Below are positions 1 to 64,000 of a DNA stretch of 64,000 bases, piece by piece. Under the pieces are notes generated by a model, which was not told the origin of the DNA, made no database searches, and saw only the letters and a program-made list of their open reading frames with translations. This stretch comes from Marinibacterium anthonyi (GTDB lineage Bacteria; Pseudomonadota; Alphaproteobacteria; Rhodobacterales; Rhodobacteraceae), in the NCBI GenBank assembly GCA_003217735.2, contig CP031590.1, positions 1 through 64,000 of the forward strand, in the 5' to 3' direction. Position numbers and translations under genes: made by a program. How positions within the stretch are numbered: position 1 is the first letter of the stretch; each line of letters begins with the position of its first letter.

Positions 1-1173
1 ATGGCGGCTGTCCGGACGAAACCCGTATCCGCGGGTGACGTTCCGGCCGTCGACAAATGGCAGGTCCTGCGCGACCTCGCGACCGCACGCCAGGCCTATG
101 GCCTGTCCGACCGCGATCTTGGCGTGCTGCAGGCCCTGATCTCGTTCCATCCCGGGGCGGATCTGGGCGGCGCATCGCTTGTCGTCCACCCGTCGAACCG
201 GTCGATCTGCGACCGCCTGAACGGCATGCCCAATTCCACCATGCGGCGTCACGTGGCCCGGCTGGTCGATGCCGGCATCGTGGTCCGGCGCGACAGCCCC
301 AACGGCAAACGCTATGCCCGCCGCTACGGTGACGAAAAGATCGCCTACGGTTTCGATCTCTCCCCCCTCGCCCGCCGCGCCGTGGAATTCCGGAACGCCG
401 CGGATCAGGCCCGCGCCGACGCCACCCGCCTGAAACGCCTGCGGGAAGAGGCCAGCCTGATGCGCCGCGACCTTGAAGCGCTGGCCGCCGAAGGACGGTC
501 CCTGGCACCCTCTGCGGCTCCTTGGGACGCCTATTCCGACATGGCCGCCCTCACGGCCCGGGCCCTGCGCCGGAAGCTCTCGGCCGACGAGACAGCAGCC
601 CTGCGCAACCGCCTGTCCGAAGCCCTGACCGAGGTGAAACGGGCGCTGGATCTTGTGGAAAATCCGGGCGCCGAAACAGAAGAATTGAGCACCGCACCCA
701 CTGAAAATGAGCAGCACATACAGAGTTCTAAAAAAGACTTTAAAGAATCTGAACCTGGTGGATCTGGAGCTTTGCGTGTCGTTACAAATGCGCAGCGTAC
801 GCAATGCGAAGAAAATGTTAACGATCCTGGACCACAGTGCCCCTCTTCAGACAGTGGTCCGGACTTGAGGACGGTTCTAGACCGGTGCAACGAAGTGCAA
901 GCTTTTCATGAAGGCCCGATCCGATCCTGGGCAGATCTGGTTCGCGCGGCAGGAACTCTTGCACCGATGATGGGCATACCAATTTCGGTGTGGAATGAAG
1001 CCGTCCACGACATGGGAGCGAGGCAGGCTGCAACGGTCGTGGCGGCAATGCTGGAAAGGTTTGACCGAATCCATTCCCCCGGCGGGTATCTGCGCTCACT
1101 CAGCCGCAAGGCTGCCGCGCGACAGTTCAACTGCGGAAGAATGATTGCTGCGCTAAAGAAACGGGCAGCATGA
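1..1173 (+). CDS. repC: Plasmid replication initiator RepC (repABC family)
   Basis: A 390-aa protein with the RepC layout. An N-terminal winged-helix part (about residues 20-120) is followed by a charged linker with an ENEQHIQ motif near residue 235, and then a C-terminal domain ending in a GGYLR-containing segment. RepC is the initiator of alphaproteobacterial repABC plasmids and acts in cis on an origin inside its own gene. The ATG is the first base of the window, so the upstream repA and repB genes of such an operon would lie outside it. A parS-type palindrome follows the stop codon immediately. A second RepC-like gene occurs at 61687-62949. The family call is confident. Confidence 0.93.
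   Translation: MAAVRTKPVSAGDVPAVDKWQVLRDLATARQAYGLSDRDLGVLQALISFHPGADLGGASLVVHPSNRSICDRLNGMPNSTMRRHVARLVDAGIVVRRDSPNGKRYARRYGDEKIAYGFDLSPLARRAVEFRNAADQARADATRLKRLREEASLMRRDLEALAAEGRSLAPSAAPWDAYSDMAALTARALRRKLSADETAALRNRLSEALTEVKRALDLVENPGAETEELSTAPTENEQHIQSSKKDFKESEPGGSGALRVVTNAQRTQCEENVNDPGPQCPSSDSGPDLRTVLDRCNEVQAFHEGPIRSWADLVRAAGTLAPMMGIPISVWNEAVHDMGARQAATVVAAMLERFDRIHSPGGYLRSLSRKAAARQFNCGRMIAALKKRAA
695..800. other. Candidate origin of replication (AT-rich stretch inside repC)
   Basis: This stretch of repC is much richer in A and T than the GC-rich gene around it, for example a run of AAAAAAG followed by ACTTTAAAG near 728-745. In repABC plasmids the origin is known to lie within an AT-rich part of repC. 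Placing it here is inference from composition only. Confidence 0.4.
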
Positions 1174-1174
1174 G

Positions 1175-1190
1175 GTTCACAGCTGTGAAC
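1175..1190. promoter_or_regulatory. parS: parS centromere site of the repABC system
   Basis: GTTCACAGCTGTGAAC is a perfect 16-bp palindrome starting one base after the repC stop codon. It fits the repABC parS consensus GTTNNCNGCNGNNAAC at every fixed position. RepB would bind here to partition the plasmid. A parS just downstream of repC is a known arrangement in this family. Confidence 0.85.
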
Positions 1191-1493
1191 TACTTTGCAG
1201 GCGGAATCCTAATGGAAAAGACAAGGAAAGGAGAGGCACTATACGGACGGACCGACAACGAGATTAGGCCACTTAACCTGTAATCATAAGACTCGCTGAA
1301 ACCCCGACAATTCTCATTACATGGTCTAGTCCAGAGGGATGAGTTGCCTGAAAAAGTATCGGGAGTCACATGTACTCGGCACAAGGCATTTGGACGCGAG
1401 ACAATCTCCCATCAGACACTGGCGATCAGCGACCAAGACCAGACAACCGTTCTTGCCCATCAGTTCGGCAAATGTCAGGGTCCTTGACCCTCT
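1191..1493. other. Gene-free interval after parS
   Basis: No convincing coding sequence was found. The interval is less GC-rich than its surroundings. It ends in an inverted repeat, AGGGTC-CTT-GACCCT at 1477-1491, directly before the ATG of the broken toxin-antitoxin gene. That repeat could be an operator or an old regulatory hairpin. Confidence 0.4.
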
Positions 1494-2560
1494 ATGAAGT
1501 TGCCTTTAACCTTCCCGCACTTCAGATGCGCGAAAGTTAGAAACCTGATTTACCTCATCGGCGAAAACCTCGACAAGACACGTGCCCATTACATGGCGAA
1601 GACGGGAAAGCTTCTTCAACTCATGCGTGGTGTCTACGTCGATATGGGTGACGACATCGACACGGAGGTTCTCCGCCACGCGGTCCCGATCGCGCATTAC
1701 CTTTATCCTCGGGCCTACCTGTCCGCCGCCAGCGCCGCTTTGTTGGCGCCCACGCGCGACGGAAGGCTCTTTATCAGCGGCAAGCGCAATCAGCGGACAC
1801 GGATCCGCGCGCTCGAAATCGTTCAGAATGTTGCGCCAGATCATCCGTCCACAGCGTTGACCATCGTCGACGACGGGGCAGGGGAGTTCCGGATCGCCGT
1901 TTCCTCTGTACGGCAGCGCTTCCTCGAGGCATTTCGGCAACGTAGCGACCATGCGGCTTCGATCGACGCGGGCATGCGCGCCGGTATCGCCGTGCGCCTC
2001 GTCGCGGAATGCGGCAGCCAGAAACAGGCAGCCGACGCCGTCTGGATTCTGGCACGCGAGAACGGATGGTATCGCGAGGGCGAGCGGGCTGAAAGATACC
2101 TGCTGCGCGCCGCGAACACGGTGGAAGGCCGCAACGAAGCTGCGGTTTGCTTCACTGTCACCTGGCACGCAGAACCCATCGGCATCCTGCGGCATGACGG
2201 TTGTGACTGGCGATGGCAGCCGCGGGAGGCGTTCGACCTGCCGCTGAGCCAGCAGCGCTTGCCGGGGCGGCCGCCGCCGTTCGTCCTGTCTCTTTTACCC
2301 GAGGGCTGGCTGGAAAAGGTCCTGCAGGACAGAGCCTAACGTGCAATGCTGCGGTGACATGTGAAACATCATTGTCAGCGAAGAGGGCAGGGGGCTCTCC
2401 GCGCTTCCTGCCGATGTTCTGGCTGCGCCGCTGGCGACGTTCACGGAAGGTGGGCTGTTCGCCGCACGTTTTGTAGGGCCAAGGCGCTGGCGCGGCTTTA
2501 TAAGCGGGCAGATACGCCACGCCTGTCGGGCGAGCAACGTCTCGCCACATTCGGAAAGGT
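1494..2560 (+). pseudogene. Decayed AbiEi-like/HipA-like fusion (toxin-antitoxin remnant)
   Basis: The open first part (1494-2339, 281 aa) has an AbiEi-like N-terminal region (LMRGVYVDMG near residue 43). It ends in a HipA N-terminal subdomain (FDLPLSQQRLPG, then LLPEGWLEKVL). A TAA at 2337 stops it, but HipA sequence goes on in other frames. NIIVSEE and LSALPADVLAAPLATFTEGG are read about 2366-2470, and LARLYKRADTPRLSG about 2485-2535 in the original frame. HipA proteins are Ser/Thr kinases, and the kinase core is absent here. At least two frameshifts and a 3' deletion make this a dead gene. The first 281 residues could still be made. Confidence 0.82.
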
Positions 2561-2794
2561 GAAGCCGAACACGAAATCGAACTCTCCGGCTGGGATAGAA
2601 GGTGCTTTCGTGCTGGCGTAATTCGAACTTCCGATAAATCAAACTTATTGGACATGGTTCGTTCCGGCAAGTTGCGGCGCTTTTGGCTCAATTTTCTGGC
2701 ATTAACCGCTGCTCTGAGGTAGGCTTCGGACATGACCTTTGGCCGCCCGAACCACGCCAGGAACTTGGAGACGCAGCCCGGGATACCCGCCTAG

Positions 2795-3528
2795 ATCAGC
2801 GGATCGCGTTCTGAAGTCATTGAAGATGCTTCATTTTTTTCAGGCGCGGCGCTGAGCCATCTGCACCTTGGGCTGGAGCGTGAGGAAATGCCGCACGCCC
2901 TTCTGCGGGACAGGCTGGCGCTACGCGCGGCGGAGGCCCGTGTGACGTTGTCCGGGTGGCCGGAGCGGGAAGGGGAGTTCCGCGACGCGGTTCGCCTTCT
3001 GCGGCCGGGCGATCTGCCCGGCCCGGCGGGGGAAACCTGTTTGGCTTGGCGGCGCGCGGTGGAACGCCGGTGACCCGTGCGGCGATGGTTCTGGAAGCGG
3101 TGCTGTCCGATGCGCCGCGCGCGACTGCCCCGGAGCTGGTGCTTGCCGATGCCGCCCTCGCGCAGGCCCTTGGCTGGCCTCATCTGGTCCCGCTGCTGGC
3201 CGCGGGCCTGAAGCGTGCCGATTTGCCGAAGCAGGGCGACGACCTGCGGCTGGCCTGTCATCGCGCGCTGATTGGATCGGTCGCTGGGGCCGTTCGGCTT
3301 TCCGCTGACCTCACCCGTCGGGCGGCGCATCTGAAGACGGTCACGCCGAAGCTGCGGGCCAAGGCGGCGGGCGCCGCCGTCGAGGTGTTCCTGACCCGCG
3401 ACGCCGTGACCCCTTCGGCCCTGCCGTTGCTCGATCGCGCCGCGCGGCGGCTCTGCGACCGTCTGGTCGATCTCGGTGCGGTGCGCGAGTTGACGGGCCG
3501 CGACACCTTCCGGCTCTACGGGGTCTGA
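2795..3528 (+). pseudogene. DUF1403 family gene, internally deleted and frameshifted
   Basis: Two halves of a DUF1403 protein lie in different frames. The N-terminal half (about 2795-3073) reads SGAALSHLHLGLE and later ETCLAWRRAVER. The C-terminal half (about 3070-3528) reads TRAAMVLEAVLSDAPRAT and ends TFRLYGV. The joint falls where intact members carry roughly 20 more residues, so a short out-of-frame deletion is the likely cause. No in-frame start codon is seen for the first half. DUF1403 has no known function; it often sits directly upstream of scpB on rhodobacterial replicons, as it does here (3-bp gap). Confidence 0.75.
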
Positions 3529-3531
3529 GAG

Positions 3532-4167
3532 ATGGCCAGGGATCGACACGACGCAGACATCGACCGCGAGCTGGCGGACCTGCCGCCAGAGCTGCGCTGG
3601 CGCGAATGGGTGCGCCGGATCGAGGCGGTGCTCTTTGCCTCTGCCTCTCCTGTTCCGCGCGAAGATCTGGCGCGGGTCGTGGGGCAGGGGGCCTCGGTCG
3701 ACCTGCTGATCGAGGATTTTGCCGCCGATCTGGACGGTCGGGCCTTTGAGCTGGCGCAGGTGGCGGGCGGCTGGATGTTTCGGACGCGCGCGACCTATGC
3801 CCCCGCGATCCGCGCTGCGGCGGATGTCGGGGATCAATTGCTGAACCTGAGCGAATTCGACGTCGCGGTGCTGGCCGCCATCGCCTACCACCAGCCGATC
3901 ACCCGCGACGGGCTGAAGGACATCTTCGGCAAGGAGATCAGCCGCGACCTGATCGGGCGGCTGCATGCGCGTGGCCTGATCGGGACCGGGCCACGGTCGC
4001 CTCGGCGAGGGGCGCCCTATACCTTCGTTACCACCGAGCAGTTTCTTGTCGCCTTCGGGTTGGAAACGCTCGCGGACCTGCCGGAGCGGGAGCAGTTGGC
4101 GGATGCGGGACTGGAAGGCGGTTCGCAGGACTTGGCGGCGCGCGCGTCGAGGGACCTCGGGCTTTAA
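3532..4167 (+). CDS. scpB: ScpB-like chromosome/plasmid segregation protein
   Basis: A 211-aa protein of the ScpB family. It is made of two winged-helix domains: residues about 20-100 (IEAVLFASASPVPREDLARV) and about 105-185 (LSEFDVAVLAAIAYHQPITRD, then ISRDLIGRLHARGLIG). ScpB partners ScpA (kleisin) and SMC in chromosome condensation. No SMC or ScpA gene is seen nearby, so a plasmid copy may act with host SMC or have taken on another role. The length is usual for the family. It follows the broken DUF1403 gene closely and was probably co-transcribed with it. Confidence 0.85.
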   Translation: MARDRHDADIDRELADLPPELRWREWVRRIEAVLFASASPVPREDLARVVGQGASVDLLIEDFAADLDGRAFELAQVAGGWMFRTRATYAPAIRAAADVGDQLLNLSEFDVAVLAAIAYHQPITRDGLKDIFGKEISRDLIGRLHARGLIGTGPRSPRRGAPYTFVTTEQFLVAFGLETLADLPEREQLADAGLEGGSQDLAARASRDLGL

Positions 4168-4207
4168 TCCTGGGCTCTTCGAGCAGTTTGTTCCCCAAGC
4201 CCCTTGT

Positions 4208-5125
4208 TCAGCCGAGGAGCTTCTCCAGCTCCTCCCCCTGGGTGGCATGCTTCTTGGGGTCATTTGCTTTCAACTTGTTCACGTTGATGAGCTTCCATCT
4301 GACGGCTGGAAGCCCGGCCGCTTGAGGGCGATCGATCGCGTCGAAGTCGGGGGCGCCGTCATGCAGGGTTCTCAGGAACTTCTTCGCGCCTTCATCCATG
4401 CGGGATTGGATGTCCCCGATCAGGCGGTCGCGCGTTGCGATCAATTCCCCCAGGTCGACGGCTTCCTTCGTCATGCCCTCGAATTCCCGCGCATAGGGCT
4501 GATCCAGGTCGATCAGGTTTGGGTTCAGCAGTTCGTGCGGCGGGCGGGGTGAGCTCGCGACGTAGATCAGAAAGGTGCGGAACAACGCGTCGGTAAACCC
4601 TTCGTTCTTGTAGAGGAGATTGACGTCGTAGAGGTCTCGCGGATGCTGGCGATCAAGGGCCGCATGTAGCTTGCCGCCGAACAAATCCTCAAAAGAGACG
4701 ATGTTCATCGTCGCGTATCCGAACTCTTCCTCGACGGCTTCCGAGACTTCGCGTTGTTCCGGATCATGCACGACGCCGCGTGTGACGGGGGAGGTTTCGA
4801 TCTTGATTTCGGCCGTGCCGAGACGTGCGAGCGCCCGTGTGGCGCCACCGCCACCGCCGGCAATGCGCTGTGCTTTGGCGCGGGAGATGCCGCCCTCGAT
4901 CGCGGTGGCGATACGGTCCATCGCGTCGTTGATCTCGGCGAGGCTTTCGGCGCGGTCTTTGACAGGCAGATAGGTCAGATCGATATCGACCGAGAGGCGC
5001 GGAAGGTCGCGATAGAAGAGGTTGATGGCCGTCCCGCCCTTCAGCGCAAATATTTCTTCTTTGGCGACATACGGGAGGATGCGCACGAGCAGCGCCACCT
5101 GGGCGGCATAGTCTTCACGCGCCAT
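4208..5125 (-). CDS. abiEii: AbiEii toxin (nucleotidyltransferase)
   Basis: A 305-aa toxin of the type IV AbiE system, a DNA polymerase beta-like nucleotidyltransferase. The N-terminus has the typical FALKGGTAINLF, followed by the metal-binding LSVDIDLTYLP motif. Then come a segment around IKIETSP and the SFEDLFGGKLHAALDRQHPRDLYDV block shared by the family. The ATG at 5125 overlaps the antitoxin stop by 11 bp, implying translational coupling. AbiE systems protect against phages and can also stabilise plasmids. All visible core motifs are present, so it looks functional. Confidence 0.92.
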   Translation of the reverse strand: MAREDYAAQVALLVRILPYVAKEEIFALKGGTAINLFYRDLPRLSVDIDLTYLPVKDRAESLAEINDAMDRIATAIEGGISRAKAQRIAGGGGGATRALARLGTAEIKIETSPVTRGVVHDPEQREVSEAVEEEFGYATMNIVSFEDLFGGKLHAALDRQHPRDLYDVNLLYKNEGFTDALFRTFLIYVASSPRPPHELLNPNLIDLDQPYAREFEGMTKEAVDLGELIATRDRLIGDIQSRMDEGAKKFLRTLHDGAPDFDAIDRPQAAGLPAVRWKLINVNKLKANDPKKHATQGEELEKLLG

Positions 5126-5954
5126 GACCACGTTCCTTTCTTGCAAACTCGTCGGGTACCATGATCCTGTAGCGCGGGTGTATCTTGCCGCCTTTGACCA
5201 AGGCGCGATCCCCGTTGCCGAGGTCGAACTCTTCCGGATCGAGACGCTTGCGCCAGGCATGATCGTGGCGGTCGGCGAAGACGAAGAACAGGCGTTTGAC
5301 CTTGATCTTCTTGCAACTGCTGAGCAGTGCCGAGAGGGTTCTCGGGCGCAACGTGGTCAGGCTTTCGAACGCCATGTCGAGGGTGTGAAAGCTCTCCTGA
5401 TCCGGCAACTCGTCCAGCGCTTCAAGGATCGCGCGTTCCGGCGAGGACATGACCAGTTTCCAGTCCCATGGCAGGGACGATGCTGTCTCGTTGGGATTGC
5501 TTCGGGTGTCAACGACACCCAACTCAGGATCGGAGAACAGCGATACGCTGCGGGTGCGCAGGTCGGCGTTGAGTGGCAGTTTTTCAAGCCAGTTGGGGAT
5601 CTTCGCGCTGTAGAGCCAGACCGTGCTCTTGTCGCCGAGTGAGAGATAGTGCGCATAGCCTTGCAGGCCCAATGCCGTCGCCCCGCCGATATGGACAGGG
5701 TAGTGCATGATGTGCTGGAGCGAGAGCAGGCAGGTCTTCCAGTCGAGCGTGTTCGTGGTGGCGCTGCCTGGTGCGGGGCGACGGAAGACGCCGCGGCCAA
5801 GGCGTTCCAGCCAGCCGCGTTGGACATAGGCATAGGACGAACGCCGGCCTATCCCATGGTGTTCAAGCCAGGGGGAGTCCACGAGGAACCCTGCGGGGAC
5901 AGCCTCAAGAAGGTTCTTTAGCTTTTCGTGCTCTTGTCCACTCATACCTGACAT
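5115..5954 (-). CDS. abiEi: AbiEi antitoxin (winged-helix repressor)
   Basis: A 279-aa antitoxin with an N-terminal winged helix (about residues 10-65, WLEHHGIGRRSSYAYVQRGW then LGRGVFRRP) and the long C-terminal antitoxin domain (HIGGATALGLQGYAHYLSLG; SSPERAILEALDELP). Members repress their own operon by binding inverted repeats in the promoter and neutralise AbiEii without a stable complex (type IV). The gene is first in a two-gene operon with abiEii. Unusually, a second, broken AbiEi-type gene fused to HipA lies 2.5 kb away. Confidence 0.92.
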   Translation of the reverse strand: MSGMSGQEHEKLKNLLEAVPAGFLVDSPWLEHHGIGRRSSYAYVQRGWLERLGRGVFRRPAPGSATTNTLDWKTCLLSLQHIMHYPVHIGGATALGLQGYAHYLSLGDKSTVWLYSAKIPNWLEKLPLNADLRTRSVSLFSDPELGVVDTRSNPNETASSLPWDWKLVMSSPERAILEALDELPDQESFHTLDMAFESLTTLRPRTLSALLSSCKKIKVKRLFFVFADRHDHAWRKRLDPEEFDLGNGDRALVKGGKIHPRYRIMVPDEFARKERGHGA

Positions 5955-6466
5955 AATTATGCTTTTTTAAAGAGGGCACCACTCATTTCTTTAGGAATTT
6001 GTGAGATAGTCCATCAAGGATGGACAAAAATGAATCTCTCAAGGGGCTTGGGGGTGGGGCGGGGACCCGCTCTGGTTCGGCACGACGCGCCGTCGGAACG
6101 CAGCGACGACCGACCCTTCCTTTTGTCCAAACGCTTCGTCTGGAGTGTAGCTACCATTGCCGCCGAAGCCTTGCTGCGCCGGCAGTCGAACGGCGGGTTC
6201 CGGGAGTTCGGCCTCTCCGAGCAGATCGATGCCAAGCAGCGGCGTCGGGACGGGAATGGTCATCCGGTGCACGTGGCACGAAGCAACAGGTCAGGGCCGA
6301 GGCCGCGATGACGGCGGCATCACCCCAAGACGAGGTCCTTTATCCAGACACAGATCCATTTCGGCCCCATTGCGGACTTGCGTCGCTTGGTCAGTCGCTG
6401 CAGTGCAACTCCCCGTAGACAGCCAATCACTGGCTATCGGAGTGAAAGCCAATATGGGTCAAATCG
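5955..6466. other. Gene-free interval upstream of abiEi
   Basis: The first 60 bases are AT-rich (TTTTTTAAAGAGGGCA near 5964-5980) and probably hold the abiE promoter. The remainder is GC-rich with several overlapping open frames. None has recognisable protein features, so none is called. Confidence 0.4.
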
Positions 6467-6805
6467 CTATCTTTCAAACCGCCCCTTTGATTTACCTAGA
6501 CGAGACGGCAGGGGCCGCAGCTTGCCCATGGTTTTTGGTTTCGGCCGCTTCTGCTGGAAGCCTGCGAGCTCGTGTCGACCGAGCTCCGTGATGCGATATC
6601 CAAGGGTCCCGAACCACTTGTTGGTGCCAGCCTCAATCAACCTCCAACCCTCAAGATCCGAAAGCGTTTTGTCACCGATCCCGGGCGACAGCTTGTTGCG
6701 AAGTACAAATACTAGCTCGCCGCCACATCTAGAATCCTCATAGTCGCATTCCTCGCGTAGCTTTCGCAGGGCGTCGACGTGCCGCTTGGTAAGTTCGTGG
6801 TTCAT
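6467..6805 (-). CDS. Hypothetical protein
   Basis: A 112-aa frame beginning MNHELTKRHVDALRKLREE. The N-terminal half is charged and probably helical. A segment WRLIEAGTNKWFGTLGYRITELGRHEL resembles the wing of a small winged-helix domain but is not diagnostic. The C-terminus is basic. A GTG start 15 bases upstream is possible. The gene stands alone, facing away from the thiol-redox cluster. The codon pattern looks plausible for a real gene, but I do not recognise a family. Confidence 0.45.
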   Translation of the reverse strand: MNHELTKRHVDALRKLREECDYEDSRCGGELVFVLRNKLSPGIGDKTLSDLEGWRLIEAGTNKWFGTLGYRITELGRHELAGFQQKRPKPKTMGKLRPLPSRLGKSKGRFER

Positions 6806-6820
6806 GTCCAAAATCGGCAC

Positions 6821-7405
6821 CCTTCAAGGTCGAGCATTATGATACTGACAGTAATGGTGTGAATACCTGATGAAAACTCGCTCAAGGGGCAAAGACGCTA
6901 AGCTGGCCCAGACCTGCCGTTCAATCGCTTGCCGATCGCCGCGGTGCAGCTTTACCAGACCGGCCATTTGTCCATCGCGCAGCATTTTCAGAGAATGAAG
7001 GTTGGCAATGCGGACTTTCCGGTCGTTCGGCGGCCAACCAATGCAATTGCAGCATGACGACGGAGTTGCTCGCAACCGCAGCAAGCGGGGATCTGCGCCG
7101 CGGCGCAGATCACAGAAGCGGTCCTTGAAAACAGCGCCGGGCAAAGGAATCTAAACCCACCTTTCGCTGCGCGTCGTCGCAGCGCCGCCGATGCGGACGA
7201 AGGGGCCGTTCAGAGGTCTGAATTCAACGGCCTCTTCAGATACCAACCTTTCGCTGATTTCTTAGGAATCTAGACAGTAAGTATGGCTCGGGTCTGCGAA
7301 GCCGCGGCCAAGCCTCCCCCATCGTTCGGCATTGTGATCGGCGACGGTTTGCTTCATATCAGCGGTTGCTGATACCTTATTCCTTCCAAGCATTGATGGC
7401 AGGCT
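6821..7405. other. Gene-free interval before the thiol-redox cluster
   Basis: A 106-codon open frame on the minus strand (6824-7144) has no recognisable features and is not called. Pieces such as CAGAGGTCTGAATTC and TTTCGCTG appear in slightly varied copies around 7160-7260, which looks like decayed sequence. Any promoter for the downstream operon should lie near 7340-7400. Confidence 0.35.
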
Positions 7406-7984
7406 ATGAGTTCGAAGGATACCCAAGAAAAGCGGCGCCGGAGCGGACGGCCGCTCATGATTTTGCCTATTCTTCTGTTTGGGTTGCTGGGCGTAGTCTT
7501 CTACTGGGGCCTCTGGAACAACGACGACCGGTTGCCCTCGACGCTGATCGGAAGACCAATCCCGGAATTCGCGCTCCCGCCCATCGAAGGGCGGCAGGAC
7601 GGCCTAGCCTCGGCGAACCTGCTAGACCAGGTTTCTCTCGTAAATGTGTGGGCATCATGGTGTGTTCCTTGCCGGACGGAGAACCCGCTTCTCGTCGAAC
7701 TGGCCCAAGCGGGCACCGTTCCGATCTACGGAATCAACTACAAGGACGATGCCGAGGCTGCGCTGGCTTTTCTCGACGAGCTCGGCAACCCCTTCTCGCG
7801 TATCGGCGCGGACCGATCAGGCCGCGTTGCGATAGACTGGGGCGTCTATGGGGTGCCGGAAACATACGTAATCGATGCCGAGGGGCAGATTGCATACAAG
7901 CATGTCGGCCCCTTTGATCAGGCCTCGCTTGAGGAGGATATTTTGCCGGTCGTGCGCCGGTTGCAGGCGGAGAGCGACTCGTGA
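7406..7984 (+). CDS. CcmG/DsbE-type thiol:disulfide oxidoreductase
   Basis: A 192-aa membrane-anchored periplasmic thioredoxin. A cytoplasmic basic stretch precedes one membrane helix (about residues 18-37, LMILPILLFGLLGVVFYWGL). The thioredoxin fold carries WASWCVPCR and the cis-proline segment YGVPETYVID. CcmG proteins reduce apocytochrome thiols for haem attachment, using electrons from CcdA, which is encoded two genes downstream. The stop overlaps the start of the next gene (7981). Length and motifs fit the family. It may be dedicated to the plasmid-borne cytochromes c at 38-40 kb, which is inference. Confidence 0.88.
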   Translation: MSSKDTQEKRRRSGRPLMILPILLFGLLGVVFYWGLWNNDDRLPSTLIGRPIPEFALPPIEGRQDGLASANLLDQVSLVNVWASWCVPCRTENPLLVELAQAGTVPIYGINYKDDAEAALAFLDELGNPFSRIGADRSGRVAIDWGVYGVPETYVIDAEGQIAYKHVGPFDQASLEEDILPVVRRLQAESDS

Positions 7985-8502
7985 GGCGGCGTGACGTCCT
8001 TGCCGGAGTCCTGGCGCTTGCGGCAAGCCCTGCCTCCGCCCGACCACCGATCCGTCATCACGAAACTCCGCGTGATCTACTGTCGCCGCCTTTCGTGGAC
8101 GGAGATGAGCGGGATCTGACGCTGGCGGACTTTGAGGGACGTGTCGTGCTTCTGAACATTTGGGCGACCTGGTGCCCGCCCTGTCGCGAGGAGATGCCGA
8201 CGCTCGACGCGCTGCAAGCACGCCTCGGCGGACCGGATTTTCATGTTCTGCCGCTGTCGATCGATCGGGCCGGTCTCGAACCTGTGCGCCGTTTCTACCG
8301 AGAGACCGACATTCGCAACCTCGATCTCTATATCGCGGAGGATACGCGCGCGATGCTGGCCTTGGCAGTGGTGGGTCTGCCGACAACGATTCTGATCGAC
8401 CGCATGGGGCGCGAGCTCGGGCGCCTCGCAGGCCCGGCCGAATGGAACAGCCCCGAAGCTGTCGCGCAGATAAGCGCTCTTATTGACGAACGGAAACAAT
8501 AG
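7981..8502 (+). CDS. TlpA-like periplasmic thioredoxin
   Basis: A 173-aa protein with a short twin-arginine-like signal (MRRRDVLAGVLALAASPASA). The TlpA/thioredoxin domain carries WATWCPPCREEMP and a cis-proline segment VVGLPTTILIDRMG. TlpA-like proteins reduce disulfides in the periplasm, for example on cytochrome oxidase copper-site proteins. The GTG at 7981 overlaps the stop of the ccmG-like gene, and the ccdA gene follows 90 bp later. Substrate not predictable from sequence. Confidence 0.85.
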   Translation: MRRRDVLAGVLALAASPASARPPIRHHETPRDLLSPPFVDGDERDLTLADFEGRVVLLNIWATWCPPCREEMPTLDALQARLGGPDFHVLPLSIDRAGLEPVRRFYRETDIRNLDLYIAEDTRAMLALAVVGLPTTILIDRMGRELGRLAGPAEWNSPEAVAQISALIDERKQ

Positions 8503-8591
8503 GACATGGAAAAGCACGACGACCGCACCTGCGGCGCCAGCCGTTCCACTCCGCGCGCACACGTGGCGGCGGTCTCGATCAGCGCGGAAAT

Positions 8592-9326
8592 ATGGATATG
8601 ATTGACCTTTCGGCTCTTGGACTAATGGCGGCATTGCTGGCCGGTGCCGTTTCCTTTCTGTCGCCCTGCGTGCTGCCGCTCGTGCCCGGCTACGTATCCT
8701 ACGTTGCTGGACGTACGGTCTCCGGCAGCGCAGCGCCTTCGAAGGGGCGGGCCGTCTGGCTCAGCCTCTGCTTCGTCCTCGGCTTCTCTACTATCTTCAT
8801 CCTGCTCGGCGCCTCAGCCACCGCGCTCGGCCAAACCTTGCTGCGATGGCGCTACGAACTCAACATCGTGGGCGGCGCTATCGTGATTTTGTTCGGCCTG
8901 TTCATGATCGGGGCAGCGCGCCTGTCGGCCATGGAGCGCGACCTGCGCTTCCATCTCGACCTGCCGGGCGGGCAACCGGTCGCCTCCTACGTGCTCGGGC
9001 TCGCCTTCGGTTTCGGCTGGACACCATGCATCGGCCCGATCCTCGGCGCCATCCTGACCGCCAGCGCAACGAGCGCGACGATTGGCGAGGGCGTCGCGAT
9101 GCTTGCTGTCTACTCGGCCGGTCTTGGGGTCCCGTTTCTGGTCGTCGCGGGGTTCACCGACAGTATTGCCGGCAGGCTGCGCGGCGTCGGTCGTTGGGGG
9201 CGGCGCCTGCATCAGGCTGCGGGCGGCGTCATGATCCTGATGGGCTTGGCGATGATGACCGGTCGTTTGAGCGCCTTGGCCTACTGGCTGCTGGACACCT
9301 TCCCGGTCCTTGGGCGGATCGGATGA
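8592..9326 (+). CDS. ccdA: Cytochrome c biogenesis/thiol transport protein CcdA
   Basis: A 244-aa membrane protein with about six helices and the two CcdA cysteine motifs, LSPCVLPLVPGY (near residue 27) and FGWTPCIGPILG (near residue 140). CcdA moves reducing equivalents from cytoplasmic thioredoxin to periplasmic thiol proteins, here presumably the two thioredoxins encoded just upstream. Start codons at 8592 and 8598 are both possible. The 90-bp gap before it holds a 31-codon open frame (8506-8601) that overlaps the start and might be a leader; I have no evidence that it is translated. Confidence 0.92.
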   Translation: MDMIDLSALGLMAALLAGAVSFLSPCVLPLVPGYVSYVAGRTVSGSAAPSKGRAVWLSLCFVLGFSTIFILLGASATALGQTLLRWRYELNIVGGAIVILFGLFMIGAARLSAMERDLRFHLDLPGGQPVASYVLGLAFGFGWTPCIGPILGAILTASATSATIGEGVAMLAVYSAGLGVPFLVVAGFTDSIAGRLRGVGRWGRRLHQAAGGVMILMGLAMMTGRLSALAYWLLDTFPVLGRIG

Positions 9327-9330
9327 ACAG

Positions 9331-9945
9331 ATGCGATTGTACGAGAAACATATCCTCCCTCGGCTGACGCATCTGGCGATGGGCCAGGATCAGCTTCTTC
9401 CCTACCGGCGCCGCGCCGTCTCCGGGCTGCATGGGCGTGTACTGGAGATCGGGATCGGCTCGGGCCTGAACCTTGCGCTCTACCCCGAGGCCGTGCATCA
9501 GATCATCGGTGTTGACCCGTCGCCCGAACTCCTCTCTCGGGCCTCGCAAACCTCCCATGGCCTGATGCCCGCGACCGAGATGATCGAGGGCGTCGCCGAG
9601 GCGTTGCCGCTGGAGGATCGCAGCGTCGATTGCGTCGTCGCCACCTGGACGCTCTGCAGCGTGTTGGAGCCGGAGAAGGTGCTTGCCGAGATCCGGCGCG
9701 TTCTCAAGCCGGATGGCGTTTTCCGCTTTGTCGAGCATGGTTTGGCGCCGGAGCCCAGTGTCCAGCGCTGGCAGCGCTGGCTCACGCCTGTCTGGAAACA
9801 TTGCGCCGGGAACTGTCACCTTGATCGCCCGACGGACGCCCTGGTCGAGAAGAGCAGGTTTCGGATCGAGCGACTCGACACCGGCTATGCGACAGGGCCG
9901 AAGCCTATGGTCTTCATGTATGAAGGGTTCGCATGCATCGACTAG
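9331..9945 (+). CDS. Class I SAM-dependent methyltransferase
   Basis: A 204-aa enzyme starting MRLYEKHILPRLTH. It has the SAM-binding motif LEIGIGSGLNLALYP, the acidic VDPSPELL strand end and DCVVATWTLCSV before the conserved IRRVLKPDGVF. It resembles small UbiE/type-11 methyltransferases. The substrate is unknown. It starts 4 bp after the ccdA stop and is therefore likely in the same operon as the thiol-redox genes. The closing YATGPKPMVFMYEGFA is typical of this subgroup. Confidence 0.82.
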   Translation: MRLYEKHILPRLTHLAMGQDQLLPYRRRAVSGLHGRVLEIGIGSGLNLALYPEAVHQIIGVDPSPELLSRASQTSHGLMPATEMIEGVAEALPLEDRSVDCVVATWTLCSVLEPEKVLAEIRRVLKPDGVFRFVEHGLAPEPSVQRWQRWLTPVWKHCAGNCHLDRPTDALVEKSRFRIERLDTGYATGPKPMVFMYEGFACID

Positions 9946-10176
9946 AGAAGCTGTCGCCAAAGCGGGATAGGCGCGACATCCAAGTGAATTTTGATCTGTC
10001 CCGATCTGGTTTTGGCAGGTTTCAAACCCCTGCGTGGCTCCTTCGTGATATCGCACCGGGTGGCCGCGATACCAGACTAACACATTTCCGGTCAGCGTCT
10101 TGGCGCAAGGGTAGCAAGGGCACTGACCCTGGTCACAATCGAACATTCGGAACATTTACGGCATCGAGAGTCCAAG

Positions 10177-10836
10177 ATGGCAAAAAACCAAGATAACCGG
10201 CAGACCAATCTCAAGCGCGGCATCCGCGTCGAGATCGCCAGCCTCGTCTACAACGTGATCGAGGTCGTCGTATCCGTCACCGTAGGACTTCTGACCGGCA
10301 GCGCAGCGCTGGTGAGCTGGGGTCTCGACAGCACGGTCGAGGCCACCTCGGCCGCGACTCTGATCTGGCGCTTGAAGAGTGAGGTGGACGGTGCCGACAA
10401 GCGCACGGTCCTGCATCGCAAGAAGGTCGCGCTCTTCGTGGTCGCCTGTGCCTTTTGGATCGTCGTCGCGGCGATCCTCTACGAGGCGGTATCCGCGTTC
10501 ATCTCGCAGGACACGCCCGACTTCAATTGGTGGGGTATCGCGATCCTGGGTGCTTCGCTCGTGGTCAACCCGTTCCTCGCCTGGGGCAAGTATCGCTATG
10601 GCAAACGACTCGATGCACCCGCCCTGAAGTACGATGCCAAGGACACGATGATCTGCCAGTATCAGACAATCGTGGTGTTGGCCGGGATCGGTCTGACGCA
10701 ATGGATGGGCTGGTGGTGGGCCGATCCGGTCGCGGCGCTTCTGATCGTGCCCTACGTTGCGTGGGAGGCGTTCGAGGCCACCAAAGATGCGCGGTCGGTC
10801 GATCCGGACGAGGCCGAAGCTACTGCCGACGCCTGA
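10177..10836 (+). CDS. Cation diffusion facilitator-like membrane transporter
   Basis: A 219-aa inner-membrane protein with five to six predicted helices. It resembles the membrane half of CDF exporters (ALVSWGLDSTVEATSAATLIWRLK, with the aspartate expected in helix 2, and a later KYDAKDTMICQYQT). CDF proteins export Zn, Cd, Co or similar ions by proton antiport. The usual cytoplasmic C-terminal domain is missing, so this is a short form. Its 3' end overlaps the convergent P450 gene by 17 bp. Two CDF-type genes lie within 3 kb, which suggests a metal-resistance module. Confidence 0.75.
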   Translation: MAKNQDNRQTNLKRGIRVEIASLVYNVIEVVVSVTVGLLTGSAALVSWGLDSTVEATSAATLIWRLKSEVDGADKRTVLHRKKVALFVVACAFWIVVAAILYEAVSAFISQDTPDFNWWGIAILGASLVVNPFLAWGKYRYGKRLDAPALKYDAKDTMICQYQTIVVLAGIGLTQWMGWWWADPVAALLIVPYVAWEAFEATKDARSVDPDEAEATADA

Positions 10837-12067
10837 CGTTGCGCATGATGAACCGGGATTTAGGCATGGGTGGCAGTTCTCCGGTTTCCAGATCCAGATC
10901 CTGATCCGGCACTTCGAAGTCGATGGCGTTCACCAAGAAACTGCAAAACGCCTTCATCTGGCTGATCGCGATCCACTCGCCCGGACAACGGTGGTTCTTG
11001 TGGTGATCGCCACCGCCCTGCGGAATGAAGTCGTAGGGGTTGTCTTCCCGATCCTGAAACCGCTCGGGCCGGAACTCTTGCGGCGCGTCCCACGAACGAG
11101 CGTCGGTATTCGTGCCGTATAGGTCGAGCAGAACCCTGTACCCTTTGGAAAAGCGATATCCGCGCCACTCGAAATCACTCTTCACCCGTGCCGCGACCGC
11201 GGGAAAGAACGGATACAGACGGCGGACCTCTTGCACGAAAGGTTCGAGCTGTCCCTCGTCGTCCTTCAGCTTTTGCCGCCACTCGGGATGCCGATGCAGG
11301 GCATGCGCCGCCTGGGCGATGAACGCAGAGACGGCGACGATCGGGCGTACTACGTTCAGAAGCTCCACGGCGGCAACCTTGGAGGTCAGCAGCTCCCCAT
11401 TCAGATCGCGCCACGTCGCGACGACATGGGCGGCGCTTTCCTGTCCTGTCTGAAGGCTTCCGTCGCGCAGCCGTTCAATAATCCCGGCTGTCCAACGCTC
11501 TGCGCGATGCCGCGCCAGACGCGCACCCCAGTGCTTCCAGCCGACCGCCCCGGCGTCTTGGAAGAGCGCCGTCATCTGCGCCGTCCGCGTCTCGACCTCC
11601 GCTTCGGGAAGCGGCACGCCCGACCAGGCGCAGGCAGCTCTGGTGAGGATTTCGCGCACTTCGTCGTAGAGAACGACCTTCTCCGCCGCTTGCCAGTCCC
11701 GTGCGTAGCGGTCCAACAGGTCCCGCGTCGTGTTTTCGAGAGCTTCGATCCGCTCCGACGCCATGAGTGACATAAACATCCGCTTCCGATGACGGTGGGC
11801 CTCGCCATCGAGCCCCTGGATGCCCTTTTCGCCGAGCAGGGTTCTCTGGATACGCTTCGGCATCGAGCCTGCGCGCACGAGCCCATCCTCGGAATAGAAG
11901 ACCTCCGCAGCTGCGGCACCAGTCATGCAGATCGTCTTTTGAAAGAGGATGCGGGTCTCGAACAGGTCGCCCTCAAGATCGCGGCATGTGTCCGGAATGA
12001 ACTCATATGGGTTGCGCAGCAGGGCAAGCGTGCTGTCGATGCCCTTTGCGGATGGAATGCTGGACAT
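10820..12067 (-). CDS. Cytochrome P450 of the CYP152 fatty-acid peroxygenase type
   Basis: A 415-aa P450. The haem cysteine is in the CYP152-type loop FIPQGGGDHHKNHRCPGEW (Cys361). Instead of the usual acid-alcohol pair, the I helix has RPIVAV (Arg241-Pro242), the feature by which CYP152 enzymes bind a fatty-acid carboxylate and use hydrogen peroxide directly. Gln84 sits where hydroxylating Bs-beta has glutamine and the decarboxylase OleT has histidine, which favours fatty-acid hydroxylation. It lies 3 bp after lspA in a metal-transporter operon, an unexpected place. No redox partner is encoded nearby, which fits peroxide use. Confidence 0.9.
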   Translation of the reverse strand: MSSIPSAKGIDSTLALLRNPYEFIPDTCRDLEGDLFETRILFQKTICMTGAAAAEVFYSEDGLVRAGSMPKRIQRTLLGEKGIQGLDGEAHRHRKRMFMSLMASERIEALENTTRDLLDRYARDWQAAEKVVLYDEVREILTRAACAWSGVPLPEAEVETRTAQMTALFQDAGAVGWKHWGARLARHRAERWTAGIIERLRDGSLQTGQESAAHVVATWRDLNGELLTSKVAAVELLNVVRPIVAVSAFIAQAAHALHRHPEWRQKLKDDEGQLEPFVQEVRRLYPFFPAVAARVKSDFEWRGYRFSKGYRVLLDLYGTNTDARSWDAPQEFRPERFQDREDNPYDFIPQGGGDHHKNHRCPGEWIAISQMKAFCSFLVNAIDFEVPDQDLDLETGELPPMPKSRFIMRNVRRRQ

Positions 12068-12070
12068 CGA

Positions 12071-12571
12071 TTATTTCCCCGTAACGTTTTCTTCTCGGTG
12101 GTTACGTTCGGGCTTGTTCTGCGCCGAGCGGAAGCTGTCCCAGAACAGCAGGGCCGCACCGCAGAAAATCGCCACATCCGCAAGATTAAAGGACGGCCAG
12201 TGGTATGTTCCGTAATGGAAATCCAGAAAATCCGGGACGGCCTGATAACGCAGCCGGTCGAGGACATTGCCGAGCGCGCCGCCGATGATCAGACCGAGAG
12301 CGGCAGCCGTCAGCCTGTCCGGCGCGCGCCACAACCAGATCAGCAGCCATGCCACGATCACGCCAGCAAGCGCGATGAGACCCCACCAAGGCACGATCCC
12401 GCCCAGCATACCGAAGCTGACTCCATCGTTCAGAACCCGCACGAGATTGAGAAAGGGTAGAACCTCGACGCCGCGCTCAAGCGCCGGTGTGTTCAGCGCA
12501 AGCGCCTTGGTACCCTGATCGAGGCCGAACGCCGCGATCGCGCAGAGCCCGCCCAGAACGCGGCTGTTCAT
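12071..12571 (-). CDS. lspA: Lipoprotein signal peptidase LspA
   Basis: A 166-aa signal peptidase II with four membrane helices. Its catalytic aspartates are in GGALGNVLDRLRY and SFNLADVAIF. LspA cleaves prolipoprotein signal peptides after lipid attachment. Its ATG overlaps the stop of the HMA-CDF transporter gene (ATGA). Plasmid-borne lspA copies are known partners of metal exporters, for example PbrC in lead-resistance operons. A role in Pb/Cd/Zn resistance rather than housekeeping is therefore likely here. All catalytic residues are present. Confidence 0.93.
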   Translation of the reverse strand: MNSRVLGGLCAIAAFGLDQGTKALALNTPALERGVEVLPFLNLVRVLNDGVSFGMLGGIVPWWGLIALAGVIVAWLLIWLWRAPDRLTAAALGLIIGGALGNVLDRLRYQAVPDFLDFHYGTYHWPSFNLADVAIFCGAALLFWDSFRSAQNKPERNHREENVTGK

Positions 12572-13422
12572 GCCGCTGCCTTCAGATCGGCCCGCGCATC
12601 GCGAATGATCGCCCAGGACGAGTGCAGGAACAGTCCGGCGATGCCGAAGGCGACGATGAGGTCCGGCCAGGCGCTGCCCAGCCACGCCACGAGACCGGCG
12701 GCAACGACAACCGCCGCATTGCCGATGGCGTCGTTGCGCGAGAATAGCCAGACGGCCCGCATGTTCGCGTCGCCCTTGCGGAACCGCAGCAGCGGCAGAA
12801 CGGAGATGACGTTGACGACAAGGGCGATCATGCCAAGCAGGCCCATTAGACCTGCATCCGGCGTCGTCCGTTCGAAGACTCGCACGATGGTCGTGCCGAG
12901 GACGCCAAGGCCGAGCAGGCCGAGGAAGATGCCTTGGATCAAGGCCGACCGTGCCCGCCAGGCGAGGCTCCAGCCGATGGCCAGCAGGCCAAGGAAGGTG
13001 ATCGCGCCGTCGCCGATGAAATCGAGCGCATCGGCCTTCACGGCCTGCGATCCGGAAATGAAACCGCCGATCATTTCGAGGACCCCGTATCCCACGTTCA
13101 GGATCACGACGATCCAGAGGGCACGGCGGTAGGCCGGGTCCTGATGGGCGGGATTCGGCGGAATGTCTTCATCGCCCTCGATCCGGTCGAAGCCATAGCC
13201 TGTCACCGCGACTGCCTTTTCGATGTCCGGCAGGCGCACTTCGGGTGCAGTCAGTGTCATGATGTGCGTCGCGGCCGACACTTTCACATCGCCGGGCGCG
13301 ACCCCGGCTGCCTGTGCCGCCCGCTCGATCTGCGCGGCATCCTTGGCGCAATCCATACCGGAAACCCGGTAACGGACGGGCGGGACATCTGCCGTCGATC
13401 CGGCATTTTCGGTGTTGGCCAT
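12568..13422 (-). CDS. CDF cation exporter with N-terminal HMA domain
   Basis: A 284-aa inner-membrane transporter. Residues about 15-85 form a heavy-metal-associated domain with GMDCAKDA, retaining one of the two usual cysteines. Six membrane helices follow, with the CDF metal-site motif KADALDFIGDGAITF and a later FSRNDAIGNAAV. The C-terminal cytoplasmic CDF domain is short. Start chosen at MANTENAG, 57 bp from the divergent regulator; longer reading frames would run into the regulator promoter. It is first in an operon with lspA and the P450 and is probably repressed by the CmtR-like protein. Likely substrates are Cd, Pb or Zn (inference). Confidence 0.88.
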   Translation of the reverse strand: MANTENAGSTADVPPVRYRVSGMDCAKDAAQIERAAQAAGVAPGDVKVSAATHIMTLTAPEVRLPDIEKAVAVTGYGFDRIEGDEDIPPNPAHQDPAYRRALWIVVILNVGYGVLEMIGGFISGSQAVKADALDFIGDGAITFLGLLAIGWSLAWRARSALIQGIFLGLLGLGVLGTTIVRVFERTTPDAGLMGLLGMIALVVNVISVLPLLRFRKGDANMRAVWLFSRNDAIGNAAVVVAAGLVAWLGSAWPDLIVAFGIAGLFLHSSWAIIRDARADLKAAA

Positions 13423-13460
13423 GGTCGCGCTATTCCTGCTAGGATGAATCGAAGAACAAC

Positions 13461-13480
13461 ATATCAGCGAGGAGTGATAT
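13461..13480. promoter_or_regulatory. Candidate operator of the CmtR-like repressor
   Basis: ATATCA and TGATAT form a 6-bp perfect inverted repeat with an 8-bp spacer. It lies in the 56-bp gap between divergent genes and overlaps the start codon and Shine-Dalgarno (CGAGGAG) of the regulator gene. ArsR-family repressors bind such short dyads. This is the only obvious dyad in the gap. Confidence 0.55.
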
Positions 13481-13823
13481 GGCGCAATTGGTCGATGACC
13501 GCAAGAGCGCAACCATCGAGCGACGGGCGAAGCTGTTCCGCGGCTTCGCGGACCCGAGCCGCCTGGCCATCCTCGGTGCACTTTGCAACGAGCCATTGGC
13601 CGTTCACGAGATCGTCGAGCGGACCGAACTATCGCAACCCAACGTCTCCAACCATCTGAGGTGCCTGCTGGACTGCGGGCTTGTCGCCAGCGACCGCGAA
13701 GGGCGCTTCATCCGTTACCGTATCAGCAACCCGCGCATCACGGTCCTTCTGAACGATGTGGACGCACTTCTCGACGTGGTCGCAAAGGGTGTTGAGGCGT
13801 GTGACAATTATCGTGAGGCGTGA
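13479..13823 (+). CDS. ArsR/SmtB-family metal sensor, CmtR-like (Cd/Pb)
   Basis: A 114-aa winged-helix repressor. The DNA-recognition part is VHEIVERTELSQPNVSNHL. Cys62 and Cys66 lie in RCLLDCGLV and a third, Cys108, near the C-terminus (EACDN). This is the cysteine arrangement by which CmtR senses Cd(II) or Pb(II). It is transcribed divergently from the HMA-CDF/lspA/P450 operon and most likely represses it until metal binds. Length and fold are typical for the family. Confidence 0.88.
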   Translation: MAQLVDDRKSATIERRAKLFRGFADPSRLAILGALCNEPLAVHEIVERTELSQPNVSNHLRCLLDCGLVASDREGRFIRYRISNPRITVLLNDVDALLDVVAKGVEACDNYREA

Positions 13824-14008
13824 GTCAGAACGGACGGCCGGTCGACTCGGCGCAGATCGGTTGGAAAGATGTTGTCCGTGTGCAGGGTCCGACCGGAATC
13901 CTGCTGAGGTTCGACAAGCTGGCTTCGGAAGAGACACCATTCATGTATCACTGCCACATCCTCGAACACGAGGATGCGGGCATGATGGGGCAGTTTACGG
14001 TCACATAA
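13821..14008 (+). pseudogene. 3' remnant of a multicopper oxidase gene
   Basis: About 60 codons matching the C-terminal end of bilirubin oxidase/CueO-like multicopper oxidases. SQNGRPVDSAQIGWKD is followed by the copper-binding MYHCHILEHEDAGMMGQF (His-Cys-His type 1/type 3 ligands). The first roughly 400 residues are missing, and the homology starts right at the regulator's stop codon. The upstream part was therefore lost when the CmtR module was joined on. It cannot make an active enzyme. Confidence 0.8.
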
Positions 14009-14278
14009 CAGGACCCCACCCGCTCGACACCGGGCGTCGTCAAGAGCTTACGTCTTCTTGCGGCGTTCTATCAGGTGCCGGTGTCGCCTTGTTGAAACGC
14101 ATTACGGAGTATGTCTAGACCCGAACGGAGAACACCTCGCTAAGCTGCGGGTCCGCCGAAGCGGCCGTCCAGTCGCTCGGCAGCATTCGTCAAAAAGGGC
14201 TCGAAGCCCACGTCGGCAGGTAGGTCTTCGCACGTCCGGTCTCGGCTGGCGAACGGCGTACGCCGTTCGCCGAAGGTA

Positions 14279-14911
14279 TCAAATGTCGACCGACTCCGCG
14301 ATGCTCAGAGCATCCTCAAGTTCAACGCCCAGGTACCGGACCGTACTGTCCACCTTGGTGTGACCGAGCAGGAGCTGGACCGCGCGAAGATTGCCTGTTT
14401 TGCGGTAGATTTGTGCAGCCTTGGTGCGCCTCAACGAGTGCGTGCCGTAGCCGCTCGGCTCGAGACCGATCGCCGTCACCCACTCTCGGACGAGCCGCGC
14501 GTATTGTCGCGTCGAAATGTGCGGCCTGGCGTGAAACCGGCTCGGGAACAGGAAGGCGCAGCCGATCATCTCCGGCCGCTTCACCCACTCCGAGATCGAA
14601 GCTCGGGTGTTTTCCGTGACTTCGAACTGAACGGGGCGGCGCGTCTTGCTCTGGATGACCGATACGCGTTCGCGGACACGATCGCCGACAACGAGCTGGG
14701 CGACCCTCAGACCGACGAGGTCGCAGCCCCGCAACTTGCTGTCGATGGCGAGATTGAACAGAGCGAGATCGCGAAGGTTGCTCGCGAGTTCGAGGCGCGC
14801 ACGGATCGCCCAGACCTGTTTCGGCAGCAGAGGCCGTTTCTGGCCAACGAGCCTGCCACGGTTCCAAGGGCGTCGCTTCGGCTTGATGGCGGGGAGTTGG
14901 ATTTTGGACAT
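14279..14911 (-). CDS. Short tyrosine recombinase/integrase
   Basis: A 210-aa catalytic-domain-only tyrosine recombinase beginning MSKIQLPAIKPKRRPWNRG. Catalytic residues are visible: Arg in SKLRGCDLVGLRV, His-Leu-Arg in GTHSLRRTKAAQ, His in LLGHTKVDST and Tyr in VRYLG. The N-terminal core-binding domain of normal phage-type integrases is absent. Such short integrases are common on alphaproteobacterial plasmids and act at unidentified sites. It lies between the broken oxidase remnant and the mer cluster, so it may mark a module boundary. The 312 bp upstream (14912-15223) hold no gene I can support. Confidence 0.88.
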   Translation of the reverse strand: MSKIQLPAIKPKRRPWNRGRLVGQKRPLLPKQVWAIRARLELASNLRDLALFNLAIDSKLRGCDLVGLRVAQLVVGDRVRERVSVIQSKTRRPVQFEVTENTRASISEWVKRPEMIGCAFLFPSRFHARPHISTRQYARLVREWVTAIGLEPSGYGTHSLRRTKAAQIYRKTGNLRAVQLLLGHTKVDSTVRYLGVELEDALSIAESVDI

Positions 14912-15223
14912 GAGACTTTCTCCATCCGTCCCTCCCGGCCCAGGCGTCAACATCGCGTGACCCCGAGATATTAAGCGATGTCGCGAAGGACCGGTGAAGA
15001 AGATTGGCTCCGGGCCGCCGCCGCCGCGCTGCCGCAAGGCCGCACCGAGCCCACTTTGACCGATGCTGCGTAAAGGATGTATCGCTGCTTTCGAGGGCGG
15101 TAGAAAACCTGCTTGATCGCAGCCGCGATGCGGAGGGAAAGCAGCGCCGAGTTGTCGGAACGCGTGAACCAAAAGGCGATCTAATCGAACGATTCAGCGC
15201 TTCACCCCGTCTGCGGCTGCCTC

Positions 15224-15550
15224 TCAAATACTGCGCGGTGCCCAGAGAATAATACCCGCACCGACAAGGCAAATGACCGCTCCAACTACATCCCATTGAT
15301 CCGGGCGATGCCCTTCTACGCCCCATAGCCACAGCAGGGACGATACGATGTAAACGCCACCGTAGACTGCATAGGCGCGGCCCGCCTGATCGGCGGGGCT
15401 GAGCGCCAGTAGCCAGGCGAAAGCGGCAAGGGACAGCATGCCCGGTGCCAACCAAAACACGCTCTTGTCCAGCCGGAACCAGGCCCAGAAAGCAAAGCAT
15501 CCGGCAATTTCGGCCAGCGCAGCGGCGAAGTAGATAAGAACCGTCTTCAT
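15224..15550 (-). CDS. YnfA family (UPF0060) small membrane protein
   Basis: A 108-aa protein with four membrane helices, matching YnfA in length and motifs: [39 protein letters not shown] and [20 protein letters not shown]. YnfA proteins resemble small multidrug-resistance exporters. It lies downstream of the mer operon on the same strand (56 bp after the flavin oxidoreductase). YnfA genes are often seen at the ends of mercury clusters. A start 12 bp upstream (15562) is possible; the one chosen gives the usual 108 residues. Confidence 0.9.
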
Positions 15551-15606
15551 CGGGCCAGACATACGTTCCGAGGAGGATCGGGTCTATTGCGAAAAATCTT
15601 TCAAAT

Positions 15607-16959
15607 TCAGAGAAGCGAGCCCAAATCCGATCCAACACTTGGATAGGCCGCCGTCATCGACTTAAGTTGCTTGGCCGCCAGGCCCAGCTTGATTGCCAGC
15701 CCGAAGAAATTGATCAGTTCGCCGTATTCCGGGCCGAACAGGTGCGCGCCGAGGATCTTGCCGTTCGACTTGTCCACGAGGACCTTCGCGGCAGCAGAGG
15801 TCTCGCCGATCCGGTAGTTCGAATACCAATCGCCAGTGTCGGTGAACCGAACATCGACATCATACCCGGCGTCCCTTGCCTCACTTTCCAACATACCGAC
15901 ACGCGCCACTTCCGGGACTGTGAAGACGGCTGTAGGAATACCGGCATAATCCGGTGCGGTCTGAGTGTCTTTGAGCATGTTGGAGGCCGCGACCTTCCCT
16001 TCGATCACTGCGACTGGCGTCAGCGGCATGCCATCGGTGTCGGCGCAATCTCCGGCGGCAAAGACCGCGCTGTTCGTCGTGCTTTGCAGATGCGGGGCTA
16101 CAACGATGCCCTTGTCGCTGTAATCAACACCAGCCGCCTCAAGATTCAGATCGGCCAGGGCTGCCACACGGCCCGCGCCATGCACGACCAGATCGGTTTC
16201 GATTGTTCGGGTTTCATCGCCCGACTTCACCTCGACAGTGAATGCTCTACTGGCTTCCGAGACCGACACGATTTCGGTTTCGCGCATCAGGTCCACGCCG
16301 ATACCGCCGCTGCGGTCGATCAGCATTTCGACCAGATCGGGATCGAAGCCGCGTAAGGGCCGGGCGCCACGATCCACGATGATCGGGTTGGCTCCGGCCC
16401 GTGCGGCGATATGCGCAAACTCGAAGGACACGAAGCCGCCACCGATAAAAAGAACCCGATTGGGAAGGGCCTCCAGGTTGAGGAAATCCGTGCTGTCGAT
16501 CACGAGATCGGCCCCTGTGAAGCTCAGCGGCCTGGGCATGGCACCGGCGGCCACGAGGAACCGTTCCGACTGATATGCCGTTCCATCGACCTCCAGCGTG
16601 TTGCTTCCCGTGAACCGCGCGGCTCCATGCAGGGTTTCGACGCCGTTGCCCGACAGGCCCTTTTCCATCTTGTCCGGCACGGGATCGGTGAAGCCACGCT
16701 TGTGTGCCATCAGATCGGCCCAGTTGATCGACAGATCACCGGGATCGATCCCCTTGCCCTGCATGAGCCGTGCCGCGTCCATGATTTCCGCACCGCGCCG
16801 CAGGATTTTCTTTGGATCGCAGCCGCGCAATGCGCAGGTGCCGCCGTAGGGCAGCGCATCGACAATGGCGACACGCCATCCTGCCGCGCCACATTTGTTG
16901 GCCGCGGCCACGCCCGCCATGCCCGCCCCGATGACGATCAGGTCGTAGTCTTCATTCAT
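15607..16959 (-). CDS. Class I flavin disulfide oxidoreductase (glutathione/mercuric reductase-like)
   Basis: A 450-aa FAD protein with IVIGAGMAGVAAANKCG, the redox disulfide motif GGTCALRGCDPKK, a second nucleotide site FIGGGFVSFEFAHIAAR and the AAGDCAD flavin motif. It is not MerA: there is no C-terminal cysteine pair. The usual C-terminal His-Pro-Thr-x-x-Glu base motif also appears to be replaced by AAYPSVGSD, so classical disulfide chemistry may be altered. It follows merA by 22 bp in the same operon. Its substrate is unknown; a role in keeping thiols reduced under mercury stress is inference. Confidence 0.85.
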   Translation of the reverse strand: MNEDYDLIVIGAGMAGVAAANKCGAAGWRVAIVDALPYGGTCALRGCDPKKILRRGAEIMDAARLMQGKGIDPGDLSINWADLMAHKRGFTDPVPDKMEKGLSGNGVETLHGAARFTGSNTLEVDGTAYQSERFLVAAGAMPRPLSFTGADLVIDSTDFLNLEALPNRVLFIGGGFVSFEFAHIAARAGANPIIVDRGARPLRGFDPDLVEMLIDRSGGIGVDLMRETEIVSVSEASRAFTVEVKSGDETRTIETDLVVHGAGRVAALADLNLEAAGVDYSDKGIVVAPHLQSTTNSAVFAAGDCADTDGMPLTPVAVIEGKVAASNMLKDTQTAPDYAGIPTAVFTVPEVARVGMLESEARDAGYDVDVRFTDTGDWYSNYRIGETSAAAKVLVDKSNGKILGAHLFGPEYGELINFFGLAIKLGLAAKQLKSMTAAYPSVGSDLGSLL

Positions 16960-16981
16960 TCTCCGGTCCTTGTCCTGATCT

Positions 16982-18412
16982 TCATCCGGCGCAGCAGCTC
17001 AACTTTGCCACGTCCATATCGAAGGTTTGCGCCGCCAGCTTCAGCCCTTCCACGGTCGTCAGATAGGGGAAGATCGTCTCCCCGAGCGCCTTTGTGGTCA
17101 TGCCAAACTTCAGCGCCATAACGAGGGTCTGGATCGTATCGGACCCCTCGGGCGCGATGATCTGGCCGCCAAGCAGCCGGTCGGACTTTCTGTCCGCCAC
17201 CAGCTTGATCAATCCGCGCGTGTCGCGTGCGGCCAGTGCGCGCGGCACCTGATCGAGCGGTACGATGGACGTCTTGACGTCGAGGCCCGCGTCCCGCGCC
17301 TGGGCTTCACCGAGACCGACGCCCGCGACCTGCGGGTCGGAAAACACCACCCAGGGCATCGCGGCGTTGTCGTAGCGATGGTCTTCGCCGAGAACCGCAT
17401 TTTTGGCCGCGAGCTTTGCACCATAGGCCGCCATATAGACGAACTGGTCGCGGTCGGTCACATCGCCTGCGGCATAGATGCCGCGCACCGATGTCTGCAT
17501 GTCCTCGCCGACGACGATGGACCCACGCGCGTCGGTTTCCACGCCGATTGCGTCCAGGCCCATATCTTTGGTATTGGCCCGCCTGCCAGCGGTCGAAACG
17601 AGGTGATCCGCCGTCACTTCGACAGGCTTTCCGTTCTGGATCACGCGCAGTGTCACGCCCGCGTCGTCGCGGCGCACAGTGTCGTAGCTTAACCCGGTCA
17701 GAAGAGTGATGCCTTCGGCCTCGAACGCCGCCGCCAATGCCTCCGAGACCTCTGGTTCCGCGCCGGGCAACAGATGCGAACGGGCGACAAGCGTGACCTT
17801 CACGCCCATGCGGCTCATCATCTGGGCCAGCTCCGCGCCGATGTAGCCCGCGCCGATGAAGATCAGGCTTTTCGGCAGTACTTCGAGTTCCAGAAGACTG
17901 GTGCTGTTGAGCGCGCCGATTTCCTCGATGCCGTCGATGGTCGGCAGAACGGGACGCCCGCCCGTGGCGATGATGGTCCTCGGTGCTTTCAGGGTTCGCT
18001 CACCGACTGTCACGCCACCTTCGATCAGCCGCGCGGGACCGGCGTCGATGTAATCGACATCCTCATATTCCGGCAGAAGGTCCGCGTATTTCTTCTGGCG
18101 CAGGGTCGTGACCAGATCGTCCTTGGACTGAACGAGCGTCTGCCAATCATCCACTTGTGCCCGTCCCGACAGGCCGGGGAACCGCTTGGCAGCCCCCGCA
18201 CAGTGCACGGCCTCTGCCGCACGGATCATCGCCTTGGAGGGCACGCATCCCACGTTGACGCAAGTTCCGCCGATGGTGCCATGTCCTACGAGGGCGACAC
18301 GCTTTCCGGCATCCGCGCCGGTAATTGCGGCGGAGAACCCCGCCGATCCGGCCCCAAGAACGATCAGGTCATAGCCGCCCTGTTCATCGTCGGTTTTGTT
18401 CAGGTCTTTCAT
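16982..18412 (-). CDS. merA: Mercuric reductase MerA
   Basis: A 476-aa cytoplasmic flavoenzyme that reduces Hg(II) to volatile Hg(0) with NADPH. It has the active-site disulfide GGTCVNVGCVPSKAM, the NADPH site IFIGAGYIGAELAQMM and the C-terminal vicinal cysteine pair in LSCCAG that accepts Hg(II). The N-terminal NmerA (HMA) domain found in many MerA proteins is absent. Start 18412 is preferred over 18430 because it has a GGCGAGG ribosome site, and it lies 1 bp after the small gene upstream. Functional by all visible residues. Confidence 0.97.
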   Translation of the reverse strand: MKDLNKTDDEQGGYDLIVLGAGSAGFSAAITGADAGKRVALVGHGTIGGTCVNVGCVPSKAMIRAAEAVHCAGAAKRFPGLSGRAQVDDWQTLVQSKDDLVTTLRQKKYADLLPEYEDVDYIDAGPARLIEGGVTVGERTLKAPRTIIATGGRPVLPTIDGIEEIGALNSTSLLELEVLPKSLIFIGAGYIGAELAQMMSRMGVKVTLVARSHLLPGAEPEVSEALAAAFEAEGITLLTGLSYDTVRRDDAGVTLRVIQNGKPVEVTADHLVSTAGRRANTKDMGLDAIGVETDARGSIVVGEDMQTSVRGIYAAGDVTDRDQFVYMAAYGAKLAAKNAVLGEDHRYDNAAMPWVVFSDPQVAGVGLGEAQARDAGLDVKTSIVPLDQVPRALAARDTRGLIKLVADRKSDRLLGGQIIAPEGSDTIQTLVMALKFGMTTKALGETIFPYLTTVEGLKLAAQTFDMDVAKLSCCAG

Positions 18413-18413
18413 C

Positions 18414-18551
18414 TCAGCGCGCCTCGCCATGTTCGGGGTCTTTTGGTCTGGCGGCGAGCAGATATATGACCGCGCCGATGGCGATCAGCGGTGTCAACAT
18501 GCCGAGGAGGCCGAAGACCATGCCGGTGGCGGTGCAACATCCCATCATCAT
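18414..18551 (-). CDS. Small Cys-containing membrane protein of the mer operon
   Basis: A 45-aa protein, MMMGCCTATGMVFGLLGMLT at the start, consisting of one or two short hydrophobic helices and a charged tail (RPKDPEHGEAR). A cysteine pair lies at the N-terminal membrane edge, as in mercury transporters. Its ATG overlaps the merF stop (ATGA), and merA starts 1 bp after its stop. It is therefore tightly built into the operon. It is shorter than MerE or MerC and I cannot assign a family; a Hg(II) relay role is inference. Confidence 0.7.
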   Translation of the reverse strand: MMMGCCTATGMVFGLLGMLTPLIAIGAVIYLLAARPKDPEHGEAR

Positions 18552-18934
18552 AAGAGCGATCCTTTCTTTTGCGCACGGTTCAGGAGAACCGCGTAGAGTG
18601 CTGTGGCGGCGAAAACGCCGATTGTGATCCGTATTGCGAACCTGAATTCGAGAAGAATGATCAGGATCGACAGGGCCACCGCGAGGCCGGTGGCCCAAAG
18701 TTTCGGGGCCGGTCCCGGTTTGCCAGCGCGCAGCCAAAGGGCCTGTGCCACCACGGCGAGGCTGAAAAACAGCAGCGGGAACAGGGCGTAATCGAGCCAG
18801 CCCGTGAGGGCCGACAATCCGACGCCAGCGACGATGACGACCAGAAGCGGTGTAAAGCAGCAGAGCGCGGCGAAGAGCGCACCGCCAAGCCCCCATTTCA
18901 GCAGACGGTCGGAATTTTCAGGTGTGTCAGTCAA
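18548..18934 (-). CDS. merF: MerF-like mercury uptake membrane protein
   Basis: A 128-aa membrane protein. Its first half is MerF-like (LFAALCCFTPLLVVIVAGVG then LSALTGWLDYALFPLL). The vicinal cysteine pair in helix 1 accepts Hg(II) from the periplasm. The second half adds two more helices, making it longer than classical 81-aa MerF. The start is taken as TTG at 18934 because it overlaps the stop of the preceding gene as TTGA, matching the overlaps elsewhere in this operon. No ATG lies before the conserved region. Confidence 0.85.
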   Translation of the reverse strand: MTDTPENSDRLLKWGLGGALFAALCCFTPLLVVIVAGVGLSALTGWLDYALFPLLFFSLAVVAQALWLRAGKPGPAPKLWATGLAVALSILIILLEFRFAIRITIGVFAATALYAVLLNRAQKKGSLL

Positions 18935-19182
18935 GGAGCCGTCTTTCTCTGTGATGGGTCGGGGCCGGAGGCGCGTTTCATTTGCGAACGACGCAGTGCG
19001 CGGACGATCAGGTAGGTCAGACCCGCCAAAACCAGCACGGCAATGCCACTCATTCCAGAGAGCCAAGCCCCAACGCCGCCGAACAACGCTGCAAGCACGG
19101 CAGTTCCGCCGCCGCAGCAGACGACCACGACCGGAGCTGCTATTCCGAAGGCCAGCAGGCCACCCATCAGATTGTCACGCAT
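18931..19182 (-). CDS. Small membrane protein with cysteine pair, mer operon
   Basis: An 83-aa protein with two membrane helices. The first carries VVVVCCGGGTAVLAAL, a cysteine pair placed as in MerT/MerF. The tail is basic and proline-rich. It lies between merP and merF and overlaps the merF start by 4 bp. It resembles a truncated mercury-transporter hairpin but matches neither MerC nor MerE closely. The start region is duplicated in tandem just upstream (19169-19208). A Hg(II) transport role is likely from position and cysteines, not proven. Confidence 0.75.
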   Translation of the reverse strand: MRDNLMGGLLAFGIAAPVVVVCCGGGTAVLAALFGGVGAWLSGMSGIAVLVLAGLTYLIVRALRRSQMKRASGPDPSQRKTAP

Positions 19183-19208
19183 TGCAGGAGATTGTCACGC
19201 ATTGCAGG
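19169..19208. repeat. 20-bp perfect tandem duplication over a start codon
   Basis: AGATTGTCACGCATTGCAGG occurs twice in a row. On the coding (minus) strand each copy contains the sequence CAATGCGTGACAATCT, so the ribosome meets two ATG codons. The upstream copy opens only a 10-codon frame; the downstream copy (19182) starts the 83-aa membrane protein. This looks like recent slippage. Confidence 0.9.
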
Positions 19209-19212
19209 CGGC

Positions 19213-19515
19213 TCAGGAGGCTGTGTCGGGCAGCACCTGCGCCGGATAGCCATTGGCCGTCACCGCGCCGATGATGCTTTCGATGGAAGTTTCGGCGTCA
19301 TCGTAGGTCACGCTGTAAACACCCTGCCCGTATTCGGGGCCGTCCTCGAATGCGGCGATCTCGACCGACGGAACACCGCGCATCGAGCTGGCAACAATGA
19401 ACGAACAGGACGGGCATGTCAGTTCGCTGACGGCGATCTCGACCTGGCGCTCTTCAGCGAGGGCCGGGGTCGAGAGTGCGACGATGGCCAGGGCGGATAA
19501 CAGGAGATGCTTCAT
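19213..19515 (-). CDS. merP: Periplasmic mercury-binding protein MerP
   Basis: A 100-aa protein with a signal peptide (about residues 1-20, ending in TPALA) and a heavy-metal-associated domain. VSELTCPSCSF replaces the classical GMTCAAC and keeps the CxxC pair. MerP binds Hg(II) in the periplasm and passes it to MerT. The ATG at 19515 is preferred over 19521 because it sits 8 bp after GAGGA, whereas the upstream ATG is only 2 bp away. It follows merT by 15 bp. Confidence 0.9.
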   Translation of the reverse strand: MKHLLLSALAIVALSTPALAEERQVEIAVSELTCPSCSFIVASSMRGVPSVEIAAFEDGPEYGQGVYSVTYDDAETSIESIIGAVTANGYPAQVLPDTAS

Positions 19516-19530
19516 GGTCATGGTCCTCGT

Positions 19531-19938
19531 TCAGAATTTCAGGATGAAGGGGGTGATGTAGGGAAAGATCATGGCGACAGCGACAATCGCGGAAGCGGCC
19601 CAGAGGGTTGCGCGCATGATGCGGCGGTCGATGGGGCGGGCGCAGGTGCCATCGGCACAGGCCTCGGCATCTACAGGCTTGTAAGCCTTGTAGAAGCCGT
19701 ATCCCAAAAACGCGGCGCTCAGCGCGAAGGTGTACCATTTGTAGGCATAGAGCGCCCCGAGCTGCGCGATGAACACGCCTGTCACGCCAAAGCTGACCAG
19801 CACCAATGGAAGGATGCAGCAAGAAGTCATCGCCAGCGCACCGAGGACGCCGAGGCCGGTCACGCCCCATCCCTTGGTGGTTTCGTCGCCAATTTTCTGC
19901 GACTGAGATTGCGGAAGTTCCGCCAAATGTTGTTCCAT
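19531..19938 (-). CDS. merT: Mercury transporter MerT
   Basis: A 135-aa inner-membrane protein with three helices. Helix 1 has the vicinal pair in LAMTSCCILPLVLVSFG. A second cysteine pair, EACADGTC, lies in the cytoplasmic loop between helices 2 and 3. MerT takes Hg(II) from MerP and releases it to MerA. It is first in the mer operon, starting 30 bp from the predicted -10 box of the MerR-controlled promoter. Start chosen at MEQHLAELPQ, which gives the usual family length. Confidence 0.92.
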   Translation of the reverse strand: MEQHLAELPQSQSQKIGDETTKGWGVTGLGVLGALAMTSCCILPLVLVSFGVTGVFIAQLGALYAYKWYTFALSAAFLGYGFYKAYKPVDAEACADGTCARPIDRRIMRATLWAASAIVAVAMIFPYITPFILKF

Positions 19939-19967
19939 CGAATCTTCCTTGAACAGATGTTTCCACC

Positions 19968-19998
19968 GTTCTAGGGTCTGTAGTTGATACAGGCTCAA
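19968..19998 (-). promoter_or_regulatory. mer promoter/operator (MerR-type, 19-bp spacer)
   Basis: On the minus strand TTGAGC (19998-19993) and TAGAAC (19973-19968) form -35 and -10 boxes 19 bp apart. That over-long spacer is the hallmark of MerR-activated promoters. Between them lies the dyad CTGTA-GTTGA-TACAG (19978-19992), the expected MerR binding site. Confidence 0.85.
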
Positions 19999-20014
19999 GG
20001 GATTTTTCGGCACA

Positions 20015-20428
20015 ATGAGTAACACAAGCGTGAGATCAATTCGGCGGGGCGATTTGGCCCGCGCAACGGGCTGCAACCTGGAAACCATTCGCTATTACGA
20101 GAAAATCGGGATCATGCCGGACCCGCCGCGCAGTACGAAGGGCTACCGAAGCTACGACGATGCCCACGTCAAGCGGCTGAAATTCGTCATGCGGTCCCGC
20201 GATCTAGGCTTTTCTCTCGAAGAGGTTCGCGGGCTGCTTGGGCTGGTCGATGACCGATCCCGGACATGCGCCGAGGTGCAGATCATCGCCGAAGATCATC
20301 TGACTGACGTTCAGGCCAAGATTGCCGATCTGCAGCGCATCGAGCGCGTCCTGTCGGACACTGTTGCGCGATGCACCGGCGATGCTGCCCCAGAATGCGC
20401 GGTGATCGATGCGTTACTCGATGCTTAG
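20015..20428 (+). CDS. merR: Mercury-responsive regulator MerR
   Basis: A 137-aa MerR-family regulator with an N-terminal helix-turn-helix (LARATGCNLETIRYYEKIG) and a dimerisation helix. The three Hg(II)-binding cysteines are at 85, 120 and 128 (SRTCAEV, ARCTGDAAPEC). It is divergent from merT and binds the dyad at 19978-19992, bending the 19-bp-spaced promoter into an active shape when Hg(II) is bound. Length and cysteines identify the mercury type rather than the copper or zinc types. Confidence 0.95.
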   Translation: MSNTSVRSIRRGDLARATGCNLETIRYYEKIGIMPDPPRSTKGYRSYDDAHVKRLKFVMRSRDLGFSLEEVRGLLGLVDDRSRTCAEVQIIAEDHLTDVQAKIADLQRIERVLSDTVARCTGDAAPECAVIDALLDA

Positions 20429-21291
20429 TCCACCCTGAAGAAGAGGGGGCAACGGACCTTCGTGAACGGCGCAGCGAAAGCCCGAAAAGTCCGCACTGTC
20501 GACGCTCGCGCCCGCCGCAGTGAACGTCCGTTTCGGCATGGTCGTCCGGCCAGATGCAATTCATGTGAAGAATAGGACAGTGCAATGTAAGACCATCCTG
20601 ATGGCCCTCCGTTATTTCAGGCCACTTCGGTGTCATGGCGCATACCCCTTCCACTTTGTTCGGCTCTTGCATTGCTTGGCTTGCTTGGGCAATCGCACCC
20701 GGCTCGGGAGAAAATGTGAGCGGCGGGCATCGCTCCGAATGTGGTGCCAGCTGCCTGACGGCCTCCCCTGCTCGGCTTCGCGTGTCGCAGGGGAGATATC
20801 GGCCCTTGGCCGATCGCGCATTCGGCCATGCGGCCTCACCGCGGCGTCGCGCCCAGACCCCCGGTTTGCCCGCCTCACGAGCACGTCGCTCCCCGGCCGC
20901 TTCGCCGGATTGCGCTCCGGTCTGTTTTGGCCAGAGGCCAAAACCATCCCTCCACTTCATCCGTCTCCCGCGTCCGCTCGCGGCGTTTGCCTGCTCGTGT
21001 CGGGTAAACCTACCGTCAAACACACACATGAGCGCGGAAGCATATCCTCCGGATGGCCCCCAAATCAGCCCGCCTCAAGGATCGCAAAACTTTTCGGCAA
21101 GGGCGGTGCGCGCGGAGGTGTCAGCCCAGTGATCGACGGCGCGCCCTTGTTTCGCGACGCGCCAGGAAAACTTTTGCGCCCGGCAAGCCGGCGGCTTCGC
21201 CGTCCCTGACCCGGACAGATTCGGTGAACCAGACGTACGGCCATGCCCCCACACTCACGTGGTGGCTCCACAACCATATGGAGATACCGAC
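20429..21291. other. 863-bp gene-free, GC-rich interval before the DUF2493 gene
   Basis: Open frames here have no protein-like features. A perfect 9-bp hairpin, GTTTTGGCC-AGA-GGCCAAAAC, lies at 20924-20944. Other GC-rich inverted pieces occur (CCCCTG/CAGGGG near 20766-20792). The DUF2493 ribosome site GGAG is at 21280-21283. The interval resembles those before the 50-aa gene and before ardC (22791-23802, 23956-24385). Confidence 0.5.
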
Positions 21292-22221
21292 ATGGCTTAC
21301 GACAACGCAACCGCCTACGAGACCATCGAACTCTTCGGGCTGACGGAGAAGGGCGCCGTCCTGCCGATCCCCGAAGACGACATCCTGAAGGACAGCATCA
21401 CCCGAGAGACCTTCGAAGTGCTGCTCGGCCAGCTGCGCGGCACCGGGCTCGAGGGCGAGATCGAACCGCTCGCGCATGGGTTGGCCACGATCCTGCAGCG
21501 CCGCAAGGTTGCCCTCGGCAAAGAGCTTGACCGCACCGCCGACAAGATCGGAGCACTCGCAAAATCGCACGACGGATCGGAGATCACGGAGATCGCGCTG
21601 GAAGAGGCCCAGGTCCGCTTGCTGCAGCTGAGGGAGATCGTCGGCGCCGTCGAGACGATGGCCGAGGCGGCGGCAGAATGCTACGAGGTCGAGACCGGCC
21701 ATGCCTTCATCCCGGCCGCAGGCTCGCGGGCAAGCGTCCGGGCGCAGGAGACCGGGGCGGTCTTCGAGGCCCGGCAGCTCCTGGAACAACATGATCGCGA
21801 GACGGCGGCGAAGTCGAAGGTCGAGGGGGTCCCCCTGATCGTCTCGGGCGCCACCGACTGGACCGATATCGACGTCATCTTCAACACGCTCGACAAGGTT
21901 CGGGAGCGCATCCGGCAAAACCGCAATCAGGAGATCTTCCTCTGCCACAAGGGCGGCAAGCATGGCGCCGAGATGATCGCGGCTCGGTGGGCACGCGCCC
22001 GGGGCGTCGCGCAGGCGCGCTTCGACCCGCGCTGGTCCGCGCACGGACGGGCGGCTCCGTTCAAGTGCAACGACGAGATGCTGGACGACAAATTCGCCGC
22101 GACGGGGGTTGTGCTCTTCGGCGGCAACGGAGTGGCGCTGAACCTCGGACAGAAGGCCGAGGCAAAGGGACTGACTGTGATGCGGGTCGCCGATCCGGCG
22201 AAGAAGCCATCGGATGAATGA
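21292..22221 (+). CDS. DUF2493 (SLOG-like) domain protein
   Basis: A 309-aa protein. The N-terminal half (to about residue 170) is helical and charged. The C-terminal half carries the DUF2493/YspA-like SLOG fold: VPLIVSGATDWTDIDVIF, then FLCHKGGKHGAEMIAARWAR and a final VVLFGGNGVALNLGQKAEAKG. SLOG domains bind nucleotides or related ligands; the biological role of this family is not established. It is common on alphaproteobacterial plasmids near antirestriction genes, as here. Start chosen for GGAG 8 bp upstream (21280-21283). Confidence 0.82.
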   Translation: MAYDNATAYETIELFGLTEKGAVLPIPEDDILKDSITRETFEVLLGQLRGTGLEGEIEPLAHGLATILQRRKVALGKELDRTADKIGALAKSHDGSEITEIALEEAQVRLLQLREIVGAVETMAEAAAECYEVETGHAFIPAAGSRASVRAQETGAVFEARQLLEQHDRETAAKSKVEGVPLIVSGATDWTDIDVIFNTLDKVRERIRQNRNQEIFLCHKGGKHGAEMIAARWARARGVAQARFDPRWSAHGRAAPFKCNDEMLDDKFAATGVVLFGGNGVALNLGQKAEAKGLTVMRVADPAKKPSDE

Positions 22222-22229
22222 CCGAGAGA

Positions 22230-22256
22230 GGGTCGCGCACGGCGCGGCCCTTTCTT
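22230..22256 (+). terminator. Intrinsic terminator after the DUF2493 gene
   Basis: GGGTCGCGC-ACG-GCGCGGCCC (22230-22250) forms a stable stem with one G-T type mismatch. TTTCTT follows. It lies 9 bp after the DUF2493 stop codon. Confidence 0.75.
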
Positions 22257-22378
22257 CCCGTCCTCTGGGGTTGCCTTCCAGCCGTTGGAAGGGACGGGCT
22301 GAGGATCATTTCCCTGACCGGCGAAAGGGCGTTCCGGCCCGGCTTCGGCGGGGTCGTTTAGTTTGTGGCGGCCCTTTG

Positions 22379-22400
22379 GTGTCCTGCCGTGTCAGGACAC
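22379..22400. repeat. 8-bp inverted repeat (hairpin)
   Basis: GTGTCCTG-CCGTGT-CAGGACAC is a perfect stem of 8 bp with a 6-base loop in the gene-free stretch between the DUF2493 gene and the convergent small gene. There is no T-run, so it is probably not a terminator. Function unknown. Confidence 0.6.
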
Positions 22401-22456
22401 GAGGCCCTGCCCCGGTAGGACTGGCGCTGTCCGCGCGGGAGCCGCTGCCGCGGCGA

Positions 22457-22478
22457 AATGGCCCCAGGAGGGGCCATT
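22457..22478 (-). terminator. Hairpin downstream of the 99-aa gene
   Basis: AATGGCCCC-AGGA-GGGGCCATT is a perfect 9-bp stem 13 bp beyond the stop codon of the minus-strand gene at 22491-22790. It is followed on that strand by TTCG. It probably terminates that transcript. Confidence 0.65.
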
Positions 22479-22490
22479 CCAATCCGTGAG

Positions 22491-22790
22491 CTAATGGCTC
22501 GTGGGCATCGGAACGATCAGCACATCCTCATCCGGGCACATCTGGCTGTGATACTGGATCATGGCATCGGCCGAGCGGAAGTGCTTGTGCTCACCGGACG
22601 ACGTCGTGAACACCGGCTCTTCCGTCTCGTCGGGAAAGACGCCCATGACGACCCAGACGGTCTTGCCGTTCGTGGGGTCCTTATGGGGTTCGTAGCGCAG
22701 GCGGCCCCCGCGTTTGATGAACTGGCGCACCCTGTTGCCGAGTAGCAGGGCGCGCTTCGGTTGTCGGACAGCCTCGCTCGATTGGTCCAT
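22491..22790 (-). CDS. Small protein of unknown function (paralogue of 60069-60353)
   Basis: A 99-aa soluble protein that I cannot assign to a named family. Its core FIKRGGRLRYEP and the C-terminal block HFRSADAMIQYHSQMCPDED-IVPMP align with FLEKGGELDYRP and VFKSSDALVSFHMRIFPDAE-VPAP of the 94-aa protein encoded upstream of virB1. The two are diverged members of one family on the same plasmid. There is no signal peptide or membrane helix. TACCTCC (complement of GGAGGTA) just upstream is a strong ribosome site. It stands alone and has its own terminator. Confidence 0.75.
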   Translation of the reverse strand: MDQSSEAVRQPKRALLLGNRVRQFIKRGGRLRYEPHKDPTNGKTVWVVMGVFPDETEEPVFTTSSGEHKHFRSADAMIQYHSQMCPDEDVLIVPMPTSH

Positions 22791-23802
22791 TTATACCTCC
22801 TTCTTGGTTCGTCTGTGTCGTGCCACAGGTTGGGTGCCCGACGGCGCAACGGGTCGTGTCGGCTCGCCGCTCGGGAAGTAGCGGTTGGCTGAGAACGTCA
22901 TGCTGGCTCTCGGTCAGGAGCGCATGACGCCGGTCTTCGCGGCCCCACTGAGACAGACGCGAAAAGCGGTCATCGTGGGCATTCACCACCAAGAACCAAG
23001 CCCGGAATTGCTACTTTGAAACAGTCTGAGGTTGAACCTTGCTGTTCCATCGTTGCGCGGAAAGACGCCAATCAACGTCAGGGCAAGCCACTGAAAGTCG
23101 ATATGTTTTTGAATGTGTCCCAGCCCCGGGTAACGGTTGAAGATCAGCTTTTGCGCGAATTCCTCGTTTGGAGGGCGCGCTGCGACTGCAATTCATCTCC
23201 AAGTTTCTGATGGGTCGATTTTCGCCGAACGGTTGGGGGCGAGCGGTTTTCCAGCCTGGAATGGAGCGACCTTGGGAGCGGAGTTTCAGGCCGGAGCAGG
23301 CCCCGAACGAGACCCCAAGTATCGAGAGAGGGGCCTGTGGGAAACCGCGGCGGGACGTTGGGTCTGGGCGAATCCCGCGCAGGCGCGGGACCGCGTGCTG
23401 AGGTTCCGGTCGGCGGCGCCGCCCTCCACCCCGAGTCGGACACCCCCTTGCTCCCTTCGGCCAAGAGCGCTGCGGTCAGTCTCTGTGAGCCAGCCCTCAG
23501 CGCGGCCGGATGGTCGCTCAGCGGCCTCCGTCTCGGCCAGAGGTCTGGCCCGCATTTCGCGATCGGTTCGGGGTGGGGCAGCGCAGGAAGGAACGCGCAG
23601 GGCCGGGCATCCGTCAGTGTGCCAAAGCGCCTTCGCGGTGTGGCGATTTGATTGGGAGAGCGTGCGCCGGCCCCGTCCCGGTGCAAGGGCAAGCCCTTCT
23701 TCACTGCGCTGCGCTTCGTTGCGACCGCAGGCGGTGCACCCGTCCGCTCTGGGCCGTCGCGGTGATCTCCCGAAATCATCCATCACCGAAAGGAGCACCA
23801 CA
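22791..23802. other. 1-kb gene-free, GC-rich interval before the 50-aa gene
   Basis: Several overlapping open frames occur on both strands, but none shows a ribosome site with recognisable protein features. The stretch 22960-23120 is richer in A and T and probably holds promoters. The rest is GC-rich with many short inverted repeats (for example around CTCGGCCAGAGG, 23530). It ends with a clear ribosome site, AAGGAG at 23790-23795. Confidence 0.45.
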
Positions 23803-23955
23803 ATGAACAAGATCATCGCTCGTCTGCGCTCAATCCTGCGAAGCCTCGCCACCAAGGCGAACCTCAAGATCTCTGTCGCGCTCAGCGTCCCTGGCTTTCT
23901 GAAGGTCGAGGTCAGCTATTCCCGCAACCTGAATCGGCCTCCGGAGGAGGGCTGA
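23803..23955 (+). CDS. 50-aa basic small protein
   Basis: A 50-aa protein, MNKIIARLRSILRSLATKAN at the start. A strongly basic amphipathic N-terminal helix is followed by a beta-prone LKISVALSVPGFLKVEVSYS and an acidic tail. It is preceded by AAGGAG with a 7-bp spacing, and the codon usage looks genuine. It lies between the DUF2493 gene and ardC in the plasmid's antirestriction region and faces the same way as both. No function can be given; a small DNA- or membrane-associated protein is possible. Confidence 0.65.
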   Translation: MNKIIARLRSILRSLATKANLKISVALSVPGFLKVEVSYSRNLNRPPEEG

Positions 23956-24385
23956 CGGTCCTCTGCAGCCTTGGCCGCTGACTTTCCCAAAAGGATCAGA
24001 AGAGACCCGCGCAGTCGGCGCGGGTCACATGTCCTCAGAGGTCAGGGCAGGGGATCGACGGGCGTGCGCCCGCTCACCCCCGCCCTGGCTGTCTCTTGTG
24101 ATCTGGTCCGCCCAACAGGCCTGCCCCGGAAAGTCAAAAGACAAGCGCCGCGCAGGCGCGTCGTCTCCGACGAGGACCGTGTCCTCGGCCTCCGGCCTGC
24201 GGGCCGCACCATCCTCGTCTCCGATCCTTTGACTGTCCGGTTCAGGCCCGTGGGTCGGGCTTCGCCCTCGCCCACTCTGTTCCGCCGAAAACATGCGTTT
24301 TCGGTCGGATCAGGTGGCTGAGGCGCAGCCCATCGGCGGAAGGAGGGCACCAAGCCTCCCCGTCCTACCATTCAGGAGGCCACAA
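23956..24385. other. 430-bp gene-free interval before ardC
   Basis: No gene is supported. It contains a perfect 8-bp hairpin, CCGAAAAC-ATGC-GTTTTCGG (24285-24304), and a GC-rich block of short repeats. The ardC ribosome site AGGAGG lies at 24374-24379. Confidence 0.5.
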
Positions 24386-25078
24386 ATGGCTAAATCGGAT
24401 TTCGACATCTACCAGCACGTCACCAACCAGATCATCGAGTCGATGGAGGCGGGCGTTTCGCCGTGGCGCAAGCCGTGGTCCGGCGGTGAGCAGGGCGGCA
24501 CATTCCCGCTGCGGGCGAATGGCGAGCCCTATCGGGGGATCAATGTGCTGATGCTCTGGCTTGCCGCCCATGCCAACGGGTTTGCTTCGGCGCATTGGTT
24601 CACCTTCAAGCAGGCCAAGGACCTTGGCGCGCATGTGCGCAAGGGGCAGAAATCCTCGACGGTGGTGAAATACGGGACCGTCGAGCGCGAGAATGATGAG
24701 GGCGAGGCGGTCGCGATCCCCTATGCCCGCGCCTATCGTGTCTTCAATGCGGACCAGATCGAAGGCTTGCCGGAAGAATTCTACAACCGTCCCGAGGTGC
24801 AGGAAGGTCTTGGCACGCGGCCCTTGCCGGAGGTCGATGCGTTTTTCCAAGCGGTCGGGGCCAATGTCACGCATGGCGGTGCACGGGCGTGCTATATCCC
24901 TTCGGAGGATCGGATCCAGATGCCGCCCGTATCCGCGTTCATTTCCGCGCAGCACTACACGGCGACGCTCTGTCACGAGGTCACGCATTGGACAGGGCAT
25001 CGGTCGCGGCTGGACCGCTTCAAGATGGGAAGCACGAAGGCAGATTATGCCCGCGAGGAGCTGATTGCCTTATCTTGA
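24386..25078 (+). pseudogene. ardC: ardC antirestriction gene, 5' part (split by a mobile element)
   Basis: The open part encodes 230 aa of an ArdC-like antirestriction protein. An N-terminal ssDNA-binding domain (IYQHVTNQIIESMEAG, PWSGGEQGG, GINVLMLWL) is followed by a zincin-like metallopeptidase domain with HEVTH. Translation stops 3 codons after REELIA, where the left end of a recombinase-trio element begins (25070). The missing C-terminal 66 residues lie at 31604-31804, beyond the element, in the same reading frame. ArdC proteins protect incoming plasmid DNA from restriction. This copy has the active-site motif but lacks the C-terminus. AGGAGG supports the start. Confidence 0.9.
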
Positions 25079-25083
25079 CAGTC
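25070..25083. repeat. Left terminal inverted repeat of the trio element
   Basis: TTATCTTGACAGTC follows the ardC codons ATT GCC directly. Twelve of the 14 bases match the complement of the right end at 31587-31600. Confidence 0.75.
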
Positions 25084-25132
25084 TGCACCGCATGCCACCC
25101 TGCCGTAGGATGGGTGACAGGCGTCGACGGTA

Positions 25133-25196
25133 GGCAGTTTTCAGGCTGGCCGCCGCGCTTACCAAAGAGCTGGCGGCGGCCAGCCTGAGAACTGCC
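25133..25196. repeat. Large inverted repeat inside the left end of the trio element
   Basis: Arms of about 24 bp (GGCAGTTTTCAGGCTGGCCG onward, and its complement ending in TGAGAACTGCC) with one mismatch enclose a 15-base loop. It lies between the left terminal repeat and the first recombinase. It could be a recombinase binding site or a hairpin that blocks read-through from ardC. Confidence 0.85.
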
Positions 25197-25243
25197 GGGC
25201 CGAAGCGTGCACCGGGTGGGGGCATGGGGAGGGTTTTGCGCTG

Positions 25244-26593
25244 GTGTCGATTATTTCTGTTTGCGAGCGTCGCGTGGCCGGGGGTCTCGACGCGCATGTG
25301 CCGTTGATCCTGCGCGGTGACGCGCTCTACGACCCCGATCTGGATCGCTTCTTTCTCGACCTGCCGCTATCGGGGATTCGATCGCGGCATTCGCTTCGCG
25401 CCCAGGCCTATGATGTGACAGTTTGGCTTCGCTTTCTCGATGCCTGCGGCAAGACCGTATGGGCTGCGACCCGCGACGATGTTGAGGCTTATCATCGTGC
25501 GCGCCGGCGCGGCGATGCTGGTCAGCGGATCACGGCGGCAAGCTGGAACAGGGCCGTCGCCAGCCTTGATCGCCTCTATCGCTGGGGCGAGCGGCAAGGG
25601 CTGATCGCCGAGGCACCGTTCAACCGTCGTGCCGTGTGGCGACCGGCGCAGGGTGGACGTCGCGGAATGATCGCCGCGCGCAACGACGCCTATGAACGCG
25701 TTGCGAAGCGGTCGGATGTCCGGTTCGTCACGATGGACGACTACCGCATCTTCCGCGAGGTCGGTCTGCGCGGCCTCGCGCCTGACGGCAGCGAACGCCC
25801 CGGCGCACGTGATCGGAACGGATTGCGCAACGCACTCTTCGCCGATCTGCTCGTCACGACAGGTTTGCGACTGGAAGAGGCCTCAGGTCTGCTCGCCGGT
25901 GATCTCGCGGTTATCGTTCCGGACGGCGATGAGAACCGGCAGCTCTGGCTGCGCCTGCCGCCGCCGCTCACCAAGGGCGATCGCGGACGAAGTGTTCTGG
26001 TCCCACGCCGGCTGCTTCGTCAGATCGCGGCCTATATCGATGTCGAGCGCGCGGCAGGCGCGGCCAAATTCGTCGCGCGCGATGGTGCGGCGTGCTTTGA
26101 CCGGCCGATCCATATCACCGACGCCGGTCTCGACCGCATGCGCGATGTCTGCACGCCAGAAGAACGATGCCGTCTGATCCTGTGCAGCGAGAACGGAACG
26201 CCGCGCGAGCCCGCGGCGCTATGGCTGACCGAGGTTGGACAGCCCGTTCGACCCAATTCCTGGGAGGTGATCTTCGCCCGCGCCTGCAAGCGCTGTAGAG
26301 ACTATGGTTTCTCGTTGTCGATCAGCCCGCACCAGCTGCGCCACACCTTCGCGGTCCATATGCTCGCCTTGCTGATCCAGGAGCGTCTGCGCGAAGCCGC
26401 ATTGCCGGCGGGGCCGATGGAGAGCTACCGGCTGATCCTGGGCGACCCGCTGCAGCAGGTGCAACGCCTGCTCGGCCACGCGAGTCTCGCCACCACCTAT
26501 ATCTATCTCGACCATATTGCGACCCGCGCCGATACGGTGGATTCGGCGGTCGAGGAGTTGCTGGCACTGCTGCCGGGACCGCAGGGCGCATGA
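25244..26593 (+). CDS. Tyrosine recombinase 1 of the trio
   Basis: A 449-aa tyrosine recombinase with an N-terminal core-binding domain (about residues 40-130) and a full catalytic domain. It has Arg about 209 in TTGLRLEEASGLL, His363-x-x-Arg366-His in SPHQLRHTFAV, His412 in LLGHASLATTY and the nucleophile Tyr about 421 (YIYLDH). It starts with GTG after GGGGAGGG. It is the only one of the three with every canonical catalytic residue, so it is probably the strand-cleaving partner. Its stop overlaps the next start (ATGA). Confidence 0.92.
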   Translation: MSIISVCERRVAGGLDAHVPLILRGDALYDPDLDRFFLDLPLSGIRSRHSLRAQAYDVTVWLRFLDACGKTVWAATRDDVEAYHRARRRGDAGQRITAASWNRAVASLDRLYRWGERQGLIAEAPFNRRAVWRPAQGGRRGMIAARNDAYERVAKRSDVRFVTMDDYRIFREVGLRGLAPDGSERPGARDRNGLRNALFADLLVTTGLRLEEASGLLAGDLAVIVPDGDENRQLWLRLPPPLTKGDRGRSVLVPRRLLRQIAAYIDVERAAGAAKFVARDGAACFDRPIHITDAGLDRMRDVCTPEERCRLILCSENGTPREPAALWLTEVGQPVRPNSWEVIFARACKRCRDYGFSLSISPHQLRHTFAVHMLALLIQERLREAALPAGPMESYRLILGDPLQQVQRLLGHASLATTYIYLDHIATRADTVDSAVEELLALLPGPQGA

Positions 26594-28377
26594 GCGGGCG
26601 TCCCCGCAAGGGCAGGCCCGTCGCTTTCGTACCCGTCACGCCGGAGCGAGCCAATCCCGATCCGGTGCTCGGCCTCAGGTTCGTCATCGAGGCGCGGCAT
26701 GGCGGGACCGTCCTGGTCGACATGACCGATCTCGATCCTCGTCCGCTCGCTATCGCCTTTGCCAGCGCGTTGCGCCGGTCGGCCGCGCTCGGCGGCCGGA
26801 TCGGTGCGGCCAGCGTCATCAAACAGTATGTAAACTCCTATCGCCGTTTCTTCACCTGGCTTTCCGATGAGGCGGGGGAGGTGGACGGGCCCGAAGACGT
26901 GCGCGCAGCCCATGTCGACGGTTTCGCATCGGCACTCGAACGCGGGGGAATGGGCGCGATCTACCGGCATGTGACGGTCAGCAAGATCGTCAATACGCTG
27001 CGTGCGATAGAGGCGGATCGGCCCGACAGGATCACGCCCGACCTCCATGAGCGGTTGCGCTATACAATGGCGACCTCGGCGGGACGCTCGACCCCGCGTG
27101 ATGCCTACAGTCCCTTCGTCGCCCGCGCGCTGCGCGACGCGGCCCGTACGGACGTGGAAGCGATATTCCGCCGGATCGGCGCCGAGGATCGGACCGATGA
27201 GGGCGATCCGGTCATTGCCGGAGCGCGGGCCGATGTCGAAGCTCTCATCGCGCGCCATGGAGCCGTTCGGACCGAGAGCGTCGAGCTGCGCCGTCTCTAT
27301 TTCATGCGCTTGCGGCGCGGTTTGCCGATCAGCACGCTGATCGACGACCTGCATCGCCGACATCATCTGCACGTCACCGATCTGCCGCCATTGCTCGTGC
27401 TGCTTGCTCTCGATACCGGCCTCGAGCCGGAATGCCTGAAGGCGCTGACGGTCGATTGCCTGGCCAATCCCTCCGCCGGAACCGTTGAACTTCGATACCT
27501 GAAGCGACGCGCCGGCGCCGCCGGGCACAAGAGCATGCGCGTGCGCGACGGCGGCCTCGGCACGCCGGGTGGCCTTCTCCGCCGGCTGATCGAGATCACG
27601 ACCGTCGCCCGTCAGCATCTGCCCACCGATTGTCTCTGGGTTTACCACAACGTCGGCGGTCTCCATGCCGGCATCCGTCATCCGCGCGAACGCCTCGACG
27701 CCTGGGTGGCACGGCACCGGATTGTCGATGAGGAGGGCAAGCCGCTCCATCTTCTGCTGTCCCGGCTTCGCAAAACCCACAAGGCGCTGTGGTACACCAA
27801 AACCGAGGGGTACATCGCCCGCTTCGCGGTCGGCCACACGCCCGAGGTCGCGGCGCGCCACTACGCCGATCTGCCATCGCTGCGGCCCCTGCACGAGGCC
27901 ACCGTCGCCGATGCCTTCCGCGACGCTGTCGTCGCCGCGATGCCGACCATCCTCGCGCCAGCAGCCGAGAAGACGCTGCGCGAAGCGCCCGAACAGGCCG
28001 GGCCGCTGATGCCGCCGGATGCGGTCGGTTCCATTCTCGATGGGGAGCAGGATCTCTGGCTCGCCGCCTGCGCGGGGTTCCATAGCAGCCCCTTCGCCGA
28101 GGCCGGCTCGCCATGCCAGCAGCCGTTCTGGGGATGCCTCCATTGCCCCAACGCCGTCATCACCGCCCGCAAGCTCCCCGCGATCATGGCCTTCCTGTCC
28201 TTCGTCGAAGACCAGCGGCAGGGGCTTCCCGGTCCCGACTGGATGGTCAAGTTCGGGCAGGTTCATGCCCGGATCGTCCATCAGATCTTGCCCGCGTTTT
28301 CCGATGCCGTTGTCGCCGAAGCGCGGTTACGCGCCGTGGAGGAGCGCCTCTATCTGCCCCCCGAGGCGCGCGCATGA
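26590..28377 (+). CDS. Tyrosine recombinase-like protein 2 of the trio
   Basis: A 595-aa protein with the layout of a tyrosine recombinase. The position of the first catalytic Arg reads LALDTGLEPECLKAL, with Glu in place of Arg. The second box is LLSRLRKTHKALW, and the last is VGHTPEVAARHYADL with His and Tyr kept. The C-terminal 120 residues include a Cys-rich PCQQPFWGCLHCPNAVIT that could bind zinc. The loss of one catalytic Arg suggests a helper rather than a self-sufficient recombinase. Overlaps of 4 bp on both sides imply coupled translation. Confidence 0.85.
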   Translation: MSGRPRKGRPVAFVPVTPERANPDPVLGLRFVIEARHGGTVLVDMTDLDPRPLAIAFASALRRSAALGGRIGAASVIKQYVNSYRRFFTWLSDEAGEVDGPEDVRAAHVDGFASALERGGMGAIYRHVTVSKIVNTLRAIEADRPDRITPDLHERLRYTMATSAGRSTPRDAYSPFVARALRDAARTDVEAIFRRIGAEDRTDEGDPVIAGARADVEALIARHGAVRTESVELRRLYFMRLRRGLPISTLIDDLHRRHHLHVTDLPPLLVLLALDTGLEPECLKALTVDCLANPSAGTVELRYLKRRAGAAGHKSMRVRDGGLGTPGGLLRRLIEITTVARQHLPTDCLWVYHNVGGLHAGIRHPRERLDAWVARHRIVDEEGKPLHLLLSRLRKTHKALWYTKTEGYIARFAVGHTPEVAARHYADLPSLRPLHEATVADAFRDAVVAAMPTILAPAAEKTLREAPEQAGPLMPPDAVGSILDGEQDLWLAACAGFHSSPFAEAGSPCQQPFWGCLHCPNAVITARKLPAIMAFLSFVEDQRQGLPGPDWMVKFGQVHARIVHQILPAFSDAVVAEARLRAVEERLYLPPEARA

Positions 28378-30590
28378 CCGCGCCCGCCCTTGCCCGCGCG
28401 CATGCGTTCGATGATCGGCCCGTGCTGGCGTGCGCGCCGCTCAAGCCGGGCCATGCCCGCGAGGACCTGTCGCGCGTCGGCGATCCAAGCTGGAATCTGG
28501 GTCCCGCCGTCTTCCGTGAGAACGCCCGGCGCTGCCACGTCACCGTGCATTTCGACGTGCTCGAAGATGCCGATGTGCAGGCAATGATGCGCGCCTATCT
28601 CTATGCGCGTCTCAATGTCGACCTTCCCGGCCATCGTCCGAAGCTGCCGCCCAGCTGCGTGCGGCAGGCGTTCAACCGGGCGCGGCGCTTCTTCGGCTTC
28701 GTCCGCGAACGATTGGGCGCGCTGGACCTTGCCCGCATTGATCCTCCGCTGATCGACGCCTACGCGCGGCATCTCCGAGAGGACCCGGCAAGGCGGCCCG
28801 TCATTGTCGGGCAGCTTCTCGAGGTCGTCATCGACTTCTATCTCTACCGCGAGCACCTTCCCGGCGGCGGCTTGTCGTTCGAACCGTGGGACGGGCGGCC
28901 ACCCGCGCGCGTCGCGGGCTATCGTCATGTTCCCGAGAACCGGACCCCGCGCATCCCCGAGCCGATCATTGCGCCGCTTCTGGCATGGTCGCTGCGCTAC
29001 ATCACGGTATTCGCAGGGGACATTCTCGCCGCCCGGCGTGAGCTTTCCCGGCTCGAAGCGCGCCGCGACCGGCTCTTCGTTGCGGAACAGGGATTGCCGC
29101 ATGCGGAGCGCCGCCGCCGGCAACGGCAGCGACTGGTGCGCTATTTCCGGTCCCGCGCGCGGCAAGGTCGGGGCGTGCCGGTCTGGGCAAGTCCGCCCAA
29201 CGGTTCCGCATCCGTCGATCCGGTAAGCGGGGAGCTTCTGCCCGTCGTCAACGTGCAGCTTCTGCATCTTCACGTAGGCGTCGATGCCGCCAGGGAGCCG
29301 GCGATGCATCTCGCTCTCGCCGGCGGCGCGTCCGATCTCATCGCCGCCGCCATCGCGGATATCGGGATCGAACCCGGCGGCATGGATACGCCGATCTCGG
29401 TCGATGCCGATCTCGACCGGCCATGGCGGCTCCGCTTCGATGCCAAATCCCTCGTCTTGGAAGAGCGCATGCTGCAGGCAGCGGCTTATGTGGTCTGCGC
29501 CTATCTGACCGGTATGCGCGATTGCGAGGTGCAGGCGATGCGCCGGGGATGCCTGACGCTTGCGCGCAGCGAGGACGGCACCGTGTCACGACACCGCGTC
29601 CGTTCCACCGCCTACAAGGGAAAGGGGGCCCGGGGAGCGCAGGCGGAGTGGGTGACCATCGAGCCCGTCGCCGATGCGATCGGGGTGCTCGAACAGTTGA
29701 CCCGGCGCGCGGCTGTTGCCCATGGCCTCGATACGCTCTGGCCCGTGCTGTCTGTGACGCGAAGTAGCAAACCGCACGTCTCCGCCGAGATCGTGCGCCA
29801 GATCAACGCCTATCGTGACCACCTGAACAGGCTGTTCGGGACGGAAGAGGCGCCCGCCATACCGCCCGGGCCGGACGGCAAGCCCTGGCGGATCACGACC
29901 CGCCAGTTTCGTCGCACGATCGCATGGCACATCGCCAACCGTCCCTTCGGAACGGTGGCCGGCATGATCCAGTACAAGCATGCATCCGTCGCCGCGTTCG
30001 AAGGCTACGCGGGTAGCAGCGCCTCGGGTTTCCGCGCCGAGGTCGAGGCGCAACGCCGGCTCGGCCAGATCGATGATCTGCTCGAGTATTTCGACAGGCG
30101 GCGCGGCGGGGCCGACCTTGGTGGGCCGGCCGGTCCTCGTGTCGCGCGTACCCTCGACGAGACATCCACCGAGCTTGGGCCATTGCCGCCGATGATCGCC
30201 GACCGGTCCCGTCTGCGCACCATGCTCGCCAGTCTGGCCCGCACCCTGCATGTCGGACCGCTTGCCGATTGCTTCTTCGATCCGGCAACCGCCCTGTGCC
30301 TCAAGCGCGTGACAGATGCCGCGGCAGACCGCCCGCTGACAGCACTTTGTGAACCGACCCGCTGCCCGAACGCCTGCATCGCGGAACATCACAGGCCAGT
30401 CTGGGAGCGGAGTGCCGATGAGGCACGCATGTTGCTGCGCGAGAAGCGACTGCCCGGATTGCAGCGGGCCGCGCTCCAGCAGGAGGTTGACCGGATCGAG
30501 GGCGTGCTGGCCCGGATCGCGCCTGAGGGCGCGGCGCCGCCCGTTCGGGCGGCGGTAAAGGGAGAGGAAGCTTGGGATCGGGGTGAGTGA
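28374..30590 (+). CDS. Tyrosine recombinase-like protein 3 of the trio
   Basis: A 738-aa protein, the largest of the trio. Its catalytic domain (about residues 350-560) has Arg in YLTGMRDCEVQAM, an Arg-for-His change in TTRQFRRTIAWH, and His and Tyr in IQYKHASVAAFEGYAG. The C-terminus has a cysteine set, CFFDPATALCLK then CEPTRCPNACI, resembling the Cys-rich tail of protein 2. The ATG at 28374 overlaps the stop of gene 2 as ATGA and is preferred over upstream in-frame starts. It probably acts with the other two on the element ends. Confidence 0.85.
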   Translation: MTAPALARAHAFDDRPVLACAPLKPGHAREDLSRVGDPSWNLGPAVFRENARRCHVTVHFDVLEDADVQAMMRAYLYARLNVDLPGHRPKLPPSCVRQAFNRARRFFGFVRERLGALDLARIDPPLIDAYARHLREDPARRPVIVGQLLEVVIDFYLYREHLPGGGLSFEPWDGRPPARVAGYRHVPENRTPRIPEPIIAPLLAWSLRYITVFAGDILAARRELSRLEARRDRLFVAEQGLPHAERRRRQRQRLVRYFRSRARQGRGVPVWASPPNGSASVDPVSGELLPVVNVQLLHLHVGVDAAREPAMHLALAGGASDLIAAAIADIGIEPGGMDTPISVDADLDRPWRLRFDAKSLVLEERMLQAAAYVVCAYLTGMRDCEVQAMRRGCLTLARSEDGTVSRHRVRSTAYKGKGARGAQAEWVTIEPVADAIGVLEQLTRRAAVAHGLDTLWPVLSVTRSSKPHVSAEIVRQINAYRDHLNRLFGTEEAPAIPPGPDGKPWRITTRQFRRTIAWHIANRPFGTVAGMIQYKHASVAAFEGYAGSSASGFRAEVEAQRRLGQIDDLLEYFDRRRGGADLGGPAGPRVARTLDETSTELGPLPPMIADRSRLRTMLASLARTLHVGPLADCFFDPATALCLKRVTDAAADRPLTALCEPTRCPNACIAEHHRPVWERSADEARMLLREKRLPGLQRAALQQEVDRIEGVLARIAPEGAAPPVRAAVKGEEAWDRGE

Positions 30591-30641
30591 CGGGATGAGG
30601 AGAGCGGGAGAGGCCTGCTCCGCCCGTCCTGGAGACCTGTC

Positions 30642-31544
30642 ATGTCCCGATCTTTCTCATCGGCCGGGCGCGCCGATGTTTATAACCGTATCACCTCCGA
30701 GATCATCGCCGCCATCGAGGCCGGCGCCGGCGACTGGCGTGCGCCCTGGTTCCACAACGGGAGCAGCATCGCGCGTCCGACCAACGTTTCATCCGGCAAG
30801 CGCTATCGCGGCATAAACACCTTGGCGCTCTGGGCCACGGGCTTTGCCGCCGGATATGACGACGGTCTCTGGGGCACCTACAAGCGATGGCAGGATTCCG
30901 GCGCGCAGGTGCGTAAAGGAGAACGCTCCACCACGGTCGTCTTGTGGAGGGAGATCAAGGTTTCCCAGCAGGCCGACGACGAAGACGATGATGACGGGCA
31001 TCGACGGATGTTCGCCCGCGCATTTTCTGTCTTCAATATTGCTCAGGTGGACGGGTACGAGCGCCCGGCGACCCCTGTGCTGCCCGAAGATGAACGCCTT
31101 GCCCATGCGGAAGCGTTCATTACAAACCTGGGCGTCAAGACGGAGTTCGGTGGATCGGAAGCCTATTACCGCCCGTCGTCCGACACCGTGTTTATGCCGC
31201 CGTTCACTTCGTTTCGCGATGCCGCGTCATTCTACGGTGTCTGGCTACACGAGAATGGTCACGCCAGTGGCGCAAAGCACAGGCTCGACCGCGACCTTTC
31301 CGGTCGCTTTGGTTCGGCCGCCTATGCCGCCGAAGAATGCTGCGTGGAAATTCTCAGCGGGCTCGTCTTGGCAGACCTCGGGATCGCCCACCATCCGCGC
31401 CCCGATCATGCCGCCTATATTGCCTCGTGGCTCAAGGTCCTGAAAGACGACCCCAAGGCCATCTTCACAGCCGCCAGCAAGGCGCAGCAGGCGGCCGACT
31501 GGATGCATGCGCAGCAGCCCCATGCAGAGGAGGTAGCGGCATGA
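30642..31544 (+). CDS. ardC: ArdC-like antirestriction protein (passenger copy)
   Basis: A complete 300-aa ArdC-type protein. The N-terminal ssDNA-binding domain reads VYNRITSEIIAAIEAGAG, then YRGINTLALWA and VRKGERSTTVV. The zincin domain has WLHENGHASG (HExxH) and the second metal-ligand region AAEECCVEI. The C-terminal helix block is ADLGIAHHPRPDHAAYIASW. It is diverged from the split host copy at 24386. It lies inside the trio element, 52 bp after the third recombinase. By position and family it may protect incoming DNA from restriction; the second copy may compensate for the one the element broke. Confidence 0.92.
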   Translation: MSRSFSSAGRADVYNRITSEIIAAIEAGAGDWRAPWFHNGSSIARPTNVSSGKRYRGINTLALWATGFAAGYDDGLWGTYKRWQDSGAQVRKGERSTTVVLWREIKVSQQADDEDDDDGHRRMFARAFSVFNIAQVDGYERPATPVLPEDERLAHAEAFITNLGVKTEFGGSEAYYRPSSDTVFMPPFTSFRDAASFYGVWLHENGHASGAKHRLDRDLSGRFGSAAYAAEECCVEILSGLVLADLGIAHHPRPDHAAYIASWLKVLKDDPKAIFTAASKAQQAADWMHAQQPHAEEVAA

Positions 31545-31804
31545 CCAAAACCGTTCTCATTGCCGAAAAATTTCAGAATGGGGCTGGACTGTCAGGATAT
31601 GTCGCCGAAATTGGCAGCTGCTTCCTTGGGGCGCGCATTGGCGTAGAGCCGACCATCGACGAGGCCGCATCTTACCTCGAGAGCTGGCTCGGGGTGCTGA
31701 AAGAGGACAAGCGGGCAATCTTCAAGGCCGCGAGCGCCGCGCAGAAGGCCGCGGACTTTGTTTTGGAAGCCGCCGCCGCCGGTGGGGATTTACGCGCCGC
31801 CTGA
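31541..31804 (+). pseudogene. ardC 3' part, fused to element-end sequence
   Basis: From 31604 the frame reads EIGSCFLGARIGVEPTIDEA and ends in AAQKAADFVLEAAAAGGDL, the missing C-terminus of the ardC begun at 24386. The frame is open upstream through the element's right end to an ATG at 31541 that overlaps the passenger ardC stop (ATGA). An 87-aa chimera could therefore be translated. On its own it lacks both ArdC functional domains. A terminator hairpin follows at 31827. Confidence 0.85.
31587..31600. repeat. Right terminal inverted repeat of the trio element
   Basis: GACTGTCAGGATAT is the complement of ATATCCTGACAGTC. It matches the left end (25070-25083) at 12 of 14 bases and lies 3 bp before the resumed ardC codons (GCC GAA). 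Confidence 0.75.
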
Positions 31805-31826
31805 GCAGATCGGCAAGACTTCGCAA

Positions 31827-31848
31827 GGGGCCCGCATTTGCGGGCCCC
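31827..31848 (+). terminator. Hairpin after the ardC 3' part
   Basis: GGGGCCCGC-ATTT-GCGGGCCCC is a perfect 9-bp stem 23 bp after the ardC stop, followed by ATCTGTTTG. The weak T-run makes termination likely but not certain. Confidence 0.65.
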
Positions 31849-31926
31849 ATCTGTTTGAAGTCCATACATATGTATGACTCTATGGACGCCACTACAGGCA
31901 CGCGGCCTGGCCCCGGGAAAAATTTG

Positions 31927-31954
31927 CCGCGCCGAGACATCTGTCTCGCCGCGG
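31927..31954. promoter_or_regulatory. Extended dyad upstream of the parAB operon (candidate parS or operator)
   Basis: CCGCG-C-CGAGACA-TC-TGTCTCG-C-CGCGG: two nested perfect arms (5 and 7 bp) around a 2-bp centre. It lies 85 bp before the ribbon-helix-helix gene that heads the parA-parB operon. Such a dyad suits a ParB-binding centromere or an operator for the small regulator. Confidence 0.55.
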
Positions 31955-32039
31955 CGGCCTGTGGCCAAGGTCAGTCGCCCTGCATCAGGGTGCCGCGCAT
32001 ATGTCAGCCGAAATCCGACTGCGTTTTGCGGAGAGGTCG

Positions 32040-32228
32040 ATGCGCAATCCCACACGCTTGTTTTCCATGAATATGCCCGTCGACGTGCATCGCGCCCTGA
32101 AGCGCGAGGCCTTCGAGCGGAAAACGACAATGGGCGAGATCGTCCTGGAGGCGCTCAGCCAATGGGGCTTGAGCCAGAAGACTGACGAGGAAGGAGCAGA
32201 CCGTGAAGACGATCGTCATCGCGAATAA
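32040..32228 (+). CDS. Ribbon-helix-helix small protein upstream of parA
   Basis: A 62-aa protein, MRNPTRLFSMNMPVDVHRAL at the start. An N-terminal strand (TRLFSMNMP) and two helices (VDVHRALKREAFERKT; MGEIVLEALSQWGL) match the ribbon-helix-helix DNA-binding fold, and the tail is acidic. It overlaps the parA start by 26 bp, and GGAGAGG precedes it. In such operons this protein is usually an autorepressor, often binding a dyad upstream. The 28-bp dyad at 31927 is the obvious candidate. An ATG at 32001 is an alternative start. Confidence 0.75.
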   Translation: MRNPTRLFSMNMPVDVHRALKREAFERKTTMGEIVLEALSQWGLSQKTDEEGADREDDRHRE

Positions 32229-32943
32229 CAAGGGCGGCGTCGGCAAGACCACCGTGGCGAGCCAGATTGCCTTTTACCTTGGTCGCGCAGGCTATTCTGT
32301 GATCGCCATTGATCTGGACGGGCAACGCAACCTCACCAGCGCCCTGGGCGGCACGCGGGTCGTCGGAAACGCATTGCAGATGCTCGAGGGTGGCGAAGCG
32401 CCGAGCTTTTCCGTCGATCCTGGCGAGGTCGTCCTGATCGAAGGAGACCGCGACGTGCCTGTCAGCTCGGACGATGCAGTGCTGCAAAGCACCGTGGCGG
32501 CGCTGGACGGGTTAGACGGCGCGGACTTCTGCATCGTGGATACGCCGCCGACATTCTCGGCGCTGGTCTACGGCGCGCTTCTGACAGCGGACTTCATGTT
32601 GTCGCCCATTGAGTTGAAGCGGTTCTCGCTGGATGGCGTCGAGGGCGTTCTGAAAGCCTTCGTGCAGGTCCAAGAAATCAACGAAGGCATCCAGTTCCTG
32701 GGTCTGCTGCCGTCGCGATTTGACGCCGTGAAGAGGAACGAGCGCGAGACGCTGCTGGCCGTCGCCGAGTCCTATTCCAACCTTCTGGTGCCGCATGCCA
32801 TCCGGAACCGGGTTGGATATGAAGCGGCAGAGGCGGAAGGGATCCCGGTGTTCGAGGTGCCGACTGCCAGTGGCAAGGAGGCCGCCGCCGAGTTCGGCGC
32901 CTTCTTCGACTGGTTCATCGAGGCTATCGAGAAGGAGGCTTGA
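32203..32943 (+). CDS. parA: ParA-family partition ATPase
   Basis: A 246-aa deviant-Walker ATPase: IVIANNKGGVGKTTVASQIA (P-loop with the signature lysine), then VIAIDLDGQRNLTSAL and FCIVDTPPTFSALV. It lacks the N-terminal helix-turn-helix of type Ia ParA or RepA, so it is a short, type Ib-like form. It starts with GTG after AAGGAG (32191-32196). ParA positions plasmid copies through ParB-DNA complexes; here parB follows 3 bp later. It is separate from any repC gene in this window. Confidence 0.93.
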   Translation: MKTIVIANNKGGVGKTTVASQIAFYLGRAGYSVIAIDLDGQRNLTSALGGTRVVGNALQMLEGGEAPSFSVDPGEVVLIEGDRDVPVSSDDAVLQSTVAALDGLDGADFCIVDTPPTFSALVYGALLTADFMLSPIELKRFSLDGVEGVLKAFVQVQEINEGIQFLGLLPSRFDAVKRNERETLLAVAESYSNLLVPHAIRNRVGYEAAEAEGIPVFEVPTASGKEAAAEFGAFFDWFIEAIEKEA

Positions 32944-32946
32944 GCC

Positions 32947-33987
32947 ATGACCGAGAAGAAATTTGGCAGCACGATGCAGACGCTCGACCGTCTCAAGAAG
33001 AGCGGCGATCTCGCGGCCCTGACGCGAAAGAACAAACCGGCGCAGGCCGGGCAGCGTGACATCCCGATTGACGGCATCGCGCCGGACCCCGAACAGCCCC
33101 GTCGACATTTCGACAAGGACCAGTTGGCGTCGCTGGCAGAGAGCATTCGGACCCAAGGGGTACTGCAGGCGATCACGGTGCAGCCTGCCGACGATGCCGG
33201 GAAGCACATGCTGATCATGGGCGAGCGGCGCTTCCAGGCCGCAAAGCTGGCGGGTCTTACCAAAATCCCCGCAGTCGTTCGCGAGATGACCGATGCGCTC
33301 CGGATGGCGCAGCTGACCGAGAACGTGCAGCGGGCCGACCTGACGACCTTAGAGGTGGCCGAGGCCGTTGCCGCCATGCGGGCAACGGGCCAGGCACGCA
33401 GCGCGATTGCCGAGGCGCTTGGCTGGAACGAAGGGGAGGTGTCGCGCTTCGCTGCCCTGGCCAAGATGCCGGATGCGTTGCGAGATGCAGCCGCCCGGAA
33501 CGCCCCGATCCGCGCCCTGTCGGATTTGAACACGCTCTGGAAAAAGGACGAAGCCGCCGTTCGGCAGTTTCTCAGTGAGACCGAGGCGGGTGATATTTCC
33601 CGTGTCACGGTCGAGCGTCTGCGGGTGGAGATCGAAGGCAAACAGGCCGCGCACGACGTGAGTGCGTCCGCCCCACTTGCACCCGAAGGACCTCAAGCGG
33701 AAAGCTCGAAGCAAACCCCCGATGCAAGCCGCGAGACAGCGGAAGCGGCAGGGCAGGGGTGCGAGCCAGATGAAGCGCCTTCGGCCGCTTCTCAGACCGT
33801 GCCCCGGCCTCACGTCACCAGCATCTCGCCCGCCCTTCTGGTCCGTCATGCAGGACAGCTTGGCCGGGCCCTGCTCGACCAGCCCGCCGCGAACACCAAG
33901 TCTGTCCTCATCCGCTTCGAGGAGGGGGGGCGGCTGGCGGAGGTGCCGCTGGCCGAGGTCGAGCTGGTGGAAGTGTTGCGGGACTGA
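32947..33987 (+). CDS. parB: ParB-family partition protein
   Basis: A 346-aa ParB. The N-terminal nuclease-like CTPase domain includes IPIDGIAPDPEQPRRHFDKD and the MLIMGERRFQAAKLAG (GERRFxA) motif. TENVQRADLTTLEVAEAVAA and a helix-turn-helix (ALGWNEGEVSRFAALAKMP) follow. Then come a variable linker rich in Ala, Pro and Glu and a C-terminal dimerisation part. It is in an operon with parA. Its binding site is not proven; the dyad at 31927 is a candidate. Family identification is firm. Confidence 0.93.
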   Translation: MTEKKFGSTMQTLDRLKKSGDLAALTRKNKPAQAGQRDIPIDGIAPDPEQPRRHFDKDQLASLAESIRTQGVLQAITVQPADDAGKHMLIMGERRFQAAKLAGLTKIPAVVREMTDALRMAQLTENVQRADLTTLEVAEAVAAMRATGQARSAIAEALGWNEGEVSRFAALAKMPDALRDAAARNAPIRALSDLNTLWKKDEAAVRQFLSETEAGDISRVTVERLRVEIEGKQAAHDVSASAPLAPEGPQAESSKQTPDASRETAEAAGQGCEPDEAPSAASQTVPRPHVTSISPALLVRHAGQLGRALLDQPAANTKSVLIRFEEGGRLAEVPLAEVELVEVLRD

Positions 33988-33999
33988 GGAGGAAGAGTG

Positions 34000-34287
34000 A
34001 TGGTCAAGATCGCGCTTTGGAACGCAATGCTGCTGATCCGCCCGCCGATTCAGGTAGTGCTGACGCTGCTGATGGTGCTGCATTTGGTTGCCGCCTTGGC
34101 CGGAGCGGTGATGATCTTCACCGGATATGGCGTTGATGCCGTCGATCAGGTCCCGTTCGTGTATCGGATCATCGCGCCGGTTCTTATTGCGGGTGTATTT
34201 GTCGTCTTGAGCGCAATGTCGTTCTACCTCGACAGCCTCGTCTTCCGCGTCACGCCGCGCAATCGCCTGCTTTTCCTCTGGGGCTAG
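34000..34287 (+). CDS. Small two-to-three-helix membrane protein
   Basis: A 95-aa protein with hydrophobic segments at about residues 17-42 (VVLTLLMVLHLVAALAGAVM) and 60-82 (IIAPVLIAGVFVVLSAMSFY). It lies 12 bp after parB with GAGGAAG ahead of its ATG, so it belongs to the parAB operon. I do not recognise a family. Its TAG stop codon is the last three bases of the CTAG at which an IS481-family element has inserted. The coding sequence itself is therefore unchanged, but the operon's natural terminator (35376) now lies beyond the IS. Confidence 0.75.
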   Translation: MVKIALWNAMLLIRPPIQVVLTLLMVLHLVAALAGAVMIFTGYGVDAVDQVPFVYRIIAPVLIAGVFVVLSAMSFYLDSLVFRVTPRNRLLFLWG

Positions 34288-35287
34288 TTGTGCAGTCCCG
34301 GCATTTGGTGGATCGGCTCGATGATGAATCTTTTGGGCTCTGATGTCCAGATTTTGCAGATGTATTCGTAGGGCGTGAGCCCGTTGAGGGACTTGAGCCT
34401 GCGTGCGAAGTTGTAGGTGAGGCGGGACAAGCCGACAGTCCAGTGGACTGTCGGCCCCGCCGCAAGATGAAGTGCGTGAGGTGCGTGCTCAGCTGGTCGT
34501 GGCTGTCGTAATGGTACCGTTTGACGGTGGCCTCCTTGATCGTGCGGTTCATCCGCTCGACCTGACCATTCGTCCAGGGATGGTTCGGCTTGGTAAGCCG
34601 ATGCTCGATCCCATTTGTCTCGCAGATCATGTCGAACCGCATCTGCCTGGATGATGCGGTGTTGCGGTTGCGGGTTTGCTCGGCGAACTGGATGCCGTTG
34701 TCCGTCAGGATGGTGTGAATGCGATAGGGAACGGCTTTGAGCAGGTGCTCCAGGAACTCCCACGCTGTCTTGCGGTCCGCCTTGTCCACGAGTTGGGTGA
34801 CCGCGAACTTGCTAGTTCGGTCAATGCCCACGAAGAGGAAAAGCTTTCCCTCGACCGTCTGGACCTCGGCAATATCGATATGGAAAAAGCCGATTGGGTA
34901 TCGCTTGAACTTCTGCCGCTTTGGTTTGTCACCCTCGACATCCGGCAGGCGCGAGATCCCATGCCGCTGCAGGCACCGGTGCAGCGCTGACCGGGTCAGG
35001 TGCGGGATCGAGGGCTGAAGGGCATAGAGACAGTCATCCAGCGGCAGCAATGTGTGGCGTCGAAACGCGACAATCATAGCTTCCTCTGCCTCAGTCAGAA
35101 CGGTTGAGCGCGGCTCTCTCGGACCGGTCTTCAAATCTTCGACGGTCGCACGCTTCCGCCATTTCGCGACCGTCTTGGGATTGATGCCCAACTCCAGGCT
35201 TAGCTGCGCGAGCGAAGCTTGCGATCGCTGTATTGCAGCTCTGACGGCGTACGTGGTCGTGGCGCTCCCGTGACGAACTTGGCCCAT
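34284..35287 (-). pseudogene. IS481-family transposase, frameshifted by a palindromic insertion
   Basis: Starts MGQVRHGSATTTYAVRAA. It has the N-terminal helix-turn-helix (LSLELGINPKTVAKWRKR) and a DDE domain: HIDIAEVQTVEGKLFLFVGI (first Asp), ILTDNGIQF (second Asp) and VERMNRTIKEATVKR (Glu). The reading frame is lost at about 34420-34462. The natural C-terminus (YNFARRLKSLNGLTPYEYIC to MPGLHN) continues in another frame. Its TAG stop (34286-34284) is supplied by the target CTAG. All catalytic residues precede the break, but the C-terminal helical part is out of frame. Confidence 0.88.
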
Positions 35288-35343
35288 AATGCTTCCTTCC
35301 AAGCTTGAGAAAGGATCACACCATCAAACCGTGGGATCAAACA
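34289..35343 (-). mobile_element. IS481-family insertion sequence
   Basis: A 1055-bp element. The ends begin TGT (34289-34291) and, on the other strand, TGT (35343-35341); they share TGTnnnnnCCC and TTTGnTGG. CTAG flanks it on both sides (34284-34287, 35345-35348), as expected for the NCTAGN target known for IS481. It holds one transposase gene, broken by a palindromic insertion of about 40 bp. It is slightly longer than usual for that reason. Confidence 0.85.
34421..34461. repeat. Palindromic insert inside the IS481 transposase
   Basis: GGCGGG-ACAA-GCCGACAGTCCA-G-TGGACTGTCGGC-CCCGCC: a perfect 12-bp-arm palindrome (34431-34455) within a second 6-bp pair. Intact IS481 transposases have only a short segment between HFI and YNFARR here, so about 40 bp have been added. 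It may be a REP-like or miniature palindromic element. Confidence 0.8.
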
Positions 35344-35375
35344 CCTAGCCTTCGGAACGCAGGCCTGACGGATCG

Positions 35376-35405
35376 AAACGCACCGCCTTCGGACGGTGCG
35401 TTTTT
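35376..35405 (+). terminator. Strong intrinsic terminator of the parAB operon
   Basis: ACGCACCG (35378-35385) and CGGTGCGT (35394-35401) pair around a CTTCGG tetraloop, followed by TTTTT. It would end the parA-parB-membrane-gene transcript. The IS481 copy now separates it from that operon. Confidence 0.88.
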
Positions 35406-35429
35406 CGCTGGGACGAGCGTCTGAGATTG

Positions 35430-35510
35430 CTCTTCGGCGTGGTCCCGGACCACGTTTGGGGCTAGGGTTGAGACTAATGCAGGATAGGCTAAGCGCCAGC
35501 AAGTAGCCCA
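35430..35510 (-). other. oriT: Origin of transfer (oriT) with IncP-like nic site
   Basis: The minus strand reads CCTATCCTGC (35488-35479), identical to the nic core of IncP plasmid RP4 (cut between G and C, here 35480/35479). Just 5' of it are arms GGCTA-N12-TAGCC (35487-35508), where the relaxosome would bind. On the other side a perfect palindrome, CGTGGTCC-C-GGACCACG (35438-35454), stands ready for an accessory factor. mobC and the relaxase follow immediately. Nicking there would send lower-coordinate DNA into the recipient first. Confidence 0.8.
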
Positions 35511-35524
35511 CTTTTGAGTTGAAA

Positions 35525-36079
35525 ATGCCCACACAGAAGAAAGCCGCCAAGACGTACCTGCCTCCGGAGCGCCATGCCCAGCTTGAGGCTTTGGCCGCTT
35601 CGGAAGGGCAGACCGTGTCGGTCCTTTTGGGGCGTTTGATTGATCTGGCGCTGGATGGAGAAGAGGCACCCGCCCAGCCGCGCCGCCCGCTTTCCCGCTC
35701 CCGGCGGGAGGGAAAGGTAACGGTTCGCCTGGCTGCTGATGTGCGGCAGGACCTGGAAGAGGAGGCGCGCTCCCAAGGTGTCACGGCATCGACTTGGGCA
35801 GCGGTTCTGCTGTCGGCCCGGATGCGAAACGCACCGCAGATGGTGTCGGGCGAGAGGCGGGGAGTCCGTGCCGCCTACCGCCAGCTTCGCGGCTTGGCCG
35901 TCAACGCCAACCAGATTGCCTACGCGCTGAACCGAGGTGTCCTGACGGGTGCCGGTGCCGATCTGACAAAGGCTGAAGTCGCGGGCTTGCGCCAGGACAT
36001 CGCGAAATTGCGCATAGCGCTGAGCGTGTATGCGGAAGGTCGCTTCCAGTTCCAGTCCGGGGGAGGTGAGCAGCCATGA
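35525..36079 (+). CDS. mobC: MobC-like relaxosome accessory protein
   Basis: A 184-aa protein with two DNA-binding-like parts. An N-terminal ribbon-helix-helix (KTYLPPERHAQLEALAASEG, SVLLGRLIDLAL) is followed by a second similar unit (KVTVRLAADVRQDLEEEARS). A MobC-type helical block, LRGLAVNANQIAYALNRGVL, completes it. MobC proteins bind oriT and help the relaxase reach nic. It starts about 40 bp from nic, and its stop overlaps the relaxase start (ATGA). A TTG six bases upstream is a less likely start. Confidence 0.85.
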   Translation: MPTQKKAAKTYLPPERHAQLEALAASEGQTVSVLLGRLIDLALDGEEAPAQPRRPLSRSRREGKVTVRLAADVRQDLEEEARSQGVTASTWAAVLLSARMRNAPQMVSGERRGVRAAYRQLRGLAVNANQIAYALNRGVLTGAGADLTKAEVAGLRQDIAKLRIALSVYAEGRFQFQSGGGEQP

Positions 36080-37257
36080 GCGACTTCAAGTCGGAGTTGG
36101 GGTTTCAGGACTGTTGGTCGTCATCTGCCAACAAGGAACTGAACAAACCGGCAGGAGGATCAGTCGGCGGCGGTACTCGAAAACCTAAGGCTGGCGCTAA
36201 TCAGCCAGATCGTTCCTTTGTCCAGGCGCAGACTATTTCGACGGCAGATAAGGCGCGGCTGGCCCGTGTTGTCAAAGGTGCGCCGGAAGTCATGGTGAAG
36301 GTGTCCAAGCCTGCCAAGAACGACAAGTCCGGCAATCCGATCAAGGTCAGTCGAGCATCGGAAGCGGTTAGAGCCTCAGAGCATCTCGCCTACATCAGTC
36401 GAAATGGAAAGATTGAGGTCGAGAACGACCGTGGCGAGACCTTTTCGGGACGGCAGCAGGTTGGCGTCATCTATCGCGAATGGATGGAGAAGCACGACGA
36501 GGATCGCCGAGAAGGCTCGGCGGCTGACCGGACGAGGATCACGACAAGCATCGTGTTCTCGATGCCCGGAACGGCGGATGCGGAAGCGGTAAAAGACGCG
36601 GTCAGGGCTCTGGCAAGGCAGGAGTTCCAAGGGCGGCATGACTACGCGATGGCCCTGCACACGGATACGCATCACCCCCATGTGCACCTGACGCTGCGCA
36701 CGGTTGGCGAAGACGGTCAGAAGCTGAACTTGCGGAAAGCCGATCTTCAACGCCTGAGAGACACCTTTGCCGAAAAGCTGAGAACACGCGGCATCGAGGC
36801 TGAATCCACCCCCCGCCACGCCCGAGGCGTGACGCGCCGTGGAGAGGTCACGCCGGTCTACAAGATCAGGCAGCGGGGCGGTAAGCCCTTGGCAGATGCG
36901 CGGAAGATGCGCCAGGTCCGCCGCGACCTTGAAGACAACGGGGGGCGTCTGCCGCAAAAGGCATGGGATGACGCGTTGATCGCACGGCGCAATAGGGTGA
37001 TGGCAACGTATGACCAAGCTGCGACGATCTTGGCTGGATCAGCAGACCCGAAGGACCGTGATTTGGCGCGGGAAACCAAACAGTTCGCAACGCGACTAAC
37101 AGAGACAACCACGCAACGCGCTGAGATAGCTCGCTCTCTAGCAGGGCAGGGCGTTGCGCGTCCCATGCCGCATGAACGTGGAAACGCAGTCGAAAGCCCA
37201 GAGCGTCAGCAGGATTTGTCGAAGGGGAGCCCTGACAGGGGGGGGCGTCAACGATAG
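36076..37257 (+). CDS. mobA: Relaxase (MobA/VirD2-like, MOBP type)
   Basis: A 393-aa relaxase. The metal-binding histidines are in LHTDTHHPHVHLTL (about residues 194-207). The segment AYISRNGKIEVEN includes the tyrosine likely to attach to DNA, and LHLT-type and SRTP-like blocks follow (ESTPRHARGVTRRGEV). Relaxases cut nic on one strand, stay bound to its 5' end and are exported by the type IV system with the DNA. The IncP-like nic at 35479 fits the MOBP class. The basic, disordered tail probably carries the secretion signal. Confidence 0.88.
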   Translation: MSDFKSELGFQDCWSSSANKELNKPAGGSVGGGTRKPKAGANQPDRSFVQAQTISTADKARLARVVKGAPEVMVKVSKPAKNDKSGNPIKVSRASEAVRASEHLAYISRNGKIEVENDRGETFSGRQQVGVIYREWMEKHDEDRREGSAADRTRITTSIVFSMPGTADAEAVKDAVRALARQEFQGRHDYAMALHTDTHHPHVHLTLRTVGEDGQKLNLRKADLQRLRDTFAEKLRTRGIEAESTPRHARGVTRRGEVTPVYKIRQRGGKPLADARKMRQVRRDLEDNGGRLPQKAWDDALIARRNRVMATYDQAATILAGSADPKDRDLARETKQFATRLTETTTQRAEIARSLAGQGVARPMPHERGNAVESPERQQDLSKGSPDRGGRQR

Positions 37258-37584
37258 AGGCTGTGGGGTGTGGGAGGGCCCAAAGCCCTCCGAAGGCCTC
37301 GCCAATTTTAAAACCTGCCGTTCGGGCGATCTGCGGCGAACAGCGTGTCTGAGCCCGAACTGACCATGACCTGCCGCGGCTTCGCTGCGGGTGCATTCGT
37401 CCGCTCCCAGCCCTCGGCGGCTTTACTTGCCTTCGCTACATGGCACCGAATTCCGACACTAAGGTGGGACTGTGGCTATCGGCTGCGCAAGCGATTGAGG
37501 CTGAGAGCACCAGAATTGGCGCCGTTTTGGGATTGACCATGCCGTCGTCCGAACCCATTTTTGATGCTGCAATCGAGGGTCTTT
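37258..37584. other. Gene-free interval between relaxase and copper island
   Basis: A perfect 7-bp hairpin, GGAGGGC-CCAAA-GCCCTCC (37273-37291), lies 15 bp after the relaxase stop within weaker GAGGC/GCCTC arms and probably ends that transcript. The rest shows no convincing gene. The promoter for the copper genes should lie towards its right end. Confidence 0.5.
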
Positions 37585-37779
37585 ATGCGCCTAATCGCCG
37601 TCATCTTCCTGACCAGCCTCATGATGCTGGCTGCCTTCCCGCAAATGTCTGCGGCAGGGTCTGCGATGCATGACTGCGCGGCCTGTCCAGAAACGACGAT
37701 CCATGCAGATCGGCAGGCCCCGGCGAACCAGCACCAAGCTGACGCGCCTTGCGCAGACATGGCGACCTGCGCATCCTAA
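37585..37779 (+). CDS. Small secreted Cys/His-rich protein of the copper island
   Basis: A 64-aa protein with a clear signal peptide (MRLIAVIFLTSLMMLAAFPQ, cleavage after SAA). The mature part has HDCAACPETTIHAD and later APCADMATCAS: five cysteines and several histidines, suited to binding copper. GAGGG precedes the ATG. It heads the plus-strand copper genes, although 213 bp separate it from the cytochrome gene. I do not recognise a family. A periplasmic copper-buffer role is inference from composition and context. Confidence 0.65.
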   Translation: MRLIAVIFLTSLMMLAAFPQMSAAGSAMHDCAACPETTIHADRQAPANQHQADAPCADMATCAS

Positions 37780-37992
37780 GCTCTTCTCGATACCAGCTTG
37801 CCTCTCCGTGACACTGATCTGCCACGCCTCCGTCATGCGTGGCCTGAGCCTCTTAGTGGCACGACGATCAGTCTGTCTCTGGACCTCCCGCCTCCGCGCG
37901 CCTGAGCCAGCTCCAGTTGAATCTGGGTCGATTTCGGTCGACCCATCATCAGAGCGCGCGGCCCGCAAAACCGTGCATGTCAGGATACTCCC

Positions 37993-38433
37993 ATGAACAA
38001 AATCACCCTCGCCGGGGCCGCGGTTCTTACCGTGGCGCTTGGTGTCTATGCTTTCACCCGCTTTACCCCTCAAACTGCCTCTGTAGAGGAAGCAGCAGCA
38101 CCAGCGGAGGGCGCGCCCATGGTTGCCGTTACGCTGCCCGATACGCTGTCGCCCGAGGCGAGCATGGGCAAGCGGGCCTTCGATGTCGTCTGCGCCGATT
38201 GCCACGGCGAGAATGCCGCCGGGAAAATCGGGTTTGCTCCGCCGCTGATCCACAAGATCTACGAGCCGTCCCACCATGGCGACATGGCCTTCCAGATGGC
38301 GGCTGCGAATGGCGTGCGCGCACATCATTGGAAATTCGGAGACATGCCGCCGCAGCCCGAGGTGACGCGTGCGGACGTGAGTTCGATCATCGCCTATATC
38401 CGCGAAGTACAGCGCGCCAATGGGATCAACTGA
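37993..38433 (+). CDS. Membrane-anchored cytochrome c
   Basis: A 146-aa monohaem cytochrome c. The N-terminal hydrophobic segment (LAGAAVLTVALGVYAF) acts as signal or anchor and is followed by an Ala-Pro linker. The haem site is VVCADCHGENAAG, and the distal Met is in FGDMPPQPEVT. The C-terminal helix is IIAYIREVQRANG. It ends 1 bp before the multicopper oxidase gene and is probably its electron carrier. Haem attachment would rely on periplasmic thiol reduction, to which the CcdA/CcmG set at 7-9 kb could contribute (inference). Confidence 0.88.
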   Translation: MNKITLAGAAVLTVALGVYAFTRFTPQTASVEEAAAPAEGAPMVAVTLPDTLSPEASMGKRAFDVVCADCHGENAAGKIGFAPPLIHKIYEPSHHGDMAFQMAAANGVRAHHWKFGDMPPQPEVTRADVSSIIAYIREVQRANGIN

Positions 38434-38434
38434 C

Positions 38435-39814
38435 ATGAAGATGACACGACGGCTATTCTGCGCAGGTCTTGCTTCTGCTCCATTCGCACGACCTGCCTTT
38501 GCTCAGGAAATACCCCTCCTGACAGCCATGGACACCACGGTCCAGCTTGCCCCTGCCAGCTATCCGGCCACGCCGGTCTGGAGCTATGATGGCACAATCC
38601 CCGGCCCCGTGATCCGCGCCGCGCAAGGCAGCCGGTTGGAACGGCGGCTGGTGAATGCGCTAAAGGTTCCGACCTCGATCCATTGGCATGGCATCCGTAT
38701 CGACAACGCCATGGATGGTGTCGCGGGGCTGACCCAGGACGCGGTGCCGCCCGACGAGAGTTTCGACTATGCCTTCGATCTTCCTGATGCCGGAACCTAC
38801 TGGTATCACGCCCACACCAATTCGATGGAACAGGTTGCGCGGGGTCTTTCCGGAGCCCTAATCATCGAAGAGGCAACACCGCCGGATGTGGATCGGGACG
38901 AGGTTCTAATGATCGACGACTGGTTGCTGGACCCCGATACGGGCCTGTTTATCGATGACTTCGCAGCGCCGATGACGCGCGGCCACGGAGGCCAGATTGG
39001 CAACCTCGTGGGTGTGAACGGGAGCTACGATTACAGGCTTTCGGCCCGGCAGAACGAGCGACTGCGGTTGCGACTGATCAACTCGGCCAATGCACAAATC
39101 TTCGGCCTGAAGCTGGAGGGGCTTACCGGCTGGACGGTGGCTCTCGACGGCATGCCGCTCGGCGCGCCGGAAGCGGTGACGGACACGCAGGTACTCGCAC
39201 CGGCACAGCGCATGGACCTGATCGTCGATGTCATGGCCGACGAAGGGGAAACCGCAGGGCTTCTTTTTGCTGCGGCGGATGATACTTGGCGCGCGCTGGC
39301 TGAAGTCTCTGTCAAAGGACGTGCCGCGTCGGTGCCTCGCGGTGCGCCTCAGCCCTTGCCACGCAATCCGCGCATGGAGGTCGTAGGCGTCGAAGCCGCA
39401 CCCGTCCTTGATATGCCGCTGCAGGGCGGTGCGATGCGCGGCCTGGAGAGTGCGACCTTCGACGGGCAAAGACTGGGCTGGCAGGAGCTGGTTCAGCATG
39501 GCCAGTTCTGGGCCTTGGCCGGGCAGGTCGGGCTGGGCGAGACGCCCTTTGCCACCCTGTCGCGTGGGGAGACAGCCCGCATCCGCATGTCCAATGACAC
39601 GATCTTCCCGCACGCGATGCACCTGCATGGGATGCATTTCCGGGTGCGCAAGGAAGACGGAGGCCTTGGGCCGCTGCGTGACACGGTGCTGATCATGCCC
39701 AACGAGACGAGGGAAATCGCCTTCGTTGCGGATAATTCGGGAAAGTGGCTGCTGCATTGTCACATGTTGGGGCACGCCGCCTCTGGCATGACGAATTGGA
39801 TCATCGTGTCATGA
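38435..39814 (+). CDS. Multicopper oxidase, Tat-exported
   Basis: A 459-aa three-domain multicopper oxidase with a twin-arginine signal (MKMTRRLFCAGLASAPFARP). Copper ligands are complete: IHWHG and WYHAHTNS in domain 1; HAMHLHGMHF and LLHCHMLGHAASGM at the C-terminus. There is no Met-rich insert like that of CueO or CopA. Such enzymes can oxidise Cu(I) to less toxic Cu(II). Cytochrome c genes on both sides suggest that electrons are exchanged with a cytochrome chain. It overlaps the next gene by 4 bp (ATGA). Confidence 0.9.
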   Translation: MKMTRRLFCAGLASAPFARPAFAQEIPLLTAMDTTVQLAPASYPATPVWSYDGTIPGPVIRAAQGSRLERRLVNALKVPTSIHWHGIRIDNAMDGVAGLTQDAVPPDESFDYAFDLPDAGTYWYHAHTNSMEQVARGLSGALIIEEATPPDVDRDEVLMIDDWLLDPDTGLFIDDFAAPMTRGHGGQIGNLVGVNGSYDYRLSARQNERLRLRLINSANAQIFGLKLEGLTGWTVALDGMPLGAPEAVTDTQVLAPAQRMDLIVDVMADEGETAGLLFAAADDTWRALAEVSVKGRAASVPRGAPQPLPRNPRMEVVGVEAAPVLDMPLQGGAMRGLESATFDGQRLGWQELVQHGQFWALAGQVGLGETPFATLSRGETARIRMSNDTIFPHAMHLHGMHFRVRKEDGGLGPLRDTVLIMPNETREIAFVADNSGKWLLHCHMLGHAASGMTNWIIVS

Positions 39815-40215
39815 GGGGGCTGCTTCTGCTTACAGCAGCGCTTTCCGGCTGGGCCTACCACGTCGGGGCGGACGAAAGCCGGGATGGCGCTGCGCTTTAT
39901 CAACAGAACTGCGCCTCCTGTCACGGTGTGGAACTTGAGGGGCAGCCGGACTGGCGCAGCCCCGGCCCCGACGGGCGCCTGCCTGCACCGCCCCATGATG
40001 CCACCGGCCACACCTGGCATCATGGCGACGACATCCTGTTTCGCATCACGCGGGACGGGACCGCCGCAGTGGTGGGTGGTGGCTACGAAAGTGACATGCC
40101 CGGCTTTGGCGACGCGCTGACCAATGCGGAAATTCGAGCGATCCTCGACTACATCAAATCCACCTGGCCCGAGCGCGAACACGCCTATCAACGTGAAAGA
40201 ACTCAGCAGGAATAG
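39811..40215 (+). CDS. Secreted cytochrome c
   Basis: A 134-aa cytochrome c with a signal peptide (MRGLLLLTAALSGWAYHVGA). The haem-binding site is QQNCASCHGVELEG, the axial Met is in ESDMPGFGDALT and the terminal helix is RAILDYIKSTWPE. Its ATG overlaps the oxidase stop, so both proteins are made from the same transcript. Together with the cytochrome encoded upstream it brackets the oxidase. A role in carrying electrons to or from the oxidase is inferred from that arrangement. Confidence 0.88.
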   Translation: MRGLLLLTAALSGWAYHVGADESRDGAALYQQNCASCHGVELEGQPDWRSPGPDGRLPAPPHDATGHTWHHGDDILFRITRDGTAAVVGGGYESDMPGFGDALTNAEIRAILDYIKSTWPEREHAYQRERTQQE

Positions 40216-40292
40216 GCCGAGAAAAGTCAACTTTTAGGGAACATCCACCCACTGGAAGGTTGTTATTCCCCTAAACACACTCGGAGGTGACG

Positions 40293-41117
40293 ATGGCCTA
40301 TTCCCGCTTTTTCCTGATGATTGCCGTATCTACGGTCCTGATGTTCGGGTTGATGTACCTGAACACGTATCTGGTCAGCCATATCTTCTGGTCGGAAACA
40401 CGCGCCTATATGGCAATCGTCATGGGGGCGATCATGGCCTTCGTCATGCTGTCTTTCATGCTCGGCATGTACAAGAACCGCGCGCTCAACATCGCGATCT
40501 TTGCAGGCTCCATCATCGTCTTCGCAGCAGCACTCTGGCTGGTTCGCAGCCAGGTGACGGTGCAAGACCGCGCCTACATGCGGGCGATGATCCCACACCA
40601 TTCGATCGCCATCATGACGTCCACCCGCGCAGAAATCACCGATCCAAGGGTGCGCACCTTGGCGGATGACATCATTTACGCCCAGGACAAGGAAATCGCC
40701 GAAATGCGCTATCTGATCGCCGACACTTCGGCGAATGGAGAGGCAACACCTGCCGGGGATGAACCGGCAGCCGAGTTGAAACCCGCTCAGGACGCCCTGT
40801 CCAGCGAGGTTGTTTCCAAGGTCGATCCGGAGTTCCTGACGCAGGCAGATATCGCCCAGGTCTTCCCGGATGGGGCCGCGTGCAGCTTCACCTACACTGA
40901 AACGAGCCCGCCCGTGTTCGTGTCCGGAAACGGCACTGCCTTGGTCAAGATCAGCGGTGATCTTGTGCAATTCGATGGCGGGGAAGACAGCTTCGCCGCT
41001 GACCCGATCACGATTGATGTGCGCAATACGGAAGATGATGGCCTTCAGGATTTCGTCATCAGCGCGGGCCCTGACTACGAGGCCGGTTTCCGCGGTCAGT
41101 ACGCCTGCACGAATTGA
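40293..41117 (+). CDS. DUF305 membrane protein of the copper island
   Basis: A 274-aa protein. Three membrane helices lie at about residues 5-80 (FFLMIAVSTVLMFGLMYLNT, then AIMAFVMLSFMLGMY). A DUF305-like segment with MRAMIPHHSIAIMTSTRAEI and ADDIIYAQDKEIAEMRYLI follows. The periplasmic C-terminal domain (about 175-274) is beta-rich with AACSFTYTETSPPVFVS. DUF305 proteins often occur with copper resistance genes, and their His/Met residues may bind copper. GGAGG precedes the start at 40293. Function not established. Confidence 0.8.
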   Translation: MAYSRFFLMIAVSTVLMFGLMYLNTYLVSHIFWSETRAYMAIVMGAIMAFVMLSFMLGMYKNRALNIAIFAGSIIVFAAALWLVRSQVTVQDRAYMRAMIPHHSIAIMTSTRAEITDPRVRTLADDIIYAQDKEIAEMRYLIADTSANGEATPAGDEPAAELKPAQDALSSEVVSKVDPEFLTQADIAQVFPDGAACSFTYTETSPPVFVSGNGTALVKISGDLVQFDGGEDSFAADPITIDVRNTEDDGLQDFVISAGPDYEAGFRGQYACTN

Positions 41118-41128
41118 GGAAGATGATC

Positions 41129-41890
41129 ATGCCAAAAGATACCACGAAAACCGCCGTTCTCTACCGCATGGTCATGCCTGAGCACACATGCCCCTTCGGT
41201 CTGAAATCCAAGGACTTGCTTGAGCGCAAAGGCTACGCCGTCGAAGATCATCACCTGAAGACCGAGGACGAGACTGAGGCCTTCAAGCGCGAGCATGACG
41301 TCAAGACGACGCCGCAGACCTTCATTGACGGGAAACGGATCGGGGGTCATGACGACCTGCGCATTTTCCTCGGGATCGACCCGCCCAAGGAAGAACAGAG
41401 CGACACGACATATCGCCCTGTCATCGCGATCTTTTCTGTCTGTGCCCTGTTGGCGCTTGGGCTGGCGTGGCACCAATATGGGACAATCCTGACTTGGCAG
41501 AGCGTCCAGTGGTTCATCTCGCTGTCGATGACGGTGCTTGCGATCCAGAAGCTTCAGGATGTCGAGCAGTTCTCGACCATGTTCCTGAACTATGACCTGC
41601 TGGCGAAACGCTGGGTCCCTTACGGCAAGGTCTATCCCTACGGCGAAGCGCTGGCGGGTATCCTGATGACCGCGGGCGTCCTGGCCTGGATCTCCGCACC
41701 CGTTGCCCTGTTCATCGGGATCATCGGGGCGGTCAGCGTGTTCAAGGCGGTCTACATCGACAAGCGCGAATTGAAATGTGCCTGCGTCGGCGGGAACTCC
41801 AACGTGCCGCTCGGTTTCATTTCCCTGACCGAGAATATGATGATGATCGTGATGGGCCTCTGGATGGGGCGGCTAGTTATTGGGGGCTGA
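41129..41890 (+). CDS. Glutaredoxin-MauE fusion protein
   Basis: A 253-aa protein joining two domains. Residues 1-90 form a glutaredoxin with a single-thiol-type site (HTCPFGLKSKDLLE) and the cis-proline/GG part TTPQTFIDGKRIGGHDDL. From about 100 on there are four membrane helices of the MauE/DoxX-like type, with a conserved RELKCACVGGNSNVPLGF. MauE-like proteins help form periplasmic disulfides; the fusion suggests an electron route between cytoplasmic thiols and the membrane. The 3' end overlaps the convergent gene by 14 bp. Confidence 0.85.
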   Translation: MPKDTTKTAVLYRMVMPEHTCPFGLKSKDLLERKGYAVEDHHLKTEDETEAFKREHDVKTTPQTFIDGKRIGGHDDLRIFLGIDPPKEEQSDTTYRPVIAIFSVCALLALGLAWHQYGTILTWQSVQWFISLSMTVLAIQKLQDVEQFSTMFLNYDLLAKRWVPYGKVYPYGEALAGILMTAGVLAWISAPVALFIGIIGAVSVFKAVYIDKRELKCACVGGNSNVPLGFISLTENMMMIVMGLWMGRLVIGG

Positions 41891-42329
41891 CATGCGTTAA
41901 AATGGCTAATTGGCCATTTCTAAAATGCAACTTCAAGGTCAAGTGGTCCCCAGGTAAAAGCCCCGAATTGAGGCCTGTCAAACGAGCACCGATGTGCGAA
42001 CTTGTCAGATCAAGTGTCTCATCTTGCAAGATTGGCAAGCCATTTTCGATAATGCTTTGGCCAAAGGCATCCTTGTAGATCAATTCGCCACCAGAAGAAG
42101 CATCAGAGGAGATACCTTGAAGGTATACGTCTTGGTAAGAAAAGTTATCAATTACAAAATTTACTGTCGCATTCTTCCCTCGTTGGCCTTGAGTAACATG
42201 TACGTTTTCGATTGTGACGCCATAAAGCGCTTCTGCAAAAGTTGGTAGTCCGTCGGCGAGTGCCATTTGAGCAAGAAGTCCGGCCCCACCCACAAGCGCA
42301 ACTAAAGTCCTCGATCGAGCCTTGCTCAT
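41877..42329 (-). CDS. PCu(A)C-like periplasmic protein
   Basis: A 150-aa exported protein with a signal peptide ending in AQMALA. The mature part follows the PCu(A)C (DUF461) pattern: VTIENVHVTQGQRGKNATVN, YLQGISSDASSGGELIYKD, LTSSHIGARLTGLNSGLLPG and LTLKLHFRNGQLAILTHV. The classical His/Met copper ligands are largely replaced. It may therefore bind copper differently or have another role. It lies downstream of copD on the same strand. GGAG precedes the start. Confidence 0.65.
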   Translation of the reverse strand: MSKARSRTLVALVGGAGLLAQMALADGLPTFAEALYGVTIENVHVTQGQRGKNATVNFVIDNFSYQDVYLQGISSDASSGGELIYKDAFGQSIIENGLPILQDETLDLTSSHIGARLTGLNSGLLPGDHLTLKLHFRNGQLAILTHVSPQ

Positions 42330-42387
42330 TGTGGCTACTCCTTTCCAAAAGCATGTCGTTGCGTCGAAGCTGATCCAAAGGGCAAGT

Positions 42388-43266
42388 TTACCCAACATGT
42401 TCTGGCGCTACAGTTGAGGTGAAGGTTGCAGTGACAATCAGGATTAAGACGAAAGCAACCGCTTCCAATCGGATCGAAGACTGCAATGGATTGCCATCCC
42501 CGGTTTCTTCGAGAGCGGGGGTCAATCGCAGCTTGTTCAGCCCTGCAAGCCCAAGAAGCAGAGCCACCACCGCCAGTTTCAGCATCAGGAATTGCCCCCA
42601 GGGTTGGGTCAGGACCGCGACTGGATTGCCCGCAAGGATCACCAAGATTACCACACCTGCAGCGACCAGCAGCCCGACCACGACCAGCGCCGCCTGTCCG
42701 AACCGTTTGACAGTGCGCGCCGCTGCCTCGTTGCCGCGCCCTGCCATGTCATAGAGCGGATAGAATCCTCCGATCCAGAAGCTGGCGGCAAGGATGTGGA
42801 TGAAGAAAAGCGTCGAAAGCGCCAGCCTCGGGTCGCCGGTCGCGTGACCGCGCAGGGCGAAACTGACAGCCACAAGAACAACACCAAAGACCGCCACAGG
42901 GCGTGTCCAACTGCGATGGAACACGATGGTCGCGATGGCCAGAAGACCGAGGATGTCGGCCTCAACCGACAACCCAAGAGGACTGGATAGGGCAATCTGG
43001 AGCATCATCGGATCAAGCGCGCCACCGAAGCCCCCGTAGAAGAAGGCCGCCCGCAGCGGGATGTTGAGTGCGCTGAACACGATGCCAACTATGGCCGACC
43101 ATGCTGCAAGCCGCCTGAGGCGACGGCTTGCAGCGGCATCCAGCTCCGTGAGGAGCCAGAGATTTATCACGGAGCCCGCCGCAAGCAGGACACTGACATA
43201 CATCCCCGCCTTGACGAGGATCGAGGCGATCTGCACCGGTTCCAGTGCGGCAAGAACTCCGCCCAT
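42388..43266 (-). CDS. copD: Copper resistance membrane protein CopD
   Basis: A 292-aa integral membrane protein with eight helices. It fits CopD, the partner of CopC (SFALRGHATGDPRLALSTLF with conserved His, IHILAASFWIGGFYPLYDM, and LMLKLAVVALLLGLAGLNKL). CopD is thought to carry copper across the inner membrane from periplasmic CopC. It starts 3 bp after the copC stop and the two are surely co-expressed. The conserved histidines of the family are visible. Confidence 0.92.
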   Translation of the reverse strand: MGGVLAALEPVQIASILVKAGMYVSVLLAAGSVINLWLLTELDAAASRRLRRLAAWSAIVGIVFSALNIPLRAAFFYGGFGGALDPMMLQIALSSPLGLSVEADILGLLAIATIVFHRSWTRPVAVFGVVLVAVSFALRGHATGDPRLALSTLFFIHILAASFWIGGFYPLYDMAGRGNEAAARTVKRFGQAALVVVGLLVAAGVVILVILAGNPVAVLTQPWGQFLMLKLAVVALLLGLAGLNKLRLTPALEETGDGNPLQSSIRLEAVAFVLILIVTATFTSTVAPEHVG

Positions 43267-43269
43267 GAT

Positions 43270-43632
43270 TTACTTCCCGACTTTGAACGCAAAGCTACCG
43301 TTCATCGGGTGACCGTCCGGCGACATGCCACGCCAGTCGACCTTGTAATTGCCTGGTGCCAGCTTCGGCAGCTTGCCTTCCCAGGTCTTCACGGCCTGGT
43401 TCGCGGCCGGACCGTTGATCTTATAGGTTTTACCGTCCGGCGCTTTCATCGTGACGGTGGTGATCTGCATGGGATCGGTGAACATCAGGTGCATGACCTT
43501 GGTGTCCGCGCCGACCGTCTGGCCATTGCTCGGCATCGTCATCATGTCCTTGCCATGTGCCAATGCAGCGCCTGCGTTCAGGGCAAGGCCAACCGACAGA
43601 GCGGCGGAGGTCAGGATAGTGCGGAGTTTCAT
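43270..43632 (-). CDS. copC: Periplasmic copper-binding protein CopC
   Basis: A 120-aa protein with a signal peptide cleaved at AALA, leaving His as residue 1 of the mature chain, as needed for the Cu(II) site. Family motifs are LMFTDPMQITTVTMKAPDG and YKVDWRGMSPDGHPMNGSFA, the last with the conserved Asp-x-His. CopC binds Cu(II) and hands it to CopD, whose gene follows. The length is normal. Confidence 0.93.
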   Translation of the reverse strand: MKLRTILTSAALSVGLALNAGAALAHGKDMMTMPSNGQTVGADTKVMHLMFTDPMQITTVTMKAPDGKTYKINGPAANQAVKTWEGKLPKLAPGNYKVDWRGMSPDGHPMNGSFAFKVGK

Positions 43633-43728
43633 TTGGGTGATCCTTTGATTGGTTCAGGTTGAAAAAGTTGCCCCCCTGCGGCTCCGCAGCGCTTTGCAGA
43701 AGCAGATACCGAGAGGGGCGCAGGAAAA

Positions 43729-44445
43729 TCAGAACATGAAGTTGATGCCGACCACGCCGGTCAGTTCGTCGACCTCATGACCGTGATCGCGCAGGATGCC
43801 GGCTGTTCCGCCAAAGGCGCGTTCGTAGTTCACGCCGATATAAGGAGAGACGCTGCGACCGATCAGGTCGTAGCTCAGACGCAGCCCCAGCTCGACAGAG
43901 CCACCGCCTGCCGCTATTTCGCGCTCTGGGTCATCCGTCAGCGGAAGGCTGACCTCGATCGAGGGCGTCAGGATCAGCCGGTTCGTCAGCAAACCTTCAT
44001 ATTCCACTTCCGTCCCGATGTAAGGATACTCGGAGACATAGAGCGCCGCTTCGACTTCGAACCACTGCGGCGCAAGGCCGGTCACGCCGAAAGCGCCATA
44101 GTAGCGCTCGGGTGCGCCATCCGGCGTCGAGGCTGCGACCCCGATAAAGCCATCGAAGAAGTCGGTGATCGGCTTCTGGAGACGGATCTGGTTGTCCATC
44201 TCTTCGAAATCACCGCCTTCGATCTTCGCGCCTTCGCTTTTCCAAACGAGGCGCAGATCGTCGTTGCCAACCCAGGCGTCGAATTCCCAGGCGAAGGCGT
44301 TTTCTTCATCACCCATCCGATATTCGAGCTTGTCGGTCCGCAATCCCCAGACGGTCGGGGAAACGCCCACCTCAGCCATCGCCGCAGGTGCGAAAGCCAG
44401 CCCAAGCGGAAGCCCTAGAATTGTTCCAAGCAGTAGTTTTTTCAT
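43729..44445 (-). CDS. copB: Outer-membrane copper resistance protein CopB
   Basis: A 238-aa predicted outer-membrane beta-barrel with a signal peptide (MKKLLLGTILGLPLGLAFAP) and CopB motifs: EYRMGDEENAFAWEFDAWVG, VWKSEGAKIEGG, APQWFEVEAALYVS and SPYIGVNYERAFGGTA. It ends in a phenylalanine (GINFMF), as outer-membrane proteins do. The Met/His-rich N-terminal extension of some CopB proteins is absent. It lies 29 bp after copA and is part of the same operon. Confidence 0.92.
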   Translation of the reverse strand: MKKLLLGTILGLPLGLAFAPAAMAEVGVSPTVWGLRTDKLEYRMGDEENAFAWEFDAWVGNDDLRLVWKSEGAKIEGGDFEEMDNQIRLQKPITDFFDGFIGVAASTPDGAPERYYGAFGVTGLAPQWFEVEAALYVSEYPYIGTEVEYEGLLTNRLILTPSIEVSLPLTDDPEREIAAGGGSVELGLRLSYDLIGRSVSPYIGVNYERAFGGTAGILRDHGHEVDELTGVVGINFMF

Positions 44446-44474
44446 GTGATTGGTTTCCTTGGAATACGCGTCCA

Positions 44475-46184
44475 TCAGGACGGCCCGCCTTCGACGATGA
44501 CCTTGCGGAACATGCCGCCGGCCATGTGATAGGAGAGGTGGCAATGGAAGGCCCACTGGCCGGGGGCATCGACTTCGGTCTCGGTGTAAAGCGTCGTCCC
44601 CGGCGCCACGCTGACCGTGTGCTTCACAGGGTCGTAGGCCCCTTTGCCGGTGTCGATGATCGTCCACATGCCATGCAGGTGCATCGGGTGCGCCATCATG
44701 GTTTCGTTGACGAACTTGAAGCGGACGCGCTCCCCGTATTTCAGACGGATCGGGTCGGCATCCTCGTATTTCACGCCGTCGATGGACCAGATGTAACGTT
44801 CCATGTTGCCGGTGAGGCGGATCTCGATCTCGCGGGTGGCGGGGCGATCACGGTAGAGCGGTTTGCGCGCCGTGAGGTCTTCGTAGCCAAGGAACTTGCC
44901 GCCATTTGCCGCCGTCGGGATCAGCCCGCTGCCCGGTGCATAGAAGGTAGCGCCCGGCGCGCCTTCAGAAGGAACGACGGGCATGCCAGCGGACATGTCC
45001 ATACCGCCCATATCCATCCCGGAATGGTCCATGCCGGACATGTCGAAGCCGCTCATGTCCATGCCCGAGTGGTCCATCCCCGACATGTCCATGCCGCCCA
45101 TGTCCATCCCGGAATGGTCCATGCCGGACATCATGCCGCCCATGTCTGCCATGGTCAGAAGAGGCTGAGGCCGCATCTTATAGTAGGGGCCGACCATGCC
45201 TTCAGACGGTGCCAGCGTGCCCCGCACCATCGCGGTGCGGCCCGCACTTTCGCCGATGATCGAATAGGCCTTGGCCTCGCGCGGCTGGACGATCACGTCA
45301 TAGGTTTCCGCCACGGCGATGCGCAGTTCATCCACCGCGACCGGCTTTACATCGTTGCCATCTGCCTGCACCACGGTCATCTTCAGACCCGGCACGCGCA
45401 CGTCGAAATAGGTCGTCGCCGAGGAGTTGATCAGGCGCAGGCGCACCTTTTCGCCGGGCTTGAAGATGCCGGTCCAGTTTTGCTGGGTGCTGGCGCCGTT
45501 GATCAGTGGCGTGAAGCCCTGAACATCCTCGATGTCCGTGGGCATCATGCGCATGGCACCCCACATCTTCCGATCCTGAAGGGCAGCTTTCAAACCCTCG
45601 GCGCCCGCGTCCTCGATCAGGTCCTGCGCCGTGCGTTGCGCGCGGTTATAGTAGTCCGCCGAGGCTTTCAGGTTGCGGAAAATCCGCGATCCGCTGTGCG
45701 GATGCTTGTCCGTCAGCTGCACCACGTAGTCGCGGTCCGTGGGCACCGCCTCGCCGCCTTTCGGGGAGATCACGATGGCGCCATAGGCCCCGTCAGGCTC
45801 CTGGAAGCCCGAATGGCTGTGGAACCAGTAGGTGCCTGCCTGTTCGATCGGAAAGCGGTAGGTGAAGGTTTCGCCCGCCTTGATGCCGTTGAAGCTGATA
45901 CCTGGCACGCCGTCCTGCTGGAACGGCAGGATCAGGCCATGCCAATGGATGGACGTGCTTTCGCGCAGATTGTTCTTCACGCGGATGACGACGTCTTCGC
46001 CTTCCTCGAAATGCAGGATGGTCGGGGTCTGGCTACCGTTGTAGCCGATCCCGTTCTTCTTGAAGGTTCCTGTGTCGATCCGGACCTTGTCGACGGTGAT
46101 GTCATAGGTGCCAGCTTGCGCAGGCAGTCCGAGGGCAAGCCCCAGCACTACGGCGAGAGGCCGCAGGAAATTCGTGTGTTTCAT
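44475..46184 (-). CDS. copA: Multicopper oxidase CopA (copper resistance)
   Basis: A 569-aa periplasmic multicopper oxidase of the PcoA/CopA type. Copper ligands are present in IHWHG, WFHSHSGFQ, HPMHLHGMW and AFHCHLSYHMAGGMF. A Met/His-rich insert lies at about residues 345-400, built from MSGMDHSGMDM-type repeats that bind Cu(I). The signal peptide is MKHTNFLRPLAVVLGLALGL and shows no twin-arginine pair, so export before copper loading by Sec is implied; most relatives use Tat. It is in an operon with copB, and copC and copD follow. Confidence 0.95.
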   Translation of the reverse strand: MKHTNFLRPLAVVLGLALGLPAQAGTYDITVDKVRIDTGTFKKNGIGYNGSQTPTILHFEEGEDVVIRVKNNLRESTSIHWHGLILPFQQDGVPGISFNGIKAGETFTYRFPIEQAGTYWFHSHSGFQEPDGAYGAIVISPKGGEAVPTDRDYVVQLTDKHPHSGSRIFRNLKASADYYNRAQRTAQDLIEDAGAEGLKAALQDRKMWGAMRMMPTDIEDVQGFTPLINGASTQQNWTGIFKPGEKVRLRLINSSATTYFDVRVPGLKMTVVQADGNDVKPVAVDELRIAVAETYDVIVQPREAKAYSIIGESAGRTAMVRGTLAPSEGMVGPYYKMRPQPLLTMADMGGMMSGMDHSGMDMGGMDMSGMDHSGMDMSGFDMSGMDHSGMDMGGMDMSAGMPVVPSEGAPGATFYAPGSGLIPTAANGGKFLGYEDLTARKPLYRDRPATREIEIRLTGNMERYIWSIDGVKYEDADPIRLKYGERVRFKFVNETMMAHPMHLHGMWTIIDTGKGAYDPVKHTVSVAPGTTLYTETEVDAPGQWAFHCHLSYHMAGGMFRKVIVEGGPS

Positions 46185-46363
46185 GTGTTTTCCGTGAACG
46201 CGGACCAAAAAATGGCCCAGCAAAGAGGAGGTCACTGCTAAGCAGTGATGGGGGGAGAAGGATCAGATGGACCAGAGGTTCGAACCTGAAAAAGGCCGTA
46301 AATGATCAAATTGCCGGACGTGGCCGCTCAGGCAACGCCGCAATCAACGCCGTACAGGCGCGC

Positions 46364-46717
46364 TCAGGCCAGAGGAGGCCGGAGGAATGAGAGAAGGACG
46401 GATTGCAGAGCCACGCTCGGTTCGGCCGGATTCAGGTCCGCGATCCGAAAGTCCTTGTGCAGGGCGACAGCTGACGCAATTCCAGACTGATCTGTGCAAG
46501 CAACGCTGCCGCAATGAAGCAGCCCCATTGGCTTGGGTTGTTGCTCGGTCTCGAAGGCGACGTCGACCACTTGATCTTGGAAGATGGGTATCTCTTCACA
46601 ATGCGCATGTTGAGCCACAGGCTCTGCACTATGTTCGGCCATCGGCATCACATGCGCGAATGCACTCGTAACAACGAGCTGCAATGCAACAAGAATGATG
46701 AAGAACCTACCGAGCAC
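46364..46717 (-). CDS. Small exported protein upstream of copA
   Basis: A 117-aa protein with a signal peptide (MLGRFFIILVALQLVVTSAFA) and a His/Cys-containing mature part (MAEHSAEPVAQHAHCEE, GLLHCGSVACTD). It resembles the DUF2946-like proteins often found beside copper genes, but the match is weak. The start is GTG at 46717, supported by AAAGGAAA just upstream. It lies 180 bp before copA and is probably the first gene of the copper operon. A copper-buffering role is inference. Confidence 0.6.
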   Translation of the reverse strand: MLGRFFIILVALQLVVTSAFAHVMPMAEHSAEPVAQHAHCEEIPIFQDQVVDVAFETEQQPKPMGLLHCGSVACTDQSGIASAVALHKDFRIADLNPAEPSVALQSVLLSFLRPPLA

Positions 46718-46829
46718 ACAGTTTCCTTTCGTCCACCGACGATAAACACTTCTCGGCGGTCAGTCGTCAAGTCTGAATAAGCCCTCCAGTTGCTGGAAGA
46801 TCACGACTTCGTGAGGTTGACATGACGCG

Positions 46830-48377
46830 CTATCTAGAGCGGCTCCCCTTGGTTTGATCCAACATCTGGCGCTCAGGAACAGGTCTTGTCTCCTTGGCGG
46901 TCGCTCCGTGGACTTGGGCTTCCTGTTCTTTGGTCACGTTAGCGAGTTTGTGGACTGGGATCTGTCTTCCGGCTTTCATCCCTTGGGATAGCAGCTTGGC
47001 TGCATGGTCGCGTGCAGTCTCGCGATCTTTTTCAGAAACACCTTCAGCCCGGAGCCGAGCGTCCATGTGGGCGAGGACGCTGGCCGGGCCTTTGGCGGCA
47101 TGGTCCCCAGGTTCGTATCGCTTGATGCGGTCTTCAAGACGATCTGATTTGGTGTCCTGCTCACGCTGTTTGTCGGCCATCGGCGTCTCCTCGGTGGTTG
47201 TCTTCGCCGCAGATTTCCCCTGTGACGCGCGTTGCGGCTGTGCTTCGCGCTCGATGCCCTTGGCGTCCCAAAGGCGACGGTGTCCTTGGCGTTCGACTTC
47301 CTCGCTGGTCTTCTGGTCCTTGACTTTGTAGGTCACCGGCTCGACGCCGGGAGAGAAGAAGGTCGCGCGGTCGCCGACTTTCAGGTCATGCTTTTCGAGC
47401 GCGGCGGGGAGGGTGACGCTCCAGATGTGCTCCTCCTTGCCCGCCTTATTGGTGAGCGCGACGAAGGGCACGGGATCAGCCCCTTCGCGGTTGCGATAGG
47501 GGGCGGTGCCGATGTCAGTGATCTTGCCGGAGATGCCGCTAGAATAGCTTTGGCGCGGCGCGACCTGCTGGTCTTCGCGGTCGGGCCCATTGGCATTGGC
47601 GGGTTGGGAGGCACGGTCCGTCCGCTCGATGGCACGTTCTCCGATCATCTGGGACCGGCGGTTGGCTTCCTCCTGATCTTTCTCCGTGGGGCGGTAGCCC
47701 TGGACCTTCAGTCCCTGGGCGGTGCCTTCAACCCACATCTCGCGCCGGAACTCCTCCGGCCCTTTCGCCTTCAAACTCTGCCAGCCGCGATGCGAAGCCA
47801 GCTCGATCATGTCCATTGCGGTCCCGCGATCCGCGTTGCGGGTGGTGAGCTGGTCGCCCTTGTCGATGATCGCAGGCCGGGCGTCATCATAGGATCGGTA
47901 GAGGTCCTGCTGACCCTTCGCCTTCGTGACGAGAAACCTGTCGTGATAGCTGACCGGCAGGTCAAAGCGATCCTGATCCGGTTTGGCCTTTTGTTTCTCG
48001 CTTGGCGAGATCGAGCCCTTGTCTTTGGGCCGCTTTTCCGGGCTGGCCTTCTCCGCGATCCGATCATGATAGCCGGTCCAGAAGTCCATGTTGGTCTGCG
48101 TCATGCGGGAAGGGGCCGCGCCATCGCGGTTCAGGTCCGTGAGATCCTTGCGGACGCTGTCGTGCGTGGGAACGGATTTCTGGATGTCCGTCCCGATGGT
48201 GACCGTGCGGGCGATGGTGCGCGCGCCTTTGTCCGTCGCCTCGATCACGCGCGGGTGCTGGCTGGCGTCGGCATCCGCGAAGGAACGCCCTGCGGCGGCG
48301 GCCGAGGTGAAGCGCTCTTCCTTGTCATTGTGCGCGTAGGAGAGCGTGAAGCTTGTGCTCTTGTCCGTCTCAGACAC
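46830..48377 (-). CDS. LPD7-domain protein of the transfer region
   Basis: A 515-aa, highly charged, cytoplasmic protein. The LPD7 domain lies at about residues 140-245 (LPVSYHDRFLVTKAKGQQDL, IIDKGDQLTTRNADRGTAMD, ASHRGWQSLKAKG, REMWVEGTAQGLKVQGYRP). A small beta-barrel-like part, SGKITDIGTAPYRN, follows and then a long disordered tail. LPD domains occur in very large plasmid and phage proteins exported with DNA, suggesting a translocated or DNA-processing role. GTG start at 48377 overlaps the virD4 stop by 8 bp, so it is the last gene of the transfer operon. Confidence 0.8.
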   Translation of the reverse strand: MSETDKSTSFTLSYAHNDKEERFTSAAAAGRSFADADASQHPRVIEATDKGARTIARTVTIGTDIQKSVPTHDSVRKDLTDLNRDGAAPSRMTQTNMDFWTGYHDRIAEKASPEKRPKDKGSISPSEKQKAKPDQDRFDLPVSYHDRFLVTKAKGQQDLYRSYDDARPAIIDKGDQLTTRNADRGTAMDMIELASHRGWQSLKAKGPEEFRREMWVEGTAQGLKVQGYRPTEKDQEEANRRSQMIGERAIERTDRASQPANANGPDREDQQVAPRQSYSSGISGKITDIGTAPYRNREGADPVPFVALTNKAGKEEHIWSVTLPAALEKHDLKVGDRATFFSPGVEPVTYKVKDQKTSEEVERQGHRRLWDAKGIEREAQPQRASQGKSAAKTTTEETPMADKQREQDTKSDRLEDRIKRYEPGDHAAKGPASVLAHMDARLRAEGVSEKDRETARDHAAKLLSQGMKAGRQIPVHKLANVTKEQEAQVHGATAKETRPVPERQMLDQTKGSRSR

Positions 48378-50496
48378 TCCGTTTCCTTTCGGCTTTCGCG
48401 GGGACGACGTCACAACCGAGGGCGGCGAGGATGTCCGCCGCACCCTTGCGTGTTCCGATCTGTCCGGCCTTGTTCAGCGCCTTGATTTTCGCCTGTGCCC
48501 TCCGCCCGCTCAGGGCCAGTCGGTCGAAGGAGATGCCTTCGGGGTTGGCGATCTCCTCGTCGGTCATCGGCACTTCGGCAGGTTCGCCATTGGCGACATT
48601 CGCGGCCTGCACGGCTTTCAGACCGGCCAGCTTGTCGAAGTTGGTCTGAAGGGTGGAGACGCTCTCGCGCAGCATCGCGTTCTCGTTTTTCAGGGAGGCC
48701 ACGGCCTCGGCCAAGGCGTGGCGGTCGATCTTGGGGACCACGGGCGGTGGCACCTTGGAGCGTTCAAGCAGTGCCGCTTCGGCATAGAACCTGATCTTCT
48801 TCGCCCGGATCGGTGGGTGTCCGGCGACGAAGACCAGCGCCTCGCTCTGGTCCATTTGCAGGAGTTCCTGCGGCAGCATGAGGGAGCGTTTCTGCTCGCT
48901 GTGGCTGACGGTCGTGCCCTTGCGGTTGGCGAGGTACTTGGACTTGGACTCGCTGCGGGCTTCCACGCCATGCGTGCCGAGCCGTTCCGAGAGGTTGCGC
49001 GCCTCTTTCACGCCCTTCGGGGTGAAGACGATGCTGACGCCGGAGTTATCCATATAGGCATCGGCGCCGTCCTGGCCGTAGATGTCGGCCAGCTGGGCCG
49101 GGGTCTGGACGATGGTCAGGACCTTCATCCCGTAGCCCGCGAAATAGCCGATGCCGCGCTTGAAGGCCGGAAGCTCCCCGACCGAGGCGAACTCGTCCAT
49201 GCAGAGCAGGACCTTGTGTTTCAGCGCCGGATTGTGCTCGGGCAGTTCCTGCATGTTGGCGTCGACGCAGGACTGAAAAAAGAGGTTCATCAGCGGTCCG
49301 AGGCGACCGAGATTGTTGGGCGTGATGCCGACATAGATGGTCATCTGCTTGCGGCGCAGATCGGCAAAGGCAAAATCCGAGGCAGCCGTCGCGCGGTCGA
49401 GCATCGGGTTGGCAAAGAGGCCGAGATTGGCGGTGATCGTGGATTTCACGCTCTCGAAGGTGTTTTCGCTCTTTGACAGGAAGTCGTTGAGCGTCGAGAC
49501 GGTCTGAAGTGACAGCGGACGCCCGGAGGCCTTCCTGTAATCGATCCGCTTCTGGAAGGTCTGGACGAAGTCCGGGGTCAGCGTGAGCTGGCGGTAGATT
49601 TCCCCCAGGGTGAAGGGCCGTTCCGGCGTCTCGGCCAGATAGCCGCCGACGCCGACAAAGGCCGTCTGTGCCGCCCGGTCGAAGAACGGGTCTTTCGAGG
49701 CCACAGGGATGAATAGGTCGGCCAGTCGCTGAAGATCCTCGATCTGGTAATCAGTGCCGCGCCGGACCGTCGTGAGCGGGTTCCAGCGATGTGTGCGACC
49801 GTCCGGATCGAGGGGATCGAACAGGAAGACCTCCTGGCCCCCCGCTTTGCGGAAGCCTGCGGTCAGCGTCCAGTTTTCCTTCTTGATGTCCAGGACCACG
49901 GCGGAGTCCGGCCAATTGAGGAGGTTCGGGATCACCACGCCGACGCCCTTGCCGGAGCGGGTCGGGGCATAGAGCAGAACATGTTCGTCGCCGCCATACA
50001 TCAGCAGGTTCCTGGGGGTCAGATGCCCGGCCTTCTGGATCGTGACTGCGCCGCCTTGCTCGACTGATCGGCCCCATTTATCGACCCGCTTGCCATAGTG
50101 GCGGGAAGGTAGGGAGCCGGTGAAACCCGCGATCAGACCTGCCTTCGACCTCATGCCCGCCTGACGGATGTCGCGGGCGTGAGCAAACTCGGCGCGGCCG
50201 TGCACGTCCGGTTTCGGCTGCGCTTTCAGGATTGCGGCGGCGATCACAATGGTCGGCAGCAGCCCGGCATAGCCCGAGAGCTTGATCCATTTAACCGTCT
50301 CGGGATCGGTGTATCCGGCCAGCGCTGCCTGGGGCCAAAGCAACAGGTCGCGGGGCAGGTGGAGCGGAACCTTCAGCCCCCATTGCATGACATAGGCGGC
50401 GGTGACGAGCCCGCCGGCCACGGCGAAGACGACCGCGGCAGAGATCGCGGCAGCCCGCGCGGGTGTGCCTAGGCGATGCCAGTTCTGGACGATCAT
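48370..50496 (-). CDS. virD4: Type IV coupling protein VirD4
   Basis: A 708-aa inner-membrane ATPase. Two N-terminal helices (about residues 15-40 and 75-90) are followed by the P-loop in LYAPTRSGKGVGVVIPNLLN, VVLDIKKENW, the Walker B KVLLCMDEFASVG, and the TPAQLADIYG and GSVIVFTPKG-like conserved blocks. VirD4 brings the relaxase-DNA complex to the VirB channel. Its 3' extension (about residues 600-708) is coiled-coil-like and variable. It overlaps virB11 by 4 bp. Confidence 0.96.
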   Translation of the reverse strand: MIVQNWHRLGTPARAAAISAAVVFAVAGGLVTAAYVMQWGLKVPLHLPRDLLLWPQAALAGYTDPETVKWIKLSGYAGLLPTIVIAAAILKAQPKPDVHGRAEFAHARDIRQAGMRSKAGLIAGFTGSLPSRHYGKRVDKWGRSVEQGGAVTIQKAGHLTPRNLLMYGGDEHVLLYAPTRSGKGVGVVIPNLLNWPDSAVVLDIKKENWTLTAGFRKAGGQEVFLFDPLDPDGRTHRWNPLTTVRRGTDYQIEDLQRLADLFIPVASKDPFFDRAAQTAFVGVGGYLAETPERPFTLGEIYRQLTLTPDFVQTFQKRIDYRKASGRPLSLQTVSTLNDFLSKSENTFESVKSTITANLGLFANPMLDRATAASDFAFADLRRKQMTIYVGITPNNLGRLGPLMNLFFQSCVDANMQELPEHNPALKHKVLLCMDEFASVGELPAFKRGIGYFAGYGMKVLTIVQTPAQLADIYGQDGADAYMDNSGVSIVFTPKGVKEARNLSERLGTHGVEARSESKSKYLANRKGTTVSHSEQKRSLMLPQELLQMDQSEALVFVAGHPPIRAKKIRFYAEAALLERSKVPPPVVPKIDRHALAEAVASLKNENAMLRESVSTLQTNFDKLAGLKAVQAANVANGEPAEVPMTDEEIANPEGISFDRLALSGRRAQAKIKALNKAGQIGTRKGAADILAALGCDVVPAKAERKRSV

Positions 50497-51530
50497 GCGG
50501 CACCCCCGAGTTTTCTGCGGGGATCGAAATAGACCTCGCTGACCCTGCGCCCGGCGGCGGCCTTCTTTATCTGCACGACCACGTCGACCATCTGGTAAAG
50601 CATGCCCTTGATCTCGTCGCGCTTGAGGTCGCGCCCGGCCTCGCTCTCCTTCACCAGCAGGGCCAGCTGTTCGAATGCGAGCGTGGCGGAGTCGGCGTGT
50701 ATGGTGGTGATCGACCCGCCATGCCCGGTGTTGACGTTGCGCAGGTAGTAGAAGGCCGAGGCGTCGCGAAGCTCCTGCAGGAAGATGCGGTCGGGCCGCA
50801 TCCGGAGCGCGCTTTCCAGCAGGTCTCGGGCCGTGACATTGGCCTCGCCCTGACCGCCCTTGGAATAGATCATCCGCACCACGTTGGGCTGCGGAAGTTC
50901 CAGCTCGACGGTATCCTCGATGGTGATCAGCCGTTCATCGGTCGGGATCAGCGGGATTAGCGCCTTCGAGAAGGTCGTCTTGCCCGAGCCGGTGGAGCCG
51001 GAGACCAGGATGTTCTTCTTTGCAAGAACGGCTGCGTTCAGGAAGGCTTTCCAGTCGCCATTACGGTGATGGCCGAGGAGGGTTTCATCCTCGCCAGACA
51101 AGGCAGAGGGGGCGTTGGTGACGCCTTCGAACATGCCCTGACCCAGAAGCTCGTCGAGCGTGAAGGTCCGCTGCGCCGGTTTGCGGATGGTGATGCTGAC
51201 CGTGCCCGCCGGTACGGCAGGCGGCAGCACGATCTGGATGCGCTCGCCCTGTGGTAGGGAGCCAGACAGTAGCGGCGTCGTCTCGTTGACCTTCTGTCGG
51301 GAGAAGGTGCCCACGGTTGCGACGAGGCCGGTCAGGAAGGCGTAGGTCAGCTCGGGCAGGTCGACCCGTTCCCATGTCCCTTGGGCATATTCGACGAAGA
51401 CCTCGCCGGGGCGGTTTATGCAGATTTCCAGAATGTCGTGGCGCTCAAAGAAGGGCGATAGCGGGGCCATGTGAGAGGCCAGTGCCGAGGGCACGGGCCT
51501 TTCTTGCGGCAGGATGGGCCTCTCCATCAT
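50493..51530 (-). CDS. virB11: Type IV secretion ATPase VirB11
   Basis: A 345-aa hexameric ATPase. It has the P-loop ILVSGSTGSGKTTFSKAL, the Asp box LITIEDTVELELPQ, the Walker B region MRPDRIFLQELRDASAFYYL and the His box NTGHGGSITTIHAD. VirB11 powers pilus assembly and substrate passage together with VirB4 and VirD4. The start ATG overlaps the virB10 stop. All catalytic blocks are present. Confidence 0.96.
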   Translation of the reverse strand: MMERPILPQERPVPSALASHMAPLSPFFERHDILEICINRPGEVFVEYAQGTWERVDLPELTYAFLTGLVATVGTFSRQKVNETTPLLSGSLPQGERIQIVLPPAVPAGTVSITIRKPAQRTFTLDELLGQGMFEGVTNAPSALSGEDETLLGHHRNGDWKAFLNAAVLAKKNILVSGSTGSGKTTFSKALIPLIPTDERLITIEDTVELELPQPNVVRMIYSKGGQGEANVTARDLLESALRMRPDRIFLQELRDASAFYYLRNVNTGHGGSITTIHADSATLAFEQLALLVKESEAGRDLKRDEIKGMLYQMVDVVVQIKKAAAGRRVSEVYFDPRRKLGGAA

Positions 51531-52687
51531 TTCAGCCGGTAGACGCCGGAGAAATCGAGATCGCGGGCCACCATGACCGAGACCTCTTCGCCCTGGTTCT
51601 TCCGCAGGATCACGGGCACGTCGATGGTGTTTTCCAGCTCCGTCTGGGCGAGGCTGCGCGCCGCCGCGCGGGAGTTCTCATAGGAGTCATCGTCGCCGGA
51701 GGTGGTGGCGACGATCAGGGCATCGTCGATGATCGACAGCATCATCGTGCCGCCGAAGCGGGTCCAGAACTGGGTGTCGATGTCGCCATCAAAGCCGGTA
51801 CGACCAAGGGCATCGGCACCGGGCGAGCCCAGGTTCACGATCACGCTGTTCGGTGTTTCGGCACGGGTCCAGATGACGAAGAGGCGCTTGCGGCCGCGCT
51901 GCATCCCGCCCTTGTACTCGCCGACGATACGGGTGCCGCGATCCAGAAGGATCACCGCGCCCGTGGTCGAGTAAACATCGTCGGTCACGGTGCAGCGGAC
52001 CATGCCGGGGGCCGTGGAATCCATTGCCGTGTCGAGCGAGCAAGGGATCGTGGTGCCCTGGGTCACCGTTAGGTTCGGATGAGTAAGGACGGTGGCCTTT
52101 TCCGATTGCCGGTCGCTGGTGACCAGTTCGGCCGCCAGCCCGGTCAGCTTGCCGCCCGCGCCCTCGGCCGAGCCGCCAAAGAGATTGGCCCCGGCTTCGG
52201 TGCCCGCTGGGGCCGCCGATCCGGCAAGTCCCGTCAGATTGCCCTGATAGGCCATGACCGGCGCGCGTTTTGAGGACTCGTAAAGCTGTTCGGCCTCGCT
52301 CGGTTCCGCCGGAGTCAGTTGTTCTTCCCGGCGCACGCGCTCGATCGGGCCGACCGGCGCTTCGGGTTCGGGTTTCGTCTCCTCTGGTTGGGCCTGCTGC
52401 TCCTGCTGTCGGGGCAGTTCCGCAGGCTCGAAGTTCTGCCCGGGCCGGATCGTGGTCTGCTGGCGCTCGGTTTCTTCGGGCTGCGCAGGCTCTTCGTCGG
52501 AGGGCCATTGGAGGAAGGCCATCGTGCCGAGGAAGACGAGGCCAGCGGCCACGAGGAATTTCTTGTTCTTCTCGTTCAGCCCGGCGGATTTCGCGCTGGT
52601 GATCGAGGAGATGCCGCGCTCGCCCTCGATGCCGCTTTCCGTTGCGTCGGGTGCACCGTCCTGCGGCGCTTGCTCTTCAGTCGTCAT
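51527..52687 (-). CDS. virB10: Type IV secretion core protein VirB10
   Basis: A 386-aa protein spanning both membranes. It has a short cytoplasmic N-terminus, one helix (KFLVAAGLVFLGTMAFLQW), a long Pro/Glu/Gln-rich periplasmic spacer (about 60-150) and the conserved C-terminal beta-barrel domain (ALTGL-like repeats, TIPCSLDTAMDSTAPGMVRC, VILLDRGTRIVGEYKG, LDFSGVYRLK). It forms the outer-membrane core complex with VirB7 and VirB9. A GTG at 52693 overlapping the virB9 stop (GTGA) is an alternative start. Confidence 0.95.
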   Translation of the reverse strand: MTTEEQAPQDGAPDATESGIEGERGISSITSAKSAGLNEKNKKFLVAAGLVFLGTMAFLQWPSDEEPAQPEETERQQTTIRPGQNFEPAELPRQQEQQAQPEETKPEPEAPVGPIERVRREEQLTPAEPSEAEQLYESSKRAPVMAYQGNLTGLAGSAAPAGTEAGANLFGGSAEGAGGKLTGLAAELVTSDRQSEKATVLTHPNLTVTQGTTIPCSLDTAMDSTAPGMVRCTVTDDVYSTTGAVILLDRGTRIVGEYKGGMQRGRKRLFVIWTRAETPNSVIVNLGSPGADALGRTGFDGDIDTQFWTRFGGTMMLSIIDDALIVATTSGDDDSYENSRAAARSLAQTELENTIDVPVILRKNQGEEVSVMVARDLDFSGVYRLK

Positions 52688-52689
52688 GA

Positions 52690-53541
52690 TCACTGTCCGA
52701 TGATTTCGCGCTGCACGGAGCGGCTGATGGTGCCGGTGCCGGTGTAGCCACCAGACGAAGATCCCAGCCCCATGTTGTAGATTGCGGTGACTTGGTTCCC
52801 GAGGCGCAGGCGCATTTCGGGGGTCACGTCATGCACGATGATCTGGTTCTTGCGGACTGTGGTGTTCGCCATGCGCTCGGTGCCGGAGCTGTCCACGACA
52901 AAGACCGAGGGCATCCGGTTCATCCGCGAGAAGGTCAGAACCGTCATTTCCCCGTTGTCGTAGGCTTGCGACGGCTGAAGGTCATGAGACCCCGCGACCA
53001 GATAGCGCCAGTTCTTCGAGCCGGAGGTTGCCACGGATTCCGCCAGCCTTGCCTTGGCAGCCTCCTCCTGCGCCCGTGCTTTCTGGTCAGCAGCTTCTGC
53101 ACGGCGGCGGTTGGCCTCGTCGGTCGGGTAGGCAAACCTGATCTGGAAATAGACATCTTTGGAGTTGTTGGTGATCGCGCCGTCCCGGACGATCAGCTCG
53201 AAGGAATAGGTCCGGGTGGTGCCGTCCTCGCGCATGGTCGCGATCTGGAGGTTGGTCGGCGGGTTGGCCTCGCGCGGCTTGAGATAGAGGATGTTGCCGC
53301 GCGGGACGATCTCCCAGGCGACGGTGTCGCCGCTGCCCACGTCGATGATTTCTTCGGTCTGAGCGAAGACGACCTGCACGGAGGTCCGCAAGGTGCCGAC
53401 GACACGGACCACGTCCCATTCATTGTAGCTGACGGACCGAACGCGGCTGTCGGAGCGCGACGGGTTCGGGATGTCGAGCGCCAGGGCAGGCGCGGCGGCG
53501 CTGAGCGCCAGACAGGTGATGAGGGCTGTACGCAGGATCAT
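52690..53541 (-). CDS. virB9: Type IV secretion core protein VirB9
   Basis: A 283-aa periplasmic protein with a signal peptide ending in APALA. The N-terminal domain has DSRVRSVSYNEWDVVRVVGT and GNILYLKPREANPPTNLQI, and the C-terminal domain has NWRYLVAGSHDLQPSQAYDN, MPSVFVVDSSGTERMANTTV and HDVTPEMRLRLGNQV. It joins VirB7 and VirB10 in the outer-membrane core. Its ATG overlaps the virB8 stop (ATGA). Length and conserved blocks fit the family. Confidence 0.95.
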   Translation of the reverse strand: MILRTALITCLALSAAAPALALDIPNPSRSDSRVRSVSYNEWDVVRVVGTLRTSVQVVFAQTEEIIDVGSGDTVAWEIVPRGNILYLKPREANPPTNLQIATMREDGTTRTYSFELIVRDGAITNNSKDVYFQIRFAYPTDEANRRRAEAADQKARAQEEAAKARLAESVATSGSKNWRYLVAGSHDLQPSQAYDNGEMTVLTFSRMNRMPSVFVVDSSGTERMANTTVRKNQIIVHDVTPEMRLRLGNQVTAIYNMGLGSSSGGYTGTGTISRSVQREIIGQ

Positions 53542-54224
53542 TCCGTCACCTCCGGGTCGGCCCGATAGGTGCTGACGATGAAGCCCAAGGGGTTGATCGT
53601 GCGATCCTCGGTGCTGATCTCCGCATCGGCGTCGAAGTCGAAGCCGATGGTCGAAACCCAAAGGCTTTGCGTCGTCAGGTTTTCGCGTTCGTTGGTCTCG
53701 GTCTTGTAGAACCGGACCTGGGCCAGCCCGTCATTCAGGAAGGAGATCGAGCGGATCTTGATCTCGGCCTTGGTGTCGGTGCCATAGGCGTATTGCGGGC
53801 TCTTGGGGTTGGAGCCGTTGTAATAGGTCGAGAAGCGTGCCTGTTCCTCGGGCGAGGACATCAGCGTCACCTCGTGGAAGATCGCTTCCCGTTCGGCATA
53901 GGTGTAGCCCTCGCGTTCACGGACGTAGCGGGCGAGGAAATAGCGGGTGACGGCCTCGTCATAGGTGGTGTCGCCGTCGCTCAGCCGGGTCATGACCTCG
54001 GGCACACCGCTGGCCTGATCGACCCGGATGACGAAGGGCACCACTTCCTTGAGCGGGGCCATGAAGCCAACAGCGGCCACGCTGGTCAGTGCCATGACGC
54101 TGGCGGCCCCGGCGATGATCCAGGCTGTCCGCTTGGAGCGTTCGGCGGCGAGGCGGCTGTCATAATCGAAGCTGCGGGCCTCCTTCAGATAGGCGGCAAG
54201 GTCCTTGTCCTGCGATACCGTCAT
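53538..54224 (-). CDS. virB8: Type IV secretion inner-membrane protein VirB8
   Basis: A 228-aa bitopic protein. The cytoplasmic start MTVSQDKDLAAYLKEARSFD is followed by one helix (AWIIAGAASVMALTSVAAVG). The periplasmic NTF2-like domain carries VPFVIRVDQASGVPEVM, AVTRYFLARYVREREGY and the closing NPLGFIVSTYRADPEV. VirB8 organises the inner-membrane complex. The start overlaps the virB7 stop. Confidence 0.95.
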   Translation of the reverse strand: MTVSQDKDLAAYLKEARSFDYDSRLAAERSKRTAWIIAGAASVMALTSVAAVGFMAPLKEVVPFVIRVDQASGVPEVMTRLSDGDTTYDEAVTRYFLARYVREREGYTYAEREAIFHEVTLMSSPEEQARFSTYYNGSNPKSPQYAYGTDTKAEIKIRSISFLNDGLAQVRFYKTETNERENLTTQSLWVSTIGFDFDADAEISTEDRTINPLGFIVSTYRADPEVTE

Positions 54225-54421
54225 GCGTCTTCCCCCTCCCGCGTGTCCGCGATCCGGGGCGTGACGCCAATTTCCTTCTGCTTTTCGAGGACAGCGGCCT
54301 GATAGTCCCACTTGGTCGGGTTCAGAGGCCGGACGACCGAGCCTTTCACATCCGGCAGCGGCGTCGTCGTGGCGCAGGCCGAAATGCTGAGGGCGGCCAT
54401 CAGGAGGACAAGTTTCTTCAT
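54221..54421 (-). CDS. virB7: VirB7-like lipoprotein
   Basis: A 66-aa lipoprotein, MKKLVLLMAALSISACATTT at the start, with a lipobox ISAC (Cys16). The motif VVRPLNPTKWDYQ follows, as in VirB7-like proteins that bind VirB9. It lies between virB6 and virB8, the usual VirB7 place. The start has CAGGAGG-type sequence upstream on the coding strand. Small size limits certainty, but position and lipobox are strong. Confidence 0.82.
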   Translation of the reverse strand: MKKLVLLMAALSISACATTTPLPDVKGSVVRPLNPTKWDYQAAVLEKQKEIGVTPRIADTREGEDA

Positions 54422-54467
54422 CGCGTAACCTTGGAGTCTAATCGTGGAAGAGGTGGATTTGTCCGCC

Positions 54468-55361
54468 TCAGCTCTGTCGTGTCGCGGAGCCACTGGCGGG
54501 GGGCGTGCTGCCTCCCTGCCGGGGTGCCGCATTTCCCAGAAGCTTCCGCTCCACGAAGCGCTGCGCGGCACCGGTTGAGGCACCGGCCCCGGCGCTCAGC
54601 GCCGCCGCGATGGAGGGAAGCAGGAAGAAGAAGATCGTGCCGCAGGCCATTGCGACGAGGAATGCAGAGACGGCCGCTGCGCCGTCCTCGATGCTGAAGC
54701 TCGAATAGACGTCGCCGATGAAAGAGGTCACCACCAGCATAAGAACGATGACCAGGAGCTTCAGCAGGGCGAAATTCAGGGCCTGACCCAGCCAGGCGAA
54801 AAACCAGCCGCGCGTGACATCGAAGAGGGCGAAGGCGACGAAGAGCGGGCCGATCGCCGCCATGAGCGCCAGACCAAAATGGACCAGAAGGCTGATCACG
54901 AAGGCGATCGCGGCAAAGGGTACGGCGGCGATTATCACGACGATCGACAGGACATAGCCATAGATCGAGCCCGCGATGCCCGAGCCGTACTGATCCTGCA
55001 CTTCGGCGCTGATCCGGCCCGCCATCGCCATGACGGGATCGGAGGGTAGGTCGGTCGAGCCGCCGGTCAGCGTTTCCACGAAATCAGGGATGCCGTTGAG
55101 GATCGTGTCCCCGACCCAGGACGAGTAATCGCCGACGCTGGATACGAGGGTCCAGATGATGGCCAGTTTCACGCCGCGCAGGGTGAAATCCATCAGTGGT
55201 TCGTGGATGGAGCCACGGATGATCGCCCAGCCATAAAGAAATAGGTAGATCGTCAGGGCCGCCGTCAGCGGTGCAGTCAGCTCAGAAGAGATGGTGCTGC
55301 TGATGTCGTTCATCTTGTCGGTGAGACTGTCAGCAAAATTGTCGTAGAGCGTTTGCAGCAT
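54468..55361 (-). CDS. virB6: Type IV secretion membrane protein VirB6
   Basis: A 297-aa polytopic protein with about six helices (AALTIYLFLYGWAIIRGS, VLSIVVIIAAVPFAAIAFVI, LLKLLVIVLMLVVTSFIG, TIFFFLLPSIAAALSAGA). It has the VirB6/TrbL signature around FDVTRGWFFAWLGQALNFAL. VirB6 forms part of the inner-membrane pore. It precedes virB7 in the operon and follows eexN by 30 bp. Confidence 0.92.
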   Translation of the reverse strand: MLQTLYDNFADSLTDKMNDISSTISSELTAPLTAALTIYLFLYGWAIIRGSIHEPLMDFTLRGVKLAIIWTLVSSVGDYSSWVGDTILNGIPDFVETLTGGSTDLPSDPVMAMAGRISAEVQDQYGSGIAGSIYGYVLSIVVIIAAVPFAAIAFVISLLVHFGLALMAAIGPLFVAFALFDVTRGWFFAWLGQALNFALLKLLVIVLMLVVTSFIGDVYSSFSIEDGAAAVSAFLVAMACGTIFFFLLPSIAAALSAGAGASTGAAQRFVERKLLGNAAPRQGGSTPPASGSATRQS

Positions 55362-55391
55362 GGGACGGCCCTTTCCGGGTGGCGGCGATGA

Positions 55392-55655
55392 TCAGTTGAA
55401 GGACGGGTCTCCGAAGAGACGGTCCGAACCTTCACGGTCCTTCTGCGTCTGGGTTTTCTGAGCGGCCTTGCGGGCGTTCACGCAGTTGGCGTCATCCATC
55501 GCGCGGTCGGATAGCTCGCAGGTTTCCAGCATCGCGGCCCGCTCGGCGGGATTGGCGGTGAAGTAGTCGACCGTATGGTTCTCGGCCTCTTCCTTGCAGC
55601 CTGCGAGAAACGCTGAAGCCGCAAGGGTGATGATCAGGGGAAGGGGCAGGTGCAT
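55392..55655 (-). CDS. eexN: Entry-exclusion lipoprotein EexN
   Basis: An 87-aa lipoprotein with signal peptide and lipobox (LAASAFLAGC, Cys20), followed by the EexN-type motif TVDYFTANPAERAAMLETCE and a conserved second and third Cys (ANCVNARKA). EexN family proteins in the donor envelope reduce redundant entry of the same plasmid. It lies between virB5 and virB6, the usual position in such operons. Confidence 0.88.
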   Translation of the reverse strand: MHLPLPLIITLAASAFLAGCKEEAENHTVDYFTANPAERAAMLETCELSDRAMDDANCVNARKAAQKTQTQKDREGSDRLFGDPSFN

Positions 55656-55664
55656 GGTGTCTCC

Positions 55665-56381
55665 TCAGAAGCTGTCGTCGCCGTAGATGCTGGTGAAGGC
55701 CGCGCTTTCCTTGGCGCGGCGCTGTGCGGCGACTTCGGTCTGGCGCTGCTCTTCGACCTGTCGCTGGGCCTGCTGGAGCATGGCGAGACCCTGAATGCGG
55801 TTGGTGTCGTTCTGAAGCATGGCCTGTTCCACCGCGATCCGGGCGTTCAGGGCGTCCACCTCCTTCTGGGTGGAAACGGTGCCGATCTTGCTGCGCAGTT
55901 GTTCAAGCCCCGCCAGCCGGTCATCGGACAGCGACACGATCCGGTCCCCGACAGCGGTGTCGCGGGCCGACTGGTTGCGGATGCGGTCCAGTTCGCTCTG
56001 GTAGAAATCGTCGGCGTCGATATTGGCCCCATCCAGCGCGGAGAAGTCGGCCGCGTCCTGCGCCTTGCCAGCCAGATCACCCAGGTCATCGAGATCAATG
56101 TCGAAGTCGCTGGCAATCTGCATGGCATCCGCCCCGAAAAGTTCGCGGACATCAGGCGAGTTCAGGGCGCTGACGATGGAGTCCATGTCTGTCAGGCCAT
56201 TGATCGAGGCATAGAGCGCCTTGGCCTGTTCCAGCTCTTCGACCATCTGGGCGATTTCCTTGACGAACTCGGCCTTGGCGTTGGCGATGGCCGCCGTGTC
56301 GACCACGGGAACGCCTTGGGCATGAGCCGTGGTAGAGAGGGACAGCGCCAGCGCAGCGGCTGACATGAGAAGCCTTGTCAT
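55665..56381 (-). CDS. virB5: Type IV secretion minor pilin VirB5
   Basis: A 238-aa exported protein with a signal peptide ending in TAHA. The rest is mostly alpha-helical with long heptad-like stretches (EFVKEIAQMVEELEQAKALY, QKEVDALNARIAVEQAMLQN, QQAQRQVEEQRQTEVAAQ), as in VirB5/TrbJ-like proteins at the pilus tip. It overlaps virB4 by 4 bp and is followed by eexN. Confidence 0.9.
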   Translation of the reverse strand: MTRLLMSAAALALSLSTTAHAQGVPVVDTAAIANAKAEFVKEIAQMVEELEQAKALYASINGLTDMDSIVSALNSPDVRELFGADAMQIASDFDIDLDDLGDLAGKAQDAADFSALDGANIDADDFYQSELDRIRNQSARDTAVGDRIVSLSDDRLAGLEQLRSKIGTVSTQKEVDALNARIAVEQAMLQNDTNRIQGLAMLQQAQRQVEEQRQTEVAAQRRAKESAAFTSIYGDDSF

Positions 56382-58732
56382 CGGAGGTCCTTCCTTTTCT
56401 GGAACAGGCGGGGGAGCCAGTCTTTCGGGGCAGGGTGGTCCTGCATCAGCGCGTGCATGATGGCGTTGGTGGCGGTGCGGCCCGACAGGACGGTCAGCAC
56501 GTCATCAAGGCCCGACAGATCGAGGTCGCAGACCACCGAGTTCTGCGCCTGCTTGATCAGGAAATGGCCGAGGGGCAGCTCGTCGCGCACGATCTGGAAC
56601 TCGCGCTCGGACAGGCCAAACTCGTCGACCAAGTCCTTGCGGCTGGCGCGGTCGGAGCCGAAGAAAATCTGGCTGGCACATTGCTCGATGATCGTGCGGG
56701 CAATCGGGCTATTCACCACGTCGGAGGCCGACTGCGTTCCGGCCACGATGATGCCGTTCTGCTTGCGGATGACCTTCAGCTTGTTCTTCACGAAGTCCGA
56801 GAAGTAGGGGTCGGACAGGGCCTTCCAGAATTCGTCGATGAAGATCGCGATGCGCTGGCCGGTGATCAGGTTTTCGACCCGACGCATGAGATACATCATG
56901 ATCGGGTTGCGGATTTCCGGATCGTCGAGGAAGGCGGTGATGTCGAAGCCCACCAAGTCGGCATCGAAGGCGATGGTGTCTTCGGGATTGTCAAAGACCC
57001 AGCCGAGCCGTTCGTTGTTCAGCCAGCGATCCAGCCGGTTGCCGATGTCTTCGGCACTGCCGCCGAACCCCAGCAACTCGCGCAGGGCAGAGACGGTTCG
57101 GCCAGCACGGGGTATGTTGGACAGGCCCGCGACGGCCATCTCGATCCGCCGGACGTCTTCGGCCGAGAAGGTGGCGCGCCCGCCGCCCAGCATGGATTTG
57201 ACCAGTTCAACCATGAAGGTCTGGCCGTCCGCATCAAGCTCGATTGCCATGAACGGCGCGCAGCCGGTCGGGCGACCAGACTGGAAATCGAGATAGGAAC
57301 CGCCCGAAGCACGGACGAAGATCTCGGCCCCGCAATCCTTGTCGAAGAGCACGCGCTTGGCACCGAACTTTTCCAGCTGCGACAGCAGGAAGGTCTGCAC
57401 CACCGTCTTGCCGGAGCCGGAGGGGCCGCAGATGAAGGTGTGGCCGAGGTCGCCGACATGGAAGTTGAAGTAGAACGGGCTTCCGGCGCTGGTCTGGAGC
57501 TTGCTGACGGCGTCGCCCCATTCGTTGCCGTGCCGGTGGCCAGTCGGGTAATTGTGCAGCGGCGACATGGCCGTGTAGTTGCGGCTGGTCACCATCGCGA
57601 CCCGCGCCCGATGCGCGTGGTTGCCGGGAAGCTGCGCCCAGAATTGCGGCTCAAGCCCCATGTCTTCGCGGGCGACGACAGCCCCGGATTCCGACAGCAG
57701 GTTATGCGCATCGGCAGCGCGGGCTTTCAGTTCCTTGGCGTCCTCGGTCAGGACCGTCAGGGACAGGTTATGCTCGCCCATCACGAACTCGCCCGACATC
57801 AGATCGTCGCGGGCGTCGCGCAGCCCGTCCGCTTGGGACACGGCGGGGTCATTCGCGTTGCGCAGCCGCCCTTCCTTGAGGGTCATCTGGCGCATGGCCT
57901 CGTTCTTCGCGGTGCAGCGGAAGGACTGGGTCAGGACGAAACGGAAGGGGGCCGTCAGCAGGTTGTCGAACATGTTCGGACGCGTGCGGGCATGGTATTC
58001 CTTGATGCCGAACATCGCGCCATAGGTGCTGGCGGCGGCATGGCGGATTTCCAGCGCCTCCCTCCCGAAAATCACCCGGTCAGTGTAGATCGCGTTGCCG
58101 ATGGTCCCGTGAACCAGCGGGACCGGCTCATACCGGCCAGAGATCAGCTGTTTCAGGACGCTGGCGGGTTCGGAAATCAGCAAATCGCGGTGGTCCCGGA
58201 TGATCGAAAGCTTCCGGGGCCGGAAGCGGCTGAGGCTGCGGGTCAGCTGTGTGGTCTTGTCGTCGAGGTCGTCCAGAAGATCCTGGTCGACCTCGATCTG
58301 GCTGCTGCGGGCGCGACGCACGCCTTTCGCCAACCGACCGCCGGGCAGGCTGCGGGGCTGCATGTAGACGGTCAGATACAGATCGTTCCGGAACAGGCGC
58401 TTGGCCTCAATGCGGCTGCGGTAACTCTCGTCGATCCAGCGGGCGAGATCGGTGATGAAGGTGCCAGACGGATAGTCGTCATCGGTGGCCCGGACCACAT
58501 GGACATAGGCCATGGCAGTGTCGTCGGCGATGTTGCGCAGGGCATGGCTGAGCTGGTTGTGCAGCGTGTTGATGAACTGGGTATCCGCCGTGCGGAAAGA
58601 GACGCCCTCAAGCTTCAGCATCTGGAAGGCCCCCCGGTTGCGCGTGATGATCGTGTGCGCGTCCGAATGGCGGATGAAGGGAAGGTAGCGGTCTGCCGTG
58701 TTCTCCGTCTTGATCTTGCCCGTCAGGCCCAT
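56378..58732 (-). CDS. virB4: Type IV secretion ATPase VirB4
   Basis: A 784-aa ATPase, the largest VirB protein. The N-terminal CagE/VirB4 domain (to about residue 400) is followed by the P-loop GHTFICGPSGSGKTVVQTFL. The Walker B segment is QRIAIFIDEFWKALSDPYF, and the later conserved NGIIVAGTQSASDVVNSPIA and the closing helices are present. VirB4 energises pilus assembly and interacts with VirB3 and VirB8. Start chosen at MGLTGKIKTENTADRYLPF, which overlaps the virB3 stop by one base. Confidence 0.96.
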   Translation of the reverse strand: MGLTGKIKTENTADRYLPFIRHSDAHTIITRNRGAFQMLKLEGVSFRTADTQFINTLHNQLSHALRNIADDTAMAYVHVVRATDDDYPSGTFITDLARWIDESYRSRIEAKRLFRNDLYLTVYMQPRSLPGGRLAKGVRRARSSQIEVDQDLLDDLDDKTTQLTRSLSRFRPRKLSIIRDHRDLLISEPASVLKQLISGRYEPVPLVHGTIGNAIYTDRVIFGREALEIRHAAASTYGAMFGIKEYHARTRPNMFDNLLTAPFRFVLTQSFRCTAKNEAMRQMTLKEGRLRNANDPAVSQADGLRDARDDLMSGEFVMGEHNLSLTVLTEDAKELKARAADAHNLLSESGAVVAREDMGLEPQFWAQLPGNHAHRARVAMVTSRNYTAMSPLHNYPTGHRHGNEWGDAVSKLQTSAGSPFYFNFHVGDLGHTFICGPSGSGKTVVQTFLLSQLEKFGAKRVLFDKDCGAEIFVRASGGSYLDFQSGRPTGCAPFMAIELDADGQTFMVELVKSMLGGGRATFSAEDVRRIEMAVAGLSNIPRAGRTVSALRELLGFGGSAEDIGNRLDRWLNNERLGWVFDNPEDTIAFDADLVGFDITAFLDDPEIRNPIMMYLMRRVENLITGQRIAIFIDEFWKALSDPYFSDFVKNKLKVIRKQNGIIVAGTQSASDVVNSPIARTIIEQCASQIFFGSDRASRKDLVDEFGLSEREFQIVRDELPLGHFLIKQAQNSVVCDLDLSGLDDVLTVLSGRTATNAIMHALMQDHPAPKDWLPRLFQKRKDLR

Positions 58733-59061
58733 CAGTCGATCTCCTCGATCTTGTAGAGGCGGCGGAGACGCAGGGGGGATGTCGATGATCCCCCCCAGAG
58801 GCTCCGGTTCCGGCACCGGGCATTTGTGTCCAGCCAGCGAAACAGGATTTGGAAAGCGTTCTGATCGCGTTCGACGATCAGGCGAGAGACGCCGAGCAGG
58901 GGGATCGCAATGGGCAGGTAGAAGATCGAGTCCGCGGCGATCATCGCCAGACCGCCGATGCCGCAGCACATGGCGAAGGCTTCGACGGGAATGCCGAAGA
59001 TCATCGCCGGGCGCGTGAGGGCGAGGAACAGTACGTCCTCGTTCATCTTCACCTTTTCCAT
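58732..59061 (-). CDS. virB3: Type IV secretion protein VirB3
   Basis: A 109-aa protein with VirB3 motifs: EDVLFLALTRPAMIFGIPVE at the start, a hydrophobic hairpin (AMCCGIGGLAMIAADSIFYL) and a C-terminal RWLDTNARCRNRSLWGG. VirB3 assists pilus assembly with VirB4. GGGAGGG upstream supports the start at 59061; ATG 59046 is an alternative. Confidence 0.92.
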   Translation of the reverse strand: MEKVKMNEDVLFLALTRPAMIFGIPVEAFAMCCGIGGLAMIAADSIFYLPIAIPLLGVSRLIVERDQNAFQILFRWLDTNARCRNRSLWGGSSTSPLRLRRLYKIEEID

Positions 59062-59080
59062 GCGGTGCCCTCCCTGCCGG

Positions 59081-59368
59081 TCAGCCAGTGATCATGCTCA
59101 GCACCTCGGAGGAGGCGTAGATCAGGACGACACCGCCAACGGCCCAAGCGGCACGGCGCAGGTCGACGAAGTTAAAGAGCCAGCCCGCGCCGATGAACAT
59201 CAGGGCGATCAGTGCAATGGGCTGCTTGGCGCTTTCGAACTCGTCGAGGATATTGTTCAGGAAGTCGGTGAAGCCTGCGGCGGCGGCGGGCTGTGCCGTT
59301 GCGGTCAGGACCGCAGCCAGAAACATCGGGGCGCCGATGCTCCGGTGGCGGGTCAGAAAGGTCTTCAT
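59081..59368 (-). CDS. virB2: Major pilin VirB2
   Basis: A 95-aa pilin precursor. A long signal peptide is cleaved after PAAAA, leaving a mature part of about 65 residues. This has two hydrophobic helices (PIALIALMFIGAGWLFNFVD and AAWAVGGVVLIYASSEVLSM) joined by a short basic loop (DLRRA). That matches VirB2/TrbC pilins. It lies between virB1 and virB3. Confidence 0.92.
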   Translation of the reverse strand: MKTFLTRHRSIGAPMFLAAVLTATAQPAAAAGFTDFLNNILDEFESAKQPIALIALMFIGAGWLFNFVDLRRAAWAVGGVVLIYASSEVLSMITG

Positions 59369-59380
59369 GGTTGCGTCCTT

Positions 59381-60055
59381 CTATTGGAAAACCAAGGCGT
59401 TCGATCCGGTGGCCGCGCCGAACACGTCCCATCGTTTCGCGCTGTCCTTGTCGTCACTCAGGGAGGGCGACCGCTTTTCTATCGAGGGGGCGGTCACGGA
59501 CCCCTCTCCCAGCACGCGGGCCACATAGCCGTTGTGGAAACCACGCGTGAAAGAGCCGGTGTTGTAGGAGGAAAGTGCCTGGTGCAGGGCCTGCGTCCGG
59601 TCTGCTCCGGCATCGCGCGCCCGGTCATAGCCGTCGCGCAGCACGGTTTCCGCAGCCGTAAGATTGCGGCAGGCATCGAACACAGTGGCAGGCGTCAGCC
59701 CGAGCCAGGACAGGTTGGCACTGTTGATCTGCCCGAGGCCCATGTCGATGGACTTGCCCTCGGCGATCAGGCGGCTGGCAATCTGCGCGGCCTCATTGGC
59801 GGAGTGCGGCGCATAGGACGCCCGATCCGGACCGTTCACGCCGATGGCGAACGGGTTGAAGCCACTCTCGGCGGCGACGAGCTTTTCCATGATGGAGGGG
59901 GCGACACCGGGCGCGCAGTTTTCAGCGACGGCCCGGAACGCGGTGGCATTCATGGGCTCAGCCAGCGCGAGGCGCGGTGAGCCGATGGTGAATGCTGAAA
60001 GGATCAAGAGGGAGAGAAGGGAACCGCAGAGCGGTCGGAGGATCAGCCAGCGCAG
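59381..60055 (-). CDS. virB1: Lytic transglycosylase VirB1
   Basis: The protein has a lysozyme-like SLT domain: APSIMEKLVAAESGFNPFAI with the catalytic Glu, SIDMGLGQINSANLSWLGLT, and LHQALSSYNTGSFTRGFHNG. VirB1 opens peptidoglycan locally for the channel. The start is unclear. No ATG, GTG or TTG precedes the signal-like segment LRWLILRPLCGSLLSLLILS in a sensible place, so I begin at a CTG near 60055 (224 aa); a TTG at 60007 would cut the signal peptide short. It follows the small gene at 60069. Confidence 0.85.
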   Translation of the reverse strand: MRWLILRPLCGSLLSLLILSAFTIGSPRLALAEPMNATAFRAVAENCAPGVAPSIMEKLVAAESGFNPFAIGVNGPDRASYAPHSANEAAQIASRLIAEGKSIDMGLGQINSANLSWLGLTPATVFDACRNLTAAETVLRDGYDRARDAGADRTQALHQALSSYNTGSFTRGFHNGYVARVLGEGSVTAPSIEKRSPSLSDDKDSAKRWDVFGAATGSNALVFQ

Positions 60056-60068
60056 AGCGCCGAGGCGA

Positions 60069-60353
60069 TCACTCGGTGTCTTCGTCTTGTCCAGATTTAG
60101 GGGCAGGCACCCAAACGCCTTCGGCGTCGGGGAAAATGCGCATGTGGAAGCTGACCAGCGCGTCGGAAGACTTGAAAACGCGGGCTTCGCCAGTCTTCGA
60201 GGAAATGACCGGGCTGGCCGCGCCGTTCGACTGAACAGCCCAAAGCTCCCAGTTCCATCCTTTTGGGGTGTGAATCGGGCGGTAGTCGAGCTCGCCACCC
60301 TTCTCGAGGAAGTTTTGCACTGCATCAGTCGTAATCACGCGTGGGTTCCACAT
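60069..60353 (-). CDS. Small protein of unknown function at the head of the virB operon
   Basis: A 94-aa soluble protein, MWNPRVITTDAVQNFLEKGG at the start, which I cannot assign to a named family. It is the diverged paralogue of the protein at 22491-22790: FLEKGGELDYRP/FIKRGGRLRYEP and SSDALVSFHMRIFPDAE/SADAMIQYHSQMCPDED. It precedes virB1 directly, so it is probably the first gene of the transfer operon and may regulate it. AGGTG before the ATG lies in one arm of a hairpin (60361-60390). Confidence 0.78.
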   Translation of the reverse strand: MWNPRVITTDAVQNFLEKGGELDYRPIHTPKGWNWELWAVQSNGAASPVISSKTGEARVFKSSDALVSFHMRIFPDAEGVWVPAPKSGQDEDTE

Positions 60354-60360
60354 TGGCTGA

Positions 60361-60390
60361 CACCTGTCGTTGGGAATTTCTGGACAGGTG
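60361..60390 (-). promoter_or_regulatory. Hairpin masking the ribosome site at the head of the virB operon
   Basis: CACCTGTC (60361-60368) and GACAGGTG (60383-60390) are a perfect 8-bp inverted repeat with a 14-base loop, 8-9 bp from the ATG at 60353. The AGGTG Shine-Dalgarno lies in the 3' arm. It could be an RNA switch, an operator or both. Confidence 0.6.
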
Positions 60391-60445
60391 CTGCGTATCC
60401 TTGAATCACGACTTTTTTCAACTTTAAAGCCCAAATTCGAAAAAA

Positions 60446-60560
60446 GCGCCAAAGTACCATAAATCGCCCATACCCATGATAAGAGCTTTAGGTCTGTTTG
60501 GCGCGTTTGACAAAGGGCGCTTCTTCTGGAAGTTTGGCGTCAGATTTTGTGCTTTGGCGC
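60446..60560. repeat. Four copies of TTTGGCGC in the virB/trbM-like divergent region
   Basis: GCGCCAAA at 60446, TTTGGCGC at 60497 and 60553, and TTTGGCGT at 60533. The outer two copies extend to a 10-bp inverted pair (AGCGCCAAAG at 60445, CTTTGGCGCT at 60552). The 233-bp region lies between divergent genes and is relatively AT-rich, so these may be regulator-binding sites. Confidence 0.65.
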
Positions 60561-60686
60561 TATTCCTGACAGGCTCCGCAATAGGATGATCACCCCGCTG
60601 TGACCATCGTCAGAGCGGGACACCGGCGGGGACATGCCGATCAAAGATGTGAGGGGGCAGAGGCCTTGATCCTGGATGGACATGCG

Positions 60687-61397
60687 ATGCGGCGCGCTGC
60701 TGCGACTGCCTTTACCTGTGCGGGCCTGTCCTTGGCAGCTCCCCCGGCTGCGCAAGCCTATCAGGTCGACTGTGCGATCCTGATCTGTCTGGCGGGAGGC
60801 TGGCCCGGCAGCACCGAGTGCAACGAAGCGCGATCCGTCTTCATCAGCAGGATCACGCCCTGGCCGGTGGAGCCTCCCTTGCAGATCTGGAACTGTCCCT
60901 TGGGCGTGTCTTACCGCCTGCCTCAGGGCCAGAACACTCTGCCTCTTCTGCGTGAAGCTGCCAGCACGTCCGTGACTTCGACCCCGCAACCATTTCCGGC
61001 CGTCTTGAAGGGGGTGCCTATTCCGAGGCCCGCGAGAGATGCAATGCTATCCCTGATCGCGGACTATGCCGATGAAAACGGCGTGGCGGATGTCGACATC
61101 AGCGGGTCAGAGTATGACTTCGTCCGATCCATCCGCGTCTACAACGTCGAGTATGCCCGTCAGCGTGAAAGCGGCGGTGACAATGGTGACTGCCGCCGGA
61201 GCGAGAACGTCCGCGTCGGCACCTATGGCGTGCAGGGCGACTTCAGCTGGTCTGGCAGTTCGGTGGCATCATTGCCGGATGCTTTCGAAGGTCTTGCCGG
61301 TTGGGGTGAGAGCTGCCCAAGCCTCTATCAGCGGTCCGTCTTCATCGACTGGACCGATTACCAAGGGAAATATGCCTTTGAGCAGGTGGATTACTGA
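60687..61397 (+). CDS. Exported Cys-rich protein, TrbM-like
   Basis: A 236-aa protein with a signal peptide (MRRAAATAFTCAGLSLAAPP, cleaved after AQA). Its N-terminal Cys block is YQVDCAILICLAGGWPGSTE followed by C, with RITPWPVEPPLQIWNCP. This resembles TrbM/KikA-type conjugation proteins, which carry a similar CxxxLCL-type start. The rest is beta-rich with further cysteines (NGDCRRSENVRVG). It is divergent from the virB operon and sits at its border, so a role in conjugation is likely. Start chosen over longer forms because of the signal peptide. Confidence 0.65.
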   Translation: MRRAAATAFTCAGLSLAAPPAAQAYQVDCAILICLAGGWPGSTECNEARSVFISRITPWPVEPPLQIWNCPLGVSYRLPQGQNTLPLLREAASTSVTSTPQPFPAVLKGVPIPRPARDAMLSLIADYADENGVADVDISGSEYDFVRSIRVYNVEYARQRESGGDNGDCRRSENVRVGTYGVQGDFSWSGSSVASLPDAFEGLAGWGESCPSLYQRSVFIDWTDYQGKYAFEQVDY

Positions 61398-61502
61398 TCA
61401 CCGCAGGTGCCGGCATCGATGATACCCGGCACGCCAGAGAAATAAGAATACGGCCACGAGAACCTTGACGAAAAGGAGCAGTAAGAACTTTAGAAATTAA
61501 AA

Positions 61503-61533
61503 CCCCCGCGAAGGCGGCAACCTTTCACGGGGG
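61503..61533 (-). terminator. Hairpin terminator between the trbM-like gene and repC 2
   Basis: CCCCCGCGAAGG and CCTTTCACGGGGG form a stable stem around CGGCAA. On the minus strand it is followed by TTTTAATTT, so it best fits ending leftward transcription, such as an antisense RNA from the repC side. It may work in both directions. Confidence 0.7.
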
Positions 61534-61686
61534 CTGTAGGACTTAGGGCCGGCAAGCCCGTAATCATCCGAAATCATGGTTTAGTCTATCAGCTTCCCCA
61601 CCTTGCAGGCAAGTCAAAACGCATTTGTGCGACCTGTAGACGTTTGCCTGCCGCCGCCTCGCTTCAAACGAACGAGGATTGAACAG

Positions 61687-62949
61687 ATGCAAATATCTCA
61701 GGCCTTGCCTGTCCGACGGTGTGACGCCGTCAAGCCCACGCTTCCGCGCGGCATGGAGCGCGATGGCTTTGTTGCCCTTGTCGATGCGGTAGCGTCCAGC
61801 CTTGGCATAGGTGCCGCGGCGATGATGACCTTTCGCACGATGATCGCGGCGACCAGGCCAAGCGCGTTCAAGCGCGGCGCAGATGAACCCTGCTGCTATC
61901 TCAGCCAAAGTGAGATCGCGCATAAGCGTGGCGTGACGGCCTGTCGTATCCGGCAACACGAGGCGGCGCTTGTGCGCGCCGGGGTCATCGAGAAGCGGAC
62001 GATGGCGAATGGTGCGCGGTCCGGCTTTTCCGGTTGCGGCGTCTTCTTCGGCGTGGCGATCGCGCGCGTCGAAGAGTTTCTGTCCATGCGTGACGAGATC
62101 GAGGCAGATCGCAGGGCTCATGCCCGTCTGCGTGGGCAGCGCAGTTCGCACAAGCGGCACCTGAAAGGTATTCTGTGCGAACTGGTTGAGCGTCATGGGC
62201 TGACAGCCGAGCTCGAGCGTATCCATCAGAAATTCGTCGAGTGGCCGTCAGGCCAGGCGCTTTACCGCATGTCGCTCAAAGAGCTTCAGAGCCATGAGGC
62301 TGAAGCTGAGGCGCTGACGATCTCGGCGTCTAACTTGCTGCATGAAACGCGTCATCGACCGCTCGAAAACGAGCGCTCCCATATACAAGATACAACTCAA
62401 GATTCTAACCAGGTAATCTGTAACGACCCTGTCGATACGCGGAGCGTGGGCAAGCCCACGCACTCGATTATTGATTGGCCGCAGCCTGATGGCCACGTCC
62501 ATTGCTTAGAAAAGCAGGATGGGGCAGCCAACGAAGCGCACAAGTCCAAATTCATTCAGAACCTTGGCAGTGATCGTCTATATGACCTTTGTTCCGAAGA
62601 GATGAAGATGTGGCTCGACATCGAGCGCCAGAAGCGGGGCAGGTTGGACCTCCATTCCTTCTTGATCGCCGCGCAGAAACGTCTGCCTGAGCTGGGCATC
62701 CACCCATCCGCATGGGAGGAGGCCGTGGACATCCTGAGCGAGGACGCCGCGATGCTTTGTGTGGTGATCACTGATGCCAAGGTTGCCGATCCGGAGGTCA
62801 CCATCCTTTACCCAGGTGGCTATCTTCGCGGCATGGTGCGCGCGCAGCGGACCGGATCTTTGAACATCATGGGAAGTCTGATTGGGCTCAATGAACGGAG
62901 CAGGAGGGAAACCGCCCGATTTGAACCGCCTGCTCGCCGGTCCCGGTGA
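61687..62949 (+). CDS. repC: Second RepC-like replication initiator
   Basis: A 420-aa protein with the RepC layout. The N-terminal winged helix is at about residues 20-130 (CCYLSQSEIAHKRGVTACRI, ALVRAGVIEKR). The linker carries ENERSHIQ, matching ENEQHIQ of the first RepC. The C-terminal domain has LGIHPSAWEEAVDILSEDAA and YPGGYLRGMV. An AT-rich stretch in the gene (62376-62430) may hold its own origin. It is clearly diverged from the first repC and has no repA or repB beside it. The ATG at 61687 has GAGGA upstream. An IS66-family element follows at once. Confidence 0.88.
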   Translation: MQISQALPVRRCDAVKPTLPRGMERDGFVALVDAVASSLGIGAAAMMTFRTMIAATRPSAFKRGADEPCCYLSQSEIAHKRGVTACRIRQHEAALVRAGVIEKRTMANGARSGFSGCGVFFGVAIARVEEFLSMRDEIEADRRAHARLRGQRSSHKRHLKGILCELVERHGLTAELERIHQKFVEWPSGQALYRMSLKELQSHEAEAEALTISASNLLHETRHRPLENERSHIQDTTQDSNQVICNDPVDTRSVGKPTHSIIDWPQPDGHVHCLEKQDGAANEAHKSKFIQNLGSDRLYDLCSEEMKMWLDIERQKRGRLDLHSFLIAAQKRLPELGIHPSAWEEAVDILSEDAAMLCVVITDAKVADPEVTILYPGGYLRGMVRAQRTGSLNIMGSLIGLNERSRRETARFEPPARRSR

Positions 62950-62958
62950 TTGTTAAGA

Positions 62959-62988
62959 GACGTCCATAATGACGTCATTAAAGACGTC
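62959..62988. repeat. Three GACGTC boxes at 12-bp spacing
   Basis: GACGTC starts at 62959, 62971 and 62983, exactly 12 bp apart, in a 57-bp stretch between the second repC and the IS66-type gene. The hexamer is a palindrome. It could be part of the IS end or an operator. Confidence 0.7.
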
Positions 62989-63006
62989 TCCTACAGGGAG
63001 GCAGGG

Positions 63007-63378
63007 ATGCGGGGCGAAATTCTGGGCGTGGAACGTCGGCGCCGGTGGAGTGACGACGAAAAGTTGGCGATTGTGCTTTCGGTCGGGGTGAATGGCGCGA
63101 CGGTATCGCAAGTCGCGCAGCGCCACGAGATCAGGAGGCAGCAGATTTATGCCTGGCGATACGAACTGAGGAAGAAGGGGCTTCTTACGCCTGACGACGC
63201 GACGCAATTCCTGCCGGTTGATATTACACCGCCGCCCGGACCGCCGGAAGCGAGCGCCGCTGACGCGAACTCGGCGCTGGTCGAGGTGGTTTTGCGCAAC
63301 GGCCGCAGCTTGCGGGTCGATGCCCGCGTGGACCCGGCGGTGCTGACCCGTTTGCTCCAAACGGTGGAGGCAGCATGA
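63007..63378 (+). CDS. tnpA: IS66-family TnpA
   Basis: A 123-aa DNA-binding protein with a helix-turn-helix: RRRWSDDEKLAIVLSVGVNG, then TVSQVAQRHEIRRQQIYAWR. This is the IS66 Orf1 type. GGGAGG lies before its ATG. It overlaps tnpB by 4 bp (ATGA). The C-terminal LRNGRSLRVDARVDPAVLTR is typical. Confidence 0.9.
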   Translation: MRGEILGVERRRRWSDDEKLAIVLSVGVNGATVSQVAQRHEIRRQQIYAWRYELRKKGLLTPDDATQFLPVDITPPPGPPEASAADANSALVEVVLRNGRSLRVDARVDPAVLTRLLQTVEAA

Positions 63379-63722
63379 TCGGCCCCGGCACCGGCGTTCG
63401 CGTTTACCTGGCCTGCGGTCACACGGATATGCGTAAGGGTATCGCGGGCCTGTCCGCCATCGCGCAGGACGTCCTGCGGCAGAGGCCGTCGAACGGAGCC
63501 GTGTTCGCGTTCCGTGGGCGCCGGGGCGACAGGGTGAAACTCTTGTATTGGGATGGGCAGGGATTTTGCCTGTATTACAAAGTCCTGGAGAAGGGACGCT
63601 TTCCCTGGCCCTCGGCGACGGACGGAAGTGTCCGGCTGACTTCGGCGCAACTGGCGATGCTGTGGGAAGGAATCGACTGGCGGCGACCGGACTGGGGCGC
63701 GCCGCCTGCCCGGGCGGGGTGA
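63375..63722 (+). CDS. tnpB: IS66-family TnpB
   Basis: A 115-aa protein of the IS66 Orf2 family: VYLACGHTDMRKGIAGLSAI, VFAFRGRRGDRVKLLYWDGQ, GFCLYYKVLEKGRFPWP. Its biochemical role is not known, but it is required for transposition of IS66-type elements. It is coupled to tnpA by a 4-bp overlap. Confidence 0.93.
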   Translation: MIGPGTGVRVYLACGHTDMRKGIAGLSAIAQDVLRQRPSNGAVFAFRGRRGDRVKLLYWDGQGFCLYYKVLEKGRFPWPSATDGSVRLTSAQLAMLWEGIDWRRPDWGAPPARAG

Positions 63723-63784
63723 CTTATCTCTATGGAATCCCTTGTTTTTATGGTGCCTGATCTGTGGATATGGTATCCAGCGCC

Positions 63785-64000
63785 ATGTCCGCAGAAGCCA
63801 CGCCCCTCCCCAATGATCCCGCCGCTCTGAAAGCGATGATCGCTGCCTTGCAGGCGGAAAACCAGAAGATGTCGGCCAGTCTGCGGGCACATGATCTGCT
63901 GGTGCAAGCGCTGCGCGTGCGCATTGCCAAACTGCAAAAGCAGAAGTTCGGGCCGAGCTCGGAAAAGATCGAGCGCGAGATCGAACAATTGGAACTGGCG
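63785..64000 (+). CDS. tnpC: IS66-family transposase TnpC (partial, 5' end)
   Basis: The first 72 codons only; the frame is open at the window edge. The N-terminal coiled coil LKAMIAALQAENQKMSASLR and the following KLQKQKFGPSSEKIEREIEQ are the standard start of the IS66 transposase. The catalytic DDE part lies outside. Confidence 0.88.
   Translation, partial: MSAEATPLPNDPAALKAMIAALQAENQKMSASLRAHDLLVQALRVRIAKLQKQKFGPSSEKIEREIEQLELA

Follow-up and report, generated by a model that had tools for sequence, protein, structure and literature searches.

Why should a mobile element that breaks an ardC gene carry an ardC of its own? The question is raised by a locus in the 64,000-nt stretch of Marinibacterium anthonyi DNA analyzed here (contig CP031590.1; "the window"), in which a 6,531-bp element occupies positions 25070–31600 and the gene that flanks it, and that it interrupts, is itself an ardC. 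All features of the window described below lie on the forward strand. The N-terminal part of the target gene (24386–25069), covering the ArdC-N domain and the first two thirds of the metallopeptidase domain, reads REELIA and then Leu-Ser-stop; the C-terminal part (31607–31804) is in frame again at 31601/31607. The first-pass annotation of this DNA had proposed just such a split, with the C-terminus resuming in the same frame, and the reading frames and the Pfam match agree on it, the MPTase-PolyVal domain (PF18818) of the target being cut between profile positions 82 and 83. An uninterrupted ardC in which the codons are joined exists as well: L164, a close relative of the target, reads KADYAREELIAEIGSCFLGARIGV.

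The exact ends of the element, 25070 and 31600, are defined by the identical ends of other copies. They read TTATCTTGACAGTC on the left (25070–25083) and GACTGTCAGGATAT on the right (31587–31600) and are imperfect inverted repeats of 13–14 bp. Such repeats had been noticed at both joints at first sight, and TATCYTGACAGTC is in fact found without mismatch only there, in inverted orientation; at up to two mismatches it has four matches against 1.01 expected. Next to the ends lie two 6-bp spacers, ATTGCC (Ile-Ala; 25064–25069) on the left and GTCGCC (Val-Ala; 31601–31606) on the right, which we take, judging by the ligD case described below, to be the target's own bases and a footprint imported from an earlier site, respectively. 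Inside the element, an intA-like tyrosine recombinase gene (449 aa; 25244–26593), a tfp-like gene (595 aa; 26590–28377) and an intB-like gene (738 aa; 28374–30590) follow one another with a 4-bp overlap at each junction, as expected from the earlier description of three overlapping recombinase genes, and are followed by the full, diverged passenger ardC that had also been described, a complete gene for a 300-aa protein at 30642–31544. The names intA, tfp and intB are given by analogy (gene order, size and overlap), and for the third gene the ATG at 28374 was adopted, the list of open reading frames also offering an earlier start. Of the three proteins, only IntA has a Pfam match (Phage_int_SAM_1 and Phage_integrase); its matches to XerC/XerD-type NCBIfam models fall below their cut-offs, and in NCBIfam neither Tfp and IntB nor the two ArdCs reach a match at E = 0.001 or better. 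The tfp-like protein has a Glu at what we take to be the place of the first catalytic Arg. The cargo ArdC matches the solved ArdC chains 6i89 and 6sna and consists, as do the two target halves together, of an ArdC-N and a zincin-like metallopeptidase domain.

Between the left end and intA, the leader (25071–25243) has a folding z score of −6.3 against shuffled sequences, mainly from a long hairpin just inside the left end (25133–25196). The hairpin recurs throughout the family and is conserved with compensatory changes: in an alignment of 22 elements, pairing is kept in 93.9% of cells, compared with 82.4% for shuffled versions (none of 500 as high) and at most 44.3% when the alignment is slid, and 13 of its 23 pairs have changed on both sides. 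Rfam has no match anywhere in 24300–32000, hairpin included; leader control of intA and a single-strand signal are possible roles.

Used as a query against its own genome, the element gives 17 matches, among them five complete copies with no difference over 6,531 bp, a sixth copy on contig C11 whose middle reads N, and a seventh on contig C5 that breaks off within the cargo ardC. Each of the seven has its left end at the same codon of an ardC. A PF18818 search of the genome returns 19 matches, namely six cargo genes, seven split N-terminal parts and six C-terminal parts; by this search the genome has no intact non-cargo ardC, all seven being split. Contig C1 holds three copies, of which L002 and L003 share the same right flank and perhaps go back to a single duplication event. 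Identical copies can confuse an assembly, and one copy here has a run of N, yet the same arrangement is found in complete plasmid records of several genera, and we give an assembly artefact next to no chance.

How strictly the element chooses ardC was judged from relatives in other genomes, obtained by a scan of genome contigs (the best 80 of 203 were kept) and supplemented with 13 loci from plasmid records; the loci of M. anthonyi itself are included in the counts. The hosts of these best 80 of 203 are alphaproteobacteria, except for metagenome-assembled genomes with other or no labels. The first-pass annotation had called for a search for other copies with the same ends, and such copies were found: an ardC holds 67 of the 69 left ends that could be read in the fetched loci (63 of the 67 confirmed by tblastn; L027, L033, L057 and L093 judged on short flanking sequence, in one case just 8 nt), and the left spacer fits RTNGCN at 66 of 69 loci, or at 60 of 63 when distinct 40-nt left flanks are counted. 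One copy (L018) is in an ardC with a spacer one base short, one (L015) has its left end in ligD, and one (L017) has its left end outside ardC, in a different gene. No right end turned up within the 13.4 kb retrieved for this last copy (L017:4001, Sphingobium yanoikuyae), downstream of which the record lists an IS1380-like transposase. The five codons before the left end translate to EELVA at 43, EELIA at 12, EEIVA at nine and EECVA at one of the 68 loci with enough sequence, the remaining three being odd. The target is approximately GAR GAR NTN / RTN GCN / GAR, the DNA for the metal-ligand helix of ArdC. Target ardC genes are dispersed across the ArdC tree, and it is because this helix is conserved that very different ardC genes can serve as targets. 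We consider site-specific targeting of ardC to be well supported. The plasmid records that were opened annotate the integrases and both halves of the split ardC as genes of their own, if at all. At two loci (L012 and L020), near-identical left target halves are joined to different right halves, as if element copies had served as recombination points between ardC genes.

In the ArdC of R388, the metal ligands are H201, H205 and E229, with E228 near (PMC7213743); matched by position, we infer that the Glu-Glu of REELIA corresponds to E228–E229. The E229A mutant of R388 ArdC still promotes conjugation into P. putida (PMC7213743), so the truncated ArdC may not be dead, and the split target gene may retain function.

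The ligD insertion reveals the polarity of the spacers. In Shinella sumterensis (CP132317; L015), the left spacer is AGCCCC and the right one ATCGCC; three relatives with ligD were fetched, and in the two in which the site could be located, the empty site reads AGTCCC (L302) and AGCTCC (L303). As the empty site resembles the left spacer, that spacer comes from the target itself; the right one has Ile-Ala codons and was imported, an ardC being its simplest source. Left and right spacers are identical at 14 of the 57 loci where both are readable. The same rule, by which the target provides the left spacer and the incoming element the right one, has been described for the strand-biased circularizing integrative elements (SEs; intA-tfp-intB-srap) (PMC10214605), and the feature that goes with it, a 6-bp fingerprint of the target on the left and a footprint of the previous site on the right, is found here in the spacers and the empty ligD site. 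SE-like spacer exchange is well supported in our view, and as the right 6-bp footprints record the previous site, jumps of the element become traceable.

To what class, then, does the element belong? The first-pass annotation called it a recombinase-trio (RIT) element, which it resembles in having three adjacent recombinase genes, but this class does not fit and is ruled out by the protein sizes (449, 595 and 738 aa), the 13–14-bp ends and the middle protein with Glu for the first Arg; the archetypal RIT has recombinases of 315–410 aa, all with the catalytic Tyr, and ends of 34-bp repeats (PMC10214605). Gene order, short imperfect inverted ends, 6-bp spacers and spacer polarity are instead those of an SE, and the intA-tfp-intB operon next to the left end is present by order, size and overlap. 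Against the SE host plasmid pSEA1, the IntB profile matches a 720-aa ORF (E = 2.2e-6), followed by an overlapping 135-aa ORF; the Tfp profile found nothing there. The ardC-targeting clade differs from the SEs in lacking a srap-like gene, in having more copies per genome and in carrying a paralog of its target, and the SE authors report no homologs of Tfp or Srap in Alphaproteobacteria (PMC10214605). The GInt genomic islands (ginABCD) are, going by their published description, similar in that three genes of the recombinase family lie at one end, the repeats are imperfect, exchange is staggered by 6 nt and insertion is in conserved genes (PMC5385486); they have a small ginD, whereas the ardC-targeting clade has no fourth small gene and only its distant relatives share this feature. 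Blocks of ginC-ginD are absent from Alphaproteobacteria according to the SE authors (PMC10214605), and the main text of the GInt paper contains no occurrence of ardC (PMC5385486). By its gene sizes, its 6-bp spacers and their polarity, the trio element is SE/GInt-like and not a classic RIT. A further parallel is Tn552-II (Tn554-type; tnpABC plus a target-gene-like gene, tgl), which carries a gene resembling its target and has an att imported at its right end, and for which its authors raise the possibility that tgl rescues the function of the target (PMC12486829); it differs in being staphylococcal, in having another target and in that its tgl keeps a copy of att, where the cargo ArdC here is altered. 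The idea of rescue by a target-like gene is already in print for Tn552-II, and the targeting of ardC and the altered cargo would be new, no report of either having been found in titles and abstract openings of the literature. We also found no name for this recombinase family of alphaproteobacterial plasmids.

If the element regularly breaks ardC, does it also regularly carry one? The first-pass annotation had asked whether each copy of the trio does, and most do: of 68 complete elements, 63 have a cargo ardC, which is absent from L054, L067, L075, L079 and L084, as well as from a Sinorhizobium medicae element (L021/L231). Four copies (L037, L048, L093 and L097) have extra genes after the cargo ardC that, judged by eye from their translations, resemble genes for metal handling (mercury, arsenic, chromate). 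For 12 pairs compared, the dN/dS of the cargo is 0.04–0.30, the same range as for the recombinases, the cargo ardC of these pairs being under purifying selection. In a first ArdC tree, the cargo genes (55 rows) stand alone on one side of a branch; in a later tree, with deep lineages and domain-only rows added, the long-branch targets L058 and L011 excluded and 23 of the 55 cargo rows kept, three other ArdCs (L227, L230 and L344) fall inside the cargo clade. Compared with L014, the window's cargo is 90% identical and its trio proteins 56–69%; compared with L012, the trio proteins are 82–87% identical and the cargo 62%. As these ranks differ, cargo and trio have swapped partners. Cargo and target belong to the same gene family, and the cargo might for this reason be a target remnant picked up long ago through imprecise ends; the cargo is, however, full length, conserved and close to a single lineage instead of being dispersed among the target diversity, and dN/dS and tree position lead us to exclude a remnant, which we regard as very improbable.

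The cargo differs from the targets at the very place where the element inserts. In the window, the target codons for EELIAE correspond by sequence comparison to cargo codons for EECCVE (31332–31349), within which TGCGTG (31341–31346) is equivalent to the spacer. Among 59 distinct cargo translations, partial ones included, this place reads EEATAE in 22, EECCVE in 19, EEICAE in eight, EEACAE in four, EELTAE in three, and EECLVE, EECSVE and EELVAE in one each, the single EELVAE being that of L099; in the EELTAE cargo, the flanking codons match a target and the spacer alone differs. The fourth residue is Ile or Val in one of the 59 translations (one of 83 loci) as compared with 183 of 199 ArdCs at large. 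The latter comprise an order sample (89 of 90; 30 given loci and 60 picked by hand among the matches listed), a class sample (34 of 40; 40 of the 44 full-length matches not already sampled) and a sphingomonad sample (60 of 69; 30 given and 40 picked, less the mis-parsed L283, and including L344, which lies inside the cargo clade in the later tree). Freedom from the element was checked for the class genomes (IntB at E = 1e-100 in one of 385, namely M. anthonyi), and the order and sphingomonad samples may include carriers.

Do these codons protect the cargo? Most elements bring a cargo-type ardC with them, and yet such a gene holds none of the 69 readable left ends. Of the right footprints, eight of 69 do not fit RTNGCN (TGCGCC four times, and ACCGCC, ACGGCC, CGAGCC and AGGGCG), which makes earlier use of altered-type sites probable, and we infer that the resistance of the cargo to insertion would not be absolute. 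These odd spacers, with Cys, Thr or Arg codons, are at L037, L038, L062, L066, L074, L088, L095 and L099, and no readable left spacer in an ardC has them; the idea that they derive from the element's own cargo fits two of the eight loci (L088 and L038). On the supporting side, GInt integration is reported to rise tenfold when three bases are changed to make the attachment site more target-like (PMC5385486). The altered codon may go back to one old event, the cargo being close to one clade, and could then be a neutral mark of an ArdC lineage picked up by chance, with no resistance and the cargo a simple passenger, comparable to the additional genes that some copies have. Besides the near-single clade, it speaks for such a mark that Cys, Thr, Arg or Ala is also found at this position in 15 of 109 class and sphingomonad ArdCs (6 of 40 and 9 of 69) and that footprints of this kind exist. 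Nevertheless, the position varies among Cys, Thr, Ser and Leu inside the clade while Ile/Val is found in only one of 59, the cargo-type gene is spared by all readable insertions, and there is a second pair of target and cargo (see below); a neutral mark therefore seems unlikely to us, at perhaps one chance in several.

The intact non-cargo ArdCs of carrier genomes and plasmids bear on a replacing role of the cargo. Ile or Val is present in 13 of 20, and eight of 20 are fully canonical, and the retention of canonical intact ardC genes counts against replacement. The altered ones, seven of 20, compare with 15 of 109 in the class and sphingomonad samples at p = 0.046 and with the class sample alone at p = 0.10, for a hand-picked set of 20 from which the shorter matches G672:C63 and G679:C4 were omitted and in which L227 groups with the cargo in the later tree. 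This is a weak hint that the intact ardC genes of carriers are escape variants.

Deeper relatives, reached through 289 plasmid records by tblastn with IntB and divided into sister groups by percent identity, provide the second pair. In the group at 56–57% identity (H65, H66, H68, H69 and H70 examined, H67 left out), four of five records (L347, L348, L366 and L367) have a small gene interrupted by the element behind its EELRA or EELKA, with a 57-aa paralog of the split gene directly behind intB in every case. Small cargo and small target align with a score of 78 against 24.9 ± 4.7 for shuffles in L367 and 58 against 30.2 ± 5.7 in L347; L366 has two right-end-like sites. The cargo of this pair reads NELRAEL and the target IEELRA or REELKA, but the uninterrupted members found of the small-gene family read NEL, IEL or AEL and also lack the first GAR codon, so the small-gene cargo is not special at this place. 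The fifth record (L349) lies in an ardC, with no cargo ardC and no right end found. In L359–L362, whose IntB is 47–48% identical to that of L347, the ArdC cargo reads EECTVE; the left flank of L360 and the right flank of L359 place these two in an ardC, L361 begins at a contig end, and L362 carries a cargo ArdC but sits outside an ardC. L350, with an IntB 45% identical to that of the window, has an EECCVE ArdC in reverse orientation, and no ardC at all was found in L351, L352 and L364.

These relatives also bear on whether the cargo ArdC serves the element rather than the plasmid, as a single-stranded-DNA-binding helper in place of the small fourth protein (Srap, GinD or TnpC) or as an anti-restriction protein in new hosts, the ardC target being secondary. 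The fourth gene is essential in both SE and GInt (PMC10214605, PMC5385486), and ArdC does bind single-stranded DNA (PMC7213743). A small gene overlaps or follows intB in L350, L352, L353, L354 and L359–L363, and the ardC-targeting clade has none, the next gene after intB being ardC; hence the need for a fourth protein has been lost there, or another protein does the work. Such genes overlap intB at L350:5507-5842, L352:9112-9537 and L354:9064-9432; the two tested have Pfam helix-turn-helix and DUF6262 matches below curated cut-offs, and the fourth-gene motif was not found in L351 and L364, where it was searched for. On the other hand, L359–L362 have both the fourth gene and a cargo ArdC, L054, which lacks both, nonetheless lies in an ardC at either end, and what the small-gene elements carry in its place is a paralog of the gene that they split. 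We consider a helper role of this kind unlikely, about as much so as the neutral mark.

The reading that we prefer, and regard as probable, is that a site-specific SE/GInt-like element breaks ardC and supplies an intact ArdC that its family seldom or never hits. The three recombinase-family proteins would move the element, a circular form with a 6-bp spacer recombining with the DNA for the ArdC metal-ligand helix, such that the target's six bases remain at the left end and the circle's six, from the previous site, go to the right end. A dedicated cargo ArdC lineage with altered codons at the target place would then supply intact ArdC, the alterations presumably lowering insertion and the cargo presumably replacing the lost function. 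The parts of this reading that are legible in the DNA are the ends, the spacers and their polarity, the target site, the identical copies, the conservation of the cargo, its altered codons and the second target–cargo pair. The replacement idea, already put forward in the first-pass annotation, is supported along with that annotation's insertion in ardC, element ends and diverged passenger ardC; the presence of the cargo in 63 of 68 complete elements and the purifying selection speak for it. The five complete elements and the S. medicae element without cargo, L349 in an ardC with no cargo found, and L362 outside an ardC count against it. In our best reading, which is provisional, the cargo ArdC would be a replacement retained for being a poor target.

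The findings suggest that these elements replace the gene that they break with a copy that they rarely break, and they mark a recombinase family of alphaproteobacterial plasmids. More tentatively, and with the chances somewhat against it, the family may be a natural break-and-replace system that evolves matched pairs of target gene and cargo paralog, for at least two target genes, the paralog being a poor target for the family's own recombinases and dependence setting in once the ordinary copies are filled. It would then be a bacterial counterpart of the engineered 'cleave and rescue' drives. With the ordinary copies filled, as in this genome, the cell or plasmid would depend on the element's copy; in this manner, an element that breaks genes could spread without much cost and then be difficult to lose, and it would be a case, open to testing, of a cargo gene that evades the recombinase of the very element that carries it.
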